The position numbers and the translations under genes are program-made. This document shows positions 1-64,000 of a DNA stretch of 64,000 nt, piece after piece. The number at the start of each line of letters is the position of its first letter. Positions within the stretch are counted from its first letter, which is position 1. The notes below the pieces were generated by a model. It was not told the DNA's origin and searched no databases. It saw nothing but the letters and a program-made list of their open reading frames with translations. The stretch lies in the NCBI RefSeq assembly GCF_028464065.1, contig NZ_CP116808.1:2311501-2375500 (forward strand), in the 5' to 3' direction. Source of the DNA: Saprospira sp. CCB-QB6 (GTDB lineage: Bacteria > Bacteroidota > Bacteroidia > Chitinophagales > Saprospiraceae).

Positions 1-162
1 GCCAGAAGTTGTACCCATTAGAAGCTCATAAATTTCTTGAGCTTCTACATAACTCTCTTCATTAAAGAGGTTATTGGCTTTTCTAAGTTTGTTAATACGC
101 TCTTGCCCAAAGCTGGCCCCACTAAAGGCAAAGAGCAAAAAGAGAAGTAAGTAAGTCCTCAT
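1..162 (-). CDS. Secreted TPR-like protein, N-terminal fragment
   Basis: The gene runs off the left edge of the window; 54 codons from an ATG at 162 are visible. The first 19 residues form a signal peptide ending in an A-S-F-G-Q type cleavage site. The following residues (INKLRKANNLFNEESYVEAQ and on) are a helical pair of the kind that starts a tetratricopeptide repeat. This is common in Bacteroidota OmpA/TPR lipoprotein-like gliding and envelope proteins, but too little is present to name it. No SD-like site is seen, which is normal for the phylum. Confidence 0.65.
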   Translation of the reverse strand, partial: MRTYLLLFLLFAFSGASFGQERINKLRKANNLFNEESYVEAQEIYELLMGTTSG

Positions 163-266
163 AAATCGCTCATTTTTATTAGTCGCTGCTAAGTTAAGTA
201 TTATTAAAGAAGTTCTGGTTGAACTCTTTTAAAACTTGTTTTAATCTAAGTATCTAGTGGGCTAAA
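163..266. other. Short AT-rich gap upstream of the 1-162 gene
   Basis: About 100 bp of AT-rich DNA between the start of the truncated gene and the first GC-rich palindromic element. It presumably holds the promoter of the truncated gene; no clear TAnnTTTG was picked out. Confidence 0.4.
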
Positions 267-414
267 GCGGCCCTAGCGGGCGAAGCCCGCTGGCCTAGCG
301 CTGTGGAGGGGGGCGGCGCAGCCGCAGACCCAGCGGGCGAAGCCCGCGCAGGGCCGAGCAGCCTTGCGAGCCCCGCAACATAGCGCCGCAAGGCGAAGCC
401 GCAGCGGAGGCCCC
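267..414 (-). repeat. GC-rich palindromic element, copy 1 (subtype I)
   Basis: On the minus strand it starts with GGGGCCTCCGCTGCGG immediately at the stop codon of the 414-3953 gene: the last C of the element border is the first base of the stop codon's complement. Core GCTCGGCCCTGCG, spacer GGTCTG, stem GCGGGCTTCGCCCGC. It ends with a second GCGGGC hairpin and the GCTAGGCC tail. Confidence 0.85.
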
Positions 415-3400
415 TAAAAATCTTTACCTAGAGATAGATAAAACTTGGGGCGTTGAATTTCGCCAGTTTCTACTCCCCAACCGTAATCTACTTTAATAAA
501 ATAGCCAAAGACGACAGAGCGCAGGCCAAATCCGAAGCCTTGAACAATCGGGCGGCGGTAGTAATTGACGCGTAGGCGGATAGGTGAAACCACATTTACC
601 CCAGCGGCGGGATCAATTGTTGTGCTGTTTAGGGGGTTATCTTTAGAGAAAGGTGAGCTCCCCTGCCAAGCGGTTCCGACATCGTAGAATCCGACTAGTT
701 GTAGGTTACGGATAATGCTAGAGCTAGAGGGGGCGCTCATGTATTCAGCAATGGGAATGCGTAATTCTGCATTGATGAGGGCAAAAGAGCTACCGTTTCG
801 GATATTAGCATCAAAGCCACGCATATTGGCGGCTACAGTTTGGTAGGCATAATCTTGTCCGTCGGGTAGGGGAATAGTTTCTGTTTGGCTACTAAAGAGC
901 CAGTTTTCCATTCCGCCTAAGTTATATAGAATTTTTTGTTGGCCAAAAGAGCTAGCGCCTACGAAGCGGAAGGCCAGAATACTCTTATCATCCAATGAAA
1001 TATAGTGGCGTGCATCTAGGCCTAGGGCAAAAGTTGGTGTTTTAGCGGCCTGGCCGAGGCGCTCGCCAGTGCTAAAGGGGATACCTTGGAAATAATCTCC
1101 ATAGATCCGCATTCTAGAGCCTTTGCGTGCATTGAGTCCGATAATTACGCTATTATCATAGAGATATTCCAAACGAATTCCTAGGCGATTTTCGTCATAA
1201 ATAGGGACCTGCAAGCTGCTCAAGTCTTCGGGGCGGATAGATACTCTATCTGCCTGAAAACTTAGGGTAGATCGGATAGAGTGAAAGCGCCCCAAGGGGT
1301 AGCTAAACTGGGCCATTGCCAAATGTTTGAGCGTTCGGCCCTCTACCTGTTCTTGGATAGTTCCCGTGCTATCTTCAATAACATAATCTTCGCTAAAGCC
1401 TCTTCGGTAAAGGCTATATTTTTGGTCGATAAGATATTTGCGGTTCTCAAAGTTGAGAAAATACTCCATCCCATCAAAATCTAGTGGTAGACGAGCCCCT
1501 ACCTCTAAGCGGTAGTTTTCTAGTGCATCGGTAAAATTAACTTGGAAGTGAGCGGAAAGAGGGGGGAGACGGAAAGGGCCGCCTAAATAAAGGTCCATGC
1601 CATTATATAACACACTATTATCAAAAGTGAATTTGACCCCATCCACATAAAAGTTATTGCGGTAAGTTTGGCCTTGTCCCGCTTTAAATTGGGCTAGTTT
1701 ATATTGCGGCTTTTTAATAGTTGTTTCTTTGGGCGTTTCCTTTTCGACAATTTGGCCATTTTGTCCTTCTATTAGTTCAATGGCTTTGGGGGCTGTACTA
1801 TCTTTTCTATTGAGTTTTGGTGTTTCTACTTCTTCAAATTCTGTTTGAAACAGATAGTTGTCAATATCTACCTTGGCCGTATCGCTATTGTTTGGGGGGA
1901 GACTATCGGCTTTGATTTCTTGTTCTACAGCTTTGAGCTCCTCTTCGAGGCTTTTGTCTGTTTGTGGTTCTTGTTCTTTTTTAGGCTGTTCGACCTTTTT
2001 AGTTTCAATAGATCGAGTTTTGGGATGTTGCAAAAGACCATATTGGCGTTCTAAAATTAGGCGATAGCGGCTAGGGGCCATTTGCATTTCTCTATCGCTG
2101 CGCAAATCTCTCAAAAAGAGTTTGTATCCTCCGCCTCTGAAGAGTAAATCAGCTACTTTTTGACCATTTGGGGTAATGCTATGGGCCCTAATATTACGGC
2201 TGTAATTGGTGTTGGCGATGAGCTTTGTCTGCCAACCATAAAGCGGCTGCCGCCCAAAACTATCCATTTGGCTGCTATCTGCAGCGCTAAAACTACTGTC
2301 TAAGGGCAAAAGGATAGGCTCCCCCCCCGATTTGGGGTACCCCATTAACTGCTGGCCCAACAACAGGCTGTCTATTTGGCCAATATAGCGGTTGTAAATT
2401 CCAGATTGATCACTGAGAAAACTAAACTGCCCATCACCCAATGCTTGGGGGTGTTTCTCATTGACCAAAAAGCTATTGGTCAAGCGAATCAACTCGCCTT
2501 TCTCCTCTAAGGGCAGAAAGAAGAGATCAAATTGAAGTAGGGGGAGCTGTTGGCCCAAAGGGAGCTTCATTTTAGCCGCTGGGCGGTTAGAGCTAAATAA
2601 TACCCCCTTCTTTCCTTGAAAATTCATAACTGTTGGACTCAAATCATCCCAGCCGTCCTGACTCAAGTTAGTCATTTGCCCATTAGCATACAAAAACAAG
2701 TCACTTTGCCCCTTGGCCTGAGCCGAAAGCAAAAACTGGCTGCCCTGATAATGACTAATATGCCCTACACGTTCAATGTCTTTAAGCTGTTGTAGCCCCG
2801 ATTTTTTGCCCGTCTTCACATTCAAAAACTGGAGATAAACTTTTTCTGAACGCTCATAAACAATAGCCAATTCCTGATCATTGCGCCAAGCCAAAAGCGG
2901 ATAATGTGTATCGCTACGGTTGCTGTAATCTTTTGCTCCCTGGCTCCAAACTACTTTAGTTTTTTGACTTTCTGTATCTTGTAAAACTACTTGCTGCTTG
3001 CCCAAACGCTGCTTGACATAAGCAACATGTTTGGCATTAGGGGCCAAAACTAACTGACTGATAACCTTTTTCCCCACTTTTACTTTGAGCTCTCCCGCAT
3101 TTGGAAAGAGTTTTCCCAAATTATCACTCTCATAACGCTGCATAAAGTATTTGTACCAACTACTTCCAGCTACAGCATAAAAACTACTGCCAAAAGCATA
3201 GCGAAAACCAACATCAATACTCCTATGAATGCGACTAAGATAAAGCAAATTGGAAACAGCAGTTTTGCCATGGTTGCGAGCTACATAATGAAATAAGGAT
3301 TGCCCCGCTAGCGCTGGATGCTTATCTGCTAACTCCAAAAAGTTAGCATAGCGACCCGATAAAAGCGCCTCTCTAAGCTGATCGTCTTTTTCTGTGTTCC

Positions 3401-3953
3401 ACTCTTCTACAGCATAGGCAACAAGCCCCTCCGTAAACCATTCGGGAAGATCTAGTGAAACCGAATTCTGAACAATCTCTTGCAAATTAGAACCAAAAAG
3501 CATCCGATTCAAGACCGCCCGAGCAATTCCCTCACTTAAGGTCTTGTGCAGGTTTTGATGATTGCCATCAAAGTAAACCAATAGCTTTTTATCTAAATAA
3601 ACTTGCTGGCCCGAATGAAGCAGAGCAGGAGCCGACAGCCCTACATTAGATTGCATCAAATCACTATAATCATCATAAACAATGACTTCAATGGGCTGCC
3701 GAATCTGATACTCAAATAAACTCTTGAGCTGCTGATAGTCCTGCTCCGCCATCGGCAAAAGCGTTTTCATTAAGCCCTCCTGATCCTGATGATAGTAGAA
3801 AATAAAGTTGGAGCTTTCATAATATTTCCAGTCGTATTGCTCCAACTGTAAACGGTTTTGTCCAAATTCAGCCGTGACCAATTGGGCCCCCGCAAACTGA
3901 GGCGCAGCCAATAAAAACAAGAAAAAAAGATAGATGTAGGGATGTTGTCGCAT
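414..3953 (-). CDS. Large envelope protein: MA-like domain, TolB-like propeller, C-terminal barrel
   Basis: 1179 residues with a signal peptide (residues 1-23). Residues about 35-280 resemble the peptidase-MA/gluzincin fold, including the PEWFTEGLVAYAVEEW signature, but the place where HExxH is expected reads LSEGIARAVL, so no zinc-binding pair is visible. Residues about 290-640 look like TolB-type WD40/propeller repeats (TESQ..KVVW, GKKGVLFSSNRPA). A Lys/Glu-rich linker follows at about 650-760. The last 400 residues alternate like an outer-membrane beta barrel and end in aromatic FYLSLGKDF. I recall similarly built proteins annotated as TolB-like translocation proteins in this phylum. Function unknown; likely cell-surface or outer-membrane. 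It stands alone in its transcription unit and its stop codon abuts a GC-rich element. Confidence 0.8.
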   Translation of the reverse strand: MRQHPYIYLFFLFLLAAPQFAGAQLVTAEFGQNRLQLEQYDWKYYESSNFIFYYHQDQEGLMKTLLPMAEQDYQQLKSLFEYQIRQPIEVIVYDDYSDLMQSNVGLSAPALLHSGQQVYLDKKLLVYFDGNHQNLHKTLSEGIARAVLNRMLFGSNLQEIVQNSVSLDLPEWFTEGLVAYAVEEWNTEKDDQLREALLSGRYANFLELADKHPALAGQSLFHYVARNHGKTAVSNLLYLSRIHRSIDVGFRYAFGSSFYAVAGSSWYKYFMQRYESDNLGKLFPNAGELKVKVGKKVISQLVLAPNAKHVAYVKQRLGKQQVVLQDTESQKTKVVWSQGAKDYSNRSDTHYPLLAWRNDQELAIVYERSEKVYLQFLNVKTGKKSGLQQLKDIERVGHISHYQGSQFLLSAQAKGQSDLFLYANGQMTNLSQDGWDDLSPTVMNFQGKKGVLFSSNRPAAKMKLPLGQQLPLLQFDLFFLPLEEKGELIRLTNSFLVNEKHPQALGDGQFSFLSDQSGIYNRYIGQIDSLLLGQQLMGYPKSGGEPILLPLDSSFSAADSSQMDSFGRQPLYGWQTKLIANTNYSRNIRAHSITPNGQKVADLLFRGGGYKLFLRDLRSDREMQMAPSRYRLILERQYGLLQHPKTRSIETKKVEQPKKEQEPQTDKSLEEELKAVEQEIKADSLPPNNSDTAKVDIDNYLFQTEFEEVETPKLNRKDSTAPKAIELIEGQNGQIVEKETPKETTIKKPQYKLAQFKAGQGQTYRNNFYVDGVKFTFDNSVLYNGMDLYLGGPFRLPPLSAHFQVNFTDALENYRLEVGARLPLDFDGMEYFLNFENRKYLIDQKYSLYRRGFSEDYVIEDSTGTIQEQVEGRTLKHLAMAQFSYPLGRFHSIRSTLSFQADRVSIRPEDLSSLQVPIYDENRLGIRLEYLYDNSVIIGLNARKGSRMRIYGDYFQGIPFSTGERLGQAAKTPTFALGLDARHYISLDDKSILAFRFVGASSFGQQKILYNLGGMENWLFSSQTETIPLPDGQDYAYQTVAANMRGFDANIRNGSSFALINAELRIPIAEYMSAPSSSSIIRNLQLVGFYDVGTAWQGSSPFSKDNPLNSTTIDPAAGVNVVSPIRLRVNYYRRPIVQGFGFGLRSVVFGYFIKVDYGWGVETGEIQRPKFYLSLGKDF

Positions 3954-4005
3954 AAGTTAGAGGTGCTATGGTATTCTTGAATGAAGCAGGTCCTGCTGTT
4001 TTTTT

Positions 4006-4170
4006 GGGGCCTGCCGCCTGCGGCGGCCGCGCCCTTTCGTGGCTCGCAAGCCTGCTCGGCCCTGCGCGGGCTTTGCCCGCTGGGTCTGCGGCTGCGCCGC
4101 ACCACTACAGGCCGCTAGGCCAGTCGCTTCGCTCCTTTGCAGGCTCGCTGCGCTCGCCTGCGATGGCCCA
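4006..4170 (+). repeat. GC-rich palindromic element, copy 2 (subtype IV)
   Basis: Begins TTTTTTTGGGGCCTGCCGCC after a T-run. Core GCTCGGCCCTGCG, stem GCGGGCTTTGCCCGC, spacer GGTCTG, stem GCGGCTGCGCCGC, tail CGCTAGGCC and extra GCAGGC/GCCTGC hairpins. It sits in the divergent gap between 3953(-) and 4323(+). Confidence 0.85.
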
Positions 4171-4243
4171 ATAGAAAAGGCGCTTAAATAATTGCCCACA
4201 ATTTTAGGGCCTCAATAAAATCGATTCTCTGCCTAAATAAACG

Positions 4244-4251
4244 TATTTTTG
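4244..4251 (+). promoter_or_regulatory. Candidate -7 element for the MBL hydrolase
   Basis: TATTTTTG fits the Bacteroidota -7 consensus TAnnTTTG. No convincing -33 TTG lies 19-21 bp upstream, so support is partial. Transcription would begin near 4258, giving a leader of about 65 nt. Confidence 0.4.
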
Positions 4252-4322
4252 CGGCAAAAGGTCGCTCTTAACAGATTTAGGAGAAAACAGTACCGTTTAA
4301 AACTATCTTAAAATAAGGAATT

Positions 4323-4973
4323 ATGGCTGTGGTTCAAGCTTTCACTTTTAATATGTTTCAGGAAAATACATATATAGTATATGACCAAAGCAAGTCATGT
4401 ATCATTGTAGATCCAGGCTGCTACACCGCCCAAGAACAAGAACGCCTGAAGCTGTATATCTCGGAAAGAGGCCTGAAGCCCGAAGCTGTAGTCAATACGC
4501 ATTGCCATCTGGACCATGTTTTTGGAAATGCCTTTGCCTGCAAGACCTGGGATATTCCGCTCTATGTGCCCGAAGGCGAGGCCGCTATGCTCGAGGCTTT
4601 TCCTCAAGTGGCCCAAAGATACGGCATCCCCAAGGTGACCCCTTCCCCAAAACCCAATAAACTCCTCAAAGGAGGCGAGACGTTTAGCTTTGGCCAAACG
4701 AGCTTTAAACTGCTCTATTGCCCCGGCCACTCCCCCGCTAGCCTTTGTTTTTATTCTGAAAAGGACCATCTGCTCCTCGCTGGAGATGTACTCTTTTTTG
4801 GTAGCATTGGCCGAACCGATTTGCCCGGCGGAAATTACGAGATCCTCATGCAATCTATTAAAGATGAAATCTTACCCCTGCCCGATGAAACCGTGGTCTA
4901 TTCGGGCCATGGACCCAAAACGACCGTGGGCCGAGAACGCAAAATGAACCCTTTCATTAAAGAGATGCGTTAA
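4323..4973 (+). CDS. Metallo-beta-lactamase fold hydrolase (glyoxalase II-like)
   Basis: 216 residues. The zinc-binding THCHLDH motif lies near residue 60. Further metal-ligand regions CPGHSPAS (about residue 138) and AGDVLFFGSIGRTDLPGG (about 155) and the late SGHGPKTTVG complete the hydroxyacylglutathione-hydrolase/YcbL-like set. The substrate is not determined; single-domain enzymes of this kind hydrolyse thioesters such as S-lactoylglutathione or related low-molecular-weight thiols. Cytoplasmic, no signal peptide. Followed by a GC-rich element and then thiL on the same strand. Confidence 0.88.
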   Translation: MAVVQAFTFNMFQENTYIVYDQSKSCIIVDPGCYTAQEQERLKLYISERGLKPEAVVNTHCHLDHVFGNAFACKTWDIPLYVPEGEAAMLEAFPQVAQRYGIPKVTPSPKPNKLLKGGETFSFGQTSFKLLYCPGHSPASLCFYSEKDHLLLAGDVLFFGSIGRTDLPGGNYEILMQSIKDEILPLPDETVVYSGHGPKTTVGRERKMNPFIKEMR

Positions 4974-4997
4974 GCCCCTTTTTGGTTGGTCCAAATA

Positions 4998-5130
4998 AGG
5001 CGAGCGAAGCGACTTGGCCTAGGGGCCTGCAAGGGTGCCGCGCAGCGGCAGACCCAGCCAGCTTGCTGGCGCAGGGCCGAGCAGACCTGCGAGCCCTGCA
5101 AGGGCCCGGCCGCCGAAGGCGGCAGGCCCC
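4998..5130 (-). repeat. GC-rich palindromic element, copy 3 (subtype IV)
   Basis: Minus orientation; the GGGGCC border and A-run lie 38 bp before thiL. Stems GCCAGCAAGCTGGC and GCCGCTGCGCGGC; tail GGCCCCTAGGCC. It shares its left-arm type and tail with copies 2 and 4. Confidence 0.85.
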
Positions 5131-5167
5131 AAAAAAAATTAAAAATTATTAAGACGATTGAATAGCT

Positions 5168-6196
5168 ATGAAGCGAACAGAACTGAAAGAATTGGGAGAA
5201 TTTGGTTTGATTGACCATCTAACAAAGGCCTTTGCGCATAAGCATGCTTCTACGATTAAGGGTGTGGGCGATGATGCCGCCGCCATTCGCTATGCTTCGG
5301 AAGGTCCACTAACCCTAGTCTCTAGCGATATGCTGGTGGAGGGAATCCATTTTGATTTGTCTTATACGCCCCTCAAACATCTGGGCTATAAGGCGGCTGT
5401 GGTCAATTTTTCAGATATCTATGCCATGAATGCTCGCCCCAAGCAGTTGTTGGTCAATATGGCCCTGTCTAATCGTTTTTCGGTGGAAGCTATGGAGGAA
5501 TTGTATGCGGGCATTCAGCTCGCTTGCGATATCTATGGCGTTGATCTAGTGGGCGGAGATACTACTTCTTCACTCAAAGGATTGGTCCTTAGCCTGACCA
5601 TTATGGGCGAACAAGCCGCCGATAAGGTGGTTTACCGCCGTGGGGCCAAAGCTGGCGATTTGCTTTGTGTAACTGGGCATTTGGGCGGCGCTTATTTGGG
5701 CCTTCAACTGCTAGAAAGAGAAAAGCAAATTTTTATGGAGCAGCCCGATATGGAACCCGATTTTGATGGCGAAGAGGAATTGGTGGGCCGCCTACTCAAG
5801 CCCGAAGCTCGCCAAGATATTATTGCCTTTTTTGAGGAGCAAAAGCTGGTCCCCACCGCTATGATTGATATTTCGGATGGACTCTCTTCAGAGGCGCTAC
5901 ACCTTTGTAAGCAATCGGGCCTAGGGCTCTTGCTCGAAGAAGTGCATGTGCCCATTAAGGAGAAGGTCTACCGTAAAGCCCTAGATTTTAATCTGGACCC
6001 CTTAGTTTGTGCCATGCATGGCGGTGAAGATTATGAGCTGCTGTTTTGCATTGACCCCAAAGATGCCGATAAAATTAAGTACAATATGGATATTTCCATT
6101 ATTGGGGAAATGGTGCCCGCCGCAGACGGTATCCGCCTACAAACTAAGGGCGGCAAGTTGATGGATTTGGTGGCTCAAGGTTGGACGCATCATTAG
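5168..6196 (+). CDS. thiL: Thiamine-monophosphate kinase
   Basis: 342 residues, the normal length for ThiL, which phosphorylates thiamine monophosphate to thiamine pyrophosphate with ATP. The N-terminal AIRS-type domain shows GVGDDAAAI near residue 32 (Mg-ATP binding) and SDMLVEGIHFD. The middle shows LVGGDTTSS and a C-terminal AIRS_C domain with IDISDGLSSEALHL and GGEDYELLF. Cytoplasmic. hisS follows 51 bp later on the same strand, so co-transcription is plausible. No TPP riboswitch was seen upstream. Confidence 0.93.
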   Translation: MKRTELKELGEFGLIDHLTKAFAHKHASTIKGVGDDAAAIRYASEGPLTLVSSDMLVEGIHFDLSYTPLKHLGYKAAVVNFSDIYAMNARPKQLLVNMALSNRFSVEAMEELYAGIQLACDIYGVDLVGGDTTSSLKGLVLSLTIMGEQAADKVVYRRGAKAGDLLCVTGHLGGAYLGLQLLEREKQIFMEQPDMEPDFDGEEELVGRLLKPEARQDIIAFFEEQKLVPTAMIDISDGLSSEALHLCKQSGLGLLLEEVHVPIKEKVYRKALDFNLDPLVCAMHGGEDYELLFCIDPKDADKIKYNMDISIIGEMVPAADGIRLQTKGGKLMDLVAQGWTHH

Positions 6197-6247
6197 GCGA
6201 TCGATTTTTCCCATCTTATTTTTTGACTGTTTAGATCTATATATATC

Positions 6248-7645
6248 ATGAAACCGAAATTAGTACAAGGTAGCCGCGACTTCGGTCCTTTGCAGCTCCG
6301 CCAACGCAAATATATTTTTAATACGCTGCGCGATATTTTTAGCCGCTTTGGCTTTCAGGAAATTGAAACGCCTGCCCTAGAAATGCTCAGCACCCTACAA
6401 GGCAAATATGGCGATGAAGGCGACCAATTGCTCTTTAAGATTCTCAATAATGGCGATTACCTCAATGGAAAAGAGGTGCGCAAACAAAGCAGCCCCGAGG
6501 AACTCGAAAAGATTTTGGCCGAGAAAGATAGCGCCGCCCTTAGCCCGCTGATCGCTAGCCGTGGCTTGCGCTACGACCTAACTGTTCCCTTTGCCCGCTT
6601 TGTGGTCCTGAACCGCAACGATATTGCCTTTCCCTTTAAGCGCTATCAAATCCAGCCCGTTTGGCGAGGCGACCGCCCCCAAAAAGGCCGATATAGAGAG
6701 TTTTATCAATGTGATGTGGATGTAATTGGCTCGGACTCTCTGCTCTATGAGGCCGAACTCCTCCAAATTTACGATCAGGCTTTTGCCAAATTTGATGTGA
6801 AGGTCGATATTCGCCTCAATAACCGCAAACTCCTGGAGGCCTTGGCCCAAATGATTGGCCAGCCTGAGCTCTTTATGCCGATTACCGTAGCTATTGATAA
6901 GTTGGATAAAATTGAGTGGAAAGGCGTGGCCCAAGAACTAGAAAAACTAGGCCTAGACGAGCAGCAACAACAGCAAATCCAAGCTGCTATTCAGGCCAAA
7001 AGCCTAGAGGAACTAGCCGAGCTTTTTGGCCCAACTAATGAAGTGGGCCAAAAGGGCATTGCCGAGCTGCAAGAGGTTTTTGCTTTCCTAGAAGGCTATA
7101 CCTTTAGTAATAATCTGGTCCTTGACTTTAGCCTGGCCCGTGGCCTGAGCTACTATACCGGCTGTATCTTTGAGGTGGTGGTCGATACGACTGCCCCCGG
7201 CCAAGAAAAGGTCAAGATGGGTAGCATTGGTGGCGGAGGACGCTATGATAACCTTACGGCGGTCTTTGGCTGGGAAGGAAACTCGGGCGTAGGTTGCTCT
7301 TTTGGGGCCGCCCGCATCTTTGATGTGATGGAGGAATTGGGCCGCTTTGACCAAATTCCACAAGATGAAGTCGAACTCTTTTTCCTCTGTATGGATGAAG
7401 ACTCGCTCAAGTATGGCTTTAGCTGCCTACAAGCTTGCCGAGCCGCTGGCATCAAAGCCGATATTTATCCAGAGGCGGCCAAGTTTAAAAAGCAGATGAA
7501 GTATGCCGATAAAAGAGGGCTGCAAAAAGTGGTCATTATTGGCGAGAGCGAAAGAACAACTGGCCAACTCCAACTGAAGAATATGAAAACGGGAGATCAG
7601 TCTAGCTGTAGCCTAGAAGAGCTCATTGCTCAACTCAAGGCCTAG
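6248..7645 (+). CDS. hisS: Histidine--tRNA ligase
   Basis: 465 residues. A class II synthetase with motif 2 region GRYREFYQCDVDVIG, the histidine-A motif ARGLSYYTGCIFEV (about residue 297), motif 3 GVGCSFGAARIFD and a C-terminal anticodon-binding domain from about residue 375. It charges tRNA-His with histidine. The N-terminal KPKLVQGSRDFGP matches the usual start of the family. A strong intrinsic terminator closes the unit 25 bp downstream, suggesting a thiL-hisS operon. Confidence 0.95.
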   Translation: MKPKLVQGSRDFGPLQLRQRKYIFNTLRDIFSRFGFQEIETPALEMLSTLQGKYGDEGDQLLFKILNNGDYLNGKEVRKQSSPEELEKILAEKDSAALSPLIASRGLRYDLTVPFARFVVLNRNDIAFPFKRYQIQPVWRGDRPQKGRYREFYQCDVDVIGSDSLLYEAELLQIYDQAFAKFDVKVDIRLNNRKLLEALAQMIGQPELFMPITVAIDKLDKIEWKGVAQELEKLGLDEQQQQQIQAAIQAKSLEELAELFGPTNEVGQKGIAELQEVFAFLEGYTFSNNLVLDFSLARGLSYYTGCIFEVVVDTTAPGQEKVKMGSIGGGGRYDNLTAVFGWEGNSGVGCSFGAARIFDVMEELGRFDQIPQDEVELFFLCMDEDSLKYGFSCLQACRAAGIKADIYPEAAKFKKQMKYADKRGLQKVVIIGESERTTGQLQLKNMKTGDQSSCSLEELIAQLKA

Positions 7646-7669
7646 TTAGCACAACCGTATAACACTAAG

Positions 7670-7703
7670 GCAGTCAATATCTTAGGGTATTGACTGCTTT
7701 TTT
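7670..7703 (+). terminator. Intrinsic terminator after hisS
   Basis: Perfect 10-bp stem GCAGTCAATA / TATTGACTGC with an 8-nt loop, followed by six T. Confidence 0.9.
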
Positions 7704-7765
7704 ATGCGAGGAAACTAATTACTAGTAAAAAACATAACTTTAGTCCAAATTAAATCGCAAAGAAT

Positions 7766-8779
7766 ATGAAACAAGCATTATTTATCCTCCTCTTCCTTTT
7801 TTCTCAAGGCCTACTGGCCCAACAACAAGATACTAGCGGCTTTTGCCCTACGGGCACGATCTGGGTCTATAAGCATGCAGTGCAGATGTATTTCCCTTCC
7901 TACAGCATGTTTAGCTATGAAAAAGATACGGTGGTTAATGGGCAGGCAGTCAAAAAGATTCGCCACGATAGAGTCGCCTATACCTATCAATACCAGAACC
8001 AGCAGCCCTATATTGCTGGACATACCATTAGCTGGCAGAATGATGAGTTTCTCTATGAAGACAATGGCAAACTGTACTTCTTCTTAGATAGAACTCAGCA
8101 GTTTAATATCCTACACGATTTTACGGCTATGATTGGAGATTCTTTTCTTGTCCAACAACATCGAGCAAGCTGTAGCAATAACAGCAATTATCAGTTGGAA
8201 GATACTTTAGTGCTTTTGGACAAAGATGTCCTTACGATTAACCAACTACAGTTTAATCGCTCTTTTTATAATATTAGCGCTACGGTTCTAGATGATACGA
8301 CTAGCCAATATTTCAAGGGGAAAATCATTCACAATATTGGTGGAGAAACTAGCTTTTTCCCTTATCCAACCCCCTATGTCTGCAATCCAAATGATGGAAT
8401 GCAGGGCCAAACTACGGAGCTAGTCTGCTACCAAGATGATGAACGGGGCGTACTCATTGATGAGGTGCAAGAGGGCTGGGGCTGCGAAAGCCTCATTACT
8501 GCCGTAGCGCATTTAGCCGATCCTTCTATGGCCCAAAATGCTCCGCAGGTTCAACTGTTTCCTAACCCCACTCAAGAGCAGTTTTACCTACAGAGCCAGC
8601 AGCCCCTTCTGCGCTACGCCATTTATCAACTCAATGGGCAGTTGATTCAGCAAGGGAGCCTTAGCCAGAGCCAAGAAAACTACCAGATTGCAGTCCCCAA
8701 TCTGCCCGCAGGCCTTTATATCCTGCAACTAGAGAACGAACAGCAAGAGGTTTTCTACCAAAAGTTTAGAAAGCAATAG
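7766..8779 (+). CDS. Secreted protein with T9SS sorting domain, function unknown
   Basis: 337 residues. Signal peptide 1-18 (LLFLFSQGLLAQ). The body has no family I recognise; it contains four or more cysteines and many Tyr/Asn residues. Residues about 262-337 form a type A T9SS C-terminal sorting domain: LFPNPTQEQFYL, then YQLNGQLIQQG, then LPAGLYILQL and a basic end. This predicts export by Sec, crossing of the outer membrane by T9SS and attachment or release at the surface. Monocistronic, with its own terminator. Confidence 0.8.
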   Translation: MKQALFILLFLFSQGLLAQQQDTSGFCPTGTIWVYKHAVQMYFPSYSMFSYEKDTVVNGQAVKKIRHDRVAYTYQYQNQQPYIAGHTISWQNDEFLYEDNGKLYFFLDRTQQFNILHDFTAMIGDSFLVQQHRASCSNNSNYQLEDTLVLLDKDVLTINQLQFNRSFYNISATVLDDTTSQYFKGKIIHNIGGETSFFPYPTPYVCNPNDGMQGQTTELVCYQDDERGVLIDEVQEGWGCESLITAVAHLADPSMAQNAPQVQLFPNPTQEQFYLQSQQPLLRYAIYQLNGQLIQQGSLSQSQENYQIAVPNLPAGLYILQLENEQQEVFYQKFRKQ

Positions 8780-8806
8780 CCCATTTCGCAAAGTATAATA
8801 GCTAGA

Positions 8807-8836
8807 GGTCCAAAACTTAGGTTTTGGGCCTTTTTT
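8807..8836 (+). terminator. Intrinsic terminator
   Basis: Stem GGTCCAAAAC / GTTTTGGGCC (one G-U pair), TTAG loop, then six T, after the 7766-8779 gene. Confidence 0.85.
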
Positions 8837-8857
8837 ATGCCTTTAGGAGACTGTTTT

Positions 8858-8992
8858 GGGGCCTGCCGCCTTCGGCGGCCGGGCCCTTGCAGGGCTCGCA
8901 GGTCTGCTCGGCCCTGCGCCAGCAAGCTGGCTGGGTCTGCCGCTGCGCGGCACCCTTGCAGGCCCCTAGGCCTGCGGCCCTTCGGGCCTGTA
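8858..8992 (+). repeat. GC-rich palindromic element, copy 4 (subtype IV)
   Basis: Border GTTTTGGGGCCTGCCGCC. Stems GCCAGCAAGCTGGC and GCCGCTGCGCGGC; tail CCCCTAGGCC followed by a GGCCCTTCGGGCC hairpin. Faces copy 5 in the same gap. Confidence 0.87.
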
Positions 8993-9064
8993 GGATGAGT
9001 TTTGGGAATAGTCCCATCAAAGTCTTGATCTACGGTTTCACAAATTGCGAATAGCTTACCTAAG

Positions 9065-9099
9065 TTTACAAATGCCATTTTACAAATCCCGAATAGCTT
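9065..9099. repeat. 35-bp dispersed repeat (inverted partner at 28908-28942)
   Basis: The sequence from TTTACAAATGCC to CGAATAGCTT is the exact reverse complement of 28908-28942. Similarity continues loosely on both sides, including a TTTGGGGTTT block. Confidence 0.8.
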
Positions 9100-9180
9100 A
9101 GCCTTCCGATTATTTGGGGTTTCTATACCCTAAGAGATGATTAGCATTTTATAATACCTCTGGGTTGAAACCTACAGATA

Positions 9181-9323
9181 GCAGGCGGCGAAGCCGCCGC
9201 AGGCCTAGCGATGTGCAGGGGTGGCCCGAAGGGCCAGACCCAGCCGCCAAAGGCGGCGCAGGGCCGAGCAGGCCTGCGAGCCCCGCAACGTAGCGCCGAC
9301 GAGCGCAGCGAGGCGGAGGCCCC
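9181..9323 (-). repeat. GC-rich palindromic element, copy 5 (subtype I)
   Basis: Minus orientation, 20 bp from the promoter candidate of the metalloprotease. Left arm type GCCTCCGCCTCGCTGCG with CGTAGCGCC; stems GCCGCCTTTGGCGGC and GGCCCTTCGGGCC; tail ATCGCTAGGCC. Confidence 0.87.
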
Positions 9324-9342
9324 AAATCCTCATCACCTTAAC

Positions 9343-9374
9343 TTTAAAGGCGAAATAAAATATCCATAAGTTTG
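9343..9374 (+). promoter_or_regulatory. Candidate promoter of the metalloprotease gene
   Basis: TAAGTTTG at 9367-9374 matches the TAnnTTTG -7 consensus. TTTA at 9343-9346 is a near-match to the -33 element, 20 bp away. Transcription would start near 9381, which supports the ATG at 9424. Confidence 0.5.
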
Positions 9375-9423
9375 TTTTTGCCAAATTATTATTTGAGCTT
9401 TGTGGGATTACCAACTCAAAACG

Positions 9424-12400
9424 ATGCTTATGCGCAGTTTATCCACTTTTTTTCTTAGTTGCTTGATGCTGACAGGCTTATGGGCCCAGGGGCAAGAGCT
9501 TTGGCAAAGCCAAAGCGAGGCAACTGTTCCCATTTATGGGGTTCGTTATATTCAGCCGCAGGCCGCGGCTTATTATCAGTTAGATTTGGGGCAGTTGCAG
9601 CAGCTATTGGATGCGGCTCCTATGGAGTTTACGCCTATTGCGGGGATGAGCCAAACTTTGCTTAGTTTGCCCATGCCTGATGGGCGGATGGAAAGCTTTG
9701 ATATTCAGGAGTCGCCCATTATGGAAGCGGCCTTATCGGAGCGTTTTCCCGATATACAGACCTTTAACGGGCGGGGAGTGACTGACCCTAGTAAATCGCT
9801 TCGCTTTGATCTTACACCAGCGGGTTTTCATGCTATGATTATGCAGGCCGATGGGCCCACTATCTTTATTGATCCAGTTTATTTTAAGGGCGACAAGCGC
9901 TATTATCAGGTCTATTACCGCACTGATTTCCGTTCTACGGTGGCCAAGAATTTTAGCTGTGAAACGGAGGCGGAAATTACGAAAGGACAGACGAATAAGC
10001 GTCCATTTTTGCCCAAGTCCTTTGGGAGTTGTGAGCTACGGACCTATCGCTTGGCGCTAGCCGCTACAGGGGAATATACCCAGTTTCATGGGGGAACAGT
10101 AGCCGATGCTTTGGCGGCTCAGGTAGTTTCTATGAACCGAGTAAATGGGCTTTATGAAAGAGATTTGGCTATACGGATGGTCATTGTGGCCGATAACTAC
10201 AAAATTATTTATACCAATGGCAGCACCGACCCTTACAGCAACTCTAGCGGTGGGGCCATGTTGGGCGAAAACCAAACGGTCTGTGATGATTCTATTGGTA
10301 CGGCCAATTATGATATTGGGCATGTCTTTTCTACTGGAGGTGGGGGAGTTGCCTATCTACAATCGGTCTGTAATAGCAATAAAGCAGGAGGGGTAACGGG
10401 TAGTGCCAGCCCTATCGGCGATCCTTTTGATATTGATTATGTGGCACATGAAATGGGCCATCAATTTGGGGCCAATCATACCCAAAACAATGCTTGTAAC
10501 CGCAATGGGGCTACTGCAATGGAGCCTGGTAGTGCTTCTACAATTATGGGGTATGCGGGTATTTGTGCGCCCAATGTACAAAGCAATAGCGATGACCATT
10601 TTCATGGGGTCTCTTTAGAAGAAATGGGGGCTTTCATTACGGGCAGTTCACATAGTTGTGCTGTAACTACGCCATTGAACAACAATTCGCCAGTGGTCAA
10701 TAACAGCAGCACAACTTTGGTTATTCCAGCCAATACGCCCTTCTTCCTCACTGGAGATGCGCAGGACCAAGACACGGCTGATGTGTTGACTTATTGTTGG
10801 GAGCAAATGGACAATCAAACGGCCACGATGCCCCCTTTGCCAACTTCTACAGTAGGGCCAAGCTTCCGTTCGGTTTCGCCCAGCAGTAATCCCACTCGCT
10901 ATTTTCCCAACTTAGTGGATCTCAGCGCAGGGGTTAGTCCAACTTGGGAGGTGCTTTCATCTGTATCCAGAAGCTATAACTTCCGTCTTACTGTTCGAGA
11001 TAATGCGGCTGGCGGTGGCTGTACCGATCATGCCGATTTATCGGTTAATGTAGATGCGAACTCTGGTCCTTTTATCGAGACTTATCCTTCGGCTACAGGT
11101 ATTAGCTGGATTGGAAGCACCCAAAAAACAGTAGAATGGGATGTGGCCAATACCAATAATGCCCCAGTCAACTGTACGCTGGTAGATATTTTATTGTCTA
11201 CAGATGGCGGCTTGACTTATCCTACTGTACTCGCTACGGCTACCGCCAACGATGGCTCCGAAGTGATTACGGTACCGAATACCCCCTCTACAACTTGCCG
11301 CATTATGGTTAGAGCAAGCGGAGGCAACTTCTTTGATATTTCGGATAATGATTTTGAAATTACAGCAGCAACCTTTGGCTATAACCTTTCTGTGGCTATG
11401 GATAGTATTGCAGGTTGTCCCAATAATAGCGGCAGCTACTTGATTAGCGTTACAGGCCTCTTGGGCTATACCGATCCCGTTCAGTTGAGCTTGAATGGCT
11501 TGCCTACTGGAGCTACGGCTAGCTTTGGCAATGCAAGCATTACGCCCACAGATACCACTACTTTGTCTATTGCTTTTGGAACGGCAGCTGCAGGAGATTA
11601 TAATCTCAGTTTAGTGGCCCAAAATGCTTCAGATACACAAACGCTGAATTTGGTCCTTTCTGTTTTGGATGGCAATTTGGCTGCGCCAACGCCCCAACTG
11701 CCCGCCAATCAGGCTCAAGGCGTTATTAGTCCCGCTAACTTTAGCTGGACAGCTAGCAGTAGCGCTGGTCAAAGCTTTGGCATTGAGATCGCTAGCGATG
11801 CGAACTTTACAAACATGGTAGAGTCAGCGACGAACCTCAGTAGCCCAAGTTATACCTCTGGCAATTTGGCTGCTAATACTACTTATTATTGGCGAGTGAC
11901 AGCTAGCAATGTTTGTAGCAACTCAGTCAATTCTGCTGTATTTGAGTTTACTACTGCCGATTGTAATATTTATGCAGCCACAGATTTGCCGATTGCTATC
12001 CCCGCCGCAGGTGCTCCCACAATCAGCTCTAATATCAATATCCCTAATGCGGGAAGTATTATTGATTTGAATGTGGTCAACTTAACAGGAACCCATTCTT
12101 GGGTATCTGATTTGACCTTTGTATTGACGAGCCCCAATAGCAGTAATGCCACTCTCTTTGCTCAAATTTGTGGAGGAGATGATGACTTTGATGTCAATTT
12201 TGATGATGCTGCAGCTAGTAGCCAGTTGCCTTGCCCGCCCGTTGGTGGGGGCACTTACCAATCAGAGGACCCCTTATCGGTCTTCAATGGAGAAAACCTC
12301 TTAGGAACATGGACGCTTAGCGTATCGGATGGTGCCAACCAAGATGGTGGAAGCCTAGACAACTGGGGAATTCAGGTTTGTGTGGCAGCCCCTACTTATC

Positions 12401-13317
12401 TTCAAGACGTAGCCCTACTGAGTATCACTAATTTGTCAGGAAGCTATTGTAACCAAGGTGATTTTACCCCCGAAATCAAGATAGCCAACTTAGGTGCAGA
12501 TACCCTAACGAGCTTGACTATTGAATACAGCATCGATGGCGGAAGTCCCCAAAGCTTTAACTGGACGGGCACCCTAGCTACCAATGCATCTACTGCAGTG
12601 ACCTTACCTATAATTACAGTAGCCACTGGAGCACATACTTATAGCATAACATTGAGTTCGCCCAATGGGCAAACCGATGGCGATTTGAGCAATAATACAG
12701 CTTCTACTAGCTTCACTTATGTGAATCCTGGCCAAGATGTGACGGTGGCCATTATCACAGATAACTTTGGAAGCGAAACAACTTGGGAAATTCTCAATAC
12801 ACAAAACCTTGTAGTGGCTAGTGGTGGACCTTATACCGATGGGACCCCCAACCAAACCTTTAGTCAGGCCAATTGCTTGCCCAATGGTTGCTATACTTTT
12901 GTTATCTATGATAGCTATGGAGATGGCTTAGATGATGGCCAAAATACAGGTAATTTTATGCTTACAGATACGGCGGGCACCATCTTAGCCAATATGGGGA
13001 CTAACTTTACCGATTCTACCAGCCGTAGTTTCTGTATCCAACCCACTGCCGTAGAAACAATTGAAGGCCTAAGCTTATTTGAGGTGTTCCCGAACCCCGC
13101 TAGCCAAAACTGTTTTGTGCAGCTGGAACTAGATGGGCAAAGTCCGCAAGCTCGACTTTCTTTGGTAAATACCTTGGGCCAAGAGCTTCGCCAATATACT
13201 GTAGATCAAAAATGGCAACAGCAAATTGATTTAAGCAATTTGCCCGCTGGAGTCTACTATTTACGTCTGCAATTGGACCAAAAACAACAGAGCCGAAAAT
13301 TGCTTATTCATCGCTAA
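9424..13317 (+). CDS. Secreted reprolysin-like zinc metalloprotease, T9SS cargo
   Basis: 1297 residues from ATG 9424; a TTG 24 bp upstream would only lengthen the N-region of the signal peptide. After the signal peptide comes a propeptide-like region, then a metzincin catalytic domain with the full HEMGHQFGANH zinc motif at about residues 342-352 and a following SIMGYAGIC-like Met-turn (TIMGYAG). A cadherin/Ig-like region follows. A fibronectin type III domain sits at about 753-845 and a proprotein-convertase P-domain at about 849-990 (SDLTFVLTSP, LLGTWTLSVSDGA). A CARDB-like region and a T9SS type A sorting domain (VFPNPASQN...LPAGVYYLRL) end the protein. Predicted extracellular protein-degrading enzyme. 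Monocistronic between a promoter candidate and a strong terminator. Confidence 0.92.
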   Translation: MLMRSLSTFFLSCLMLTGLWAQGQELWQSQSEATVPIYGVRYIQPQAAAYYQLDLGQLQQLLDAAPMEFTPIAGMSQTLLSLPMPDGRMESFDIQESPIMEAALSERFPDIQTFNGRGVTDPSKSLRFDLTPAGFHAMIMQADGPTIFIDPVYFKGDKRYYQVYYRTDFRSTVAKNFSCETEAEITKGQTNKRPFLPKSFGSCELRTYRLALAATGEYTQFHGGTVADALAAQVVSMNRVNGLYERDLAIRMVIVADNYKIIYTNGSTDPYSNSSGGAMLGENQTVCDDSIGTANYDIGHVFSTGGGGVAYLQSVCNSNKAGGVTGSASPIGDPFDIDYVAHEMGHQFGANHTQNNACNRNGATAMEPGSASTIMGYAGICAPNVQSNSDDHFHGVSLEEMGAFITGSSHSCAVTTPLNNNSPVVNNSSTTLVIPANTPFFLTGDAQDQDTADVLTYCWEQMDNQTATMPPLPTSTVGPSFRSVSPSSNPTRYFPNLVDLSAGVSPTWEVLSSVSRSYNFRLTVRDNAAGGGCTDHADLSVNVDANSGPFIETYPSATGISWIGSTQKTVEWDVANTNNAPVNCTLVDILLSTDGGLTYPTVLATATANDGSEVITVPNTPSTTCRIMVRASGGNFFDISDNDFEITAATFGYNLSVAMDSIAGCPNNSGSYLISVTGLLGYTDPVQLSLNGLPTGATASFGNASITPTDTTTLSIAFGTAAAGDYNLSLVAQNASDTQTLNLVLSVLDGNLAAPTPQLPANQAQGVISPANFSWTASSSAGQSFGIEIASDANFTNMVESATNLSSPSYTSGNLAANTTYYWRVTASNVCSNSVNSAVFEFTTADCNIYAATDLPIAIPAAGAPTISSNINIPNAGSIIDLNVVNLTGTHSWVSDLTFVLTSPNSSNATLFAQICGGDDDFDVNFDDAAASSQLPCPPVGGGTYQSEDPLSVFNGENLLGTWTLSVSDGANQDGGSLDNWGIQVCVAAPTYLQDVALLSITNLSGSYCNQGDFTPEIKIANLGADTLTSLTIEYSIDGGSPQSFNWTGTLATNASTAVTLPIITVATGAHTYSITLSSPNGQTDGDLSNNTASTSFTYVNPGQDVTVAIITDNFGSETTWEILNTQNLVVASGGPYTDGTPNQTFSQANCLPNGCYTFVIYDSYGDGLDDGQNTGNFMLTDTAGTILANMGTNFTDSTSRSFCIQPTAVETIEGLSLFEVFPNPASQNCFVQLELDGQSPQARLSLVNTLGQELRQYTVDQKWQQQIDLSNLPAGVYYLRLQLDQKQQSRKLLIHR

Positions 13318-13340
13318 TCAACTTGGCTTAATGCTTATTC

Positions 13341-13376
13341 ATCGCCTGTTTTCTTTGGAAGACAGGCGATTTTTTT
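13341..13376 (+). terminator. Intrinsic terminator after the metalloprotease
   Basis: Stem ATCGCCTGT / ACAGGCGAT with about 11-nt loop and six or more T. Confidence 0.9.
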
Positions 13377-13500
13377 GTGGCCCGCGGCCAGCTTTGCTGG
13401 CCGCCGCTATGCTGCGCCGCTCGCAGGTCTGCTCGGCCCTGCGCCACCTTCGGCGGCTGGGTCTGGCCTGCGGCCACGGCTGCGCAGCGCTGGGCCGCTC
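13377..13500 (+). repeat. GC-rich palindromic element, copy 6 (subtype III)
   Basis: Border TTTTGTGGCCCGCGGCC (one base off GGGGCC), arm GGCCAGCTTTGCTGGCC then GCCGCTATGCTGCG, core GCTCGGCCCTGCG, spacer GGTCTG, stem GGCCTGCGGCC, tail CAGCGCTGGGCC. It starts directly on the terminator T-run. Confidence 0.85.
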
Positions 13501-13549
13501 ATCCAATTTTTTTCTTTTGGCGGTATTCTTCGGCAGTTAATTTTAGGAG

Positions 13550-13594
13550 GGGGCACCCTCATTTATATATTCTTGCGAAGCAATACCATATTTT
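13550..13594. repeat. Partial three-hairpin module next to copy 7
   Basis: Contains ACCCTCATTTATATATTCTTGCGAAGCAATACCAT-like words shared with 29030-29075, including the TTGCGAAGCAA hairpin. The first hairpin arm is degenerate here. Confidence 0.55.
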
Positions 13595-13733
13595 CAGGCG
13601 GCGAAGCCGCCGCAGGCTGAGGGATGGAAAGGGGGGCGGCGAAGCCGCAGACCCAGCGGGCAACGCCCGCGCAGGGCCGAGCGACCTGCGAGCCCCGACA
13701 CAGCCCGACCCGCCCGCAGGGCGGGGCAGCCCC
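13595..13733 (-). repeat. GC-rich palindromic element, copy 7 (subtype II)
   Basis: Minus orientation, 92 bp before the methyltransferase. Arm GGGGCTGCCCCGCCCTGC... with GGGTCGGGCTGTG; stems GCGGGCGTTGCCCGC and GCGGCTTCGCCGC; tail CCATCCCTCAGCC. Confidence 0.87.
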
Positions 13734-13824
13734 AAAACAAAAGGACCAAAAAAGCACTAATAAAATTAGTATTTTGAGGCCGCTGCTCAGATTGGGCAGT
13801 CTGTTATTCTTTAGTTTTTGAGAT

Positions 13825-15024
13825 ATGTCTGAGAAAGATACTGCCATTCAGCAATTTATAGCATTGCTCCAAGAGGCTTTGGCCCAAAAAACCTTAATCA
13901 AATTGAGCCTGTCTAAGGGCCCAAAAGAAGCTGCCCAGAAGATTTTGGGTCGCCCGATTGCCTTAAAAAAAGGCTTGGCCCTGCAAGCTACCTATCGCTA
14001 TCCTACACAGGATAAGGTGCAAAATTATCTGTTGGCAGAACTAGACCCCCAGCTATCGAGCTGGTTGCAAGACTATAAAGCGGCCTATTTAAAAACGACC
14101 ACAGAAGAGATACAACTCCTCTTTAATCGGCGGGGGATTGCTCGTTTGCAGCGGAAAAAAATGGCCCAAAAGGCGGAGCCTGCGGCTTTGTCGCACAATC
14201 GCAAAAAGCAATACCTCATCTCCGCAGATCGGCCATTTTTGCAGGCCTTGGGCATTACGGATGCCAAGGGGCGGGTCAAGGACAAGCAGCAAGACAAGTT
14301 TCGGCAGATCAATAAGTATGTAGAAATTATGCAGGCCCAATTGGAGCAGACCAATTTGTTGGGCCAGGCTGCTCGCCTGCGCATTGTCGATATGGGAAGT
14401 GGTAAGGGCTACCTCAGCTTTGCGCTGGTTGATTTTCTTATGCAGCAAGGGCAAGAAGTAGAGTTGTTGGGCGTAGAGTTACGGCCAGAACTGGTCGAGT
14501 TTTGTCAGCAACTGAGTGAGCAATTGGGTTGGCAAGCCAGCATTCGTTTTATGGCGATGGACATTGCCGATTTTCCAAAGGAGCTAAAAATAGATGTTTT
14601 AATTGCCTTACACGCTTGCAATTTGGCCACAGATTATGCTTTGCACAAGGGTCTTTTGCAGGGGGCTGATTTGTTGGTGGTTGCGCCTTGTTGTCATAAA
14701 GAAATCCGCAAACAGATTCAGGCGGTAGCTCCGCAATGGCGATTCCCGCTCAAGCAGGGCATTTTTCAGGAACGGCAGGCCGAGCTATTAACCGATAGCA
14801 TTCGGGCCTTATTATTAGAGCATCAGGGCTATCAAGCCAAGGCTTTTGAGTTTATTTCGGGCCAGCATACGGCTAAAAACCTGATGTTAGCGGCCCAAAA
14901 GCGCCCGCAGGGAGTTACGGAAGAGGAGCAAGCCAGCATTTTGTTAGAGTTGCGTGCTTTGGCGGCCGAATTTGGCATTAAGGAGCAAGAATTGGCCAAG
15001 CGTTTGGGTTTAGCTTTGGTATAG
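13825..15024 (+). CDS. SAM-dependent methyltransferase (Methyltransf_32-like)
   Basis: 399 residues. The class I SAM-binding motif IVDMGSGKGYLSFALVDFL begins near residue 189. A later IALHACNLATDYAL and VAPCCHKEI pattern is typical of the METTL25/GSTCD-like group, whose Asp-free 'LHACN' and 'PCCH' motifs set it apart from ordinary RNA methylases. The N-terminal 100 residues form a separate basic domain that may bind RNA. Substrate not determined. Cytoplasmic. Monocistronic; the next gene is convergent. Confidence 0.8.
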   Translation: MSEKDTAIQQFIALLQEALAQKTLIKLSLSKGPKEAAQKILGRPIALKKGLALQATYRYPTQDKVQNYLLAELDPQLSSWLQDYKAAYLKTTTEEIQLLFNRRGIARLQRKKMAQKAEPAALSHNRKKQYLISADRPFLQALGITDAKGRVKDKQQDKFRQINKYVEIMQAQLEQTNLLGQAARLRIVDMGSGKGYLSFALVDFLMQQGQEVELLGVELRPELVEFCQQLSEQLGWQASIRFMAMDIADFPKELKIDVLIALHACNLATDYALHKGLLQGADLLVVAPCCHKEIRKQIQAVAPQWRFPLKQGIFQERQAELLTDSIRALLLEHQGYQAKAFEFISGQHTAKNLMLAAQKRPQGVTEEEQASILLELRALAAEFGIKEQELAKRLGLALV

Positions 15025-15025
15025 G

Positions 15026-15065
15026 CAAAAAAAATGAGCAGCAGCCTTCCCCAAGGCTACTGCTC
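15026..15065 (-). terminator. Intrinsic terminator of the LRR gene
   Basis: 13-bp stem GAGCAGTAGCCTT / AAGGCTGCTGCTC (one mismatch), 4-nt loop, followed on the minus strand by eight T. It closes the DUF4240-LRR unit. Confidence 0.85.
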
Positions 15066-15101
15066 TGTAATCCCCATGATTTACCCCAAACTTAATTGAA
15101 G

Positions 15102-15133
15102 TGCAATTTTGGAGGAGTTTCCTCCTGATTGCA
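15102..15133. other. Two-step hairpin between converging genes
   Basis: TGCAAT / ATTGCA outer arms enclose GGAGGA-GTT-TCCTCC. No T-run follows on either strand. It may add to termination or be an RNA 3' end structure. Confidence 0.4.
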
Positions 15134-15204
15134 TTACAAAGATAGGGTAGCTTGGTACTTTTTTCACTAGTGAAAGGCCTAAAGGGCCAAATTAGGCAAA
15201 AGGC

Positions 15205-16734
15205 CTAGAGTTCTAGATCCATAATTGCGCTCTTAAAATGGCTTTTCCAGAGGGCCAGCGCTTCTTCGGTCCAATCATTATCGCTCAAGTAGAGATTTTG
15301 CAATTGGCCTGCTAGAGGAACTAAAGCCTGCGGGAAATCTGTAAATTGATTATTTCGAAGATCTAGCCATTGAATTTGGTCTAGTTCGCCTAGGCTTTGG
15401 GGAAGTGTTTTTAGTTGATTATCTGAAAGATCTAGTTCTTCTAAATTACTCAAAGGGCGCCAGTTTTCGGGCAGTTGGGCCAATTGGTTTTTTTCTAGAT
15501 TGAGTTGGCGAAGCTGTGGTAATTTATCCCAGCCGCCCAAAAGTTCGCTCAATTCATTTTTGCTCAAATCAAGCTCTTCCAGCTCTGGCCAATCTAAGTC
15601 GTTAAGATCAATCTGACGAAGGAAATTGCCGGCCAGCAACAGTTGTTGAATTTGAGCCAGTTCATTTAGTGGACTGGGCCATTTTTGGAATTGATTATCT
15701 CTAAGGTCTAGCCAAGTTATCGCTGTCAATTGCCCAAAATTATCAGGTAAATTTCGCAATTGATTGGCGGATAGGTCTAGCCAATGTAAGGCGGGTAAGG
15801 CTAATCCTTGGCCCAAATCGGCCAAATTACAGTTACTCATGTCCAGCTCTTCCAGCTCTTGAATTTCCTGCAGCATTAGTGGAAGTTCACCCAAGGGGTT
15901 ATCTTCCAAATTTAAGACCTTGAGGTTTTGGCAGCGGGCCAAATTGAGCGGCAACTTTTCAAGTCGATTATTACCGAGGTCGAGCTGTTCTAAAGCGGCG
16001 CATTCGCCAACTTCTTCGGGCAGCTTTTTCAGGCGGTTGTAGCCCAAAAATAAGCTTTGCAAGTTTTGCAATTGCCCAATCGCTTTAGGCAACTCTTTTA
16101 GGCCTAACCCTTCCGCTTGCAATTCTTCCAATTTATTCAATTGGCCCAATACCTCATTCAACTGAGAGATAGGGTTGGCACTAATACTCAACTGTTCTAG
16201 GGCCTTGAGCTGCCCAATTTCTTGGGGCAACTGGGCCAAGGCATTTTCAGAAAGGTCCAATTGCTGCAACTGCTCCAACTGGGCAAAGCTAGTGGGCAAA
16301 GCAGTCAGTTGATTTCGTTCCAAAAGCAATTTACGCAAGGCCTTGAGCTGCCCAACACTAGCGGGCAATTCCTTTAATTGATTGTTTTTCAAATCTAAAC
16401 GCTTCAATTCTTCCCAAGCGGCTAGATCTTCGGGAAGCTCTTGTAGGCCATTGTTCGAGAGGTCCAACCAACGCAATCGCTTGAGCTGAAGCAAGACCTT
16501 TGGCAAGGGCGAAAGCTGGTTGTCAGAAATATCTAACCACTCTAATTGCCCCAAATTCGCCAAACTATCGGGCAAATCCCGAAGACGATTGTCTTCTACA
16601 TTGAGCTGTTTCATGCCTTTGGATCGACCAATTTCTTGGGGCAATTCCTGCAAACCTTTACGGCTGGCATCAAGTTTCTTAAGGCTTTTTTGGGCCAGTA
16701 GTTCGGCCAACTGAAGTTCATAACGACTAAGCAT
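15205..16734 (-). CDS. Leucine-rich-repeat protein
   Basis: 509 residues from ATG 16734 (a TTG 12 bp upstream touches the preceding stop codon and could be used instead). Almost the whole protein is about 20 LRRs of 23 residues with the pattern LxxLxLxxNxLxxLPxxxxxL, the plant-intracellular/bacterial type. No signal peptide, membrane segment, Roc-COR GTPase or catalytic domain is visible. It is likely a cytoplasmic protein-binding scaffold. It follows the DUF4240 gene with almost no gap, so the two are co-transcribed and probably work together. Confidence 0.88.
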   Translation of the reverse strand: MLSRYELQLAELLAQKSLKKLDASRKGLQELPQEIGRSKGMKQLNVEDNRLRDLPDSLANLGQLEWLDISDNQLSPLPKVLLQLKRLRWLDLSNNGLQELPEDLAAWEELKRLDLKNNQLKELPASVGQLKALRKLLLERNQLTALPTSFAQLEQLQQLDLSENALAQLPQEIGQLKALEQLSISANPISQLNEVLGQLNKLEELQAEGLGLKELPKAIGQLQNLQSLFLGYNRLKKLPEEVGECAALEQLDLGNNRLEKLPLNLARCQNLKVLNLEDNPLGELPLMLQEIQELEELDMSNCNLADLGQGLALPALHWLDLSANQLRNLPDNFGQLTAITWLDLRDNQFQKWPSPLNELAQIQQLLLAGNFLRQIDLNDLDWPELEELDLSKNELSELLGGWDKLPQLRQLNLEKNQLAQLPENWRPLSNLEELDLSDNQLKTLPQSLGELDQIQWLDLRNNQFTDFPQALVPLAGQLQNLYLSDNDWTEEALALWKSHFKSAIMDLEL

Positions 16735-16746
16735 AATCTTGGGCAA

Positions 16747-17355
16747 TTAAGCAGTTTCTGTAGATGGGGATTGCTGTTCTTGGTACTTCTGCAAACGATA
16801 GTAGAAGTTCTGGAAAAACTTCTTAAATAAAGCGGGATAACGCTTCCGCAATTTATACTCCTGCGCCAAAGGACGCATTTTCTCTTCTAAACTAAATTCT
16901 GCCTGCTGCACTTTTTCATACTCTCTAAGCCAATCATAAGTGTGGCAGAGGTTGCGCTGACTCTTGCGCTCATAAGCCGTCTTGAAGGCCGACCAAAATT
17001 CATAAAAGCTGAGCTCTGGATTGTCTCCATCCTCAATATTGACCTGCTCGCAAAGAAATTCGGCCGGATTCGCTAAGCAATCATGAAAAAATTGCTTGCC
17101 CTGGGCAATCAACCAATACCGAAAGTCCTCAAATCCCCATTCTTCATAGCCGCCATTGATTAAATAATGGGCCGCCCAAACTTCTTCGGTACTGCTCTGC
17201 TGCAAAAGCTGCATCAAATAAACCGCATGCCGCCGAATACTATCAGAGGTCATCGCTTCCAAACGCTCCTCCAATAAAAGGACATACTTTTGCTGATCTT
17301 CTCCCGCAGATTGCTTGACCGCATCTATCAGGAGCCAAAAATCTCTCTCTATCAT
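16747..17355 (-). CDS. DUF4240-type protein
   Basis: 202 residues. The opening FWLLIDAVKQSA and EEWGFEDFRYWLIAQGKQFF match the DUF4240 family, found in bacteria and of unknown function; it is related in pattern to WGR/immunity-type small proteins. The C-terminal 70 residues are charged and helical. No signal peptide. It is the first gene of a two-gene unit with the LRR protein. Confidence 0.75.
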   Translation of the reverse strand: MIERDFWLLIDAVKQSAGEDQQKYVLLLEERLEAMTSDSIRRHAVYLMQLLQQSSTEEVWAAHYLINGGYEEWGFEDFRYWLIAQGKQFFHDCLANPAEFLCEQVNIEDGDNPELSFYEFWSAFKTAYERKSQRNLCHTYDWLREYEKVQQAEFSLEEKMRPLAQEYKLRKRYPALFKKFFQNFYYRLQKYQEQQSPSTETA

Positions 17356-17386
17356 AGCTGTTGTTTTATGCTGTTGTTGTTGTTCT

Positions 17387-17527
17387 GGGGCTGCCCCTCC
17401 CTTCGGTCGGGTCGGGCTGTTTCGCAGCTCGCTATTCGCTCGGCCCTGCGCGGCTTTCAGCCGCTTGGTCTGCCGCCTTCGGCGGCCCTGCTGTCCATCC
17501 CTCAGCCGTTCTGGCCCTACGGGCTAG
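17387..17527 (+). repeat. GC-rich palindromic element, copy 8 (subtype II)
   Basis: Border TTCTGGGGCTGCCCC, arm with CCCTTCGGTCGGGTCGGGCTG, core GCTCGGCCCTGCG, stems GCGGCTTTCAGCCGC and GCCGCCTTCGGCGGC, tail CCATCCCTCAGCC. It is antisense to both flanking minus-strand genes. Confidence 0.86.
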
Positions 17528-17629
17528 TGGCGGCTATGCCGCCAATTTGGGCCAGGTCGCCCTCATTCTGGAAGATAAGAAAACTCAGGCAGCTTGCTGC
17601 AATTTTTATGTTGGGAGCTTCCCAAAAAC

Positions 17630-18277
17630 TTAAAATCTAATCAAAGGCTCCCCCTCTTTGGACCAATTTCGACTAAAGTAATGAATCAACGCCGCCAATA
17701 CGGTCCCCCAAGCCGCTCCCGCCAATACATCTTGTAAAAAATGTTGCCCCAAATACACTCTAGAAAAAGCAACGCCCAAAGCCAAAAATGCAAAAAATAC
17801 TTGCTGTATGGGCCGAGGACTCCAAAGCCCCAATAAACCAAATAAACAAGCCGAAACCATGCTGTGGCCCGAGGGAAAACTCGATACCCAACTCGTCTTT
17901 TGAGGTAAATGCTCTATGGCCGCCAATAACTGCCCCCGAATATGTAGAAAATAAGGCTGGGGCCGAGGTAACTGAAAAAAGAATTTAAGTCCCTGACTTA
18001 GGGCCAAACTTAGGCCCGTCCCCAATAAAAAAAGTAGACTGTAGCGCAGCCGAATAAAGAGCAATACCCCAAAACAAAAGAGTAGGGCAAAGCCTTCGGT
18101 TAGCTGCGTAAATAGACGAAAAAAGAGGTTAAGCTTGGGCCCTCTAAAATCTAAAAAGAACTGAATGCCTTCTCCCTTATCTAAGTAAAGCGCAGGAATC
18201 CAACCCAACAAAATGGGCCAAAGCATCAGATGAAAATAGAGCTGATGCGCCTGCCAAAAGGACCAAAATCGCTGCAT
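17630..18277 (-). CDS. PAP2-family membrane phosphatase
   Basis: 215 residues with five or six hydrophobic segments. The three phosphatase signatures are present: KFFFQLPRPQPYF (KxxxxxxRP type), FPSGHS in the middle and SRVYLGQHFLQDVLAG (SRxxxxxHxxxD). Members dephosphorylate lipid phosphates such as phosphatidic acid, phosphatidylglycerophosphate or undecaprenyl pyrophosphate in the inner membrane; which one is not clear. It starts 2 bp after the stop codon of the LptF/G-like gene, so the pair is an operon. Confidence 0.88.
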   Translation of the reverse strand: MQRFWSFWQAHQLYFHLMLWPILLGWIPALYLDKGEGIQFFLDFRGPKLNLFFRLFTQLTEGFALLFCFGVLLFIRLRYSLLFLLGTGLSLALSQGLKFFFQLPRPQPYFLHIRGQLLAAIEHLPQKTSWVSSFPSGHSMVSACLFGLLGLWSPRPIQQVFFAFLALGVAFSRVYLGQHFLQDVLAGAAWGTVLAALIHYFSRNWSKEGEPLIRF

Positions 18278-18279
18278 AC

Positions 18280-19761
18280 TTAAGCCGTTTTCTTTTTGGG
18301 TAAAATACTTTTAATCTTGCTCCAAATGGCCGAAAAACTAATCAGCTGAGCATCTCGTAAAGCAGCTCTAGAAAGCAAAATAGCTAGCGGAAGAAGGACC
18401 AAAATAGGCAGCCAAGAGCCTGCCCAACAAGGCCAAACCAGCTTTTTAGCTAAGCGCTCTCCAGTTAAGTGAAGAACAAAAAAGGTCATAAAAAAGACAA
18501 AAGCTACAAAAATAGGCCAGCCAAATCCCCCTTTCTTAATAATGGCCCCCATGGGCGCCCCCACAAAAAGGAAAAGCACACAGGCCAGGGCAAAGATGAT
18601 TTTTTTGTGCAGTTCGTTTTCGTGTTCAGCTACATCTTCTTCATAGTGAGGCAGGCCACGATTGACATTTTGCGCTTGCGATTTAATATTTCGGGCAAAG
18701 CTTTGGGCTCGCTGATAAACAGCATGTCGGTCCAATTTTTTATTCTGCTCTACAATGCTTTTCCAGTTTTTAGCTCCTGCTAGGGGCTTTACTTGGGCCA
18801 AGTTGGCAAAGGGAATATATTGTTTATCGGGTCGATTGGGCAGGCTATCCACTTTGAGTCCTCCCATTTTCCGGAAGTAGAAGAAATTATCGCTATTGCG
18901 TTGAAGTTCTTGGATACGGCGCGCTCTTTTATTCAAAATCGAATCAATTCCATTGAGCAATTGCTTACTATTGAGTAGGGAGTAATGATTCTTAAACAGG
19001 TCCTTATCCGTTTCAGAAAAGTCAAATTCAGAGAGGTCAAAAACAGAGCGGTAGGTCTTGAAATTCATCCGCATAAAGGGATAGAAGCTTGTTTTTTTAT
19101 CTAGGCCCTGTTGCATTTCTTCAAAGCGTTTGCCGTCTTCTAGCTCCAAAAGGAGGTAGCGTTTATCTTTAGAGAGGCTGAGTTGGCCAAAGTTAGCGTT
19201 AGTTTGGCTGCTATTGCCTCTTTGCTCGCTATGGTCGTAGATGCGCATATTTTCGAGCTGGTTGCCCTCTTTTCCACCGATATAAATGGTCATATTCCGA
19301 AAATCATTATTGAATTGGCCCACTTGCAAATCTAGGGCAGGTCGTTGTTTTCGGATATCGTACAGCCGAGTCTTAAATTGTAGGGCTGTAACGGGAATAA
19401 TTACATTGGAGAAAAAGTAGGAGGCGCCTCCTAGCAGCAGGACAAAGAAAAAGAGTGGCCGAAGAATGCGAATAAGCGAGATCCCCGCCGATTTCATGCT
19501 AGCCAGCTCATAGTGTTCTGAAAGGTTGCCCAGCGTCATGACCGAGGCAATCACCACCCCAAAAACAAGGGCTTGGGGGACCATAGCCAGGGCTTGGTAA
19601 AAAAGCAATTCGAGAATAATATGCACCTCTAGTCCCTTACCCACAATATCATCTACATACTTCCAGAGGAACTGCATATTGAAGATAAAGACCGCCACCA
19701 AAAACCAGATGATTAGAGGGGGAAGAAAGCTAATGACTAAGAGTTTATCGAGTTTTTTCAC
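18280..19761 (-). CDS. LptF/LptG-family permease (YjgP/YjgQ)
   Basis: 493 residues. N-terminal membrane segments at about 10-35, 50-75 and 100-125, a long periplasmic jellyroll-like region (about 130-385), then three C-terminal segments. HELHKKIIFALACVLFLFVGAPMGA is the conserved coupling helix and fifth segment of the family. It should form the membrane part of the LPS exporter that moves LPS from the inner membrane toward the outer membrane. Start is a GTG; no in-frame ATG suits the first membrane helix. A TAACTTTG box lies only 6 bp upstream (see the regulatory entry). Confidence 0.88.
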   Translation of the reverse strand: MKKLDKLLVISFLPPLIIWFLVAVFIFNMQFLWKYVDDIVGKGLEVHIILELLFYQALAMVPQALVFGVVIASVMTLGNLSEHYELASMKSAGISLIRILRPLFFFVLLLGGASYFFSNVIIPVTALQFKTRLYDIRKQRPALDLQVGQFNNDFRNMTIYIGGKEGNQLENMRIYDHSEQRGNSSQTNANFGQLSLSKDKRYLLLELEDGKRFEEMQQGLDKKTSFYPFMRMNFKTYRSVFDLSEFDFSETDKDLFKNHYSLLNSKQLLNGIDSILNKRARRIQELQRNSDNFFYFRKMGGLKVDSLPNRPDKQYIPFANLAQVKPLAGAKNWKSIVEQNKKLDRHAVYQRAQSFARNIKSQAQNVNRGLPHYEEDVAEHENELHKKIIFALACVLFLFVGAPMGAIIKKGGFGWPIFVAFVFFMTFFVLHLTGERLAKKLVWPCWAGSWLPILVLLPLAILLSRAALRDAQLISFSAIWSKIKSILPKKKTA

Positions 19762-19766
19762 AGTAG

Positions 19767-19774
19767 CAAAGTTA
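19767..19774 (-). promoter_or_regulatory. TAACTTTG box just before the GTG start
   Basis: A perfect TAnnTTTG match on the minus strand, but only 6 bp before the start codon. If real, transcription would begin at or very near the GTG (leaderless). No -33 TTG at the right distance. Confidence 0.3.
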
Positions 19775-19810
19775 AACGGCAGACGAAAACTAATCCTCTT
19801 TTTGCGTTCT

Positions 19811-19950
19811 ACAGGCCCGAAGGGCCGCAGGCTGAGGGATGGACAGCAGTGGCCGCAGGCCAGACCGAGGCGGCTTTGCCGCCGCAGGGCCGAGCAGACC
19901 TGCGAGCCCCAAAGCGTAGCGCCGCAAGGCGAAGCCGCAGCAGAGGCCCC
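19811..19950 (-). repeat. GC-rich palindromic element, copy 9 (subtype I)
   Basis: Sense to yidC and downstream of its terminator. Arm GGGGCCTCTGCTGCGG-CTTCGCCTTGCGGCGCTACG; stems GGCGGCAAAGCCGCC and GGCCTGCGGCC; tail of the CCATCCCTCAGCC kind, then GGCCCTTCGGGCC. Confidence 0.87.
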
Positions 19951-20005
19951 AAAAGATACAGCAGTTAAGGTATCTAACTAGACGAAAAAGAGGAGGGAAA
20001 GGGAC

Positions 20006-20036
20006 AAAAAAAGCCCCTGAAAAAGGATTCAGGGGC
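20006..20036 (-). terminator. Intrinsic terminator of yidC
   Basis: Stem GCCCCTGAA / TTCAGGGGC with six-nt loop, then seven T on the minus strand, 10 bp after the yidC stop. Confidence 0.9.
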
Positions 20037-20045
20037 AAAAATAAT

Positions 20046-22049
20046 TTATTTATTCTTTTTATTCTTCTTTTGCTCTTCGAGCATTTTGCGTTGTTGCTCC
20101 ATCATGTCTTGGTAGCGTGCTTGCCAGCCTGATTTCTTTTTGGGGTTAGCTTCGCGGTCTTGGCGTTGCTGTTCCATTTCGGCGGCTAGTTTATCTTTAT
20201 CTAGAAGGACAGATTTCACTAAGAAAGTTTGGCCAATGTTAAAGAGGTTAGAGAAGAGCATGTAGCAAGTAAGTCCCGCCGCCCAGCTATTTAGGGCAAA
20301 GAAGAAGATGACAGGGAAGGCATACTGCATATACTTCATCATTTTGGCGTTGGGGTTGTCTGCCATCATATCCATCTGTTGACGGCTATTGTAGGTCAAG
20401 TAGGCAAACATTGAAATACACCAAAGGAGAGTAAACAAACTCACATGATCGCCATAAAAATCATAGACAACGGGCACATAGCCAAAGTCTAAAATCGAGT
20501 CATAGCTAACGAGGTCATCGGCCCAAAGGAAGCTCTTCTGGCGGAACTCAATAGAGGCTGGGAAGAAGCGGTAAAGGGCAATCCAGATAGGCATAGTGAG
20601 GACCATCGGTAAACATCCGCCCAAGGGGCTCACGCCATATTGTTGGTAGATTTTCATCTGCTCCATCTGCATACCTTGCGCATCATCCTTATACTTCTCT
20701 TTGAGTTTGCTCAAGCGAGGGCGGAGGATACTCATTTTCACGCTAGACTTAAGCATTTTGTACTGAAGCGGAAACATTAGCCCTCTGATAAGTAGCGTCA
20801 GAATGATGATAATCAATCCGTAGCTAGGAATAAATGAGGCCAAGAAGTTAAATAGGGGGCGGATCACATGGCGGCTAATAAAGCCGAAGATGCTCCAACC
20901 AAAAGGAATAATACGCTCTAATCCTACATCAATGCTACTTAGGCCGTCATAATCGTTGGGGCCTAGATAAAGGCGCATATTATAGACGAGCTCATTGGCA
21001 TTGGCGAGGGGGAAGTTGAGGCGAGTGGTTAAGCTCTTCAAGTGGGCCGAATCATCGGGCATCATGAAGGTTTGCAATTGGCCACTTTTGGGCTTGTTAC
21101 TTCCGTCAATAATCAATGAGCTATTAAAGAACTGCTGCGCATGACTGACCCATTGGATCTCATTTTCAAGGGTTTCTTCGGCATCCGAACCACAGGTACA
21201 ATAGCTAGGGCTGCTTTCTACCTCTTTAAAGTGGATAGAAGACATACGGCGCTCGTAGCTAGGGTTTTTCTCAATCTTATTGAGGTTACTTTGCCAGCTA
21301 AAGGGGATGCTATTGGCCGTTTTGGGGATATAGCGATCGAGTCCCTGAAGGGCAAAATCATAATTGAGCAAATAGCCCGATTCGCCAATCTCGTAGCGCT
21401 GTTCAATAAATTCTTTATCGTTGGCGGCATAAGCTCTAAAGACCAAAACATTGCCTTTGGCTTCTGCCTGAAAGCAGAGATCTTGGGTTTCAATTCCGCC
21501 CTTGCTCACATTGGCCAATGGAATAAAATAGCTAAAGCGATCTTTGGCATTATTGAGTAGGTGTAGGGCTTTTTTATCGCGGCTATCAGCCGTTTCATGG
21601 TCATAGCCCTTAAACTCCTTGAGCTCTACATCTACAATGCGTCCCCCTTTGGTATTGAACGTAACTTTGATCTTGTCATTTTCAAGGGTTTGCAATTCGC
21701 CTTGGCAGCTAGCCGAAGCAGCAAAGGGACCAAAAAGCTCTTTTTCTAAAGAACTAGCTTGAGGGGCAACGGGCAATTGCGCAATTAAGCTGTCTTTCTC
21801 TGTTTGGCTCAGACTACTATCGGCCAAAATTTCATCCTTTTTGCTACTGGCCTGCTCCTTGGCAGCTTGCATCGCCTGAGCTTGTACCAATTGTAGACTG
21901 TCAGCCATAGCCGTGCTATCATCCAATCGCTTCTTCTCTTTTGCAGCCGCTTCTATTTCGGCTTGAGAGGGGCTGTTTACCCAAACGTAACCCATCCAAA
22001 GTAGAAAGAGCAGTGCAAAACCAATGACTGTACTCCTAGAATTTCCCAT
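20046..22049 (-). CDS. yidC: Membrane protein insertase YidC
   Basis: 667 residues. First membrane helix at 8-25, a large periplasmic beta-sandwich domain at about 100-390, and the conserved Oxa1/60-kDa insertase domain with five helices from about 400 (YGLIIIILTLLIRGLMFPLQ, SPLGGCLPMVLTMPIWIALY). The positively charged hairpin MSILRPRLSKLKEKY and Lys-rich C-terminus are as expected for ribosome contact. It inserts membrane proteins together with or apart from SecYEG. The N-terminal linker (about 30-95) is unusually charged, rich in Ala, Lys, Glu and Ser. Confidence 0.96.
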   Translation of the reverse strand: MGNSRSTVIGFALLFLLWMGYVWVNSPSQAEIEAAAKEKKRLDDSTAMADSLQLVQAQAMQAAKEQASSKKDEILADSSLSQTEKDSLIAQLPVAPQASSLEKELFGPFAASASCQGELQTLENDKIKVTFNTKGGRIVDVELKEFKGYDHETADSRDKKALHLLNNAKDRFSYFIPLANVSKGGIETQDLCFQAEAKGNVLVFRAYAANDKEFIEQRYEIGESGYLLNYDFALQGLDRYIPKTANSIPFSWQSNLNKIEKNPSYERRMSSIHFKEVESSPSYCTCGSDAEETLENEIQWVSHAQQFFNSSLIIDGSNKPKSGQLQTFMMPDDSAHLKSLTTRLNFPLANANELVYNMRLYLGPNDYDGLSSIDVGLERIIPFGWSIFGFISRHVIRPLFNFLASFIPSYGLIIIILTLLIRGLMFPLQYKMLKSSVKMSILRPRLSKLKEKYKDDAQGMQMEQMKIYQQYGVSPLGGCLPMVLTMPIWIALYRFFPASIEFRQKSFLWADDLVSYDSILDFGYVPVVYDFYGDHVSLFTLLWCISMFAYLTYNSRQQMDMMADNPNAKMMKYMQYAFPVIFFFALNSWAAGLTCYMLFSNLFNIGQTFLVKSVLLDKDKLAAEMEQQRQDREANPKKKSGWQARYQDMMEQQRKMLEEQKKNKKNK

Positions 22050-22120
22050 TATTTTGATTATAAGTTATTCAATTGTAGGCCAATAGGGCCTATGCGTTTT
22101 GTCAGACTGTAAATCGGCTG

Positions 22121-22128
22121 CAAAGATA
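22121..22128 (-). promoter_or_regulatory. Candidate -7 element of yidC
   Basis: TATCTTTG on the minus strand, a perfect TAnnTTTG match. Predicted start of transcription near 22114, leader about 65 nt. The -33 element is not clear. Confidence 0.5.
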
Positions 22129-22265
22129 GGCAATTCTATACTTAATTTAGGAGGCTCTCCGCTTTTTAGGAGAATCTTATTCGAGCAATTCCCCTTTTTT
22201 AGCGACGACTTAAAGATCTAGTTCTAAGCACTTAGGCCCTTTTGTTCCTTAATTAGGAAGGTTTT

Positions 22266-22496
22266 GGGGCTGCCCCTTCCGCCGGGTTGAAACCCAGCGC
22301 AAAGCGGTATCGCTTTGCGAAGCGATGCAAAATGAGGGTTAAAACCCTCATGAGTTCTTGGGCGGGTCGGGCTGTGTCGCAGCTCGCTCTCTGCTCGGCC
22401 CTGCGGCGGCAAAGCCGCCTTGGTCTGGCCTGCGGCCACTGCTGTCCATCCCTCAGCCGCGTCGCTTCGCTCCTTTGCGGCGGCTCCGCCGCCTGT
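22266..22496 (+). repeat. GC-rich palindromic element, copy 10 (subtype II with nested module)
   Basis: The GGGGCTGCCCC arm is interrupted by about 90 bp carrying three hairpins: GGGTTGAAACCC (22284-22295), GCAAAGCGGTATCGCTTTGC (22299-22318) and ATGAGGGTTAAAACCCTCAT (22332-22351). The element then continues with GGGCGGGTCGGGCTGTG, the core GCTCGGCCCTGCG, stem GGCGGCAAAGCCGCC, and tail CCATCCCTCAGCC. Copy 22 carries nearly the same insert. Confidence 0.85.
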
Positions 22497-22504
22497 CCAA
22501 CCGC

Positions 22505-22542
22505 AAAAAGGCCCAATCTACTCAGTAGATTGGGCCTTTTTT
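22505..22542 (-). terminator. Bidirectional-looking terminator
   Basis: 12-bp perfect stem GGCCCAATCTAC / GTAGATTGGGCC with a 3-nt loop and A- and T-runs on both sides. It serves the minus-strand gene ending at 22563. Confidence 0.9.
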
Positions 22543-22562
22543 CTTTATTTTAGCTAAATTGC

Positions 22563-23963
22563 TTAATCCATCAACTGAATTTTGCGATAAACCTGACGAT
22601 CGCCAATTTGCAATTGTAGGTTATAGATGCCAGCAGGATAAGCAGAAAGGTCTAAGCTTTTGGTCTGCGCTCCAGCCGTTTGGCCCAAAGACAAGAACAT
22701 CAGCTCACGGCCCAACATATCTACCAAACGAAGGCTGCTGTTAGCTTGCTCTTGGCCAGGTACCTCAAAGGCTACATTAAGTAGACCTTGGCTAGGGTTG
22801 GGATATACTTTGAAGCTCGCCAAAATGAGCTCCACTTCTTCTACAGAAGTACAGTTTTGGACCACTACATATTCTGTTGTTGTAATGGTATCATAAGTGA
22901 CCAAAGTATCACGAGTTAAATTAACAGTAAGCGTAAGGTCGCCATCTGTTAGGCTAAAGATAGTTGCCGTGGTATCCGCTCCAAAATCAACTACACCACA
23001 ATCTTGAATAGAAGGGATGCTAGGGAATACTGAATCATCTTCATCTACATCAATGGTATAACGGGTTCCAGCTACCAAAGGAATATCCCGCCCAAAACTA
23101 AAAGCTAGAGGAAGTTGGCTAGAGGGAACATTAGTTGCTCCACCTCCTGTAATGGTATCAATGCCCGATTGGCTTCCTTGTACCGTTAGGAAGATTTCAG
23201 GATCTCCAAAAGCATCGTCACAACTAGCTGCTGTGATAGTAATGCCATCCAAATAAGTGAAATATTCAGCAGTGCTCACAATGGCTTCTTGAGTAATCGC
23301 ATAAGTGCCGCTATCGGCATAAGTTACGGCAACAGGATTTTCATCTGTGCTGTTTTGTCCATTGCCAAAGTCCCAGCTATAAGTAGCCGCCTGATTAAAG
23401 TTGGGGTCTACTTGAATATTATTGCTGAACGTAACCTCTAGGGGCGCACAACCCATATTGGGCGAAAGCGTAAAACCTGCTGTAGTATCAGGATCAACCA
23501 CAAAAGTAAGGGGAATATCTGCAGGCTGAGGAGGCAAGATACCCGTTTCGGCCAATACAGAAATAACAACAGTAAAGGTATCGGCTTGTAAAGGTGTACC
23601 ACAAAGAGTTACACAACCATCGCGAGTATCAGGGCTATCCTCATCATAAACAGCGGGAAGGGGACGATCAAATAAAAAGCTCATGCCCAAAGGAAGGCCA
23701 GAAACGCCTACAATCTGAAAACCAGAAAGGTTAATTCCTGAAGGAATCGTAGGATCAAGGGCCACTAAAGGGGTAGTTGTATAAGGCAAGCGGAAGCTAA
23801 TCACTTCTTCATAATAACTGTTCTGCATGGCATTGGGGATACTGTCTAAATAGACTGTATCTGCGGGCATTTGCGGGAGGTTGATGGTGCAGTTGGGGCA
23901 TTGGGCCCAGCTGTATTGGCTACAAAGGAGTAGCAAAAGCGCAAAAAGAGAAAATTGACGCAT
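22563..23963 (-). CDS. Secreted PKD-domain protein, T9SS cargo
   Basis: 466 residues. Signal peptide 1-20 (LLLLCSQYSWAQ). Residues about 60-165 are an Ig-like/putative binding region. A PKD domain lies at about 170-245 (APLEVTFSNN...YSWDFGNGQNSTDENP). A type A sorting domain forms the last 80 residues (KVYPNPSQGLLNV, LVDMLGRE, YPAGIYNLQL). No catalytic motif recognised; likely a cell-surface or secreted binding protein. Confidence 0.82.
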   Translation of the reverse strand: MRQFSLFALLLLLCSQYSWAQCPNCTINLPQMPADTVYLDSIPNAMQNSYYEEVISFRLPYTTTPLVALDPTIPSGINLSGFQIVGVSGLPLGMSFLFDRPLPAVYDEDSPDTRDGCVTLCGTPLQADTFTVVISVLAETGILPPQPADIPLTFVVDPDTTAGFTLSPNMGCAPLEVTFSNNIQVDPNFNQAATYSWDFGNGQNSTDENPVAVTYADSGTYAITQEAIVSTAEYFTYLDGITITAASCDDAFGDPEIFLTVQGSQSGIDTITGGGATNVPSSQLPLAFSFGRDIPLVAGTRYTIDVDEDDSVFPSIPSIQDCGVVDFGADTTATIFSLTDGDLTLTVNLTRDTLVTYDTITTTEYVVVQNCTSVEEVELILASFKVYPNPSQGLLNVAFEVPGQEQANSSLRLVDMLGRELMFLSLGQTAGAQTKSLDLSAYPAGIYNLQLQIGDRQVYRKIQLMD

Positions 23964-24015
23964 AAGTATAATTGTTTAATTTGATTAGCAAAATGTATGA
24001 GCCAGGGGGGGAATC

Positions 24016-24269
24016 GGCCTAGCGATGTGCAGCAGTGGCCGTAGGCCAGACCGAGCCAGCTTTGCTGGCGCAGGGCCGAGCGAATAGCGAGCTGCGGAAC
24101 GTAGCGCCGCAAGGCGAAGCCGCAGCGGAGGCCCCAAAACAACAGCGAGCTGCGACAACAAGCCCTTTAGGGCGCAGTTCGACGACCGAAGGGAGTAAAC
24201 GTAGCGCCTGCCGCAGGCAGACAACAAGGCTACAAGCCGCAGTTCGACGACTATAAGGAGTAACGCCCC
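24016..24269 (-). repeat. GC-rich palindromic element, copy 11 (subtype I, extended)
   Basis: Core element plus a 5' extension built of GTCGTCGAACTGC and TTACTCC units, hairpin GCCCTAAAGGGC and GCAGCTCGCTGTTG. The extended part is the inverted equivalent of copy 12 at 28449-28662, with a perfect run of more than 100 bp. Stem GCCAGCAAAGCTGGC; tail ATCGCTAGGCC. Confidence 0.87.
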
Positions 24270-24324
24270 AAAAAAAAAGACTATTAAAGAAGCTAATAGG
24301 CTAGCATTCTCAAATAGTCTTTTA
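24270..24324 (-). terminator. Probable terminator of the 24351 gene
   Basis: AGACTATT / AATAGTCT arms with an internal stem region between, followed on the minus strand by nine T. The T-run leads straight into the GGGGC border of copy 11. Confidence 0.6.
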
Positions 24325-24350
24325 TGATTTATTGTAGGAACAGCGGCGGA

Positions 24351-25373
24351 TTAACGCAAGATTACTTTCTGTGTGCTAGACGCGCTGCCGTTGTTGATTT
24401 CGATCAGGTAGATACCTGCAGAAAACTGAGCAGTAGGCAATTGGAATTGCTGTTGGCCCATTTGTGCGCCTAGGTTTTGGCTGTGTAGACGTTGGCCCAA
24501 GCTGTTGTAGATATTGACTTGTAGATCCTGCTCTTCCTTAAGATCGAGGAACAATTGTACGTCGCCAGCAGCAGGATTAGGGAATACACTAAAGGCGTTG
24601 AGGCCATCGATATGTGTAGTCGCCACAGTAGAAGCCGTGCGGTAGTAGTGAACTTGAGAAGGATTCAGGCCATAGCAGATAAGTAGGTTGTCTGTAAGGT
24701 CGCCACATTCAAAACCATTTACTCTACTTGAAAAGCCATTTACAAGATCCATATAAGATACCAAGCTAGCAGCAGAAAGCTGTGCATCGGTAAAGGCATC
24801 AAAAACAGTCAATACATCAGCTAGGGTATTGACATCATTTATAGAAGTAATGCCTAGATTACTAAGTGTATCACAAAAACCTCTAGTTTCACTATAAAGA
24901 TTAAATAGACCACAACATGGACTTCCACTTCCTGCGATTATTCCATTTAAAATAGAGTCTAATAAAACACGTACTTGTCCCATATCATATCCAATAGCAA
25001 CCATCCCAAAAGTATCGCCAGGAGCAACCGTTACGCCATAGCGGCCAAGAGTTGCGGGATCTAAGATACCATCGGCATCGGCGCCAATAATAACATCTCC
25101 GCCTCCATTAGTTGTATCACAAGCGGTACGAGCGCTATCTAAAGCACAGGTTCCCTTTTTAACGATGAGGTATTCTACATTGGCAAAGCCCACAGCTTGT
25201 ACACTTAGAGGAGGCGCAGGCGTCCAAATTGTACCGCCCACCTCATAGCTATTGGTACCAGTTTGTACTTCAGGGGCTGTTTTATTATTACAAGCAGTTG
25301 TTGCTTGAGCAAAAAGTTGTTGGCCAACAAAAAGCGATAAGGCCAAGAAAAGAGTTAGTTGTAGTCCTTTCAT
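24351..25373 (-). CDS. Secreted protein with T9SS sorting domain
   Basis: 340 residues. Signal peptide 1-22. The body is cysteine-containing and rich in Asp/Thr/Asn with no family that I recognise. Residues about 262-340 are a T9SS type A sorting domain (FSVFPNPAAGDVQLFL, IYNSLGQRLHSQ, FSAGIYLIEINNG). It is divergent from the TonB receptor gene and shares the 380-bp regulatory gap with it. Confidence 0.8.
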   Translation of the reverse strand: MKGLQLTLFLALSLFVGQQLFAQATTACNNKTAPEVQTGTNSYEVGGTIWTPAPPLSVQAVGFANVEYLIVKKGTCALDSARTACDTTNGGGDVIIGADADGILDPATLGRYGVTVAPGDTFGMVAIGYDMGQVRVLLDSILNGIIAGSGSPCCGLFNLYSETRGFCDTLSNLGITSINDVNTLADVLTVFDAFTDAQLSAASLVSYMDLVNGFSSRVNGFECGDLTDNLLICYGLNPSQVHYYRTASTVATTHIDGLNAFSVFPNPAAGDVQLFLDLKEEQDLQVNIYNSLGQRLHSQNLGAQMGQQQFQLPTAQFSAGIYLIEINNGSASSTQKVILR

Positions 25374-25426
25374 TAGATGAAATTTAATAGGTTCATAATT
25401 ATGTTAGTGTCGAGCTACTAGGCGTA

Positions 25427-25434
25427 CAAAGTTA
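25427..25434 (-). promoter_or_regulatory. Candidate -7 element for the 24351-25373 gene
   Basis: TAACTTTG on the minus strand. Leader would be about 47 nt. TTTG words occur upstream but closer than the usual 19 bp. Confidence 0.45.
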
Positions 25435-25691
25435 AAGATTATCGGCAAACAAAATCTTTTTATTTAGTTTTTTTAGGCTTGTAGATAGACCAAGCTAGGG
25501 AAAATGAGGCTAAAAGGGCTGTTTGAATAGAAATAAGCAGCAGGAATGCACTATAAATTTGCTGTAGCTAGCCTTAAGTTGGCTTTTACCTATTTTTGTT
25601 TGGCAGACTAATCTATGGCCAAAATAAATAAGAGGAGATGCCCGCAATGGAAGAAAATTATACATCTACCTAGAAATTAGTTTATTTGCCT

Positions 25692-25699
25692 TAAATTTG
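25692..25699 (+). promoter_or_regulatory. Candidate -7 element for the TonB receptor
   Basis: TAAATTTG, a perfect TAnnTTTG. Transcription from about 25706 would place the TTG at 25708 at the transcript end and supports the ATG at 25753. Confidence 0.45.
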
Positions 25700-25752
25700 T
25701 CGGCATTTTGCTAAATGCAGAACATCCAAAATATACTTTAAAACTTGATGAA

Positions 25753-28389
25753 ATGAAAAACTTTAACGTATTGGGCCTTTGCCTGCTATTCAGTTTACTG
25801 ACTAGCTGGACCTATGGGCAAAAAGCCACGGTTAAGGGCGTTGTTACTGATGCTAACTCTAAAGAGCCTCTACCCGCTACGCTCCGAATCCTTGACACAG
25901 AGGGCAAATTGATTACTGGCGCCGGGGCCGATGTGCTTTCTGGAGAATATATGATCTCTGTAGATGCTGGAACCTATAAAATGACAGTCTCTTATATTGG
26001 TCTAGCCGATCAGTCTTTTGATCTAGAGTTGGCCGCAGGAGAAACCAAAGAGATCAACGTAGAAATGAAAGAGGAAGATAACCTCCTCAAAACAGTTACT
26101 GTAACTGGCTCTAAGGCCGGAACCCAACTGGCCAAGAATACCGTCTCTATTGATGTGGTGAAACCCACCCTAGTCGATAATACCAATGCTACTAAAGTAG
26201 ATGAGGTAGTCGATAAAGTACCTGGAGTAACTGTTGTAGACGGCCAAGCCAATATCCGCGGTGGATCAGGTTATTCTTATGGTGCCGGTAGCCGAGTGCT
26301 TATCCTCGTAGATGACCTCCCCTTTATGTCTGCCGATGCCGGCTTTGCCAACTGGAGAGATATCCCCGTAGAAAATATTGAGCAAATTGAGGTCCTCAAA
26401 GGGGCCGCCTCGGCCCTCTACGGCTCTTCTGCCCTAAACGGAATTATCAATATCCGCACGGCCTACGCTAAGTCTAAACCCCTAACTAAGTTCTCGCTCT
26501 TCCAAACTTCTTTTGCCCAACCTAGTAGCAGAACAATGCCCTCTTTTCGTAATCCCAATACAACAACTGAAGTGTCTGGTCAAGCTTGGTGGGCACAAGA
26601 CTCTATCTCTGCGAACCTTACAGATGATGGGGGAGCTACTTATTATGATACTACTTTTACCCCCCAATGGCTAGCTGGCCCCCGTGGCTATCGCAAACCT
26701 ATCGAGTTTGGCGCCTCTTTGGCCCACCGCCGCAAAATTGGTAAACTCGACCTGACCCTAGGGGCCAACGGTTTCTATAAAGATTCTTACCTAGCCGGAG
26801 AGTATGAACGCAAACTCAGAGCAAACGCGAATGTCCGCTACCGCTTTACCGATAGCTTAAATGTTGGTGCCAATGTGAACGTAAACTTCGGAAACTCTTC
26901 TTCTTTCTTCCTCTGGAATAACAATGCTTTTCTAGGAACGGGTAGTATTTCTGATAGCTCAACCCACTTCACCTACCCTGGTTCTGTTACCGAATCAGTT
27001 ACCTCTCGGATCAATGTGGACCCCTACCTCACATACTTTGACCGCCTCGGTAACCGCCACCGCCTACAAACTCGTATCTATTATATTAGCAACGAGAATG
27101 GCAATAACCAAAGTAATAGCTCTACGCTCTACTATGGCGAATACCAATATCAAAGAACCTTCAAAAAACTACAAAACCTCAAAATGGTGGCTGGCCTCGT
27201 GGGCCAATATTCTGCTGCCCAATCTCAACTTTATGGAGATGCCGAATACGATATCTCTAACTATGCCGCCTATGTCCAACTCGATAAAGGCTTCCTTACC
27301 GATGAGTTTGGCGATAGTAAACTCAATTTCTCTTTTGGTGCCCGTATCGAACGAAACGCCATTACAAGCCCAGACTCTATCCAGGTTTCGGTCTCTCAAC
27401 CCAAAATCAAAAATCCCGAACCTAGTTCTGTGGAAGCTAAACCCGTTTTCCGCGCTGGGGTAAATTACGAACTTACGCCCTTTACTTTCCTTCGCGCCTC
27501 TTGGGGACAAGGTTACCGCTATCCCACTATCGCCGAACGCTATATCACTACTTTCGTAGGGGACCCCAATGGTACAGGCCTAGAAATCCGCGCCAACCCA
27601 GAACTAGAATCTGAAACAGGCTGGTCTGCCGAACTCGGTATCAAACAAGGCTTCATGATCACTTCTAACTGGAAGGGCTTTGTCGATGTCTCTTTCTTCT
27701 GGACCCAATACCAGAATATGATGGAGTTCTCTTTCGGTGGCGGAGATACTGCCGCTATCAATCAAATTACCTTGGAAGGCGTGGAAAATGGTTCTACCCC
27801 CATCTTCTTCCAATCAGCCAATATCGGAAATACCAATATCCGCGGTGCAGAATTTAGCGTAATGGGTACCGGTAAAATCGCTGGCGTAGATATGAACCTA
27901 CTCGCTGGCTATACTTACCTAGATCCCCGCTTCCAAGATTTTGACGAACGCCAAAAACTCCTTAGCTCTAACGATACAACCAATATCCTTAAGTATCGCG
28001 CCCGCCATACTGTTAAGTTCGATGCCGAAGCCTTTTTCCTCAAAGAAAATAACCTCTCTGTCGGACTCTCTGTTAACGCTAGCAGTAGTATGCTCGCTAT
28101 TGATAAGGTATTTCAAGATCTCGTTTTCTCGGATAATGATCTGCCTTTAGGACCAGCAGATGCTTTCGGTATCGGCCGCTACCGCCAACACGTTAATAGT
28201 GGCGAATATGTGAACCTCAGCGCCCGCGTTGGCTACCGCCACGCTTTCAAAAATGCTGAAGGCGAAGAAAAATGGGGCGCTAAGATCTCAGTCGTAGGCA
28301 AAAACTTGCTCAACCAAGAGTATACTTTGCGCCCCGCTCTAGTAGCCGCCCCCGCTAATGTTACCGTACGCCTAGATTTCGATTTCTAG
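25753..28389 (+). CDS. TonB-dependent outer-membrane receptor
   Basis: 878 residues from ATG 25753. Signal peptide 1-21, then a carboxypeptidase-regulatory-like beta domain (about 22-110, GVVTDANSKEPLPATLRI), then the plug (about 130-250; IRGGSGYSYGAGSRVLILVDD, IEQIEVLKGAASALYGSSAL) and a 22-strand barrel ending in aromatic VRLDFDF. It imports a ligand bound at the surface using TonB energy. No SusD partner is next to it, so the substrate is open; siderophore, metal or small organic compounds are possible. A strong terminator follows. Confidence 0.92.
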   Translation: MKNFNVLGLCLLFSLLTSWTYGQKATVKGVVTDANSKEPLPATLRILDTEGKLITGAGADVLSGEYMISVDAGTYKMTVSYIGLADQSFDLELAAGETKEINVEMKEEDNLLKTVTVTGSKAGTQLAKNTVSIDVVKPTLVDNTNATKVDEVVDKVPGVTVVDGQANIRGGSGYSYGAGSRVLILVDDLPFMSADAGFANWRDIPVENIEQIEVLKGAASALYGSSALNGIINIRTAYAKSKPLTKFSLFQTSFAQPSSRTMPSFRNPNTTTEVSGQAWWAQDSISANLTDDGGATYYDTTFTPQWLAGPRGYRKPIEFGASLAHRRKIGKLDLTLGANGFYKDSYLAGEYERKLRANANVRYRFTDSLNVGANVNVNFGNSSSFFLWNNNAFLGTGSISDSSTHFTYPGSVTESVTSRINVDPYLTYFDRLGNRHRLQTRIYYISNENGNNQSNSSTLYYGEYQYQRTFKKLQNLKMVAGLVGQYSAAQSQLYGDAEYDISNYAAYVQLDKGFLTDEFGDSKLNFSFGARIERNAITSPDSIQVSVSQPKIKNPEPSSVEAKPVFRAGVNYELTPFTFLRASWGQGYRYPTIAERYITTFVGDPNGTGLEIRANPELESETGWSAELGIKQGFMITSNWKGFVDVSFFWTQYQNMMEFSFGGGDTAAINQITLEGVENGSTPIFFQSANIGNTNIRGAEFSVMGTGKIAGVDMNLLAGYTYLDPRFQDFDERQKLLSSNDTTNILKYRARHTVKFDAEAFFLKENNLSVGLSVNASSSMLAIDKVFQDLVFSDNDLPLGPADAFGIGRYRQHVNSGEYVNLSARVGYRHAFKNAEGEEKWGAKISVVGKNLLNQEYTLRPALVAAPANVTVRLDFDF

Positions 28390-28410
28390 TCTCCTCCTAC
28401 TAATTTTTTA

Positions 28411-28448
28411 TAGCCTCTATTCTGCCTAAGAATAGGGGCTATTTTTTG
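28411..28448 (+). terminator. Intrinsic terminator of the TonB receptor gene
   Basis: 14-bp stem ATAGCCTCTATTCT / AGAATAGGGGCTAT with two wobble positions, 4-nt loop and six T. Confidence 0.88.
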
Positions 28449-28662
28449 CCCCCCCCCCCGCCTTCGGCGGGCGCTACGTTTACTCCCTTCGGTCGTCGAA
28501 CTGCGCCCTAAAGGGCTTGTTGTCGCAGCTCGCTGTTGTTTTGGGGCCTCCGCTGCGGCTTCGCCTTGCGGCGCTACGTTTCGCAGCTCGCTATTCGCTC
28601 GGCCCTGCGGCAGCAAAGCTGCCTGGGTCTGGCCTGCGGCCACTGCTGCACATCGCTAGGCC
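28449..28662 (+). repeat. GC-rich palindromic element, copy 12 (subtype I, extended)
   Basis: Starts with a run of about 13 C and CCGCCTTCGGCGG, then the same extension as copy 11 in opposite orientation, then the core from GGGGCC at 28543. Stem GGCAGCAAAGCTGCC; tail ATCGCTAGGCC. Confidence 0.87.
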
Positions 28663-28856
28663 AAGAATGATATTGCTCCGCAATGTTTTTATGGAATGCG
28701 GCTTAAAACCCATATTGATTTAAATCTTTTGGCTTTTTATCTATTTCATCTTAGTTAGTTGATCCTCCTCTAGTTATGGGCTGAAGGTTTTAACCTTCGG
28801 CCCATTTTATTAGGTCTAGTATGACCTCCCTTCTTGCTGTGGGTTGAAACCCACAG
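28663..28856. repeat. Hairpin module plus 130-bp dispersed repeat
   Basis: 28667-28712 is a worn copy of the three-hairpin module (ATATTGCTCCGCAAT). 28726-28856 is a direct repeat of 58741-58872: a CTTTTGGC..TTTTATCTAT start, then stem GGGCTGAAGGTT / AACCTTCGGCCC, and CTGTGGGTTGAAACCCACAG at the end. No gene. Confidence 0.75.
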
Positions 28857-28907
28857 GGCTATATAATAGCGTGATTTCGGAGCCAAACCCCAAACAATTC
28901 AAAGGGA

Positions 28908-28942
28908 AAGCTATTCGGGATTTGTAAAATGGCATTTGTAAA
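28908..28942. repeat. 35-bp dispersed repeat (inverted partner at 9065-9099)
   Basis: From AAGCTATTCGGG to GGCATTTGTAAA, an exact reverse complement of 9065-9099. Confidence 0.8.
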
Positions 28943-29017
28943 GTATAGCAAGCTATTTGAGACTGTTCAGGATTTTGTGTATTAGAATAAAATTTGGGCC
29001 TTTAGCTTGTTTAATTT

Positions 29018-29095
29018 TATGAGGGTTTCAACCCTCATTTATATATTATTGCGAAGCAATACCATTTTTGCTGTAGGTTTTAACCTACAGACATG
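29018..29095. repeat. Three-hairpin module, free-standing
   Basis: Hairpins ATGAGGGTTTCAACCCTCAT, TTGCGAAGCAA and CTGTAGGTTTTAACCTACAG in the order seen, inverted, in copy 10's insert. It lies directly before copy 13. Confidence 0.75.
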
Positions 29096-29116
29096 GTAAG
29101 TCCCTTTTATGCGTGT

Positions 29117-29260
29117 AGAGGCGGCAAAGCCGCCGGCTGAGGGGCTGTAGCAGGGCCGCCGCAGGCGGCAGACCCAGCGGGCGCAGCCCGCGCAGGGCCG
29201 AGCAGAGCTGCGAGCTGCGCAATGGCCCGACCCAAGGCCGCAGGCCGCAGGGGCAGCCCC
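29117..29260 (-). repeat. GC-rich palindromic element, copy 13 (subtype II-like)
   Basis: Sense to the dioxygenase-like gene and after its terminator. Border TTTTGGGGCTGCCCC; stems GCGGGCTGCGCCCGC and GCCGCCTGCGGCGGC; tail CCCCTCAGCCGGCGGCTTTGCCGCC. Confidence 0.85.
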
Positions 29261-29265
29261 AAAAC

Positions 29266-29303
29266 AAAAAAAAAGGAGCTGGCCTCCACAACCAACTCCT
29301 TGC
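29266..29303 (-). terminator. Probable terminator of the 29330 gene
   Basis: AAGGAGTT / AGCTCCTT arms (one mismatch) with about 13-nt loop, followed on the minus strand by nine T. Confidence 0.5.
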
Positions 29304-29329
29304 TTCCAAAAATAAACAAACAAAGAAGA

Positions 29330-30346
29330 TTAACCCTTGATAAATAGCTTTTGCTGTCTGAAGGTCCCGCTAATATTTTGGACCACTAATTCAAAAGCAT
29401 ATTGTCCAGCAGGCAGTTGGCTACAGTCGTAGGCCAGTTGTTGCAAGCCAGCAGAAAGATCAGATTTAATAATTTGTCCCAGTTGTTGCCCCGAAATACT
29501 CACAATATTGAGCTGTACATTGGCAGTTTGTAGGAGTTGAAAGCTGAAGAATACTTGATCTTTGGCGGGATTGGGAAAAGCCTTGAGCTGGCTAAATTGT
29601 CCGCCTGTTTCTAAGCTATGTTCTTCTACCCCCAAAACGCCAAGGCTGATACCAATGGTTTTGCTGGCGGTATAGCCGTTGGTCGTATCGCCGCTAACGG
29701 TCATTAGTTCATCGGTATAAGAGTCGCTAAAAACCATATCATTACTATTCGTAAAGCTGTTGGTTCCGCTAGTGGCATAATAGCTATCAACAGTACTATT
29801 GATGCTATCGGGAAAGGCCAATTGGCTAGTTAATAGCAGGTTATTGGAGCTATCAAAAACTTGGATATGAATATGGGTGGCCCGAGGGGTATACCAGCCG
29901 GGGTAGATGCTTGTAAAATTTACGGTACCATTGCTGTCGGTATATTGTATTCCTCTGAGCCAGGTAGTTCCAGCATTATTTACTGTTCCATCAATGCCAG
30001 GTTGGCCATCATAGGCGGAATAGTAGCCCCTTTTATTGCAATGCCAAACATCTACTCTTAGGCCAGCTACTGCTAGGCAGTTATTATCAATATTTTGAAT
30101 CGTAATGCTAAAATTAAGGGGAATCCCCGTTTGGGTTCCCTCAGTAATATCAGAACGCAGCAAAGTAGAGCTAGTAATAGAAGAGGGGGCGGGGTAGGGG
30201 CCTGCGGTTTCTGCGGGCAAGGGGTCGCAGCTCATATTTTCCAAAACCTCTTGGTTGCTTGGTTCATCCATAACATCTTTGAATCCCAAAAAGGGGATTG
30301 CTACAGCGCCTAGTCCGATGCGCTTTAAAAAGTCTATTCTTTTCAT
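29330..30346 (-). CDS. Secreted intradiol ring-cleavage dioxygenase-like protein, T9SS cargo
   Basis: 338 residues. The start KRIDFLKRIGLGAVAIPFLGF is a signal-type N-terminus; a Tat-like RR is not present. Residues about 40-215 match the catechol/protocatechuate intradiol dioxygenase fold: ETAGPYPAP, VDVWHCNKRGYYSAYDG, YPGWYTPRATHIHIQV. The two Tyr and two His positions (GYYS, GWYTPRATHIH) fit the non-haem Fe(III) ligands. A T9SS type A sorting domain occupies the last 80 residues (KAFPNPAKDQVFFSF, LPAGQYAFEL). An extracellular aromatic-ring cleaving enzyme is inferred. Monocistronic. Confidence 0.85.
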   Translation of the reverse strand: MKRIDFLKRIGLGAVAIPFLGFKDVMDEPSNQEVLENMSCDPLPAETAGPYPAPSSITSSTLLRSDITEGTQTGIPLNFSITIQNIDNNCLAVAGLRVDVWHCNKRGYYSAYDGQPGIDGTVNNAGTTWLRGIQYTDSNGTVNFTSIYPGWYTPRATHIHIQVFDSSNNLLLTSQLAFPDSINSTVDSYYATSGTNSFTNSNDMVFSDSYTDELMTVSGDTTNGYTASKTIGISLGVLGVEEHSLETGGQFSQLKAFPNPAKDQVFFSFQLLQTANVQLNIVSISGQQLGQIIKSDLSAGLQQLAYDCSQLPAGQYAFELVVQNISGTFRQQKLFIKG

Positions 30347-30511
30347 GCCAGTTCGTTAAACAATCCTTAAAATGTTCTTGGCCCTAGAGACTAGGCGATC
30401 TAAGAAGGGTTTAAAGAGTTGTTAAAAAAATCCATCTTTTTTTTGTTTTGATCGTCTATTGCTTTGGATTCAGGTATTCTGAACTTCAACTAGAACACTA
30501 AAAGCATAAAA

Positions 30512-31432
30512 ATGAATTGGAAGCTAAAAGCAGTGGTCCAAAAAGGCATTTCCTTTTTACCGCCCCCCTTTGACCATAAAGTGAATTACCTCATGCAAAA
30601 ATATGTGACCAAGGGCGTGCAGCTCTCGGAGGCCTATTTTCTGGATCGTTTGGAGCATGCGCAAAAACACATAACAGCCTATCAGCAATATGCGGGTAGT
30701 TTGGAGGGGATACAAACCTTAGAATTGGGAACGGGCTGGTATCCTGTGGTACCAATTAGTCTATTTTTAGTTGGTGCGGAGCAGGTCCGCAGTTTGGACC
30801 TAAATCCCTTGACGCATCGGGCGCATTGGGAGTGTTGCTTAGAAGTATTTGTGGACAAAGAAGCGGAGGTTCGGGCCGCTTTGCCCATTTTGGAAGAGCG
30901 TTGGACCATTCTTCAAGCCTTGGCCAAGGATAGTCGCCATTTAGATGATGCGGCATTTTTGGCCCAGTTGCGTTTATCTTTTTTATTGGGTGATGCTCGA
31001 GAGTTGAGAGAACTTAAGGAGCAGTCTATACAGCTGATCCACTCCAATAATACCTTTGAGCATGTGCATCCAGCGGCCTTGCGGCAGATTTTGCAGCGTT
31101 TTCAGCAATTGCTTGACCCCAAGGGCTTGATGTCTCATTTTGTCGATATGTCGGACCATTTTGCTCATGCCGATCCCAATATTACCATTTATAATTTCTT
31201 ACAATTTACGCCCAAACAATGGGCGCGCATAGATAATGAGGTGCAGCCACAGAACCGTTGGCGTCTGCCTCAATACTTGGCCCTTTATCAAGAGTTGGGC
31301 TTAAATCTTTTGGCCGAAGAGCATCGCCCCGGCCGGCCCGAAGAAGTAAAAACAGTAGCCATAGATAAGAGCTTCTCTGAGTTTACCGTAATGGAGTTAG
31401 CGGTAAGTCATGTCTATTTGTGGAGTCGGTAG
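30512..31432 (+). CDS. Class I SAM-dependent methyltransferase-like protein
   Basis: 306 residues. Motif I is LELGTGWYPVVPISLFLVGA at about residue 70, followed by VRSLDLNPL (acidic ribose-binding end of strand 2) and LIHSNNTFEHVHPAALRQIL, where the usual SNxxEH post-I pattern of ubiquinone-type methylases appears. Substrate not determined. No signal peptide. The next gene starts 66 bp later with its own promoter candidate. Confidence 0.75.
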   Translation: MNWKLKAVVQKGISFLPPPFDHKVNYLMQKYVTKGVQLSEAYFLDRLEHAQKHITAYQQYAGSLEGIQTLELGTGWYPVVPISLFLVGAEQVRSLDLNPLTHRAHWECCLEVFVDKEAEVRAALPILEERWTILQALAKDSRHLDDAAFLAQLRLSFLLGDARELRELKEQSIQLIHSNNTFEHVHPAALRQILQRFQQLLDPKGLMSHFVDMSDHFAHADPNITIYNFLQFTPKQWARIDNEVQPQNRWRLPQYLALYQELGLNLLAEEHRPGRPEEVKTVAIDKSFSEFTVMELAVSHVYLWSR

Positions 31433-31462
31433 TTGTTTTTTTCTATTGAACTTGTATCTTTA
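31433..31462 (+). promoter_or_regulatory. Candidate promoter of the thioredoxin-SPOR gene
   Basis: TTG at 31433-31435, exactly 19 bp, then TATCTTTA (one base off TAnnTTTG) at 31455-31462. Start near 31468 gives a leader of about 30 nt to ATG 31499. Confidence 0.55.
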
Positions 31463-31498
31463 AGGAGGAACAATTTTTCTCTGCACAGACCCTTTTTT

Positions 31499-32374
31499 AT
31501 GAAACGATATACCCTTATTGCCCTCAGTCTATTGGCTGTTTTTGCCCTATTGCCCTTATTAGCCTTTTTTAAGCCCGAATCGCTTAAAGTGAGCTTTTCT
31601 GAAATGGAATGGGCGGCGGCCAAGCAACAGGCTCAAACAGAGGGCAAACTCTATTTTGTTGATTTTGATGCTAGTTATTGCGCGGCTTGTCGCAATATGG
31701 ATATCTCAACTTATCAGGATAGCCGCTTGGCCAGTTATATGGGCCAAAATGTGGTAGGCTTGCGTTTGGATGTGCAAGATTTTGATGGGGTGATGTGGTC
31801 GCAAAAATATGAGATAGAAGCGTTGCCGACCCTACTTATCTTTGATGAGGAAGGCAAATTGGTCAAGCGTTTAGTAGGTTATCAATCTTCGGCAAATTTG
31901 CTCAAGGCCTTTGAGGAAGTACGCAGTCCTAAGGCGAGTCCTTCCGCGCCAACAACAAGAAAACAGAGCCCGCAGCCATTAAGCGAGGAGCCTTCTTTGC
32001 CTTCGGTGAACTCTAGCAAAACCAATACGGCCCCTCAGTTGTCGGGGAGTTTGTCTATCTTTGAGCAGGGTATTCAGCCTACGGGCAAAGGGTTGTTTGA
32101 GGTAAGTCTCAAGCGGCAAAAATCGGAAGGATTTGCTTTGCAAATGGGCGTTTATAAAGAAGTAAATTATTGGACCTTAGAGGCGGAAGCCTTGCAAAAG
32201 CAATTGCCTGGGCACAAAATATTGATGCATATCGATGAGCTTAGAGGCAAAACGGTCTATCAATTATTGTTAGGTGATTTTGAAAGCCAGGCGGCCGCTG
32301 AGCGTTTTCAGAAAGTATTGCAGCAAAAAAATATGCGTACGGGCTTGATTAAAGATTTGCGTTATTTTAAATAG
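31499..32374 (+). CDS. Membrane-anchored thioredoxin-fold protein with SPOR domain
   Basis: 291 residues. N-terminal membrane anchor (5-24). Residues about 32-140 are a DsbD-gamma/thioredoxin-like fold with active site CAAC at 61-64 and the cis-Pro loop EALPTLLIFD. A Ser/Pro-rich linker covers about 145-195. The last 85 residues (FALQMGVYKEV...YQLLLGDFESQAAAERFQK) look like a SPOR peptidoglycan-binding domain. The fusion suggests a periplasmic thiol-redox protein held at septal or denuded glycan. The start follows from the promoter and the clean signal anchor. Confidence 0.8.
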   Translation: MKRYTLIALSLLAVFALLPLLAFFKPESLKVSFSEMEWAAAKQQAQTEGKLYFVDFDASYCAACRNMDISTYQDSRLASYMGQNVVGLRLDVQDFDGVMWSQKYEIEALPTLLIFDEEGKLVKRLVGYQSSANLLKAFEEVRSPKASPSAPTTRKQSPQPLSEEPSLPSVNSSKTNTAPQLSGSLSIFEQGIQPTGKGLFEVSLKRQKSEGFALQMGVYKEVNYWTLEAEALQKQLPGHKILMHIDELRGKTVYQLLLGDFESQAAAERFQKVLQQKNMRTGLIKDLRYFK

Positions 32375-32400
32375 GTCCTTAGGCGATAAAACAATATCTT

Positions 32401-32438
32401 CTCCCCCGCAGCTCATGAGCTGCGGGGGAGTTTTTTTT
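32401..32438 (+). terminator. Intrinsic terminator
   Basis: Near-perfect 15-bp palindrome CTCCCCCGCAGCTCA / TGAGCTGCGGGGGAG followed by eight T, after the thioredoxin-SPOR gene. Confidence 0.93.
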
Positions 32439-32452
32439 AGCTTTGGGCGCAG

Positions 32453-32600
32453 CCTAGGGCCGAAGGGCCAAATGGCCCAGCGCTGCGCAGCCGTGGCCCG
32501 CAGGGCCAGACCAAAGCCCGCAGGGCTGCAGGGCCGAGCAGGCTTGCGAGCGGCGCAGCATAGCGGCGGCCGCCCCAGAAAAAGGGCGGCCGCGGGCCCC
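32453..32600 (-). repeat. GC-rich palindromic element, copy 14 (subtype III)
   Basis: Minus orientation, 33 bp before hutI. Arm GGGGCCCGCGGCCGCCC with the matching GGGCGGCCGCCGC arm, then CTATGCTGCGCCGCTCGC; stems AGCCCTGCGGGCT and GGCCCTGCGGGCC; tail CAGCGCTGGGCC. Confidence 0.86.
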
Positions 32601-32633
32601 AAAAAAAACAACATAAACGGAAATAAAAACGAG

Positions 32634-33890
32634 ATGCAATTACTAACAAACATTGGCTGCATTTGGCAGCAGGCGCAAGAGCTACCCGCTTTGCGGAGGG
32701 GGGCAGAATTGGCCCAATTACCTTATTTGAGAGATGCCTATATGGTATTGGATGGAGATCGGATTGTAGAATTTGGGCCTATGTCTGCTTGTCCCGCCAC
32801 CGCAAACTATACCGTCTATGATGCTCAGGGGCGGGATTTATTTCCGAGTTTTTGCGATTCGCATAGCCATTTGGTTTTTGCGGCGCCCAGGCAGGAGGAA
32901 TTTGTCTATCGGATTCAGGGATTGAGTTATCATGAAATAGCGGCCAAGGGAGGGGGCATTCTCAATTCGGCCAAGCGCTTGCAAGCCATGCCAGAGGAGC
33001 AGATTTTGGCCGAGGCCAAAAAGCGCTTGTTGGCCCTTTTGCGTTTGGGGACCGGCGCTTTGGAGATCAAAAGTGGATATGGTTTGACCTATGAGGCCGA
33101 GCTAAAAATGCTGCGGGTGATTAAGGCCTTAAAAGCTTGGGCGCCTATTCCGATCAAGGCTACTTTTTTGGGGGCGCATGCTTTGCCGCCTGAATATAAA
33201 GAGGATCGGGCAGCTTATATGGACCTATTAATAGAGCAGCTATTGCCCAAAATTGCAGAAGAGGGCTTGGCCGATTATATCGATGTATTCTGTGAGAAAG
33301 GCTTTTTTTCTTTGAAGGAAGCGCAGCGCATTATGGAAGCAGGCAAGGCCTATGGTTTGCCTGCCAAAATACATTGTAATCAGTTTAATTCTATGGGCGC
33401 TATTGAGGCGGCCATTGCGGCTGGGGCTCGTTCTGTAGACCATTTAGAGGTATTGAATGCTGATGAAATGAAGGCTCTGGGCCAAGCTGATACCCTTGCT
33501 TGTTTATTGCCAACGGCCCCCTTCTTTTTAAATGATGAGCATCGGACGCCAGCTAGACAATTAATTGAGGCGGGAGCGGCCGTAGTTTTGGCCAGTGATT
33601 ATAATCCAGGTACCACGCCTTCGGGCCGCATGAGCTTTGTTTGCTCCTTGGCCTGTATCCAGTTGCGGATGTTACCCGAAGAGGCTATTAATGCTGCTTC
33701 TTTGCATGGGGCCTATGCGATGGACCTAGAGCAGGAGCTGGGCTGTATTCGTCCAGGCGCCAGAGCTAACTTTTTCCTAACCGAAGCCTTGCCCAGCTTG
33801 GCTTATTTGCCTTATAGCTTTGGTTCGGACCTTATTGAGGCCGTCTTTTTGAATGGGGAACTGCATTGGGAAAAGCAGCCCTTGGGGTAA
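32634..33890 (+). CDS. hutI: Imidazolonepropionase
   Basis: 418 residues from ATG 32634; the open frame continues upstream only because the GC-rich element has no stop codon. The metal site HSHLVFAAPR is near residue 79. RIQGLSYHEIAAKGGGI, GALEIKSGYGL, ATFLGAHALPPEY, IHCNQFN, RSVDHLEVL and ASDYNPGTTPSG are all signatures of HutI. It hydrolyses 4-imidazolone-5-propanoate to N-formimidoyl-glutamate in histidine breakdown. The other hut genes are not in the window. Confidence 0.95.
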   Translation: MQLLTNIGCIWQQAQELPALRRGAELAQLPYLRDAYMVLDGDRIVEFGPMSACPATANYTVYDAQGRDLFPSFCDSHSHLVFAAPRQEEFVYRIQGLSYHEIAAKGGGILNSAKRLQAMPEEQILAEAKKRLLALLRLGTGALEIKSGYGLTYEAELKMLRVIKALKAWAPIPIKATFLGAHALPPEYKEDRAAYMDLLIEQLLPKIAEEGLADYIDVFCEKGFFSLKEAQRIMEAGKAYGLPAKIHCNQFNSMGAIEAAIAAGARSVDHLEVLNADEMKALGQADTLACLLPTAPFFLNDEHRTPARQLIEAGAAVVLASDYNPGTTPSGRMSFVCSLACIQLRMLPEEAINAASLHGAYAMDLEQELGCIRPGARANFFLTEALPSLAYLPYSFGSDLIEAVFLNGELHWEKQPLG

Positions 33891-33942
33891 ATTAATTCCT
33901 TTGGTATTTGTGAATTAGCTTTGACAATCAGTAATTTGTTGA

Positions 33943-33976
33943 GCCCAAGTTCTTTCATGAAAGAACTTGGGCCTTT
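33943..33976 (+). terminator. Intrinsic terminator of hutI
   Basis: 14-bp perfect stem GCCCAAGTTCTTTC / GAAAGAACTTGGGC with 2-nt centre and a T-rich end. Confidence 0.85.
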
Positions 33977-34026
33977 ATTTTCTTAGGCTAATGCCTTTGG
34001 AGTTTTTTAGTTAAACAAACAACTTT

Positions 34027-34737
34027 ATGAGAAATTCGATGATGATTCTGGGCCTATTAATGGCCTTGTTGGTGGGGCCCAAAAGCTGGGGACAGGCCGA
34101 GGAGCTGCCCAAGGTCTATAACAATTTAGATCTGGCCCTGGGCCTAGGTTCTGCCTCAGAGAGTAGGCTTTATTTTGCTGCCCTTTCTTTTCAGCGAGAG
34201 CATGCCTTACTTAAAAATAGGCGACTATTGTTGGGCTATGGCCTTCGGTTTTCGGCTTTTGGGGCCTCTGATCAATTGCTTTATACCACAGCTCCCTACA
34301 AACTCACCAAAGATGATTTGATTGATAGTATGTTGGTGGATCAGCCTTTTAGTGCAGCTTTGGCGGCTTCTTTTCATCTTGGTTATTTGATTACGCCCAA
34401 GCTCAAAGCAGGTTTTAATATTGATGTTTTGGGCTTTGGGTTGGGCAAAGAGACAACAGGCCAGTTTACAAGTAGCGATAATTATGGGCAGTATTCAGTA
34501 AATCAGACAGGCCGCCCTACGACTGCTTCCGTATTATTAATTGGCGAAAATGATATTGGGCAATTGGTCTCTGAGTTTTACCTGGCCTATGACATCAATG
34601 AAAAAATGGGCATTCGTGGCGGATTCAATATGACCTTTGTCGAATTTCAATCGGATGAAAAACTGACGCATGATAATGATCGTTTTCGCCATAAGGCGAT
34701 TTTGGGCTTTTTGGCCTTTTATTACCGTCCCTTCTAA
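34027..34737 (+). CDS. Outer-membrane beta-barrel-like protein
   Basis: 236 residues. Signal peptide 1-22 (LMALLVGPKSWGQ). Alternating hydrophobic strands ending in FLAFYYRPF (terminal aromatic) suggest an 8-10-strand barrel. No specific family recognised. It lies 21 bp before the YceI-like gene, so the two are probably one operon with the barrel gene at 35359 beyond a terminator. Confidence 0.65.
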   Translation: MRNSMMILGLLMALLVGPKSWGQAEELPKVYNNLDLALGLGSASESRLYFAALSFQREHALLKNRRLLLGYGLRFSAFGASDQLLYTTAPYKLTKDDLIDSMLVDQPFSAALAASFHLGYLITPKLKAGFNIDVLGFGLGKETTGQFTSSDNYGQYSVNQTGRPTTASVLLIGENDIGQLVSEFYLAYDINEKMGIRGGFNMTFVEFQSDEKLTHDNDRFRHKAILGFLAFYYRPF

Positions 34738-34758
34738 TTTGTTTTACCTTTAAAATTA

Positions 34759-35271
34759 ATGGCTATGAAACAACTAGGTTTAAGTCTAATTATGCTGCTG
34801 TTTGTCACGCTCCTAAGCGCTCAATCGAGTATTACCTTTAAGATTAAGAATGCGGGCTTCACGGTGCCGGGCTCTTTTTCCGATTTCAAGACCTCTATTA
34901 AATATGACAAAAATTTGCCTCGCCAAGCTGCGTTTAGCGGAACGGTTCAGGTTAAATCTATAGATACGGACAACAAGGCCAGAGATAAACATTTGCGCAA
35001 TGAAGACTTTTTTGAGGTCGATACTTATCCCGAAATGAGCTTTCAGTCAACAGCTGTCACGGTGGTTTCTGACAAGCAGCTAAAAGTAGCGGGCAATCTT
35101 AAAATTAAGAAGACGACTAAAAAGGTCGTTTTTGATGTGATGATTAGCGAGAAGAATGGCAAAACGGTTTTTGATACCGAACTAGAAATTAACCGTAGAG
35201 ATTTTGAGGTAGGGGGCAGCAGTTGGACCCTCGCCAATAAATTGACGCTCTTTTTGCATATAGAACAATAA
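34759..35271 (+). CDS. YceI-like periplasmic protein
   Basis: 170 residues. Signal peptide 1-21. The rest is one lipocalin-like YceI domain: FKIKNAGFTVPGSFSDFKT at the start, then LRNEDFFEVDTYPEMSFQST and VAGNLKIKKTTKKVVFDV. The family binds polyisoprenoids or amphiphilic lipids. Start may also be the ATG 6 bp later. Followed by a terminator. Confidence 0.88.
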   Translation: MAMKQLGLSLIMLLFVTLLSAQSSITFKIKNAGFTVPGSFSDFKTSIKYDKNLPRQAAFSGTVQVKSIDTDNKARDKHLRNEDFFEVDTYPEMSFQSTAVTVVSDKQLKVAGNLKIKKTTKKVVFDVMISEKNGKTVFDTELEINRRDFEVGGSSWTLANKLTLFLHIEQ

Positions 35272-35282
35272 GATTTCTTTAA

Positions 35283-35311
35283 GGCTCCAAGGCTAATCCT
35301 TGGGGCTTTTC
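35283..35311 (+). terminator. Intrinsic terminator after the YceI gene
   Basis: GGCTCCAAGG / CCTTGGGGC stem, 5-nt loop, then TTTTC. Confidence 0.7.
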
Positions 35312-35358
35312 GATTTTGGGCGGCGGCTAAAAAAGGTTTATTTTGTAAAAAATAAGCT

Positions 35359-36084
35359 ATGAGAACATGGATACTAGGGCCAAAAATGGCCCAATACTTA
35401 CTTTTATTGATTGCCCTTTTGGCCACAAATGCTAGACTTTTGGCCCAAGAGGAGCAGCCTGAAGATGAACTGCTAGGCGGCTTCTATTATGGCGTTTATG
35501 GAGGCGGAACGGTGGCCACCCAAAACTGGAATAATTTCCAACGCAATGCTTTGATGAGCTATCATGCAGGCATTTTTGTAGAAAGTTTACTACCTGGCTC
35601 TGCTGGCCAGCAAACCTCTTACCTCTTTGCCTTAGGCTATCACAAAAAGGGCAGCAGTTTCCGCAATATGTTTGTGGGCGGCAGCACGGTCCCCGCCAAC
35701 GAGTTTCACAATCTGACTCTTTTAGGTGCTTTCAAAAAGAATTATGCAACAGGGCCCGAAGAACGCGATCGCCTTTATTTCCTCCTGGGCTTGCGGGCCG
35801 AATATACCCTAGATTATCAATTGGTGGGCTTTGGCGTAGAAGGCGTAAATCGAGCACTTTTGGGCGTAAAACTAGCCGGAGGCTATGATTTGCGCTTGCC
35901 CGATTCTGGCCTAGGCCTTCGCTTAGAAGCTAGCGTTAGCCCCGATATTACTCGGCAGGTTTTCGTCCCCGCAGGCTACTCTACAGGCATGAATGACCAA
36001 AATGGCAACCCCATTCTTAGCCAAGAGCAAAAGGTCTACAACCTTATTTTTGAGGTTTCTGCCGCTGTATTTATCATGCAGTAA
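35359..36084 (+). CDS. Probable outer-membrane beta-barrel protein
   Basis: 241 residues. Signal peptide about 1-30 (LLLIALLATNARLLAQ). The body alternates as in PorT/outer-membrane beta-barrel families (GGFYYGVYGGGTVATQNW opening, GLRLEASVSPDI, late FEVSAAVFIMQ). Function unknown. Its stop lies 6 bp before a GC-rich element. Confidence 0.65.
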   Translation: MRTWILGPKMAQYLLLLIALLATNARLLAQEEQPEDELLGGFYYGVYGGGTVATQNWNNFQRNALMSYHAGIFVESLLPGSAGQQTSYLFALGYHKKGSSFRNMFVGGSTVPANEFHNLTLLGAFKKNYATGPEERDRLYFLLGLRAEYTLDYQLVGFGVEGVNRALLGVKLAGGYDLRLPDSGLGLRLEASVSPDITRQVFVPAGYSTGMNDQNGNPILSQEQKVYNLIFEVSAAVFIMQ

Positions 36085-36090
36085 ATAACT

Positions 36091-36233
36091 GGGGGCCCGC
36101 GGCCAGCAAGCTGGCCGCCGCTATGCTGCGCCGCTCGCAGTTCGCTCGGCCCTGCAGCCGCCTTTGGCGGCTTTGGTCTGGCCTGCGGCCACGGCTGCGC
36201 AGCGCTGGGCCTGCTGGGCTTCGCCGCCTGTAG
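36091..36233 (+). repeat. GC-rich palindromic element, copy 15 (subtype III)
   Basis: Border TGGGGGCCCGCGGCC, arm GGCCAGCAAGCTGGCC then GCCGCTATGCTGCG; stems GCCGCCTTTGGCGGC and GGCCTGCGGCC; tail CAGCGCTGGGCC plus a GGGCTTCGCC stretch. It starts 6 bp after a stop codon. Confidence 0.87.
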
Positions 36234-36270
36234 GAATCCATAATTATCCTCATCGCTAAATATTAGGTTT

Positions 36271-37476
36271 ATGGGCATCATGATTTATGCAATTCCAGTA
36301 TTCTTCCTGCTCATCGGAATAGAGTTATTGATTGGCTATTTTAGTCAGCAGCAGTTGTATCGATTAGGCGATGCTGTGGCCAATATTAGCTGTGGAGTAG
36401 GGCAGCAGGTAACAGGCGTTTTTATTAAGCTTATAGGCTTGGGCAGCTATGTTTATATCTATGAGCATTGGCGCTTGTTGTCTGTACCAAATCATTGGGC
36501 CACTTATCTGCTCCTCTTTATTTTGATCGACTTCCTTTATTATTGGTTTCATCGCTATTCGCATGAAATCAATAGCTTTTGGGGCGCGCATGTGGTGCAT
36601 CATCAGAGTGAAGACTATAATCTGTCGGTAGCTTTGCGCCAAAGTGCTTTTCAAGGCATTTTTTCGGCGGCTTTTTATTGGCCCTTGGCTTTTTTAGGCT
36701 TTGATCCTGTTCCCTTTTTTATTATTGGGACCTTTCAGACCTTATACCAATTTTGGATTCATACGGAGGCGATTCGCAAACTGCCCGCTTGGTTTGAGTA
36801 TGTCTTTAATACCCCCTCTCATCATCGGGCGCATCATGGCCGCAACCCAGAGTATATTGATAAAAACCATGGGGGCACCCTCATTTTATTTGACCGTTGG
36901 TTTGGCACCTTTGAGCCCGAACAAGCGGAGGTGGTTTATGGCGTAACTAAGCCATTAGCTACATACAATCCCATTTGGGCCAATTTAGATTATTATGCTG
37001 ATTTGTGGGCGGCGGCGGGGCAAATGCCCCGCTGGAAAGACCGTTTGCGGCTTTGGGTGGCTCGGCCAGGCTGGCTACCCGAAGAACTAGGCGGGCAGCA
37101 GCAGGTCCCTGCCGTAGAGCGACAGCATACAGAAAAATACAATCCCCCTTTACCGCCATTTTTGCCCATTTATGTGCTTTTACAATATGTATTTGTCCTT
37201 TTAGGGGCTACGGGCTTTTTGATTGTAGAAAGCCAGTTGGATTGGCCCAAACTCTTGGCCCTAAATGTCATCATCCTTTGGGCTTTGGGTAATTTGGGTG
37301 GGCTGTTGGACCTCAAAAAATGGGGGCTGCCCTCAGAGTATTTGCGGCTTTGTGCGACCCCTTTGGCCCTCTACTTTTTATTTCCCTTGGGCCTTTATAT
37401 TTGGGGCTTAGCGGCCTGGGCTATTGGCTCTCTAGGCTTACTCCTTTATTATCAGTGGCGATTGGGAAGGGCTTAG
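36271..37476 (+). CDS. Sterol desaturase / fatty-acid hydroxylase family membrane protein
   Basis: 401 residues with about seven hydrophobic segments. The eight-His di-iron motifs are present: HRYSHE (about residue 94), HVVHHQSEDYN (about 107), an HTE at 167 and SHHRAHHGRN (about 184). The family oxidises lipid acyl chains or sterol-type rings with O2. The C-terminal 130 residues, with extra hydrophobic segments, resemble those of alkylglycerol-monooxygenase-like members. Product unknown. Confidence 0.9.
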   Translation: MGIMIYAIPVFFLLIGIELLIGYFSQQQLYRLGDAVANISCGVGQQVTGVFIKLIGLGSYVYIYEHWRLLSVPNHWATYLLLFILIDFLYYWFHRYSHEINSFWGAHVVHHQSEDYNLSVALRQSAFQGIFSAAFYWPLAFLGFDPVPFFIIGTFQTLYQFWIHTEAIRKLPAWFEYVFNTPSHHRAHHGRNPEYIDKNHGGTLILFDRWFGTFEPEQAEVVYGVTKPLATYNPIWANLDYYADLWAAAGQMPRWKDRLRLWVARPGWLPEELGGQQQVPAVERQHTEKYNPPLPPFLPIYVLLQYVFVLLGATGFLIVESQLDWPKLLALNVIILWALGNLGGLLDLKKWGLPSEYLRLCATPLALYFLFPLGLYIWGLAAWAIGSLGLLLYYQWRLGRA

Positions 37477-37540
37477 CAAAAGCATAAAAAAAGGAGCTAG
37501 ATTTTTAGAATGCGAACAAAAGCCTAACTTTGCGCTTGTT

Positions 37541-37654
37541 GGCCTAGCGATGCGGCGGGGGGGCCGTCAGGCCAGACCGAGCCAGCTTGCTGGCGAAGGG
37601 CCGAGCAGACCTGCGAGCCCCAAAGCGTAGCGCCTGCCGCAGGCAGGAGGCCCC
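37541..37654 (-). repeat. GC-rich palindromic element, copy 16 (subtype I)
   Basis: The smallest copy. Arm GGCCTCCTGCCTGCGGCAGGCGCTACG; stems GCCAGCAAGCTGGC and GGCCTGACGGCC; tail ATCGCTAGGCC. Its GGGGCC edge is 15 bp before the ferredoxin start. Confidence 0.85.
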
Positions 37655-37669
37655 AAAAAATAAAAAGAA

Positions 37670-37996
37670 ATGTCAGATACAATCAAAGTAACGGTGATTG
37701 ACCGAAATGGGCAGGCCCATGAATTGGATGCGCCCACAGATATGAACATGAACATGATGGAACTTTGCAAGGCTTATGAATTGCCTGTGGAGGGAACTTG
37801 TGGAGGTATGGCGCTTTGTGCGAGCTGCCATATGTATATAGAGAGCGATCATGAATTGAAGGATCCCTCTGATGATGAAGAAGATATGTTGGACCAAGCC
37901 TTTTTTGTAGAGGATAATAGCCGTTTGGGCTGTCAGATCCATTTGCGAGCCGAACTAGATGGTTTGGTCGTGCGCTTGGCCGCAGTAGATGAGTAA
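37670..37996 (+). CDS. 2Fe-2S ferredoxin (adrenodoxin type)
   Basis: 108 residues. Four cluster ligands: C in EGTCGGMALCASC (three of them, spacing C-x5-C-x2-C) and C in RLGCQIHL near the end. Electron carrier for oxygenases or Fe-S assembly; partner not fixed, though the desaturase-like protein lies upstream. It overlaps by 8 bp an ATG of the peroxiredoxin frame, but that gene most likely starts at 38040. Confidence 0.92.
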   Translation: MSDTIKVTVIDRNGQAHELDAPTDMNMNMMELCKAYELPVEGTCGGMALCASCHMYIESDHELKDPSDDEEDMLDQAFFVEDNSRLGCQIHLRAELDGLVVRLAAVDE

Positions 37997-38039
37997 GGAA
38001 TTCAGGGAATTTAATTTGAAAAACAAAAACAAAAACGAG

Positions 38040-38513
38040 ATGGCTATTACATTAGAAGCAGGAGATAAGGCCCCTAATTTTGAGGGTAAAGATCAGAATG
38101 GAAAAAGCGTCAGTTTGGCTGATTTTTCGGGTAAAACCTTGATTCTGTATTTTTATCCCAAAGATGATACGCCTGGTTGTACCAAAGAAGCTTGTAACCT
38201 TAGAGATAATTATGAAGCTTTGTTGGAGCAAGGTTATGCGGTAGTTGGGGTGAGCCCTGATGGCGAAGCCTCACATCAGAAGTTTATTGCCAAGTACGAG
38301 CTCCCTTTCCCTTTGATTGCTGATGAGGAAAAGGAAATTATGGAAGCTTATGGGACTTGGGGAGAGAAGAACATGTATGGCAAAATCAAATTAGGGGTAT
38401 TGCGGACCACCTTCATCATAGATGGAGAGGGCACAATTTTAAAAGTATTTAAGCGCCCTAAAACTGCAGAACATACCGAGCAGATTTTGAAGGCTATGGA
38501 GAAATTATCCTAA
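38040..38513 (+). CDS. bcp: Thiol peroxidase, Bcp-type peroxiredoxin
   Basis: 157 residues from ATG 38040. FYPKDDTPGCTKEACNLRDN holds the peroxidatic Cys (about residue 46) and the resolving Cys five residues later. It reduces hydroperoxides with thioredoxin-derived electrons in the cytoplasm. The upstream ATG at 37989 would add a 17-residue Asn/Lys-rich extension not seen in the family. Confidence 0.93.
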   Translation: MAITLEAGDKAPNFEGKDQNGKSVSLADFSGKTLILYFYPKDDTPGCTKEACNLRDNYEALLEQGYAVVGVSPDGEASHQKFIAKYELPFPLIADEEKEIMEAYGTWGEKNMYGKIKLGVLRTTFIIDGEGTILKVFKRPKTAEHTEQILKAMEKLS

Positions 38514-38536
38514 GCCAAACCATTTAGGGAGCGAGC

Positions 38537-39139
38537 ATGAATACAGATCGCGAAGAGCTTTTGCTAGAGCAATTGAGCATGGGGCAAGAACAGGCCCTCA
38601 AGGCCATTTTTGAGCAGCATTATCAGTCGATATACCGCATTATTTATCGAATGTTGCAAAATAAAGCTACAGCCGAAGACCTCTCTCAAGAGGTCTTTCT
38701 CAAGCTTTGGGAAAAGCGAGAAAAATTGAATATACGTGGACCCATAGGGCCTTATTTGCGTCGAATGGCGGTAAATGAGGCCTTAGGCCATTTGCGCAAG
38801 CATAAGAAGTATTTTATAGAGGATATTGAGGAGCAACACGATCTAGCGGCCCCGATAACGACAGATATAGAAGCCGTTTATGCGGAAAAAGAACTTAAAA
38901 AAGCCTTGAATAAGGCGATTAAGAGCTTACCCCCCCGCTGTCGATCTGTTTTTGTCCTCAGCCGATTTGATGGACTCTCCTATAAGGAAATTGGAGAAGC
39001 CATGAATATCTCAGTCAAAACGGTAGAAAATCAAATGGGAAAGGCCCTGAAAGTAATGCGTAAATTGCTTAGCCCTTACCTGCCTTTGGCGCTATTTATT
39101 GTTAAAATTTGTTGGAGCATAGGGGCTAAGCTCTTTTAG
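38537..39139 (+). CDS. ECF-type RNA polymerase sigma factor
   Basis: 200 residues. Region 2 shows IFEQHYQSIYRIIYRMLQNKATAEDLSQEVFLKLWEKR-like sequence; region 4 shows LPPRCRSVFVLSRFDGLSYKEIGEAMNISVKTVENQM. It belongs to the large Bacteroidota FecI-like group. It is followed by FecR (49 bp) and the STN/repeat protein (33 bp), so these three form one signalling cassette. The last 25 residues are hydrophobic, as in many members. Confidence 0.9.
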   Translation: MNTDREELLLEQLSMGQEQALKAIFEQHYQSIYRIIYRMLQNKATAEDLSQEVFLKLWEKREKLNIRGPIGPYLRRMAVNEALGHLRKHKKYFIEDIEEQHDLAAPITTDIEAVYAEKELKKALNKAIKSLPPRCRSVFVLSRFDGLSYKEIGEAMNISVKTVENQMGKALKVMRKLLSPYLPLALFIVKICWSIGAKLF

Positions 39140-39188
39140 CACATCCAGCAATAAACCAAAGGTAATTCCCAATTAGATTCAATAATAT

Positions 39189-40208
39189 ATGGCAACACTA
39201 TACAATGGCGAAGATATTCCATGGTCTTTATTGGCCAAGGAAATACAAAACTGCTTGGCAAAAGAGGAAGAAGAAGCCTTAGCCGAATGGTTGGGGGCCT
39301 CTGAAGAACATCAAGCACTGCAAGCTGAGCTACACCGAATTTGGACCCTGCCCGAAGAAGAGTTGCCCATGAGCAGTAATGCAGAAATTTGGGCAGAGCT
39401 GCAAAGCAAATTGCAAGAACGCCAACCCCAAAAAACATTCTGGCAACGCTATGCTAATTTAACAGCAGTAGCCGCTAGCCTGCTCTTGGTCATTTTTGTT
39501 TTGTACGGAACAGGTAGCTTTAACTGGAAATCAGAAGCTGTGGCCGAACTCAACTGGCTAGAATTAGAGGCCAAGGATAGCCGCAATTTGCAAATGCCCG
39601 ATGGCAGCATCATCTTCCTCAATAAAAAGAGTAAACTCCGCTATCCCGACCGCTTTCAGGACCGTAGAGAGGTAGAACTTTTAGCTGGAGAGGCCTTCTT
39701 TGAAATCAATAGAGATTTAGAACACCCCTTTGTGCTACAAATTGCCAAAGCAGGCCAATTAGAGGTTTTAGGAACTAGCTTTAATGTCCGCGCCTATGAA
39801 GGCGAAACCGAAATGTGCTTATCGGTAAGTACTGGAAAGGTCCGCTACCGTAGCCCAGAAGGCGAAGAACACATTTTAGAGAAAGGAGATGCCGTTTACT
39901 ACAATTATGCAGATAAACGAGCTAATTTAAAACGCCCCCTTAATCCTACCCACTGGCGAGATGGTCTACTGACCTATAAAGATTGCTCTTTGGCCGATTT
40001 GCGTAAGGATTTGCAACAAAAATATGGCATTAACCTAGAGTTTGAAAACGAAGCCTTGAGCCAATGCCTTTTTAACGGCAGCTTCAAATCGCCAAAATTA
40101 GAAGAGCTCTTTCAAGCCCTTAGCTTTACCCTAAATTTATCGGTCAAAAAAGTAACCGAGCAAGAGTATTTGCTATCTGGAGAGCCTTGTCCTTCCTCTT
40201 TGGATTAA
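39189..40208 (+). CDS. FecR-family anti-sigma factor
   Basis: 339 residues. Cytoplasmic N-terminal part (1-85), one membrane helix (about 92-111, LTAVAASLLLVIFVLYGTG), then FecR periplasmic domain (about 120-250; DSRNLQMPDGSIIFLN, VLGTSFNVRAY) and a DUF4974 domain (about 260-330, LADLRKDLQQKYGINLEF). It should hold the upstream sigma factor until a periplasmic signal arrives. Confidence 0.92.
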   Translation: MATLYNGEDIPWSLLAKEIQNCLAKEEEEALAEWLGASEEHQALQAELHRIWTLPEEELPMSSNAEIWAELQSKLQERQPQKTFWQRYANLTAVAASLLLVIFVLYGTGSFNWKSEAVAELNWLELEAKDSRNLQMPDGSIIFLNKKSKLRYPDRFQDRREVELLAGEAFFEINRDLEHPFVLQIAKAGQLEVLGTSFNVRAYEGETEMCLSVSTGKVRYRSPEGEEHILEKGDAVYYNYADKRANLKRPLNPTHWRDGLLTYKDCSLADLRKDLQQKYGINLEFENEALSQCLFNGSFKSPKLEELFQALSFTLNLSVKKVTEQEYLLSGEPCPSSLD

Positions 40209-40241
40209 ACAGCGGTTTTCTTATGCCTTAATTTAGTTGTT

Positions 40242-41840
40242 ATGCGTTTATTTGCCCGCTTCCTTTTGCTGTTCTTTTTGGGAAGCCTGCCGCTATGGAT
40301 ATTGGGGCAGCGGGCCCAATGGAAGTTTGAAGGAGAAACTTTAGAAGAAGTCTTAGTTGAGTTAGAGCAATCTTACGGATTGCGCTTTGCCTATGGCCAA
40401 GGTCGTCTGACCTTGGCCAAAACTATTTTTCATAGGGCCGATAACTGGCCCCTAGATAGTGCCCTGATCGATTTATGGAAGGATAATAATCTAGCCTACC
40501 AACAACAGGGACAGCTCTGGGCCCTAAAGGATGATTTACCTAAAGAACAATGGAGCCTGGCCGCCCCCATTTTAGCGCCCAAACAACAACCTCTAGCCCC
40601 CCAATCTCCTCTGCCTTATAGCCGCCCCCTACCGCCACCGCCTCGCTTTAGCCGAGCCGTTTTGCCCCGCATTTATAGCGAAGGACTTCTAATTGCCTTG
40701 GATGCCGATCCTCAAGCGCAAGGGATTTTAATGGATTGGGGAGCGGCTTGGAAAGAAGCCTTAGAACGACAGTTTTTAGAAGAGTTATCCATTTTTCAGT
40801 TTTCTTTTTTTGGTACCCCCGAAGATGAAGCCGCTAAAGCACAGGTTTTGGCGCTAGATATTGGCTGGGGCCGCCGCAGACAGTTGTTGGGCCTCCAACT
40901 GAGCTTGGGCGCTAGCCGTGTAGAAGAATCGGTTATGGGCTTTCAGTTTTCTCTGCTGTCTAACCAAGTGAAACAGGAGGTGATGGGCCTACAACTGGCT
41001 GGATTTTATAATCAATCGGCTACACTTTATGGCAGCCAGCTGTCGCTGGGCCTAAATCTAGTCGATAGTAGCGTGTCGGGCTCTCAGTTTTCGGCCTTTG
41101 GAAATCTGGCCCTAGGCCAAGGCTATGCCGCCAATAGTTTGCAGCTGGCAGGCCTTTTCAATTATAGCCGCTCTAATGCCCATGTGCAGCTGGGAGGCTA
41201 TTATAACCGAGCCCAAAAAGTACAGGGCTGCCAACTCGGCCTAGGCCTAAATGAGGCCGATAGCCTAGAAGGTTTGCAACTAGGAGCCATCAATTATACT
41301 GGCCATCTGAAAGGCTGCCAACTCGGCTTGCTCAATGTTTGCGATACAGCCGCCACTGGCCTAGGCCTTGGCCTGCTCAATATCTACAGAAAAGGAGGCT
41401 ACAACCGCATCAGTCTAGGGGGCTCTGCCGCTCTGCACGCCCAACAAAGTCTACAAATTGGCCACCCCCGCTTCTATACTATTTATGAAATGGGCCAGCG
41501 CCTAGATCAACCGATTTGGCTCTGGGGCTTCGGGCTGGGCTGCCGCCTGCCTATGGAAAAAGGCTATTACCTACATCCCGAATTGCTCGCCTATTCTTTG
41601 CAAGAAGGCCCCGATTGGACCAAAGGACAAGGCCAATTGTATCAATTGCGAGCCCTCTTTTCTTATCCCTTGGTGGGCGGCTTGGAGCTGCTCACGGGAC
41701 CCGAACTCAATTTTATCCACCAAAATGTAGAAGCTAGCCAAGCCCTAGGCCAACAACTACTCTGGGAAAGAAGCCGAGGCGATTGGGAACAACGCTTGTT
41801 CTGGGGCTGGCAACTGGCTGTCCGCTATAAATTGTGGTAG
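40242..41840 (+). CDS. STN-domain protein with surface-type repeats
   Basis: 532 residues. Signal peptide 1-22. Residues about 26-92 look like an STN (secretin/TonB N-terminal signalling) domain: WKFEGETLEEVLVELEQSYG, ending with WALKDD. A Pro-rich linker covers about 108-145. Residues about 165-400 carry ten or so degenerate repeats of G-x-Q-L/F-S/G-x(8-12), such as GLQLSLGAS, GFQFSLLSN, GLQLAGFYN, GCQLGLGLN, as in LA_2272-type surface repeats. The end is barrel-like. It takes the place usually held by a FecA/SusC receptor in the cassette, so it may be the signal sensor. Its stop is 5 bp before copy 17. Confidence 0.75.
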   Translation: MRLFARFLLLFFLGSLPLWILGQRAQWKFEGETLEEVLVELEQSYGLRFAYGQGRLTLAKTIFHRADNWPLDSALIDLWKDNNLAYQQQGQLWALKDDLPKEQWSLAAPILAPKQQPLAPQSPLPYSRPLPPPPRFSRAVLPRIYSEGLLIALDADPQAQGILMDWGAAWKEALERQFLEELSIFQFSFFGTPEDEAAKAQVLALDIGWGRRRQLLGLQLSLGASRVEESVMGFQFSLLSNQVKQEVMGLQLAGFYNQSATLYGSQLSLGLNLVDSSVSGSQFSAFGNLALGQGYAANSLQLAGLFNYSRSNAHVQLGGYYNRAQKVQGCQLGLGLNEADSLEGLQLGAINYTGHLKGCQLGLLNVCDTAATGLGLGLLNIYRKGGYNRISLGGSAALHAQQSLQIGHPRFYTIYEMGQRLDQPIWLWGFGLGCRLPMEKGYYLHPELLAYSLQEGPDWTKGQGQLYQLRALFSYPLVGGLELLTGPELNFIHQNVEASQALGQQLLWERSRGDWEQRLFWGWQLAVRYKLW

Positions 41841-41845
41841 TTTTT

Positions 41846-42008
41846 GGGGCCTCCGCCTCGCTACGCTCGTCGGCGCTACGCTTTGGGGCTCGCAGGTCTG
41901 CTCGGCCCTGCGGCCTGACGGCCTTGGTCTGCGGCTTCGCCGCCCCCTTTCGCATCGCTAGGCCGCTCAACGGCTATGTTTTGGCCGGGCCTCCCGCTTC
42001 GGCCGCCG
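41846..42008 (+). repeat. GC-rich palindromic element, copy 17 (subtype I)
   Basis: TTTTTGGGGCCTCCGCC begins right after the TAG stop codon. Arm GCTACGCTCGTCGGCGCTACGC; stems GGCCTGACGGCC and GCGGCTTCGCCGCC; tail ATCGCTAGGCC. A second partial element (GGCCGGGCCTCCCGCTTCGGCC) follows. Confidence 0.87.
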
Positions 42009-42010
42009 AA

Positions 42011-42047
42011 AAAGGCGCAAAACCTAAGTTTTGCGCCTTTTTTTATG
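42011..42047 (+). terminator. Intrinsic terminator of the sigma/FecR/STN unit
   Basis: AAGGCGCAAAAC / GTTTTGCGCCTT perfect stem with CTAA loop and seven T. It lies on the far side of copy 17, so copy 17 is predicted to be transcribed as a 3' UTR. Confidence 0.9.
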
Positions 42048-42420
42048 TCCAATTGTTACTAATAAGTTAAGCTGCTGACTTAATGAACTTATTCCCAATG
42101 GCTAATGAGCTAGCTTTTTCCTAGCTCGACTTAGGATTTGTCTAGCTCTTTTAGGTCCTAGGGCTAAATCCCAAGCTTGGGGGCTGCTGCAAACTGGCGA
42201 GCGGAAGTCCTTCTTTACTTTCGTGAAGGTTTTGTTAAAGTTATTTATAACTGAACTTATCCAAAGAGCTAAAGAATGACCTTTTTAGTATCATTAACGA
42301 TGTCTGAGCTATAGTCAATGATGTTTGGAAGGTCGTTTATGATGTTAGCGAGCTTATTGACTAGCTTTGAGGGCCTAATAATTTGGGGAGAGCTGCTTTG
42401 GGTTTAGTTTTATGCGTCTA
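42048..42420. other. Gene-free AT-rich region
   Basis: 370 bp with no open frame, no repeat shared elsewhere in the window and no TAnnTTTG box that I could find. Short direct words (GCTAGCTT, TTAGCGAGCTTA) recur but nothing definite. Confidence 0.4.
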
Positions 42421-42555
42421 GAGGCGGCGCAGCCGCCGGCTGAGGGATGGACAGCAGTGGCCGTCAGGCCAGACCAAGGCGCTGCAAGCGCCGCAGGGCC
42501 GAGCGAATAGCGAGCTGCGAAACAGCCCGACCCGCCCGTAGGGCGGGGCAGCCCC
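42421..42555 (-). repeat. GC-rich palindromic element, copy 18 (subtype II)
   Basis: Arm GGGGCTGCCCCGCCCTACGGGCGGGTCGGGCTG, stems GGCGCTTGCAGCGCC and GGCCTGACGGCC, tail CCATCCCTCAGCC then GGCGGCTGCGCCGCC. 46 bp before the subtilase. Confidence 0.87.
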
Positions 42556-42601
42556 AGAACAAAAAACATGGTCAATTTGTAATTGAAAAAATCGAAAAGA
42601 T

Positions 42602-44146
42602 ATGCGACTAAAAATAATGCTGATCCTAGTATGTTTGTCGGGCAGTTTATGGGGGCAAAAAAAGCTGTTATTGCGTTTAGAGCCGGGGCAGGAGTTGCCG
42701 CAATGGGGGCAGAAAAAAGTTTGTTTGGCGGCAGATTGGGGCATTTGGAGCTATAGCATTGCGGAGGAGGATAGTGCGGTAGTGCAGCAGTATTTAGTGC
42801 AGCATTTTGGGCCAGAAAATTGGCAGTGGGCGCATCAGTTGCGTTATCGGGCTCGTCCGAACGATCCAGAATATGACTTTTGGCAGTGGAACATGGAATT
42901 ATTGGGTTTGCCAGAGATTTGGGAAGAGACCAGTGGGGGATTAGCGGGGCAGGACAGCATTGTAGTGGCGGTCATTGATGGGGGAGGGGATTGGCAGCAT
43001 GAGGATTTGGCCGAGAATATATATGTCAATTGGGGGGAGGTTCCGGATGATGGGATAGACAATGACCAGAACGGTTATATTGATGATTTTCGGGGTTGGC
43101 GGGCAGATACAGAGGATGATGAGCATGCGCCCGACAGTCATGCTAGTTCGGTAGCGGGGATCATAGGGGCCAGGGGAGATAATGGGATAGGCATGGCGGG
43201 TATTAATTGGCGGGTAAAAGTCATGTTGCTATCGGCCCAGTCGGCCAACAGTCTGTTAGAAGAGGGGAATTTATTGGCGACCTACTACTATATATGGAAA
43301 ATGCGGCAGTTATATAAAGAGAGTGGGGGACAGCGGGGGGCCTATATATTAGTGAGTAATTTATCGGCGGGGGTAGACTTTGGGCGGCCGGAGGATCATC
43401 CGCTTTGGTGTGGGGTTTATGATAGTTTGGGTCAGGCGGGCATATTGAGTGTGGCGGCCAGTATGAATCGGAAAGAAAACATAGATGAGGTTGGGGACAT
43501 GCCCTGTCTTTGTCCCTCGGAGGCCTTAATGACCGTAAGTTTGAGTAATCGTTATGATGCATTGGACCAAAATGCGCCCTATGGTCCTTTGCATTTAGAT
43601 TTGGCGGCGCCGGGGGCAGTTTATACGCTTCGGCCTAACGATACTTATAATGTATTTGGGGGGACCTCTGGGGCGGCGCCGCATTTGGCTGGGGGCATTG
43701 CCTTATTGGCGAGTTATCCGGCTGCGGATTGGCAGGCCTATTTAAAAGCGGAGCCGCAGGCGGCCATGTACTTATTGCGGGATATTATATTGGCCACGGT
43801 GAGCAAGAAAGAGGATATGGAGGAATTAAAATCTGGGGGGCGCTTAGATTTGGGGGCGGCTTTTCGCTTATTAAAATCGCTATATGGGCCAAAGTTGGAG
43901 GAAAATTCTTTTTTGTGGAGGCGGGATTCGGACCAACTTTATTTAAGTTATCGGGCGCAAAGGGCTGGAAAATACCGTTTAGTGGTTCGGGATTTGCTAG
44001 GGCGGCAAGTTTTTTTAGGAGAAAAACAGCTGCTAGGGGAGGAGCTAACTATTTGGGAATTAGGGTTTTTTGAGAGTCGTCAGCTTTTGTTGATTTCGCT
44101 TTATGAAGAAAATAGCCTAATAAAGACAGAAAAATTTGTCTATTAG
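42602..44146 (+). CDS. Subtilisin-family serine protease (S8), secreted
   Basis: 514 residues. Signal peptide 1-18. Catalytic Asp in VAVIDGGGDWQHEDL (about residue 124), His in DSHASSVAGIIGA (about 180) and Ser in FGGTSGAAPHLAGG (about 357). The C-terminal 85 residues (YRLVVRDLLGRQVFLGEK...LLLISLYEE) resemble a shortened T9SS sorting domain without the usual PNP motif. Codon use is unusual next to its neighbours: many GGG, TTG and ATA. Likely exported protease. Confidence 0.9.
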   Translation: MRLKIMLILVCLSGSLWGQKKLLLRLEPGQELPQWGQKKVCLAADWGIWSYSIAEEDSAVVQQYLVQHFGPENWQWAHQLRYRARPNDPEYDFWQWNMELLGLPEIWEETSGGLAGQDSIVVAVIDGGGDWQHEDLAENIYVNWGEVPDDGIDNDQNGYIDDFRGWRADTEDDEHAPDSHASSVAGIIGARGDNGIGMAGINWRVKVMLLSAQSANSLLEEGNLLATYYYIWKMRQLYKESGGQRGAYILVSNLSAGVDFGRPEDHPLWCGVYDSLGQAGILSVAASMNRKENIDEVGDMPCLCPSEALMTVSLSNRYDALDQNAPYGPLHLDLAAPGAVYTLRPNDTYNVFGGTSGAAPHLAGGIALLASYPAADWQAYLKAEPQAAMYLLRDIILATVSKKEDMEELKSGGRLDLGAAFRLLKSLYGPKLEENSFLWRRDSDQLYLSYRAQRAGKYRLVVRDLLGRQVFLGEKQLLGEELTIWELGFFESRQLLLISLYEENSLIKTEKFVY

Positions 44147-44231
44147 CAATTGCTTTTCTACCTTTGCAAAGCCCAAAAGGGAAGCCCACAAGCGGCTTGA
44201 GAAAATAAATAGTGAAAAAAACTTCAAAAAG

Positions 44232-44263
44232 TTTTGCAGATATAAAAAACCATCTTATATTTG
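44232..44263 (+). promoter_or_regulatory. Promoter of tRNA-Arg
   Basis: TTTTG at 44232-44236, exactly 19 bp, then TATATTTG at 44256-44263: a full match to the Bacteroidota housekeeping promoter. Predicted start near 44270, 29 nt before the tRNA. Confidence 0.78.
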
Positions 44264-44298
44264 CAACCGCAACGAAGAAAACACACTACTTGCAAAAT

Positions 44299-44372
44299 GG
44301 CTCTGTAGCTCAATTGGATAGAGCATCTGACTACGGATCAGAAGGTTAGGGGTTCGACTCCCTTCAGAGTCA
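44299..44372 (+). tRNA. tRNA-Arg (anticodon ACG)
   Basis: 74 nt cloverleaf: acceptor GGCTCTG / CAGAGTC with one G-U, D-arm GCTC...GAGC, anticodon stem TCTGA / TCAGA with loop CTACGGA, T-arm AGGGG-TTCGACT-CCCTT, discriminator A. CCA is not encoded. Reads CGN codons through inosine at position 34. Confidence 0.96.
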
Positions 44373-44401
44373 CATCTTTATTGTTTTAAAGAATTGATTA
44401 G

Positions 44402-44428
44402 GTTCCACAAGCAATTGTGGAACTTTTT
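44402..44428 (+). terminator. Terminator/attenuator between tRNA-Arg and rpmB
   Basis: GTTCCACAA-GCAA-TTGTGGAAC followed by five T, ending 18 nt before the rpmB start codon. It ends the tRNA transcript; because no separate rpmB promoter is visible in the 19-nt remainder, it may let some polymerase through or act as an attenuator. Confidence 0.8.
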
Positions 44429-44446
44429 AAATTAGAAAGAGCAGTC

Positions 44447-44845
44447 ATGTCGAGAATTTGTCAATTGACCGGAAAGAAAGCTATGGTGGGAAACAATGTT
44501 TCTCACTCTAATCGCAAGACTAGACGTCGTTTCAATGCGAATATTAAAACTAAACGTATTTTTGTACCCGAATCAAATGTTTGGATCAAAGTAAAGGTGA
44601 GCATGCGAGCTCTTCGTACGATGAACAAATTGGGGGTATACAACTTCTTGAAGCGCCAGATCGCTAAAGGATATGATCCCTTCATTTGGGTTGAAGATCC
44701 TAAAGCTGCTGAAAAGAGCAATGAGCGTGGCTACCGTCGCCTAGAGCACACAGATGCTCAGGGTAACAAGAGCTACAGCATCACTTTCGAACCAGAAAGC
44801 GCTGACGACAATCGCAAAGTGCGTCTCTCTTCTGTTATTAAGTAA
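44447..44845 (+). CDS. rpmB: 50S ribosomal protein L28 with C-terminal extension
   Basis: 132 residues from ATG 44447 (an upstream TTG frame start lies inside the terminator). SRICQLTGKKAMVGNNVSHS and RRFNANIKTKRIFVPE are typical of L28. The family is usually about 75-80 residues; here residues about 80-132 are extra (DPKAAEKSNERGYRRLEHTD and on). First gene of the rpmB-rpmG-DUF4295-ftsY order common in Bacteroidota. Confidence 0.94.
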   Translation: MSRICQLTGKKAMVGNNVSHSNRKTRRRFNANIKTKRIFVPESNVWIKVKVSMRALRTMNKLGVYNFLKRQIAKGYDPFIWVEDPKAAEKSNERGYRRLEHTDAQGNKSYSITFEPESADDNRKVRLSSVIK

Positions 44846-44867
44846 ATAGAAAAAATCATCAGATATT

Positions 44868-45056
44868 ATGGCTAAGAAAAGCAAAGGTAATCGCATACAG
44901 GTGATTTTGGAATGCACAGAGCACAAAGAATCTGGTCTTCCTGGCACTTCACGCTACATCACTGTGAAGAACCGTAAGAACACACCTGCTCGTATGGAGT
45001 TGAAGAAATACAATCCCATCTTGAAGCGTTACACTATCCATAAGGAGATTAAGTAA
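44868..45056 (+). CDS. rpmG: 50S ribosomal protein L33
   Basis: 62 residues. [39 protein letters not shown] and [17 protein letters not shown] match L33. Only one of the usual zinc Cys positions (LECTEH) is present, so it is the Cys-minus form. 22 bp after rpmB. Confidence 0.95.
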
Positions 45057-45095
45057 TTTTTCGAGAACAATCCGCTCGACAAAAAATAAATCGTC

Positions 45096-45272
45096 ATGGC
45101 TAAGAAAGTATCAAAAAACGCACGTGTAGCCCAGCGTGCTGCTAATGCAGGCAGTGGTAAAGATCACGTGAGAGTTGTTAAGTCCATTAAGGACCCCAAC
45201 ACAGGAAAGTATTCTTACAAAGAAGTTATCGTCCACAAAGATCAAGTGGAAGACTTCTTCAAGAATAAATAA
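45096..45272 (+). CDS. DUF4295 small basic protein
   Basis: 58 residues: opens MAKKVSKNARVAQRAANAGS, ends QVEDFFKNK. DUF4295 is a Bacteroidota-specific family that almost always sits between rpmG and ftsY, and is likely ribosome-associated. 39 bp after rpmG. Confidence 0.9.
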   Translation: MAKKVSKNARVAQRAANAGSGKDHVRVVKSIKDPNTGKYSYKEVIVHKDQVEDFFKNK

Positions 45273-45300
45273 TCAGGTAATTAAGGCAAATTATGAAAGT

Positions 45301-45339
45301 GGCTCTTCCTGTTGAGGGAAGAGCCCTTTCTGTTTTTTT
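45301..45339 (+). terminator. Intrinsic terminator after the ribosomal genes
   Basis: 9-bp perfect stem GGCTCTTCC / GGAAGAGCC, 7-nt loop, then a T-rich tail with seven T. Confidence 0.88.
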
Positions 45340-45402
45340 ATTTGACCTTTTTTTGCGTTCTTTAAGCTCTCCTTATTGTTCATCTAGATTAAGCAGTCTC
45401 GT

Positions 45403-46371
45403 ATGGGATTTTTTAACAAACTTTTCGGGAAGAAAGAAAAAGAAGACCTGGATAAAGGCCTAGAAAAAACGAAGACCAATTTCTTCAATAAAATGTCTAG
45501 GGCTATTGCCGGTAAAACAAAGGTAGATGATGAGGTACTAGATGAATTAGAGTCAGTACTAATCCAGTCTGATGTAGGACTAAAAACTACCATCAAAATT
45601 ATAGAGCGTATCGAGGAGCGAGTAGCTCGCGATAAGTATATGTCTACCTCTGAGCTAAATGAGATTCTCCGAGATGAGATTGTTCAGCTATTGGGTGAAA
45701 ATACTACAGAAGAGACTAATTTCTTTTCTATTCCAGAGGAGGCCAAACGGCCCTATATTATTTTGATTGTAGGCGTAAATGGAGCAGGGAAAACAACGAC
45801 TATTGGTAAATTGGCCAAGCGTTTTGTAGACCAAGGGCATAAGGTAGTTTTGGGTGCTGCAGATACGTTCCGCGCGGCGGCTGTAGATCAGTTGGGCATT
45901 TGGGCGGAAAGAGTGGGCTGCGATTTTTATAGCAAGGGAATGAATACAGACCCTGCTGCCGTGGCTTATGAGACCACTCAATACGCTATTCAAAATAACT
46001 GTGATATAGCGATTATTGATACTGCTGGACGTCTACACAACAACAAACAATTGATGGCTGAGCTCTCTAAGATTAAGCGCTCACTCTCTAAACAGATCGA
46101 GGATGCCCCCCATGAGGTGATGTTGGTACTCGATGGTTCTGTAGGCCAAAATGCTTTCATCCAAGCCGAAGAGTTTACTAAGGCTACAGATGTGAGCTCA
46201 CTAGCTATCACTAAACTAGATGGTACCGCCAAAGGTGGTGTGGTGATTGGTATTAGTGACCAGTTTAAGATTCCAATTAAATATATCGGGGTAGGAGAGG
46301 GCATTGAGCATCTCCAAGCCTTTAATAAACGCAGTTTTGTCGACTCTTTCTTCTCGCAAAAAGAAGACTAG
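45403..46371 (+). CDS. ftsY: Signal recognition particle receptor FtsY
   Basis: 322 residues. N-domain (about 20-105), then NG GTPase: GVNGAGKTTTIGKLAKRF (P-loop near residue 125), DTFRAAAVDQL, DTAGRLHNNKQLMAEL, TKLDGTAKGGVVIGI. The acidic A-domain is absent, as in many Bacteroidota. Docks the SRP-ribosome complex to the membrane for co-translational insertion. The transporter gene starts 3 bp after its stop. Confidence 0.96.
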   Translation: MGFFNKLFGKKEKEDLDKGLEKTKTNFFNKMSRAIAGKTKVDDEVLDELESVLIQSDVGLKTTIKIIERIEERVARDKYMSTSELNEILRDEIVQLLGENTTEETNFFSIPEEAKRPYIILIVGVNGAGKTTTIGKLAKRFVDQGHKVVLGAADTFRAAAVDQLGIWAERVGCDFYSKGMNTDPAAVAYETTQYAIQNNCDIAIIDTAGRLHNNKQLMAELSKIKRSLSKQIEDAPHEVMLVLDGSVGQNAFIQAEEFTKATDVSSLAITKLDGTAKGGVVIGISDQFKIPIKYIGVGEGIEHLQAFNKRSFVDSFFSQKED

Positions 46372-46374
46372 TCT

Positions 46375-47289
46375 ATGTTCCTGCTTACAGATATTGACCA
46401 GCTAGAGCTGGCTTTTAGTCCAAGTACCCAACTTCTATTGAAGCTGGTACTTGGACTTATTATTTTTGGGGTGGCTCTAGACCTCCGTGGACAAGATTTT
46501 CTGCGTTTACTTAAACAGCCGCTGCCAATTATTTTGGGCCTTTTAGGACAGCTCTTTCTGCTGCCAGCGCTTTCTTTTGCTTTTTTGTATGCTGCTTGGG
46601 CATTAAATATAGCACCTTTGCCTAGCATTGCATTGGGAATGTTATTGGTGGCCGCTTGTCCAGGTGGAAATATGTCCAATTTTTTTACGCATTTAGCCAA
46701 AGGAGATACAGCTCTTTCTGTGAGTTTATCGGCTTGTACTACTTTGCTAGCTGCTGTTAGCACACCTCTCAATTTTATGTTTTGGGGGAGCCGCTTGCCC
46801 TTTGCTCAAGAGCAAATGAAAACGCTATCCTTAGACTTTCTACCACTCTTTATAGATGTTAGCCTTATGTTGGGCTTGCCGCTTCTGCTCGGCCTTATAT
46901 TGGCTAATTTTCGACCTAACTTGGCCCGCAGAATGTCGCCCATCTTTAAATGGCTTTCTATTGTATTTTTTGGCCTTTTGGTGGTTTTGGCTTTTATCTC
47001 TAATATTCAGATTTTTCTTGGCTACATTGGAGCCGTAATCTTTTTGGTCATTTTGCAAAATGCCTTGGCATTAGGGCTAGGCATGGGCTTGGCCAAAGGC
47101 TTTCGACTGCCTTGGGCTCAACAAAAAACCTTGAGTATTGAGCTGGGTATCCAAAACTCAGGCCTTGGCCTAGTGCTCTGCTTTCAATATTTTAGTGGCT
47201 TGGGGGGAATGGCGCTGATTGCTGCCTGCTGGGGGATTTGGCATATTATCTCAGGCCTTGGCTTGGCTTTTTATTGGTCCAAGAAATAA
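46375..47289 (+). CDS. BASS-family (bile acid:sodium symporter-like) transporter
   Basis: 304 residues and nine or ten membrane segments. VLGLIIFGVALDLRGQDF and ACPGGNMSNFFTHLAKGDTALSVS are the family's N-terminal and substrate/sodium-site motifs; ELGIQNSGLGLVL is the second crossing-helix motif. It should import an organic anion with Na+. Substrate not known. Translationally close to ftsY, ended by a strong terminator. Confidence 0.9.
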   Translation: MFLLTDIDQLELAFSPSTQLLLKLVLGLIIFGVALDLRGQDFLRLLKQPLPIILGLLGQLFLLPALSFAFLYAAWALNIAPLPSIALGMLLVAACPGGNMSNFFTHLAKGDTALSVSLSACTTLLAAVSTPLNFMFWGSRLPFAQEQMKTLSLDFLPLFIDVSLMLGLPLLLGLILANFRPNLARRMSPIFKWLSIVFFGLLVVLAFISNIQIFLGYIGAVIFLVILQNALALGLGMGLAKGFRLPWAQQKTLSIELGIQNSGLGLVLCFQYFSGLGGMALIAACWGIWHIISGLGLAFYWSKK

Positions 47290-47294
47290 AGAAC

Positions 47295-47331
47295 AAAAAA
47301 GCGCAGCAGATTAGGTATCTGTTGCGCTTTT
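47295..47331. terminator. Bidirectional terminator
   Basis: GCGCAGCAGAT / ATCTGTTGCGC (one mismatch), A-run on the left and T-run on the right. It serves both converging genes. Confidence 0.88.
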
Positions 47332-47337
47332 CCAACA

Positions 47338-48168
47338 CTAGAAATTTGGACTCGCCTTAACAATGCGATCATTAACAGGCTGCTCATTCCGATAATTATG
47401 AACAGGCATATTCTCTTCTAAAATTTTGGCCTGTTTCAAGGAGATATTGATCGGCGTTTTGAAGATATACCACTGTACATTTTCTGAACAAGGAGGAGTA
47501 GTTAAAGACCCTTTGTAGTGATAGTAGCTTCTATCCTTGGGCAAGTTTAAATTCATATCAAAAGGCTTCCCAATCTCTTTTTTCGCACCAGCGGCCAAAG
47601 GCAAATAAGTCTCTAAAAAATCAAAGGGAGCACTTTGTCCACCTTCTTTGGCCATGACCGCTAAAACAGCAATATCTCCATCTTGGTTAGCGTGTACCAA
47701 ATGCATTTCTAAGGGGTAGCGAACGCCCTCTATGGTGTGCTCAGAAGGCTCGTGAAAATGAAACTGCTTGAGATAAAACTTTTCGCCCTCCAAAACAATA
47801 TAATCGCCTTCCTCAAAATCATATTGAATGGAATGGCCATTGTTAACCACATCATGCAAAATGGTTTGGTCCGCATACTGAATATCTAAAGGCGGAAGCT
47901 GCTCGTCGCTTTGGTACTCCACAATGTTAATTGGAGACTGATGCTGGCCCCCACAATCCGAAGTTTTTTCAAGCTCGGCCCAATGCTCAGGCCCCGTTTC
48001 TCCCTGATAACTCCAGTCTTCATGCTGTCTGGCTGGCGCAGATTCCAACTTAACAGGGCTTTTTTCTACACTATTCGGATGATGCTCGTTAATGTGTACT
48101 TCCTTAGACGCACAGGCATTTAAGCCTAGCCCCATAACAATTAGGGCTAAGTAGGTTAGCGTTTTCAT
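47338..48168 (-). CDS. Alpha-class carbonic anhydrase, probable lipoprotein
   Basis: 276 residues. Lipobox LNAC puts Cys at about residue 19. Zn ligands QFHFHEPSEH (two His) and EMHLVHAN (third His), with GGQHQSPINI and GSLTTPPCSE typical of the alpha class. Converts CO2 and bicarbonate in the periplasm or at the outer membrane. The spacer from residue 22 to about 50 is charged and His-containing. Monocistronic. Confidence 0.93.
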   Translation of the reverse strand: MKTLTYLALIVMGLGLNACASKEVHINEHHPNSVEKSPVKLESAPARQHEDWSYQGETGPEHWAELEKTSDCGGQHQSPINIVEYQSDEQLPPLDIQYADQTILHDVVNNGHSIQYDFEEGDYIVLEGEKFYLKQFHFHEPSEHTIEGVRYPLEMHLVHANQDGDIAVLAVMAKEGGQSAPFDFLETYLPLAAGAKKEIGKPFDMNLNLPKDRSYYHYKGSLTTPPCSENVQWYIFKTPINISLKQAKILEENMPVHNYRNEQPVNDRIVKASPNF

Positions 48169-48295
48169 AGATTTTCTTTTTTGTAGCTATTGGATATCTA
48201 CAAATGTCGAGGCCAAACAAGACTTCTTTGATGATTTTTGTCACAAAGCCAAGATTTTAAGGCATAAAAATCTAAGCAGCCCCCCTTTCTAAATG

Positions 48296-48323
48296 AAAAA
48301 AGCCAGCTGTTAGGCTGGCTTTT
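48296..48323 (-). terminator. Intrinsic terminator of lspA
   Basis: AGCCAGC / GCTGGCT stem with 6-nt loop; on the minus strand followed by T-rich sequence. Confidence 0.8.
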
Positions 48324-48350
48324 GTATTTCTTGCAAACGATAAATAATGA

Positions 48351-49133
48351 CTAATCTTCTTCCTCATCTAGATCAATATCTAAACCGATAGATTCATCTA
48401 TTGCCGCCGAATCTTCTTCCTCAACAAGAGGCTCTTCTGTTTGGGCCGCTATAGGCGGCACTTCCGTAGGAGTTGGAATGCTTGCTGGATTTTCATCTTC
48501 TTTGGGCGAATTCCCCACGGTCTCCATAAAATCCTGATAACAAAAGATGATTAAAAAGACGCCTAAACTAATAGAAGCATCTGCTAAGTTGAAAATCGGC
48601 TGGAAAAACAAAAAGTGTTTTCCCCCCACAAAAGGCATCCAACTCGGATAATCGCCCTCTAAAAGCGGAAAATAAAACATATCCACAACCCGGCCATAGA
48701 GCAAGGGTGCATAGCCCTCCCCAAAAGTAGTGACTTCAGCCAAACCTCCATGCATCGGACTTTCTGTGAAAAAAGCACCATAAAACACACTATCCAAAAT
48801 ATTCCCTAAGGCCCCAGCCAAAATAAAGGAAACACTACTAATTAAGGTCCGCCCTTTTTTGTTTTTGATAATCTGATAGAGGTAAACCGACATAATCGTC
48901 ACGGCCACTAAGCGAAAACTGCTCAAGAAAAGCTTGCCGTAAGCCCCCCCAAATTCTAGCCCAAAGGCCATCCCCGGATTTTCCGTAAAATAAATCTGTC
49001 CCCAATCTTGGCCCTCTCCAAAAATATTGAAATGTTGGCCCATTTGCATATTGAGCTTGACCCAAATCTTGAGCCACTGATCGCTAACCAAAACGATAAT
49101 CAATAGCAAGCTCGCTAGTATTCCTCTTTTCAA
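48351..49133 (-). CDS. lspA: Lipoprotein signal peptidase with acidic tail
   Basis: 260 residues from a TTG start; no in-frame ATG suits the first helix. Four membrane helices. Catalytic Asp114 in GNILDS and Asp185 in FNLADASIS. It cleaves prolipoprotein signal peptides in the inner membrane. After residue about 205 there is a Pro/Glu/Asp-rich tail (EEEDSAAIDESIGLDIDLDE), which LspA proteins of other phyla lack. Two loops between helices are also longer than in E. coli. Confidence 0.92.
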   Translation of the reverse strand: MKRGILASLLLIIVLVSDQWLKIWVKLNMQMGQHFNIFGEGQDWGQIYFTENPGMAFGLEFGGAYGKLFLSSFRLVAVTIMSVYLYQIIKNKKGRTLISSVSFILAGALGNILDSVFYGAFFTESPMHGGLAEVTTFGEGYAPLLYGRVVDMFYFPLLEGDYPSWMPFVGGKHFLFFQPIFNLADASISLGVFLIIFCYQDFMETVGNSPKEDENPASIPTPTEVPPIAAQTEEPLVEEEDSAAIDESIGLDIDLDEEED

Positions 49134-49170
49134 AATGTATTTATTTTCTGTTCCTGAGATTCTATCCCAA

Positions 49171-49178
49171 CAAAAATA
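49171..49178 (-). promoter_or_regulatory. Candidate -7 element of lspA
   Basis: TATTTTTG on the minus strand; leader about 31 nt to the TTG start. -33 region weak. Confidence 0.42.
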
Positions 49179-49223
49179 ATAAAGTTCTGCATAACTCGCT
49201 TTGAGAAGCCCAAATTCTGAACT

Positions 49224-49682
49224 TTATTGCCTATTCGGCCCCACCAAGCGAAAATATTTCCGATAAATCGGCTTGCGATAAGCAAATTGCAACCAAAGCG
49301 AAGGATAAAGCAATAAATTTAAGCCCTTAGGCGCCTCATAATCAATCTCATCAATAATATAACTGCCCGAATCGGCCGGCAAAACCCAATGCTTGTGCCG
49401 CCATTTCTTCAAGAAAAATGGCAACTCATCCCCCTCCGATTCATCCACAAAATAATAGCCCCCATGCGCCTCGCCATGCTCCGTAATCCGCCCCCGCCAG
49501 TTTTGCTTAAATAACCCAAAATTCAACTGCATCTCTACCCGATCTCCCGTCTCACAGCCATCAAAACGCAGCAGTTTTAAGCCAACCCCTGGCGGCTTGA
49601 GCTTCATAAATAAATCCTGATCAAAAGCAGCCATCACGTCTTTGGGCGCCTGCTCCACTCGCGTTCGTAATAAAATTTCCAT
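49224..49682 (-). CDS. SRPBCC-fold ligand-binding-like protein
   Basis: 152 residues, no signal peptide. LLRTRVEQAPKDVMAAFDQDLFMKL and GDRVEMQLNFG followed by VDESEGDELPFFLKKW fit the START/SRPBCC pattern of a hydrophobic pocket. Function not determined. Divergent from maf. Confidence 0.65.
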   Translation of the reverse strand: MEILLRTRVEQAPKDVMAAFDQDLFMKLKPPGVGLKLLRFDGCETGDRVEMQLNFGLFKQNWRGRITEHGEAHGGYYFVDESEGDELPFFLKKWRHKHWVLPADSGSYIIDEIDYEAPKGLNLLLYPSLWLQFAYRKPIYRKYFRLVGPNRQ

Positions 49683-49716
49683 CTCCTTTTTTTCTGCTTG
49701 ATGAGTTGATTATTTT

Positions 49717-49848
49717 GGGGCCTCCCGCCTTTGGCGGGCGCTACGCTTTGGGGCTCGCTATTCGCTCGGCCCTTCGCCAGCTTTGCTGGCTCGGTCTGGC
49801 CTTCGGCCACCCCGCCGCATCGCTAGGCCTGCGGGCCTGACGGCCCTG
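49717..49848 (+). repeat. GC-rich palindromic element, copy 19 (subtype I)
   Basis: Border TTTTGGGGCCTCCCGCC, arm GCCTTTGGCGGGCGCTACGC, core GCTCGGCCCTTCG, stems GCCAGCTTTGCTGGC and GGCCTTCGGCC, tail ATCGCTAGGCC then GGCCTGACGGCC. In a divergent gap. Confidence 0.87.
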
Positions 49849-49882
49849 CAAAACCTTTTATTGGACCATTATATCTATACTT

Positions 49883-50500
49883 ATGTCTGCTTCTATTCCA
49901 TTGTTTTTTCCCGAACTAGAAATCCTTTTAGCCTCCAAATCGCCCAGAAGACAACAGTTGTTGCGAGATATGGGCCTGCGCTTTCAGCAAATTGCCCAAA
50001 ATGTAGAAGAGGATTATCCCGCTAGCCTTCCCCTAGCCGATATTGCTCTCTTTTTGGCCCAAAAAAAGGCCCGTTCGGTCTTGCACCTACTAGAGAAACC
50101 CGAACAGCTGCTCCTCTGTTCAGACACGACCGTAATTGATGCCGAAAATAGCTACGAAAAACCCCAATCAACAGAAGAGGCCAAAGCCTTTTTAAAGGCC
50201 TTATCGGGTAAAACACATGAGGTCCGTACCGCTGTTTGCCTTTGGGGCCAAGAAAAACGCTATGATATTGTAGGCAGCTCCAAAGTAGAATTTGCCGAGT
50301 TGACAGACCAACAAATTGATTATTACGTCAGCCATTTTCAACCCTTTGATAAGGCAGGTGGCTACGCCATCCAAGAATGGATTGGCCTCATCGGTATTAA
50401 AGGCATCCAAGGCAGTTATTTTAATATTGTGGGCCTCCCCAGCCAACAATTATTTGTTGCCCTTTGCGATTACCAAACTCTTTTGGACCAAAAAAAATAG
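49883..50500 (+). CDS. maf: Maf-family nucleoside triphosphate pyrophosphatase
   Basis: 205 residues. LLASKSPRRQQLLRDMG is the Maf phosphate-binding loop, CSDTTVIDAE the central acidic motif, KALSGKTHEVRTAVCL and KAGGYAIQEWIGLIGIKGIQGSYFNIVGLP the later signatures. Hydrolyses non-canonical or dTTP/UTP-type nucleotides to prevent misuse. The copy 20 element starts 7 bp after its stop. Confidence 0.94.
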   Translation: MSASIPLFFPELEILLASKSPRRQQLLRDMGLRFQQIAQNVEEDYPASLPLADIALFLAQKKARSVLHLLEKPEQLLLCSDTTVIDAENSYEKPQSTEEAKAFLKALSGKTHEVRTAVCLWGQEKRYDIVGSSKVEFAELTDQQIDYYVSHFQPFDKAGGYAIQEWIGLIGIKGIQGSYFNIVGLPSQQLFVALCDYQTLLDQKK

Positions 50501-50506
50501 CGCTCC

Positions 50507-50665
50507 TACAGGCGGCGAAGCCGCCGCAAAGGCGCGAAGCGCCGCGGCTGAGGGATGTGAAAGGGTGGCCGCAGGCCAGACCGAGCTAGCGAAGCTGGCG
50601 AAGGGCCGAGCAGAGCTGCGAGCCCTGAAACGTAGCGCCGACGAGCGTAGCGAGGCGGAGGCCCC
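50507..50665 (-). repeat. GC-rich palindromic element, copy 20 (subtype I)
   Basis: Arm GGCCTCCGCCTCGCTACGCTCGTCGGCGCTACG as in copy 17; stem GCCAGCTTCGCTAGC (one mismatch), GGCCTGCGGCC; tail CACATCCCTCAGCC with two more hairpins (GGCGCTTCGCGCC, GGCGGCTTCGCCGCC). Confidence 0.87.
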
Positions 50666-50674
50666 AAAAACAAC

Positions 50675-50713
50675 AAAAAGAGCGACTCGCTCAGCAGCAA
50701 GTCGCTCTTTTTA
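50675..50713 (-). terminator. Terminator between maf and the ECF sigma gene
   Basis: AGAGCGACT / AGTCGCTCT perfect stem, 12-nt loop, A-run before and T-run after, so usable in both directions. Confidence 0.85.
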
Positions 50714-50766
50714 TAGCTTTTAAAAAAAAAGACAAAAAAAACTGTAACCAAAACATAGGGTAAGAC

Positions 50767-51348
50767 TTATTGAAGTGAAATCTGTCGTTCCTCAATCATT
50801 CGGCGAATATTGATCAGAGCATAGCGCATACGGCCCAAGGCAGTATTGATGCTTACTTTGGTGAGCTGAGCAATTTCTTTGAAAGAAAGCTCGGCATAAT
50901 GGCGGAGGATAATGACCTCACGTTGTTCTTTGGGTAGGCAATCGACCAGTTGGCGGACTTTATCGTAGGTTTGGCGCTTCATGATGCGAGTTTCTTGATT
51001 GTCCTCATTGACTTTAAGGATGTCGAGGATATCAAAATCATCGCTAGCAGCCACGGTAGGCCGGCGCTTGTTCTTGCGGAAATGATCGACACAAAGATTG
51101 TAAGAGATGCGCAAAGCCCATTGAAGAAATTTACCTTCTTCATTGTAGCGGCCAGAGCGAAAAGTGTCGATAATTTTGATGAAAGTCTCTTGAAAAAGAT
51201 CGTTAGCTAGATCTTTATCTTTGACAAACATATAGATAGAGGTATAAATTCTAGCTTTATGCTTGTTCAATAGGTTTTCAAAAGACTTTTCGTCTCCTTG
51301 CATGTAGCTACGGATAAGGTCCCGATCGTGAGCAGATTTACAGGTCAT
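50767..51348 (-). CDS. ECF-type RNA polymerase sigma factor
   Basis: 193 residues from ATG 51348. Region 2 has LLNKHKARIYTSIYMFVKDK and LANDLFQETFIKIIDTF; region 4 has LPKEQREVIILRHYAELSFKEIAQLTKVSINTAL. This is the widely conserved stand-alone Bacteroidota ECF group without an adjacent FecR. No anti-sigma factor is next to it. It probably controls a small envelope or stress regulon. Confidence 0.9.
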   Translation of the reverse strand: MTCKSAHDRDLIRSYMQGDEKSFENLLNKHKARIYTSIYMFVKDKDLANDLFQETFIKIIDTFRSGRYNEEGKFLQWALRISYNLCVDHFRKNKRRPTVAASDDFDILDILKVNEDNQETRIMKRQTYDKVRQLVDCLPKEQREVIILRHYAELSFKEIAQLTKVSINTALGRMRYALINIRRMIEERQISLQ

Positions 51349-51733
51349 GGCAGTATTTTTTAGGTACAACAAGAGTATGCAGTCTTAGGACAGGCTGTTC
51401 AGGGCAGACTATGCCCATAAGGTAAGGAGTAAACAGATTAAGGAGTGGCCCAAGGCGCATGTTTAAGAACTAGGAAATTTGAACTAAAGGTGTAAATCTT
51501 TGTACGATAGGCAAAGCTTGTTTTTTCTTATTAGAGGAGAAGGTTATTTTTTTTGGAGTATTGGGGGCTAGGCGCAAATATAATTCATTATTTAGGGAAT
51601 TGGCCTATGTCCAAGTTTGTTTTTTATCTTTGTGGGCCTAATAATCAGCTGTGGAACATTATTTTTTGCCGCAGCGAGGACCCATTTTTTAGTTTTCCTT
51701 AAGATTACGCACAATTGCCTGAAAGGTTGCAAG
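51349..51733. other. Divergent gap between the sigma gene and uvrA
   Basis: AT-rich, no GC-rich element. It holds the uvrA promoter and presumably the sigma promoter. No open frame of note. Confidence 0.55.
51600..51632 (+). promoter_or_regulatory. Candidate promoter of uvrA
   Basis: TTG at 51600-51602 and TATCTTTG at 51625-51632, spacer 22 bp. Start near 51639, leader about 95 nt, which rules out the TTG at 51617 as start codon. No LexA-type site recognised. Confidence 0.55.
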
Positions 51734-54526
51734 ATGAGAGAAAAAAAATCAATTCGCATTAAGGGGGCCAACGCCAACAACCTTAAAAACGTAGATGTAG
51801 AAATTCCCTATCATCAGTTGGTCGTCGTGACTGGTGTTTCGGGCTCTGGAAAATCATCCTTGACCATGGACACGCTCTATGCAGAAGGGCAGCGCCGCTA
51901 TGTCGAGAGTTTATCTTCTTATGCTCGACAGTTTTTGATGCGGATGAAAAAGCCCGAAGTAGACCAAATTAGCGGCCTTTGTCCCGCTATTGCTATTGAG
52001 CAAAGAGTGGGTAACAAAAACGCTAGATCTACAGTAGGCACCCTAACCGAAGTCTACGATTACCTCCGAGTGCTTTTTGCTAGAGTAGGGCATACTTTTT
52101 CGCCAATTTCTGGCCAAGAAGTAAAGAAGCAATCCGTAACTGATGTGGTTGATTTTTTACATCAGCTAGAAAATGGCCAAAAGGTCCTTTTACTCGCTCC
52201 TGTTTTGTTACAAGGCCGAAGCCTAGAACAAAGCCTAGATCTACTCCTCCAAAAAGGCTATACTCGCCTGCAATGGGAAGGCAAAACACGTAAAATACAA
52301 GAACTTTTAGAAGAGGAACTCCCCAAAACGGAGGCTGTTCCTTATCTTCTGATTGATCGATTTGTGATAAACAAAGACGATGCCGAAAACAATAAACGAA
52401 TTGCAGATTCCGTTGACTCTGCCTTTCAAGAGGGACTTGGCCGCTGTTTTATGGATTGCCTAGATGGTCAATTACATAGTTTTAGTACTCGCTTTGAATT
52501 AGACGGCCAAAGCTTTGAAGAACCTAGTCCCCAACTGTTCAATTTTAATAGCTCTTTGGGCGCTTGCCCCGCCTGCGAAGGTTATGGCAAAGCCTTAGGC
52601 ATCGATGAGGAAAAAGTAATTCCCAATAAACAAAAATCCATTTTTGAAGATGCTGTGGCCTGCTGGCGCGGAGATAAAGCCAGCCGATGGCTCAAAAAGC
52701 TTCTCAAAGTGGCCGATAAGTTTGATTTTCCCGTCCATCGCCCTTATCGAGAACTCAATGCTCAACAATTGCAGGACCTCTGGGAGGGCAATAAGCATTT
52801 TGATGGAATCAATGGCTTTTTTAAAGATTTAGAAAGCCACTCTTATAAGATCCAAAACCGAGTAATGCTGGCTCGCTACCGAGGCAAAACGATTTGCCCT
52901 AGCTGCCAAGGCTCTCGCCTCCGCCCCGAAGCGCTTTACATAAAAATCAATGGCTATCATATTGGGCAATTGGTCCAAATGCCCATTGACCAGCTAGTGG
53001 AGGTCCTCGATAAATTGGAACTAAGCCCACAAGAAGCCGAAATTGCCGATCGCCTGCTAGAAGAAATTAAAGGGCGCCTAAATATTATGCTGGAAGTCGG
53101 TCTGAGCTACCTTAGCCTCGATCGCCTTTCTGCTAGCCTTTCTGGCGGAGAAATTCAACGTATTCACCTGACCCGAACCTTGGGGAGCAACCTGACGAGC
53201 TCGCTCTATGTACTCGATGAACCCAGTATTGGGCTGCACCCCAGAGATACAGACCGACTAATTAAGGTTTTGCGCAAATTGCGCGACCTAGGAAATACCG
53301 TGGTGGTGGTCGAACATGAAGAGGATATTATCGCCCAAGCCGATTATCTCATTGATGTAGGCCCTTTTGCTGGCGTACATGGCGGAGAAATCGTCTTCGC
53401 TGGCCCCTATCCCGAAATTCATACTACCGCAGCCGATAGCCTAACCGCTAAATATATGAGCGGCCGTATGGAGATCCCCCTGCCCGATAATCGCCGAAAA
53501 CCACATAGCTTTATCCGCCTAGAAGGCGCAGCAGAATATAATCTCAAGAATATTGATGTTAATTTCCCGCTGAATAGTTTTTCGGTGGTGACAGGCGTGA
53601 GCGGTAGCGGAAAAACAACCCTGGTCAAGGGTATTTTATACCCCGCACTATTGCGCGCCCTAGGCGAAGACAGCAAGAAAAAACCCGGTGCCTTTAAGGC
53701 CCTAAGCGGAGATTATGAGCAAATTGGCCAAATCGAAATGGTGAATCAATCGCCAATTGGCCGCTCTTCCCGCTCCAATCCCGTAACTTATGTCAAGGCT
53801 TATGATGCCATCCGCGGACTCTTCGCCAAGCAGCATACGGCCAAAATGCAAAACTTTAAACCTAAACATTTCTCTTTTAATGTAGAGGCAGGCCGCTGCG
53901 AAAGCTGTAAAGGCGAAGGCGAAACCATTGTTTCTATGCAGTTTTTGGCCGATGTACGCCTCATCTGTGAGGATTGCAATGGCCAACGTTTCCAAAAAGA
54001 GGTGCTGGCTGTAAAGTATAAGGATAAATCTATTTACGATGTGCTCGAAATGACGGTGGAGGAAGCGCTGCTGTTTTTTGAAGAGCAAAAAGATATTGTC
54101 CGCAAACTCCAACCCCTAGCCGATGTCGGCTTGGGCTATATCCGCCTCGGCCAATCGTCTAGCACGCTCTCTGGCGGAGAGGCCCAAAGGGTAAAGCTAG
54201 CCGCTTTCCTAGGCAAGGATGAAGGCCGAACTCCACATATTCTCTTCATTTTTGATGAACCCACTACTGGCCTGCATTTTCACGATATCAAAAAGCTTTT
54301 GGATGCCTTTAATGCCTTGGTGGAGGCTGGCCATAGCGTGATCGTAATCGAACACAATATGGAGGTCATCAAATCTGCCGATTATATTATTGACCTTGGC
54401 GCCGAAGGCGGCAAAAATGGCGGCCAACTGATTTTCCAAGGTAGCCCAGAAGAAATGCTAAAAATTAAAGGCTCTTATACTGCCGATTTCCTCCGAGCAA
54501 AGCTCAAAGAAGTGATGAAGTCTTAA
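51734..54526 (+). CDS. uvrA: Excinuclease ABC subunit A
   Basis: 930 residues from ATG 51734. Two ABC ATPase halves: first P-loop GVSGSGKSSLTMDTLYAEG near residue 36, second GVSGSGKTTLVKG near 623. ABC signatures LSGGEIQRIHLTRTLG and LSGGEAQRVKLAAFLG. Zinc-binding CxxC pairs: CPACEGYG, CPSCQGSR, CESCKGEGE, CEDCNGQ. It recognises DNA damage with UvrB in nucleotide-excision repair. Copy 21 starts 5 bp after the stop codon. Confidence 0.97.
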   Translation: MREKKSIRIKGANANNLKNVDVEIPYHQLVVVTGVSGSGKSSLTMDTLYAEGQRRYVESLSSYARQFLMRMKKPEVDQISGLCPAIAIEQRVGNKNARSTVGTLTEVYDYLRVLFARVGHTFSPISGQEVKKQSVTDVVDFLHQLENGQKVLLLAPVLLQGRSLEQSLDLLLQKGYTRLQWEGKTRKIQELLEEELPKTEAVPYLLIDRFVINKDDAENNKRIADSVDSAFQEGLGRCFMDCLDGQLHSFSTRFELDGQSFEEPSPQLFNFNSSLGACPACEGYGKALGIDEEKVIPNKQKSIFEDAVACWRGDKASRWLKKLLKVADKFDFPVHRPYRELNAQQLQDLWEGNKHFDGINGFFKDLESHSYKIQNRVMLARYRGKTICPSCQGSRLRPEALYIKINGYHIGQLVQMPIDQLVEVLDKLELSPQEAEIADRLLEEIKGRLNIMLEVGLSYLSLDRLSASLSGGEIQRIHLTRTLGSNLTSSLYVLDEPSIGLHPRDTDRLIKVLRKLRDLGNTVVVVEHEEDIIAQADYLIDVGPFAGVHGGEIVFAGPYPEIHTTAADSLTAKYMSGRMEIPLPDNRRKPHSFIRLEGAAEYNLKNIDVNFPLNSFSVVTGVSGSGKTTLVKGILYPALLRALGEDSKKKPGAFKALSGDYEQIGQIEMVNQSPIGRSSRSNPVTYVKAYDAIRGLFAKQHTAKMQNFKPKHFSFNVEAGRCESCKGEGETIVSMQFLADVRLICEDCNGQRFQKEVLAVKYKDKSIYDVLEMTVEEALLFFEEQKDIVRKLQPLADVGLGYIRLGQSSSTLSGGEAQRVKLAAFLGKDEGRTPHILFIFDEPTTGLHFHDIKKLLDAFNALVEAGHSVIVIEHNMEVIKSADYIIDLGAEGGKNGGQLIFQGSPEEMLKIKGSYTADFLRAKLKEVMKS

Positions 54527-54531
54527 GTTTT

Positions 54532-54672
54532 GGGGCTGCCCCGCCCTGCGGGCGGGTCGGGCTGTGTCAGGGCTCGCAGCTCTGCTCGGCCCTTCGCCAG
54601 CTTCGCAGCTCGGTCTGGCCTGCGGCCACCCTTTTCCATCCCTCAGCCGATGCGGGCGCTCCGCGCCCTGTA
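54532..54672 (+). repeat. GC-rich palindromic element, copy 21 (subtype II)
   Basis: GTTTTGGGGCTGCCCCGCCC directly after the uvrA stop. Arm GCCCTGCGGGCGGGTCGGGCTGTG, stems GCCAGCTTCGCAGC (imperfect) and GGCCTGCGGCC, tail CCATCCCTCAGCC then GGGCGCTCCGCGCCC. It precedes the terminator and so is likely transcribed in the uvrA 3' UTR. Confidence 0.87.
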
Positions 54673-54705
54673 GATCGTAGCAAATAATTGGTCCATAAAA
54701 TAGCA

Positions 54706-54740
54706 AGCCCCCTTTTCTATACAGAAAAGGGGGCTTTTTG
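54706..54740. terminator. Bidirectional terminator (uvrA / PUR-like gene)
   Basis: AGCCCCCTTTTCT / AGAAAAGGGGGCT, 13-bp perfect stem, ATAC-type loop and T-run. It serves both converging genes. Confidence 0.9.
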
Positions 54741-54756
54741 CTGAGCAAGCTCATGA

Positions 54757-55107
54757 CTACCAGTCATTCTCTTCAGAAGAGTTTCCTTGCTCAAAATCCC
54801 ATTCGCCATCATCTTCATAGCGACGGCTGTATTCTTCGTAGTCGTAGTCTGGCAACAACTCCGTTTTAACATGCTCTACTACTTCGTTCAAGTTCTCTAC
54901 AAAGCGATTGAAGTCTTCTTTGTATAAGAAAATCTTGTGTCTAGAGTAGCTCTCGTCCTCAAAACGGCGTGTACTCTCCGTAATGGTCACATAATAATCA
55001 TTCCCTCTGGTCTGCCGTACATCAAAGAAGTACGTTCGGCGTTTACCCGCTTTTACTTTGCGCGAAAAAACACTCTCGAAGCGCCGGTCTTTATTGTCAA
55101 ATCCCAC
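54757..55107 (-). CDS. PUR-like nucleic-acid-binding protein (DUF3276)
   Basis: 116 residues from a GTG; an in-frame stop codon lies 2 codons upstream, so the GTG is fixed. RKVKAGKRRTYFFDVRQTRGNDYYVTITESTRRF is the Bacteroidota PUR-alpha-type domain (positions about 14-48), with HKIFLYKEDFNRFVENLNEVV completing it. The tail is acidic (DYEEYSRRYEDDGEWDFE). Small single-stranded DNA/RNA-binding protein, role unknown. Confidence 0.9.
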   Translation of the reverse strand: MGFDNKDRRFESVFSRKVKAGKRRTYFFDVRQTRGNDYYVTITESTRRFEDESYSRHKIFLYKEDFNRFVENLNEVVEHVKTELLPDYDYEEYSRRYEDDGEWDFEQGNSSEENDW

Positions 55108-55148
55108 GTCCTACAAATTTTGGTTGCGTAAAAAGAAAATCTTGCGAA

Positions 55149-55156
55149 CAAATGTA
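55149..55156 (-). promoter_or_regulatory. Candidate -7 element of the PUR-like gene
   Basis: TACATTTG on the minus strand; leader about 35 nt. -33 region is T-rich without a clear TTG at 19 bp. Confidence 0.48.
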
Positions 55157-55218
55157 ATTTTTTTATCCCAAAAAAAAGAAAGGGAGCTTTAGCATTCTCA
55201 GCGTTTTTTACGGAAAAT

Positions 55219-55457
55219 AGGCGGCGCAGCCGCCGCAAAGGAGCGAAGCGACGCGGCTGAGGGATGGTAGTAGGTGGCCGCAGGCCAGACCCAGCAAAAT
55301 GAGCCTAGCGAATTTTGCGCAGGGCCGAGCGAGCAGCGAGCCTACGCACAGCCCGACCCGCCCGATCATTCATGAGGGTTTTCACCCTCATTTTGTATAG
55401 CTTCGCAAAGCGATACCGCTTTGCGCTGGCTTTCAAGCCCGCGGAAGGGGCAGCCCC
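55219..55457 (-). repeat. GC-rich palindromic element, copy 22 (subtype II with nested module)
   Basis: The GGGGCTGCCCC arm is split by about 95 bp with the same three hairpins as copy 10: GGGCTTGAAAGCC, GCAAAGCGGTATCGCTTTGC and ATGAGGGTGAAAACCCTCAT. Central stem is unusually long: GCAAAATTCGCTAGGC..TTTTGC arms. Tail CCATCCCTCAGCC. It starts 11 bp after the marR stop. Confidence 0.86.
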
Positions 55458-55467
55458 AAAAAACACC

Positions 55468-55923
55468 CTAGCCTCTCAACTGATCCAATAAATCACTGAG
55501 TTGCCCCGCCTCATCAGGCTCTAAATGACTCATGCGCTCGGCCATCTGTGCTTCTAGGTTGGCAGAGGCTTCAGCCAATACTTTTAAGCCCTCCTCCTTA
55601 ATATAAATATCTACTCTTCGACGGTCTTGCTTGCAAGATTTTCGTTCTACTAAGCCTTTACGCTGCAGCTTTTCTACCAAACGAGAAGCATTGGAGGTTT
55701 TGTCAATCATGCGTTCCGTCAATAACTTAACGGTGGCTGGCTTGCCCCGCATTCCGCGCAAAATCCGTAAGATGTTAAATTGCTGCACCGATAGCCCATA
55801 AGGTTTTAGCACATCGGTTTGTAGTTTACTGAGCCAAGAGGCCGTAAACAAAATGTTGACTCCTACTTTCTGATACATATCTCTAAATGGACGCTGTTGA
55901 TTGATCTCTTCCTCTATTTTCAT
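55468..55923 (-). CDS. MarR-family transcriptional regulator
   Basis: 151 residues. Winged helix at about 40-105: YGLSVQQFNILRILRG, VKLLTERMIDKTSNASRLVEKLQRKGLVERKSCKQDRRRVDIYI. It should repress its own operon or neighbours until a phenolic or oxidant ligand binds. It lies 37 bp downstream of the tethered HTH gene on the same strand. Confidence 0.92.
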   Translation of the reverse strand: MKIEEEINQQRPFRDMYQKVGVNILFTASWLSKLQTDVLKPYGLSVQQFNILRILRGMRGKPATVKLLTERMIDKTSNASRLVEKLQRKGLVERKSCKQDRRRVDIYIKEEGLKVLAEASANLEAQMAERMSHLEPDEAGQLSDLLDQLRG

Positions 55924-55934
55924 CTTGCTTTAAG

Positions 55935-55952
55935 TTGTTAACTATTAGACAA
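55935..55952. promoter_or_regulatory. Possible MarR operator
   Basis: TTGT-N10-ACAA dyad (TTGTTAACTATTAGACAA) 12-29 bp upstream of the marR start. Only the outer four bases on each side pair exactly. Confidence 0.3.
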
Positions 55953-55960
55953 TTTTGGCC

Positions 55961-56278
55961 CTAAAAAGTTGCCAAACTGTCCAACTGGCTTTTATCTATT
56001 TTTATCCCCAAAAAGGCCTCTATCTCATCTACCTTTTCATAAATAGGCGTGGCCCGACCCGCCTCTATGAGCCGAAGACTTTCTACCGAAATCCCTAAGC
56101 CCTCTGCCAATTCTTCCTGGCTCCATGCCCGACGCTGCCGCTCTACTCGAATTTGTTCCCCCAAATCGTTGGGCCAATCCAATACCGGCGAAGGCTCGGC
56201 CAAACAAGCAACAAAAAGAAGGCAAAAACCCAAAAGGAATGGATATAAATTGTTTTTCCCCGAAAAAAATCCAAACAT
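55961..56278 (-). CDS. Small XRE-type HTH protein with membrane/lipoprotein N-terminus
   Basis: 105 residues. Residues 11-29 (LYPFLLGFCLLFVACLAEP) look like a membrane anchor or a lipoprotein signal with FVAC as lipobox. Residues about 39-95 form an HTH_3 fold: LGEQIRVERQRRAWSQEELAEGLGIS, then SLRLIEAGRATP. If a TTG within residues 27-38 is the true start, it would be an ordinary soluble HTH protein; the ATG start gives a tethered one. Function unknown. Divergent from the CI/LexA-like gene, likely co-transcribed with marR. Confidence 0.6.
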   Translation of the reverse strand: MFGFFSGKNNLYPFLLGFCLLFVACLAEPSPVLDWPNDLGEQIRVERQRRAWSQEELAEGLGISVESLRLIEAGRATPIYEKVDEIEAFLGIKIDKSQLDSLATF

Positions 56279-56429
56279 ATGCGTTTATTTTTTGCCAAAG
56301 TACTAATTTTAAGGCCTAATTGTTTGAAACATAAGTATTTAAAACTTTTTGTTGTTCCTTCTGCCTAATTACTATTAATTACAACTATATGTTGCGAGTT
56401 AAGAAGGGGCAAACGAATTCCATACCCAT

Positions 56430-57143
56430 ATGACCGACTTTAGCAAAAATATTGTCAACCAACGCTTCGGCCTTATCTATGATGAGCTGACCAAAAGTAA
56501 TAAAATTAAGGGAAAATCAGACCTTGCCGAGAAGCTGGAGACCTATAATCACGTTATCAATAATGTTCTGAAAGGAGACCGCAGCCTGACTGTCAAGCAG
56601 ATCAACCTGCTGGTCGAACATTTCGATATTAACGCCAACTTCGTTTTTGGTGGTAGCGAACAACTCTACAATAGCGATAGCAACGAAATCCCTACCCACT
56701 CTCTAGCCGAAAAGATTATCCAAGGCCGAAATAATATTACCCTTGTGCCCGATAAAGCCTCGGCCGGCTACGCATTAGCGGTAGATAATAAGGAGTATTT
56801 GGACCAATTTAAACGCTTCTCGGTCCCTGGCTTAGAAGGCCCCCTGCTCGCTTTTGAAATCAGCGGAGATAGTATGCTCCCCCATATTACCAATGGCGAT
56901 ATCGTGATCTGCGAAGCCCTAGAACGCAACCAAATGCCCCGAGATAATGGGGTCTATGTGGTCGTTACAGATACCGTGGTAACAAAACGCATCCGTCGGA
57001 TTAAAGATAGCGAGAGCAACCAGGTTGTCGGACTAGAACTACTGTCCGATAATGAGGTCTACCGCCCCTATCAAGTAGATCTAGAGGAGATTCGCCAAAT
57101 CCTAAAAGTGAAGGCCCGCCTAACCGCTCACGGCCTAGCTTAA
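56430..57143 (+). CDS. CI/LexA-like repressor with S24 peptidase domain
   Basis: 237 residues. N-terminal HTH-like region (about 1-75; GKSDLAEKLETYNHVINNVLKGDR) and C-terminal S24 domain (about 125-225) with Ser in SGDSMLPHITNGDIVI and Lys in VVVTDTVVTKRIRRI. It can repress target genes and self-cleave or sense stress through RecA-like contact; this is inference from the family. No phage genes accompany it, so it is probably a host regulator. Confidence 0.85.
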   Translation: MTDFSKNIVNQRFGLIYDELTKSNKIKGKSDLAEKLETYNHVINNVLKGDRSLTVKQINLLVEHFDINANFVFGGSEQLYNSDSNEIPTHSLAEKIIQGRNNITLVPDKASAGYALAVDNKEYLDQFKRFSVPGLEGPLLAFEISGDSMLPHITNGDIVICEALERNQMPRDNGVYVVVTDTVVTKRIRRIKDSESNQVVGLELLSDNEVYRPYQVDLEEIRQILKVKARLTAHGLA

Positions 57144-57170
57144 TCTTCCGTTAGTTTTTCTTATCTTTCA

Positions 57171-57205
57171 AGGACCTAAGGTAATTTCACCTTAGGTCCT
57201 TTTTT
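57171..57205 (+). terminator. Intrinsic terminator
   Basis: 12-bp perfect stem AGGACCTAAGGT / ACCTTAGGTCCT, 6-nt loop and six T. Confidence 0.92.
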
Positions 57206-57219
57206 ATACTAATCGAACT

Positions 57220-58053
57220 ATGCAAACCTATAACTTTAATTGGAAGAATGCCCAAGGCAAAACGATCTTTGGACAAGGCTGGCTCCCCAATACGCAAGCG
57301 CCCAAAGGGGTGGTCCTTTTGGTCCACGGATTAGGCGAACATATCGGCCGATATGCCCATCTTGCCCATTTCTTTACCCAAAAAGGCTGGGCCCTGCTGG
57401 CTTCAGATCGCATCGGGCATGGCCAATCAGAAGGGCAGCGCGGTCACACGCCTCAATATGAGGCCCTTTTTAAGGAGATCGATCAACTTTTGGCCGAAAG
57501 TCAACGCAAGTTTAATAGCTTGCCTACTTTCCTCTATGGCCACTCTATGGGCGGTAATCTGGTCCTCAACTACATGATCCAAAACCCTAAGGTGCCTATC
57601 AAAGGCGTGATTGCGACCTCTTCGGCCCTGCGCCTAGCCTTTGAGCCTCCCGCGATCCAACTCTTTTTGGGCAAACTAATGCGCAAGATTTATCCCGCCT
57701 TTTCTCAAGGAAATGGACTGGAGGTGCAGGCTCTCAGCCAAGACCCTAAAGTGGTCCAAGCTTACCAAAATGATCCCCTGGTCCATGATAAGATTTCTGC
57801 AGAAACGGCCATTGGCATGATCGAATGGGGACAGAAAGCCCTAGCCAATGCCCAGCAATTGCAAACGCCCGCCCTACTCGTCCATGGTAGCGCCGACCGC
57901 ATCTGCTCGCCTCTCGGAAGCCGACAATTTGCCGAAACGAGCCCCCTAGCCGACTTGAAACTTTGGGAGGCGGGCTATCACGAGTTGCACAATGAAGCTT
58001 TTCAAGAAGAACTTTTTGCTTATATTTGGCAGTGGATGCAGGCCCAACAGTAG
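57220..58053 (+). CDS. Alpha/beta hydrolase (monoacylglycerol-lipase-like)
   Basis: 277 residues. VHGLGEHIGRYAHLA oxyanion region, nucleophile in LYGHSMGGNLV (Ser about 109), acid in HGSADRICSPLGS, and His in AGYHELHNE. These match the serine aminopeptidase S33/monoglyceride lipase (PldB-like) group. Cytoplasmic, probably splits monoacylglycerol or lysophospholipid. Followed 50 bp later by the SCP2 gene. Confidence 0.88.
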   Translation: MQTYNFNWKNAQGKTIFGQGWLPNTQAPKGVVLLVHGLGEHIGRYAHLAHFFTQKGWALLASDRIGHGQSEGQRGHTPQYEALFKEIDQLLAESQRKFNSLPTFLYGHSMGGNLVLNYMIQNPKVPIKGVIATSSALRLAFEPPAIQLFLGKLMRKIYPAFSQGNGLEVQALSQDPKVVQAYQNDPLVHDKISAETAIGMIEWGQKALANAQQLQTPALLVHGSADRICSPLGSRQFAETSPLADLKLWEAGYHELHNEAFQEELFAYIWQWMQAQQ

Positions 58054-58103
58054 TTGCCGCCCCATCCATTACACAGAAGTACCTAAATAAAAATAGAATA
58101 ACT

Positions 58104-58421
58104 ATGAACGTTCGTGAATTCTTATTGAACCTTCCCTCTAAGATTAGCCCCGAAGCGATCGAAGGAAAAGAAAGCTTATTCCACTTCCTCATCTCTGGAG
58201 AAGAAGGAGGCAATTTTACCGCCCGTATCAAAGACGGTAAGGCAGAGGTAGTCGAAGGCCTAGAAGATGAGCCCAAATGCGTGATCAAAACTTCTGATAG
58301 CGTATTTAGCAAGATCCTTTCAGGTAAACAAAATCCCCAAATGGCCGTATTTACGGGCAAACTCAAAATTAGCAATCTTAGCGAAATGATGAAGTTTGCA
58401 AAGGTCCTTGGCCTTATGTAA
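58104..58421 (+). CDS. SCP2 sterol-carrier-like protein
   Basis: 105 residues from ATG 58104. FLISGEEGGNFTARIKDGKAEVVEG and QMAVFTGKLKISNLSEMMKFAKVLG match the SCP2 lipid-binding fold. Probably binds fatty acyl or lipid ligands in the cytoplasm; pairing with the lipase gene suggests acyl traffic. Confidence 0.88.
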   Translation: MNVREFLLNLPSKISPEAIEGKESLFHFLISGEEGGNFTARIKDGKAEVVEGLEDEPKCVIKTSDSVFSKILSGKQNPQMAVFTGKLKISNLSEMMKFAKVLGLM

Positions 58422-58445
58422 GTTACTTTCCAGTTGTTGGACAAA

Positions 58446-58484
58446 AAGCCAGTATGCCGTTTTAGCGTACTGGCTTTTTTTTAT
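58446..58484 (+). terminator. Intrinsic terminator of the lipase-SCP2 unit
   Basis: AAGCCAGTATGC / GCGTACTGGCTT stem with one wobble, about 6-nt loop and eight T. Confidence 0.9.
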
Positions 58485-58519
58485 TTTTTCCACTCGGCTT
58501 TTCTTATTGCTTACTATTT

Positions 58520-58652
58520 GGGGCCCGCGGCAAGCTAGCCAAAGGCTAGCTTGGCCGCCGCTATGCTGCGGGGCTCACAGGTCTGTTCGGCCCTTCAGCC
58601 GCCTGCGGCGGCTTCGGTCTGGCCTTCGGCCACCCCTCCGCAGCGCTGGGCC
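58520..58652 (+). repeat. GC-rich palindromic element, copy 23 (subtype III)
   Basis: Border TATTTGGGGCCCGCGGC, arm CAAGCTAGCC-AAAGGCTAGCTTG then GCCGCCGCTATGCTGCG; core slightly changed (GTTCGGCCCTTC); stems GCCGCCTGCGGCGGC and GGCCTTCGGCC; tail CAGCGCTGGGCC. Confidence 0.86.
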
Positions 58653-58872
58653 GATTCTGTGGGTTGACACCCACAGTAAATGCGGTATTGCTTCGCAATC
58701 TTTTATAGAATGAGGGGGAAACCCCTTCATTAAGCTAACCCTTTTGGCCTTTTATCTATCTCGTCTTAGTTAATTGCCCCTTTTCTAGTTATGGGCTGAA
58801 GGGTTTAGCCTTCGGCCCATTTTATTAGGGCTTGCATGGCCGCCCTTTTTGCTGTGGGTTTCAACCCACAGG
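58653..58872. repeat. Three-hairpin module plus 130-bp dispersed repeat
   Basis: CTGTGGGTTGACACCCACAG, then GCGGTATTGCTTCGCAAT, then GAGGGGGAAACCCCTTC; next 58741-58872, the direct repeat of 28726-28856 with stem GGGCTGAAGGGTTT / AGCCTTCGGCCC and CTGTGGGTTTCAACCCACAG. Confidence 0.75.
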
Positions 58873-59268
58873 TCGATAGGATATAAATTTTACCCCTAGG
58901 GCCAAGGCCCTAGGCTCTAGAATCTGTCATCCCCTCCTGCGAGGGAATTTGTCTTTACCCCTGAGCTTTAACAGTTAAGCAAACAAGATCTTCAATAAAC
59001 TGCTTTCTCTTGCTCTTCAAACATAAGATTTAGGACCTAAGGAGCCAATACAGAAAATGTCGTCTGGACCTAATTGATCAATAGCGCTAAACAAAAAGCC
59101 CCCTCGAAGGAGGGGGCGACTATGACTATTAGCCTAGGGGCAAGCCCCTAGGGTAAAATGACAAGGGCTTAAATACAACCGCATCCAATATTTCGCTGCT
59201 AAGCGAGCCTAGCTGATTTGTAGTAGGGTCGGTCCAGAAAAAAAATATAGGGCAAATTAGATAGGGCC
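58873..59268. other. Hairpin-rich gene-free region
   Basis: No open frame of note. It holds several perfect palindromes: CCCTAGGGCCAAGGCCCTAGG at about 58903, CCTAGGGGCAAGCCCCTAGG at about 59134 and the orphan terminator at 59093-59117. Confidence 0.55.
59093..59117 (-). terminator. Orphan intrinsic terminator pointing left
   Basis: GCCCCCTC / GAGGGGGC stem with 4-nt loop, followed on the minus strand by five T. No minus-strand gene lies upstream of it before 63176. Confidence 0.65.
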
Positions 59269-59637
59269 AGAGCTAAATGTAAAGATGCAGACGCCTCTGG
59301 CCTGGGGCCGGAGCTAAATGTAACGATACAGACGCCTCTGGCTTGGGGCCGGAGCTAAATGTAACGATACAGATGCCTCTGGCTTGGGGCCAGAGCTAAA
59401 TGTATTGATGCAGACGCCTCTGGCTTGGGGCCGGAGCTAAATGTAACGATACAGACGCCTCTGGCTTGGGGCCAGAGCTAAATGTAACGATACAGATGCC
59501 TCTGGCCTGGGGCCGGAGTTAAATGTAATGATGCAGACGCCTCTGGCCTGGGGCCAGAGCTAAATGTAAGGATACAGACGCCTCTGGGGAATCCCCGGAG
59601 CTAAATGTAATGATACAGACGCCTCTGGGGAATCCCC
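59269..59637. repeat. 41-bp tandem array, nine units
   Basis: Nine head-to-tail 41-bp units of the form RGAGYTAAATGTAAYGATRC-AGAYGCCTCTGG-CYTGGGGCC, then a decayed tenth. 41 is not a multiple of 3 and no frame stays open. Each junction forms a hairpin CTCTGGC-C-TGG-GGCCAGAG (8 bp). In units 8 and 9 both arms changed to CTCTGGGG-AAT-CCCCGGAG. Confidence 0.92.
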
Positions 59638-59796
59638 CAGCGTTAAAGCTCAACATACTACAGGCTTATTATTATTCATTTATTTCTCAATGGGGAATAC
59701 AAAATTTTAAAGAGCGGCCCTTTGAGTTAGACTGACTTTAGTAGAAAGTTGTATTTTTAGGCAGTTCCAGCTCGGTCAGAGCGTTTTGGTCCAAAA
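59638..59796. other. AT-rich gap after the array
   Basis: No gene, repeat or clear promoter found in about 160 bp. Confidence 0.4.
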
Positions 59797-59946
59797 GGGC
59801 GCGAAGCGCCCGCGGCTGAGGGATGGACAGCAGGGCCGCCGCAGGCGGCAGACCTAGCAAAAAAGCGCGGAGCGCTTTTTTGCGCAGGGCCGAGCGAATA
59901 GCGAGCTGCGAAACAGCCCGACCCGCCCGCAGGGCGGGGCAGCCCC
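59797..59946 (-). repeat. GC-rich palindromic element, copy 24 (subtype II)
   Basis: Arm GGGGCTGCCCCGCCCTGC with GGGCGGGTCGGGCTG; central stem expanded to GCAAAAAAGCGC / GCGCTTTTTTGC; second stem GCCGCCTGCGGCGGC; tail CCATCCCTCAGCC and GGGCGCTTCGCGCCC. 30 bp before the FtsX-like gene. Confidence 0.87.
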
Positions 59947-59976
59947 AAAAGCAAACATCAAAAAACATCCTTTTCC

Positions 59977-61638
59977 TTGAATGTAGCTATATTTATCGCC
60001 CGCCGATTAGGTTTAGGGGCGGGTCCCTCTTTTTCAAAGACCATCATGCGCATTGCCATTTTGGCCATAGCCCTTTCGGTCACGGTTATGATTTTGGCCA
60101 CCGCCATTGTGCGGGGCTTCAAAACCAGTATTTCGGAAAAAGTCTTTGGCTTTTGGGGGCATATTCATATTACGACTAGTAGCTCGCCCTCTAGCTATGC
60201 TTTTGAGGCCCAGCCGATGGATAAACAGCAGATTTATTATCCCGATTTGGGGCAGCAGGGGCCTATTTACTTTATTGAGCAAGGGACCGATAGCTGGGGG
60301 AACCCCCAAGAAGAGGAGCGGCAAACCAAAGCGGGCTTGCGACATATACAGGCCTTTGCACAGAAAGAAGGGATCATCAAAACAGAGGAGCAAATTGAGG
60401 GAATCATTTTGCGTGGGGTAGGAGAGGACTACGATTGGGGCTTTTTGAAAAACTACCTTTTAGAAGGGGAGTTGTTGGACCCCAAAAGTGAGGGAAATGC
60501 CAACCATATCCTCATCTCTGAGGTAACTGCTAGGCGACTTAGCCTTAAAGTCGGCGATGATTTTCGGATTTATTTTGTGCAAAATGGGAGCTCGCAGGCG
60601 CGCAAGTATAACATCAAGGGCATATTTAAGACAGGTTTAGAAGAATATGACCGTCGTTTTGCCTTGGTCGATCTGCGTCAAATCCAGAAGCTCAACAATT
60701 GGCGGCCTTATCGGAATTATGGGCCAGATTTAGAGCTACATGAAGAAAATGTATACCTCAAAGGCGTGACTGCCGCCAGCTTTGAAGAGAGTCGAGTGGC
60801 GGTGCAAAACTACCTCAAAGCGGGCCAAATTCCAGACTTCTCAGACAGCAGTAGCCAGGCGGTGGTTGTTTCCTCGGTTTTGGCGGGAGCTAGAGGTTGG
60901 TCCCTGGGCGATACCATTAGCCTACAATATCTTGATTTTGGCGAGCAGAAATATGTCTATCGCTTTATCATTGCCGCGATCTATCAGGCTCCAGCCAATT
61001 TGCGTTGGGAGAAAACAATTTTTGTCCCTTGGCAGGCATTGCAATCGCCGAATGATTTGCTCAGTGAGCAGATTTCGGGTTTTGAGGTCTTTGTGGAGGA
61101 TATTGATGATCTAGATGCTTTTGGGGAGTACATCAATTATAACACTTTGATGGGCAAAGATCAGTTTGCCAATACGATTAAGGAGGTCGAGCCCAATATT
61201 TTTGATTGGTTGAATTTAACCGATATGAATGAGCGCATCATCATTTTGCTCATGATCTTGGTCTCTATTATCAATATGACCACCTCCTTGATGATCCTTA
61301 TTTTGGAGCGGACCAATATGATTGGCGTGCTCAAGGCCTTGGGGGCCACTAACTGGAGCATTCGGCAATTGTTCTTATATAAGGCGGGGCAAATCATCAT
61401 TTATGGTTTGTTTTGGGGCAACCTCTTGGGGCTTGGCCTGTGTTGTTTGCAACAAACCTTTGGTTTGATTCGCTTGCCCGAAGACCTCTATTATGTATCG
61501 GTAGCTCCTGTACAATTGGAATTTTGGCCCATCTTTCTGCTAAATTTAGGGACATTGTTGCTTACCTTATTGGTCTTGATTATTCCCTCTTGGTTGGTGG
61601 CCAGTATTGCCCCCCTCAAGGCCATTCGCTTTAAATAG
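59977..61638 (+). CDS. FtsX/LolE-type ABC transporter permease
   Basis: 553 residues from a TTG start; the conserved N-terminal NVAIFIARRL and absence of any in-frame ATG before the first helix support it. Helix 1 at about 25-48 (IMRIAILAIALSVTVMILAT), a MacB_PCD-like periplasmic domain (about 55-400) and three C-terminal helices in an FtsX domain (LTDMNERIIILLMILVSIIN and on). It probably extracts or releases lipoproteins at the inner membrane (LolC/E-like); the ATPase is not here. The next gene follows 21 bp later. Confidence 0.88.
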   Translation: MNVAIFIARRLGLGAGPSFSKTIMRIAILAIALSVTVMILATAIVRGFKTSISEKVFGFWGHIHITTSSSPSSYAFEAQPMDKQQIYYPDLGQQGPIYFIEQGTDSWGNPQEEERQTKAGLRHIQAFAQKEGIIKTEEQIEGIILRGVGEDYDWGFLKNYLLEGELLDPKSEGNANHILISEVTARRLSLKVGDDFRIYFVQNGSSQARKYNIKGIFKTGLEEYDRRFALVDLRQIQKLNNWRPYRNYGPDLELHEENVYLKGVTAASFEESRVAVQNYLKAGQIPDFSDSSSQAVVVSSVLAGARGWSLGDTISLQYLDFGEQKYVYRFIIAAIYQAPANLRWEKTIFVPWQALQSPNDLLSEQISGFEVFVEDIDDLDAFGEYINYNTLMGKDQFANTIKEVEPNIFDWLNLTDMNERIIILLMILVSIINMTTSLMILILERTNMIGVLKALGATNWSIRQLFLYKAGQIIIYGLFWGNLLGLGLCCLQQTFGLIRLPEDLYYVSVAPVQLEFWPIFLLNLGTLLLTLLVLIIPSWLVASIAPLKAIRFK

Positions 61639-61659
61639 CGCCCAAAAAACAGATGACTT

Positions 61660-63015
61660 ATGCGAAAACTACTGCTGCTTTTGTTGGCCTTTTTGGCCAG
61701 CATCTTTCTCCTGATCCTATTGTTTAATACCCTGAGCTGGCGTTCTATGCAAGCTTATCCGCCAGCGCCCGAGAAGGCTTCCTTTTCGGTTAAAAAGGGG
61801 GCCAAACGCCTGCGTTTAGCCATTAAACGCCCATCGCCTAAGCAGCAGCAGTTAGATAGTTTGAGTTGGGAAGGTTTTTTGCGCCGTTATTACCCGAGTT
61901 TGGTCCAACACCCCAATACAGAGCTTATTGTTTTGGGCGAAAACCTTACGCTTTTGCATTGGAAGGGGCGCGACCTGCGCCTACTGCCCTTTTTGGCGGT
62001 CACTTACATTCAGTTCAAAGAGCCAGAGCTAGATAATTTGCCGGCTTGGACCCATGGCCCTTATTCTGGCGAGCAGCAAGATGCTTTTGTCTGGGGATTG
62101 GGGAGTCAAAGAGGCATGGCCAACGCCATTGCCTTTTTAGAGGTCTTTCAGCAGAAGCTAGCCAAAAATAGCTGGCCCGAACGCAGCTTTTATTTGCTGA
62201 TGGGCCCAAAAGATCGGGCTTCTGCCGATCGGGCGGCCCGCTACTTCAAGCGCAAAAACCTTCGTTTTGAGTTGGCTTTGGGACCAGAATCAGATATTTA
62301 TACTGAAAACGAGCTGGGCCTAACTGCGCCCATTGCCGCCCTTGCTATTGGGGAAGTCCAGACCCTAGAAACCAAAATTTGGCAGCAGGAAGAGGACCAA
62401 TTAAAGGCCGCCTTAAATTACCTAGAGGAACAAACATATAGTTGGAGTCAAGAACAAGCTGCCTATCAGGCGATTTATCCCTATTTGGGGCCAGAGCTGC
62501 CTTTCTTCAAGCGTTTTCTTTGGGCCAACCGCAGCTATTTAGGCGATTGGAGCAATAGTAGTTTGGGCCAAGCGCCCATTTTGGCCGCCTGGAAAAACAC
62601 GCCCTTGATTAAGGAGGAAAAAGAGGGGTATTTGCGCTTGGAACAAGCCTTGGCACCCCATTATACGGCTCAAAGTTTTACTGAACTAGCGACTTATGCC
62701 GACTCTATTCAGCAAAAAAGCTGGGGAGACAGCTTATTGAGCCCTAGCGAGGGTTTTGCCTATGAGCTGCTACAAACACATATCCGCCAGATTTTTCCAG
62801 AGACCCTTGTCTTACCCACTGTTCTGCCCAAAACGACCTGCTATCGGGCTGCTTTACAGCCTTATTGCCAGCAATATTATCATTTTTCGCCTTGGCGTTT
62901 CGATGCTGTAGAGCGTTTGCGTTTAGAACAGCGAGAGGATGAGCGTTTGGGGCTAGACAATTTTGCTAGGGGCCTTCAGTTCTACGAACAATTACTCGAA
63001 AGTCTGTTATTTTAA
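61660..63015 (+). CDS. M20-peptidase-fold protein lacking metal ligands
   Basis: 451 residues. N-terminal membrane anchor 4-26. The sequence follows the PM20D1/carboxypeptidase-S layout: RLRLAIKRPS, FLRRYYPSL, LTLLHWKGRDLRLLPFLAVTYIQF (where active members have a HxD), WTHGPYSG, FVWGLGSQRGMANAIAFLEV (active: WGRGxxDDK), FYLLMGPKDRASADRAARYF (active: HDEE) and a late DNFARGLQFYEQLLESL. None of the usual His, Asp or Glu zinc ligands is visible, so it looks like a pseudoenzyme. Likely operon with the FtsX-like permease. Confidence 0.7.
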   Translation: MRKLLLLLLAFLASIFLLILLFNTLSWRSMQAYPPAPEKASFSVKKGAKRLRLAIKRPSPKQQQLDSLSWEGFLRRYYPSLVQHPNTELIVLGENLTLLHWKGRDLRLLPFLAVTYIQFKEPELDNLPAWTHGPYSGEQQDAFVWGLGSQRGMANAIAFLEVFQQKLAKNSWPERSFYLLMGPKDRASADRAARYFKRKNLRFELALGPESDIYTENELGLTAPIAALAIGEVQTLETKIWQQEEDQLKAALNYLEEQTYSWSQEQAAYQAIYPYLGPELPFFKRFLWANRSYLGDWSNSSLGQAPILAAWKNTPLIKEEKEGYLRLEQALAPHYTAQSFTELATYADSIQQKSWGDSLLSPSEGFAYELLQTHIRQIFPETLVLPTVLPKTTCYRAALQPYCQQYYHFSPWRFDAVERLRLEQREDERLGLDNFARGLQFYEQLLESLLF

Positions 63016-63023
63016 TAGGGATT

Positions 63024-63160
63024 TGGGGCCCGCGGCCGGCTAGGCTTTGCCTAGCTCGGCCGCCGCTATGCTCTGGGGCTCGCAGGTCTGCTCGGCCCTG
63101 CGTCGCCTGCGGCTCCTTGGTCTGGCGCTATGCGCCACCCCTCCGCAGCGCTGAGCCGAG
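63024..63160 (+). repeat. GC-rich palindromic element, copy 25 (subtype III)
   Basis: ATTTGGGGCCCGCGGCCGG starts 8 bp after a stop codon. Arm CTAGGCTTTGCCTAG then CGGCCGCCGCTATGCT, core GCTCGGCCCTGCG, imperfect stem GTCGCCTGCGGCTCC, stem GGCGCTATGCGCC, tail CAGCGCTGAGCC. Confidence 0.86.
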
Positions 63161-63175
63161 GGCCTTGGCTAAGAC

Positions 63176-63349
63176 TTAGGCCTTCATTTCTCTTTCGGCT
63201 TTTTCGGTTAGGGCCTGCCAATCCACCTGATGGCAATCGTTGCAGCCGCCTGCACAGCCTGCGGCATTTTTTTTGGGCCAAAAATGCCAAACTAAATAGC
63301 CCAGGGCCAAAAGGCCAATGCCCCAAACGATATAATCTTGTAATCCCAT
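63176..63349 (-). CDS. FeoB-associated Cys-rich membrane protein
   Basis: 57 residues. One membrane helix at 6-24, then KKNAAGCAGGCNDCH with three Cys in a C-x3-C-x2-C pattern and a charged tail (KAEREMKA). It matches the small FeoB-associated family that usually follows feoB and helps ferrous iron uptake. No feoA or feoB is in the window. Start at ATG 63349. Confidence 0.8.
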   Translation of the reverse strand: MGLQDYIVWGIGLLALGYLVWHFWPKKNAAGCAGGCNDCHQVDWQALTEKAEREMKA

Positions 63350-63462
63350 CCTATAAATTTTTACGAAACCTTTAAAAAGAGAAAGCGAGTTGTAAAATCC
63401 TTGCTATCCTCTTAACTTAAAGGGTTTAAAACCGTTTAATGTTGACCTTAAAATCGCAAAAG

Positions 63463-64000
63463 ATGTTAAAATCCCTATTGAGTCTGCTCTGTATTGCCCT
63501 TCCTTTTGTGGGCCTTTGGGCGCAAGATGCCCCTCAAGATTTTATCGTAACAATTAGCTACGATACCCTTTATGGTAAGGTCATGGGTGGCCTAACCCCA
63601 GGCAAAAGCTCGGTGATGGTCAAGTTTAAGGCAGACAAAACGGGCGAAACCAAAACTTATAAGGCCAAAGATATTAAATCTTGGCATCCTGCAGGGGCCG
63701 ATTACTATTTTGAGTCTAAGGTCTATCATCCTAAGGGGCGGCATAAGCTGGATATGGGGTATGCGGTCTTTATGCGTCGTCTCAATCCCGGCAAGGTCAA
63801 GGTCAAGCTCTATGAATACTATAATATAGAGGGTTCTGTAGGCTACACCCAAACCTATTTAGAACGCAAAGGAAGCATGGAAGAGGTGATTTTCCGCCGT
63901 TTCCGCAAGCAACTGGCCGCCTATTTGGCCGATCAGCCAGAAATTGTGGCCAAAATAGAGCAAAAGGAATACAAAAAGCGAGACCTTGAGCGCCTCATTG
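63463..64000 (+). CDS. Secreted protein of unknown function, 3' end beyond window
   Basis: 179 codons visible, likely start ATG 63463 (another in-frame ATG at 63439 would lengthen the N-region). Signal peptide about 1-21 (LLSLLCIALPFVGLWAQ). The rest (FIVTISYDTLYGKVMGG, KYKAKDIKSWHPAG-like) is beta-rich; similar short motifs occur in Bacteroidota secreted proteins of unknown function. Truncated at 64000. Confidence 0.7.
   Translation, partial: MLKSLLSLLCIALPFVGLWAQDAPQDFIVTISYDTLYGKVMGGLTPGKSSVMVKFKADKTGETKTYKAKDIKSWHPAGADYYFESKVYHPKGRHKLDMGYAVFMRRLNPGKVKVKLYEYYNIEGSVGYTQTYLERKGSMEEVIFRRFRKQLAAYLADQPEIVAKIEQKEYKKRDLERLI

Follow-up and report, generated by a model that had tools for sequence, protein, structure and literature searches.

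The cargo/receptor locus and its inverted arms

In the marine predatory bacterium Saprospira sp. CCB-QB6 (chromosome of 4,185,531 bp), two divergently transcribed genes, one for a T9SS cargo protein and one for a TonB-dependent receptor, lie between the arms of a long inverted repeat, within the window analysed here (the whole stretch of 64,000 nucleotides, to which positions refer unless stated otherwise). Each arm contains a core element, one end of which, GGGGCC, is designated o, and the other, CTAGGCC or CTCAGCC, is designated i; in a '-+' interval the o ends of two neighbouring copies face each other, and in a '+-' interval the i ends do. The features of the locus are as follows:

22563..23963, minus strand: left neighbour, PKD / T9SS cargo protein, within a '+-' interval (22362, plus, to 24017, minus)
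24016..24218, minus strand: left arm, core element 24017-24136 and extension, o end (GGGGCC) toward the gene block
24351..25373, minus strand: T9SS cargo protein with a C-terminal sorting domain (Por_Secre_tail, PF18962)
25374..25707, no strand: divergent promoter region, 334 bp by gene coordinates, within the repeat-bounded block
25708..28389, plus strand: TonB-dependent receptor (PF00593, PF07715, CarboxypepD_reg)
28460..28662, plus strand: right arm, extension and core element 28542-28661, o end toward the gene block
29330..30346, minus strand: right neighbour, dioxygenase-like T9SS cargo

The arms (24016-24218 and 28460-28662) measure 203 nt each, are 96.6% identical, are separated by 4241 bp and share a longest perfect run of 111 bp, in agreement with the initial annotation, which had described copies 11 (minus) and 12 (plus) as sharing an extra extension with more than 100 bp of perfect inverted identity, about 4.3 kb apart, on either side of a divergent T9SS-cargo/TonB-receptor pair, both genes of which we confirm. 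By our count the window has 25 copies, and these two are the 11th and 12th. When the whole genome is searched with the left arm, the best non-self match is the right arm (97%), the next best reaching 90%. Chance is excluded as the source of the identity, since random pairs of copies from the same 800 kb have a median exact run of 15 bp and a maximum of 81 (n=2916 pairs); by exact run, the pair ranks second highest among 119 '-+' neighbours. For the cargo gene and the receptor gene alike, the terminator is followed by an element, and an extra extension distinguishes both arms from their orthologues in three sister genomes. Inserts of a modular type (TTACTCCCTTCGGTCGTCGAACTGCG...hairpin...GCTTGTTGTCGC) are seen at 24160-24263 and 28480-28530; they occur in or beside copies, at varying positions and with a variable inner hairpin, and look like nested elements. 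Rfam returned no match up to E = 1 within 23900-29500, and single-sequence folding of both arms was no better than that of shuffles.

For comparison we have the genomes of DSM 2844, Lewin and S. grandis WHT (chromosome of 4,250,550 bp; PMC10508125), and G004 as an outgroup, which, like G003, comes from the same genus listing, is a fragmented assembly and has no match to the repeat. One order is common to CCB-QB6, DSM 2844, Lewin and WHT: PKD/T9SS gene (minus), element, cargo gene (minus), receptor (plus), element, methyltransferase gene (plus), with the orientation of the cargo/receptor locus identical in all four. The dioxygenase-like gene (29330-30346) is at that place in CCB-QB6 and WHT, and is missing there in Lewin and DSM 2844. 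In G004, the PKD gene (22563-23963 in the window) adjoins the cargo gene, and these two and the receptor gene are found in the same order and on the same strands without the elements, which are absent at both sites, the sequence being too diverged to reveal target-site duplications. Within one genome, the arms are about 72-75% identical in Lewin and WHT versus 96.6% in CCB-QB6, and only 40 bp can be aligned in DSM 2844, whose right copy bears its own insertions of a related module; the arm extension of CCB-QB6 is not present at the left site in the other genomes. As the sisters possess both copies, but not such identity, we infer, with good support, that the near-identity of the arms arose in this lineage via local recombination between inverted copies, which would have been either gene conversion or repeated flips without net change.

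An array of folded elements on alternating strands

A first look with the left arm produced 1274 candidates genome-wide, with matches at dozens of places, and an iterated profile of the 120-bp core recognizes 403-406 copies in 1.2 Mb of the CCB-QB6 genome (2.0-2.8 and 3.1-3.5 Mb), amounting, by extrapolation, to about 1,400 copies per genome, or one per about 3 kb. The statistics given below cover this 1.2 Mb and 0.4 Mb each of two sisters (WHT and Lewin). Besides the two arms, the window contains the following core elements:

293..414, minus strand
4024..4120, plus strand
5017..5113, minus strand
8875..8971, plus strand
9203..9324, minus strand
13390..13495, plus strand
13616..13718, minus strand
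17387..17506, plus strand
19831..19951, minus strand
22362..22457, plus strand, preceding the pair
29146..29237, minus strand, following the pair
32475..32584, minus strand, one of the rare same-strand neighbours
36108..36210, plus strand
37542..37638, minus strand
41845..41963, plus strand
42439..42554, minus strand
49732..49828, plus strand
50547..50666, minus strand
54544..54647, plus strand
55256..55361, minus strand
58545..58651, plus strand
59815..59945, minus strand
63054..63156, plus strand

Intergenic regions of at least 150 bp, classified by our simple ORF calls, are occupied in 186 of 249 codirectional, 77 of 87 convergent and 58 of 98 divergent cases. A plasmid-sized second contig has an element at 47336-47460, with an inverted neighbour about 1.3 kb off. 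Short palindromes around GGTTTTAACC, GGTTGAAACC and GGTTTCAACC make up another family, seen at 28780-29110 of the window and in the segments of the genome, which is over-represented in '+-' intervals and lies mainly on the elements' inner side; as markers of '+-' intervals, these palindromes are too few to define them. No description of Saprospira repeats was found in the open literature searched, the genome papers of Lewin and DSM 2844 being outside this search, and a prior description is possible.

The fold of the element is backed by covariation, not by energy. Six helices, long-range ones included, are recognized over 119 model positions (134 copies in 400 kb), with 98.5% of the cells paired, 529 double-sided compensatory cells versus 168 in shuffles and only 7 cells with one-sided changes, counts that come from an alignment fitted to the model and thus favouring the fold; the original MAFFT alignment has compensatory changes in 13 of 21 pairs, again with the long-range helices included. 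The covariation score is 0.494 versus 0.129 in shuffles, and it collapses when partners are slid by one column. One G-U/G-T pair is invariant (133 of 133 copies), which makes the two strands unequal. G-U intermediates are usually tolerated in RNA helices, and the near-pure Watson-Crick covariation of the element is thus read as selection or copying acting at the DNA level. The copies fall into two subtypes, in which o and i end types go together (a with T and b with S, all common combinations); whether the very ends pair was judged by eye. GTAG-like tetramers are present in some subtypes, and are not invariant in alignment A1.

The copies are arranged with alternating strand. Over the 1.2 Mb of CCB-QB6, 357 of 402 neighbouring copies (89%) are on opposite strands (p ~1e-61 versus independence), leaving about 11% that do not alternate; the counts are 114 of 125 in WHT and 112 of 129 in Lewin (226 of 254 together), and 23 of 24 in the window alone. 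Ambiguous palindromes do not account for the alternation, the opposite-strand scores of the copies being zero; neither does the profile, as copies located by the bare 10-mer GCTCGGCCCT also alternate (225 of 260 in an 800-kb segment, with further counts of 98 of 117, 104 of 121 and 102 of 121); nor do close pairs, as the alternation persists when '+-' pairs closer than 500 bp are removed (177 of 202, 78 of 92, 92 of 99 and 88 of 101). The orientation of the element is independent of the strand of the flanking genes: in the gene contexts ++, --, +- and -+, there are 67, 58, 45 and 34 plus copies and 64, 55, 47 and 33 minus copies. The inverted pair at the cargo/receptor locus is, then, two neighbours in an array of structured elements of about 120 bp with alternating strand, an instance of a genome-wide arrangement that the initial annotation had missed.

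The two kinds of interval differ. The '-+' gene blocks span 2-6 kb, with a median of 3.7 kb and centred on 3-4 kb, and '+-' intervals span 0-3.5 kb, the detailed range being 50 bp to about 3.5 kb; gaps below 1.5 kb make up 1 of 180 '-+' cases, and gaps below 400 bp make up 50 of 181 '+-' cases. A single intergenic region holds both copies in 67 '+-' cases and in no '-+' case. For a given number of genes the '-+' interval is the longer (one gene: 2864 bp versus 1336 bp for '+-'), the quartiles of single-copy '-+' intervals are 3.0-4.0 kb (Lewin) and 3.1-4.1 kb (WHT), and the nearest copies on the same strand are seldom less than about 3 kb apart. The genes differ as well, those of '-+' blocks having a GC3 of 0.464 versus 0.437 (p = 8e-7) and a slightly higher conservation (94% versus 91.5% identity), and those of '+-' intervals being shorter. 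The locus at 24016-28662 is one such '-...+' block, with o ends facing in, of a type that typically extends over about 3.7 kb. A model of random parking of fixed-length blocks, with the block set to the observed mean, gives i-i quartiles of 262, 921 and 1966 bp versus the observed 276, 1143 and 2254 bp, and a coverage of 76% versus the observed 73%, so that the gaps may, as a suggestion, be accounted for by non-overlapping placement at a fixed length. Only this simple continuous version fits, and roughly; a parking model on the real intergenic sites over-packs.

The array is conserved between species. In sequence aligned at about 87% nucleotide identity, a copy of the same orientation is found at the syntenic place for 112 of 119 CCB-QB6 copies in WHT and for 109 of 119 in Lewin. 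With a covariance model trained on 38 copies, full-length relatives are recognized in two other genera of the family, represented by G018 (146 of 150 candidates scored) and G014 (48), and none in G006 or G013. Among the matches listed for G018, 15 of 19 same-contig neighbours within about 12.6 kb alternate, by a hand count, which is a hint only of alternation beyond Saprospira.

Recombination and rival accounts of alternation

As to exchange between copies, neighbours that are inverted relative to each other are more alike in CCB-QB6 than expected. For '-+' neighbours, the median exact run is 21 versus 15 in random pairs (p = 8e-14), and '+-' neighbours also exceed random pairs (p = 2e-4); a second segment of the genome gives p = 2e-6 ('-+') and p = 7e-4 ('+-'). 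The excess is absent in same-strand neighbours and next-but-one copies of this genome, and it is also absent in WHT and Lewin, where neighbouring copies typically share about 16 bp exactly. At a matched distance of 2-6 kb, inverted pairs exceed direct pairs (p = 1e-7), with runs of at least 60 bp in 11 of 289 versus 0 of 248. The simplest reading would be gene conversion between inverted copies in this lineage, and the contrast between inverted and direct pairs could be sharpened by deletion of those direct pairs that had long identity. In CCB-QB6, facing pairs that are close together and share a subtype are under-represented (6 of 33 versus 51% expected, p = 2e-4), and there is no shortage of them in the sisters (12 of 22), as would be seen if active exchange went with a loss of long palindromes. 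Two same-strand neighbours of the Lewin segment (positions 379820 and 381088), 1.2 kb apart, share 167 bp exactly, and are probably a recent direct duplication.

Over about 400 kb of alignment, CCB-QB6 differs from both sisters by four inversions. One, of 29 kb, has inverted copies at both ends in CCB-QB6 and in the sisters, with the alternation kept; another, of 10.9 kb, has copies at both ends in the sisters, CCB-QB6 now having fewer copies there; the remaining two have no clean repeat boundaries. Homologous recombination keeps the o or i side of each unique segment end, and an alternating array thus stays alternating after an inversion. By this reasoning, recombination that preserves sides explains the persistence of the alternation, not its origin.

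One possible origin is selection against deletion between direct neighbours, leaving inverted neighbours as the survivors, acting as the sole cause and with no positive function of the element. Direct neighbours without long identity, and the rarity of same-strand spacings under about 3 kb, are in line with such selection; however, it predicts that '-+' and '+-' intervals should be similar, and '-+' intervals are almost never short while '+-' intervals often are. Moreover, the 16 bp or so shared exactly by neighbours in WHT and Lewin is too little for frequent deletion. The asymmetry of o and i argues against this selection as the sole cause, and we consider it unlikely.

Another proposal would make the '+...-' intervals mobile units with terminal inverted repeats and an optional cargo gene, in which case alternation would be automatic and trivial. 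The shorter, lower-GC3 and slightly less conserved genes of the '+-' intervals, and the covariation of the two element ends as types, agree with this proposal, but the genes in question are mostly present in the sister segments (51 of 58 and 52 of 58), the three testable neighbour pairs, each parted by one copy, all remain adjacent in G004, which lacks the repeat, and a search of the Y1 family identified no associated transposase. With the genes mostly conserved, and native where testable (three cases only), we have rejected '+-' intervals as cargo transposons, and mobile units of this kind are quite improbable.

The initial annotation had proposed that the arrangement can invert by recombination, thus swapping gene orientation relative to the shared flanks. 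For the repeat family this is plausible, as inverted copies bound two of the four inversions seen over about 400 kb and as inverted neighbours in this genome bear signs of exchange; at the locus it is unsupported, a single orientation being seen in four genomes. Extended to an invertible, phase-variable locus, in which recombination between the arms flips the cargo/receptor block and switches its expression or places it in a new context, the proposal could also call on the 111 bp of perfect inverted identity. Against it are the order and orientation, shared by the four Saprospira genomes and, over the part covered, by G004; conserved order in relatives is one of the two observations that the initial annotation had named as refuting inversion. 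The arms are diverged in the other genomes, and hundreds of such arrangements exist. The block contains the two genes together with the promoter region between them, and a flip would not disconnect the promoters or act as an on/off switch. Homologous recombination could invert this block, though no trace of such an event is seen, and it would switch neither gene; a phase-variable locus is very unlikely. Lastly, the notion that elements stand in a fixed orientation at the 3' ends of transcription units, with divergent genes thus producing an inverted pair, is true at 24016-28662, where elements follow both terminators, and can be practically dismissed as a general rule, as element strand is independent of gene strand genome-wide and the gene end opposite o is a 3' end in 212 cases and a 5' end in 189.

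Proposed paired polar boundaries and known systems

Overall, the explanation that we regard as probable, with moderate confidence, combines an alternating array of structured elements, recombination between arms, and paired polar boundaries delimiting gene blocks. Tentatively, the elements would act on DNA as such boundaries, in supercoiling, looping or another strand-specific DNA transaction, with each block closed by two oppositely oriented, inward-facing elements and with no overlap between blocks; closure of this kind, together with non-overlapping blocks, would result in alternation. The boundary reading is favoured because a preferred length is seen for the o-o block, the i-i interval resembling space left over. 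Evidence against it comes from the 11% or so of neighbours on the same strand, from the over-packing of the parking model on real intergenic sites, and from the element subtypes, which are unmatched at the two block ends in WHT and Lewin; matched subtypes at both block ends had no clear effect. Special outward terminators at the o end were also considered and rejected (35% versus 37% in controls at 3' ends, 6% versus 6% at 5' ends), and the T-run before GGGGCC is part of the element, whichever gene end it faces. A more far-reaching version, in which the chromosome would be split, near saturation, into non-overlapping blocks of about 3.7 kb by inward-facing, folded, strand-specific elements, as an orientation-coded compartment system in the manner of convergent loop anchors, and upheld by selection and partly by gene conversion of the anchors, is possible, and we hold it as rather doubtful.

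Repeats scattered over bacterial genomes are usually taken to be oriented independently of one another. In this array, the strand of a copy can be predicted from its neighbour at about 89%, independently of genes, and this is conserved between species; whatever imposes the strand order acts over kilobases. If a physical compartment system is in place, Saprospira would present a genetically readable, orientation-coded architecture of a bacterial chromosome, and if the order is a by-product of recombination or paired insertion, the array would document that process with unusual clarity. In either case the inverted pair exemplifies a rule and is not to be taken for a local switch.

Among the closest known systems are REP/BIME, high-copy, GC-rich, extragenic palindromic repeats that form inverted doublets and alternate in orientation inside clusters (PMC2817692). 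Like these, the Saprospira element is high-copy (>100 per genome), GC-rich, intergenic, palindromic and alternating, and it forms inverted doublets. REP carry a GTAG (or CGTC) tag at one end, and on inspection of alignment A1 a GTAG tag did not look obligatory in the Saprospira element. Unlike REP, a single hairpin of 20-40 bp, it has a multi-branched fold of 120 bp, and unlike BIME clusters, its alternation spans kilobases across genes, with conserved spacing. No REP-associated tyrosine transposase (RAYT) is above the cut-off in the genome (27-35 bits with the RAYT model versus a cut-off of 80); the three Y1 proteins present are all above the cut-off as IS200 type, and 0-1 copies of the element are found within 3.3 kb around each of their genes. 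These IS200-type genes are single and diverged (chromosome positions 2876875, 3623619 and 3945007). Membership in RAYT/REP thus fails on size, fold and an associated RAYT.

MITEs and the Correia, BOX and ERIC elements are small, non-autonomous, dispersed, intergenic and modular, with paired ends. The Saprospira element is likewise dispersed, intergenic and modular, with ends that may be paired, but, unlike MITEs, it nearly saturates the intergenic regions, keeps position and strand between species and has a non-independent strand order. The attC site of integrons is a recombination site folded from a single strand, with a conserved shape and with features by which the strands become unequal. 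By analogy only, the Saprospira element resembles it in its conserved shape, its freely varying stems of near-strict Watson-Crick pairing and its strands, unequal through the invariant G-U/G-T pair; it differs in that no integrase or cassette array was identified and in that the copies alternate and are not unidirectional. In CTCF-like layouts of convergent loop anchors, inward-facing sites close intervals of a preferred size and stand back-to-back at boundaries. The Saprospira elements, bacterial, at a scale of about 3.7 kb and known here from sequence alone, are unlike these in such respects, and are like them, again by analogy only, in their preferred-size intervals, their inward-facing sites and their back-to-back sites at boundaries.
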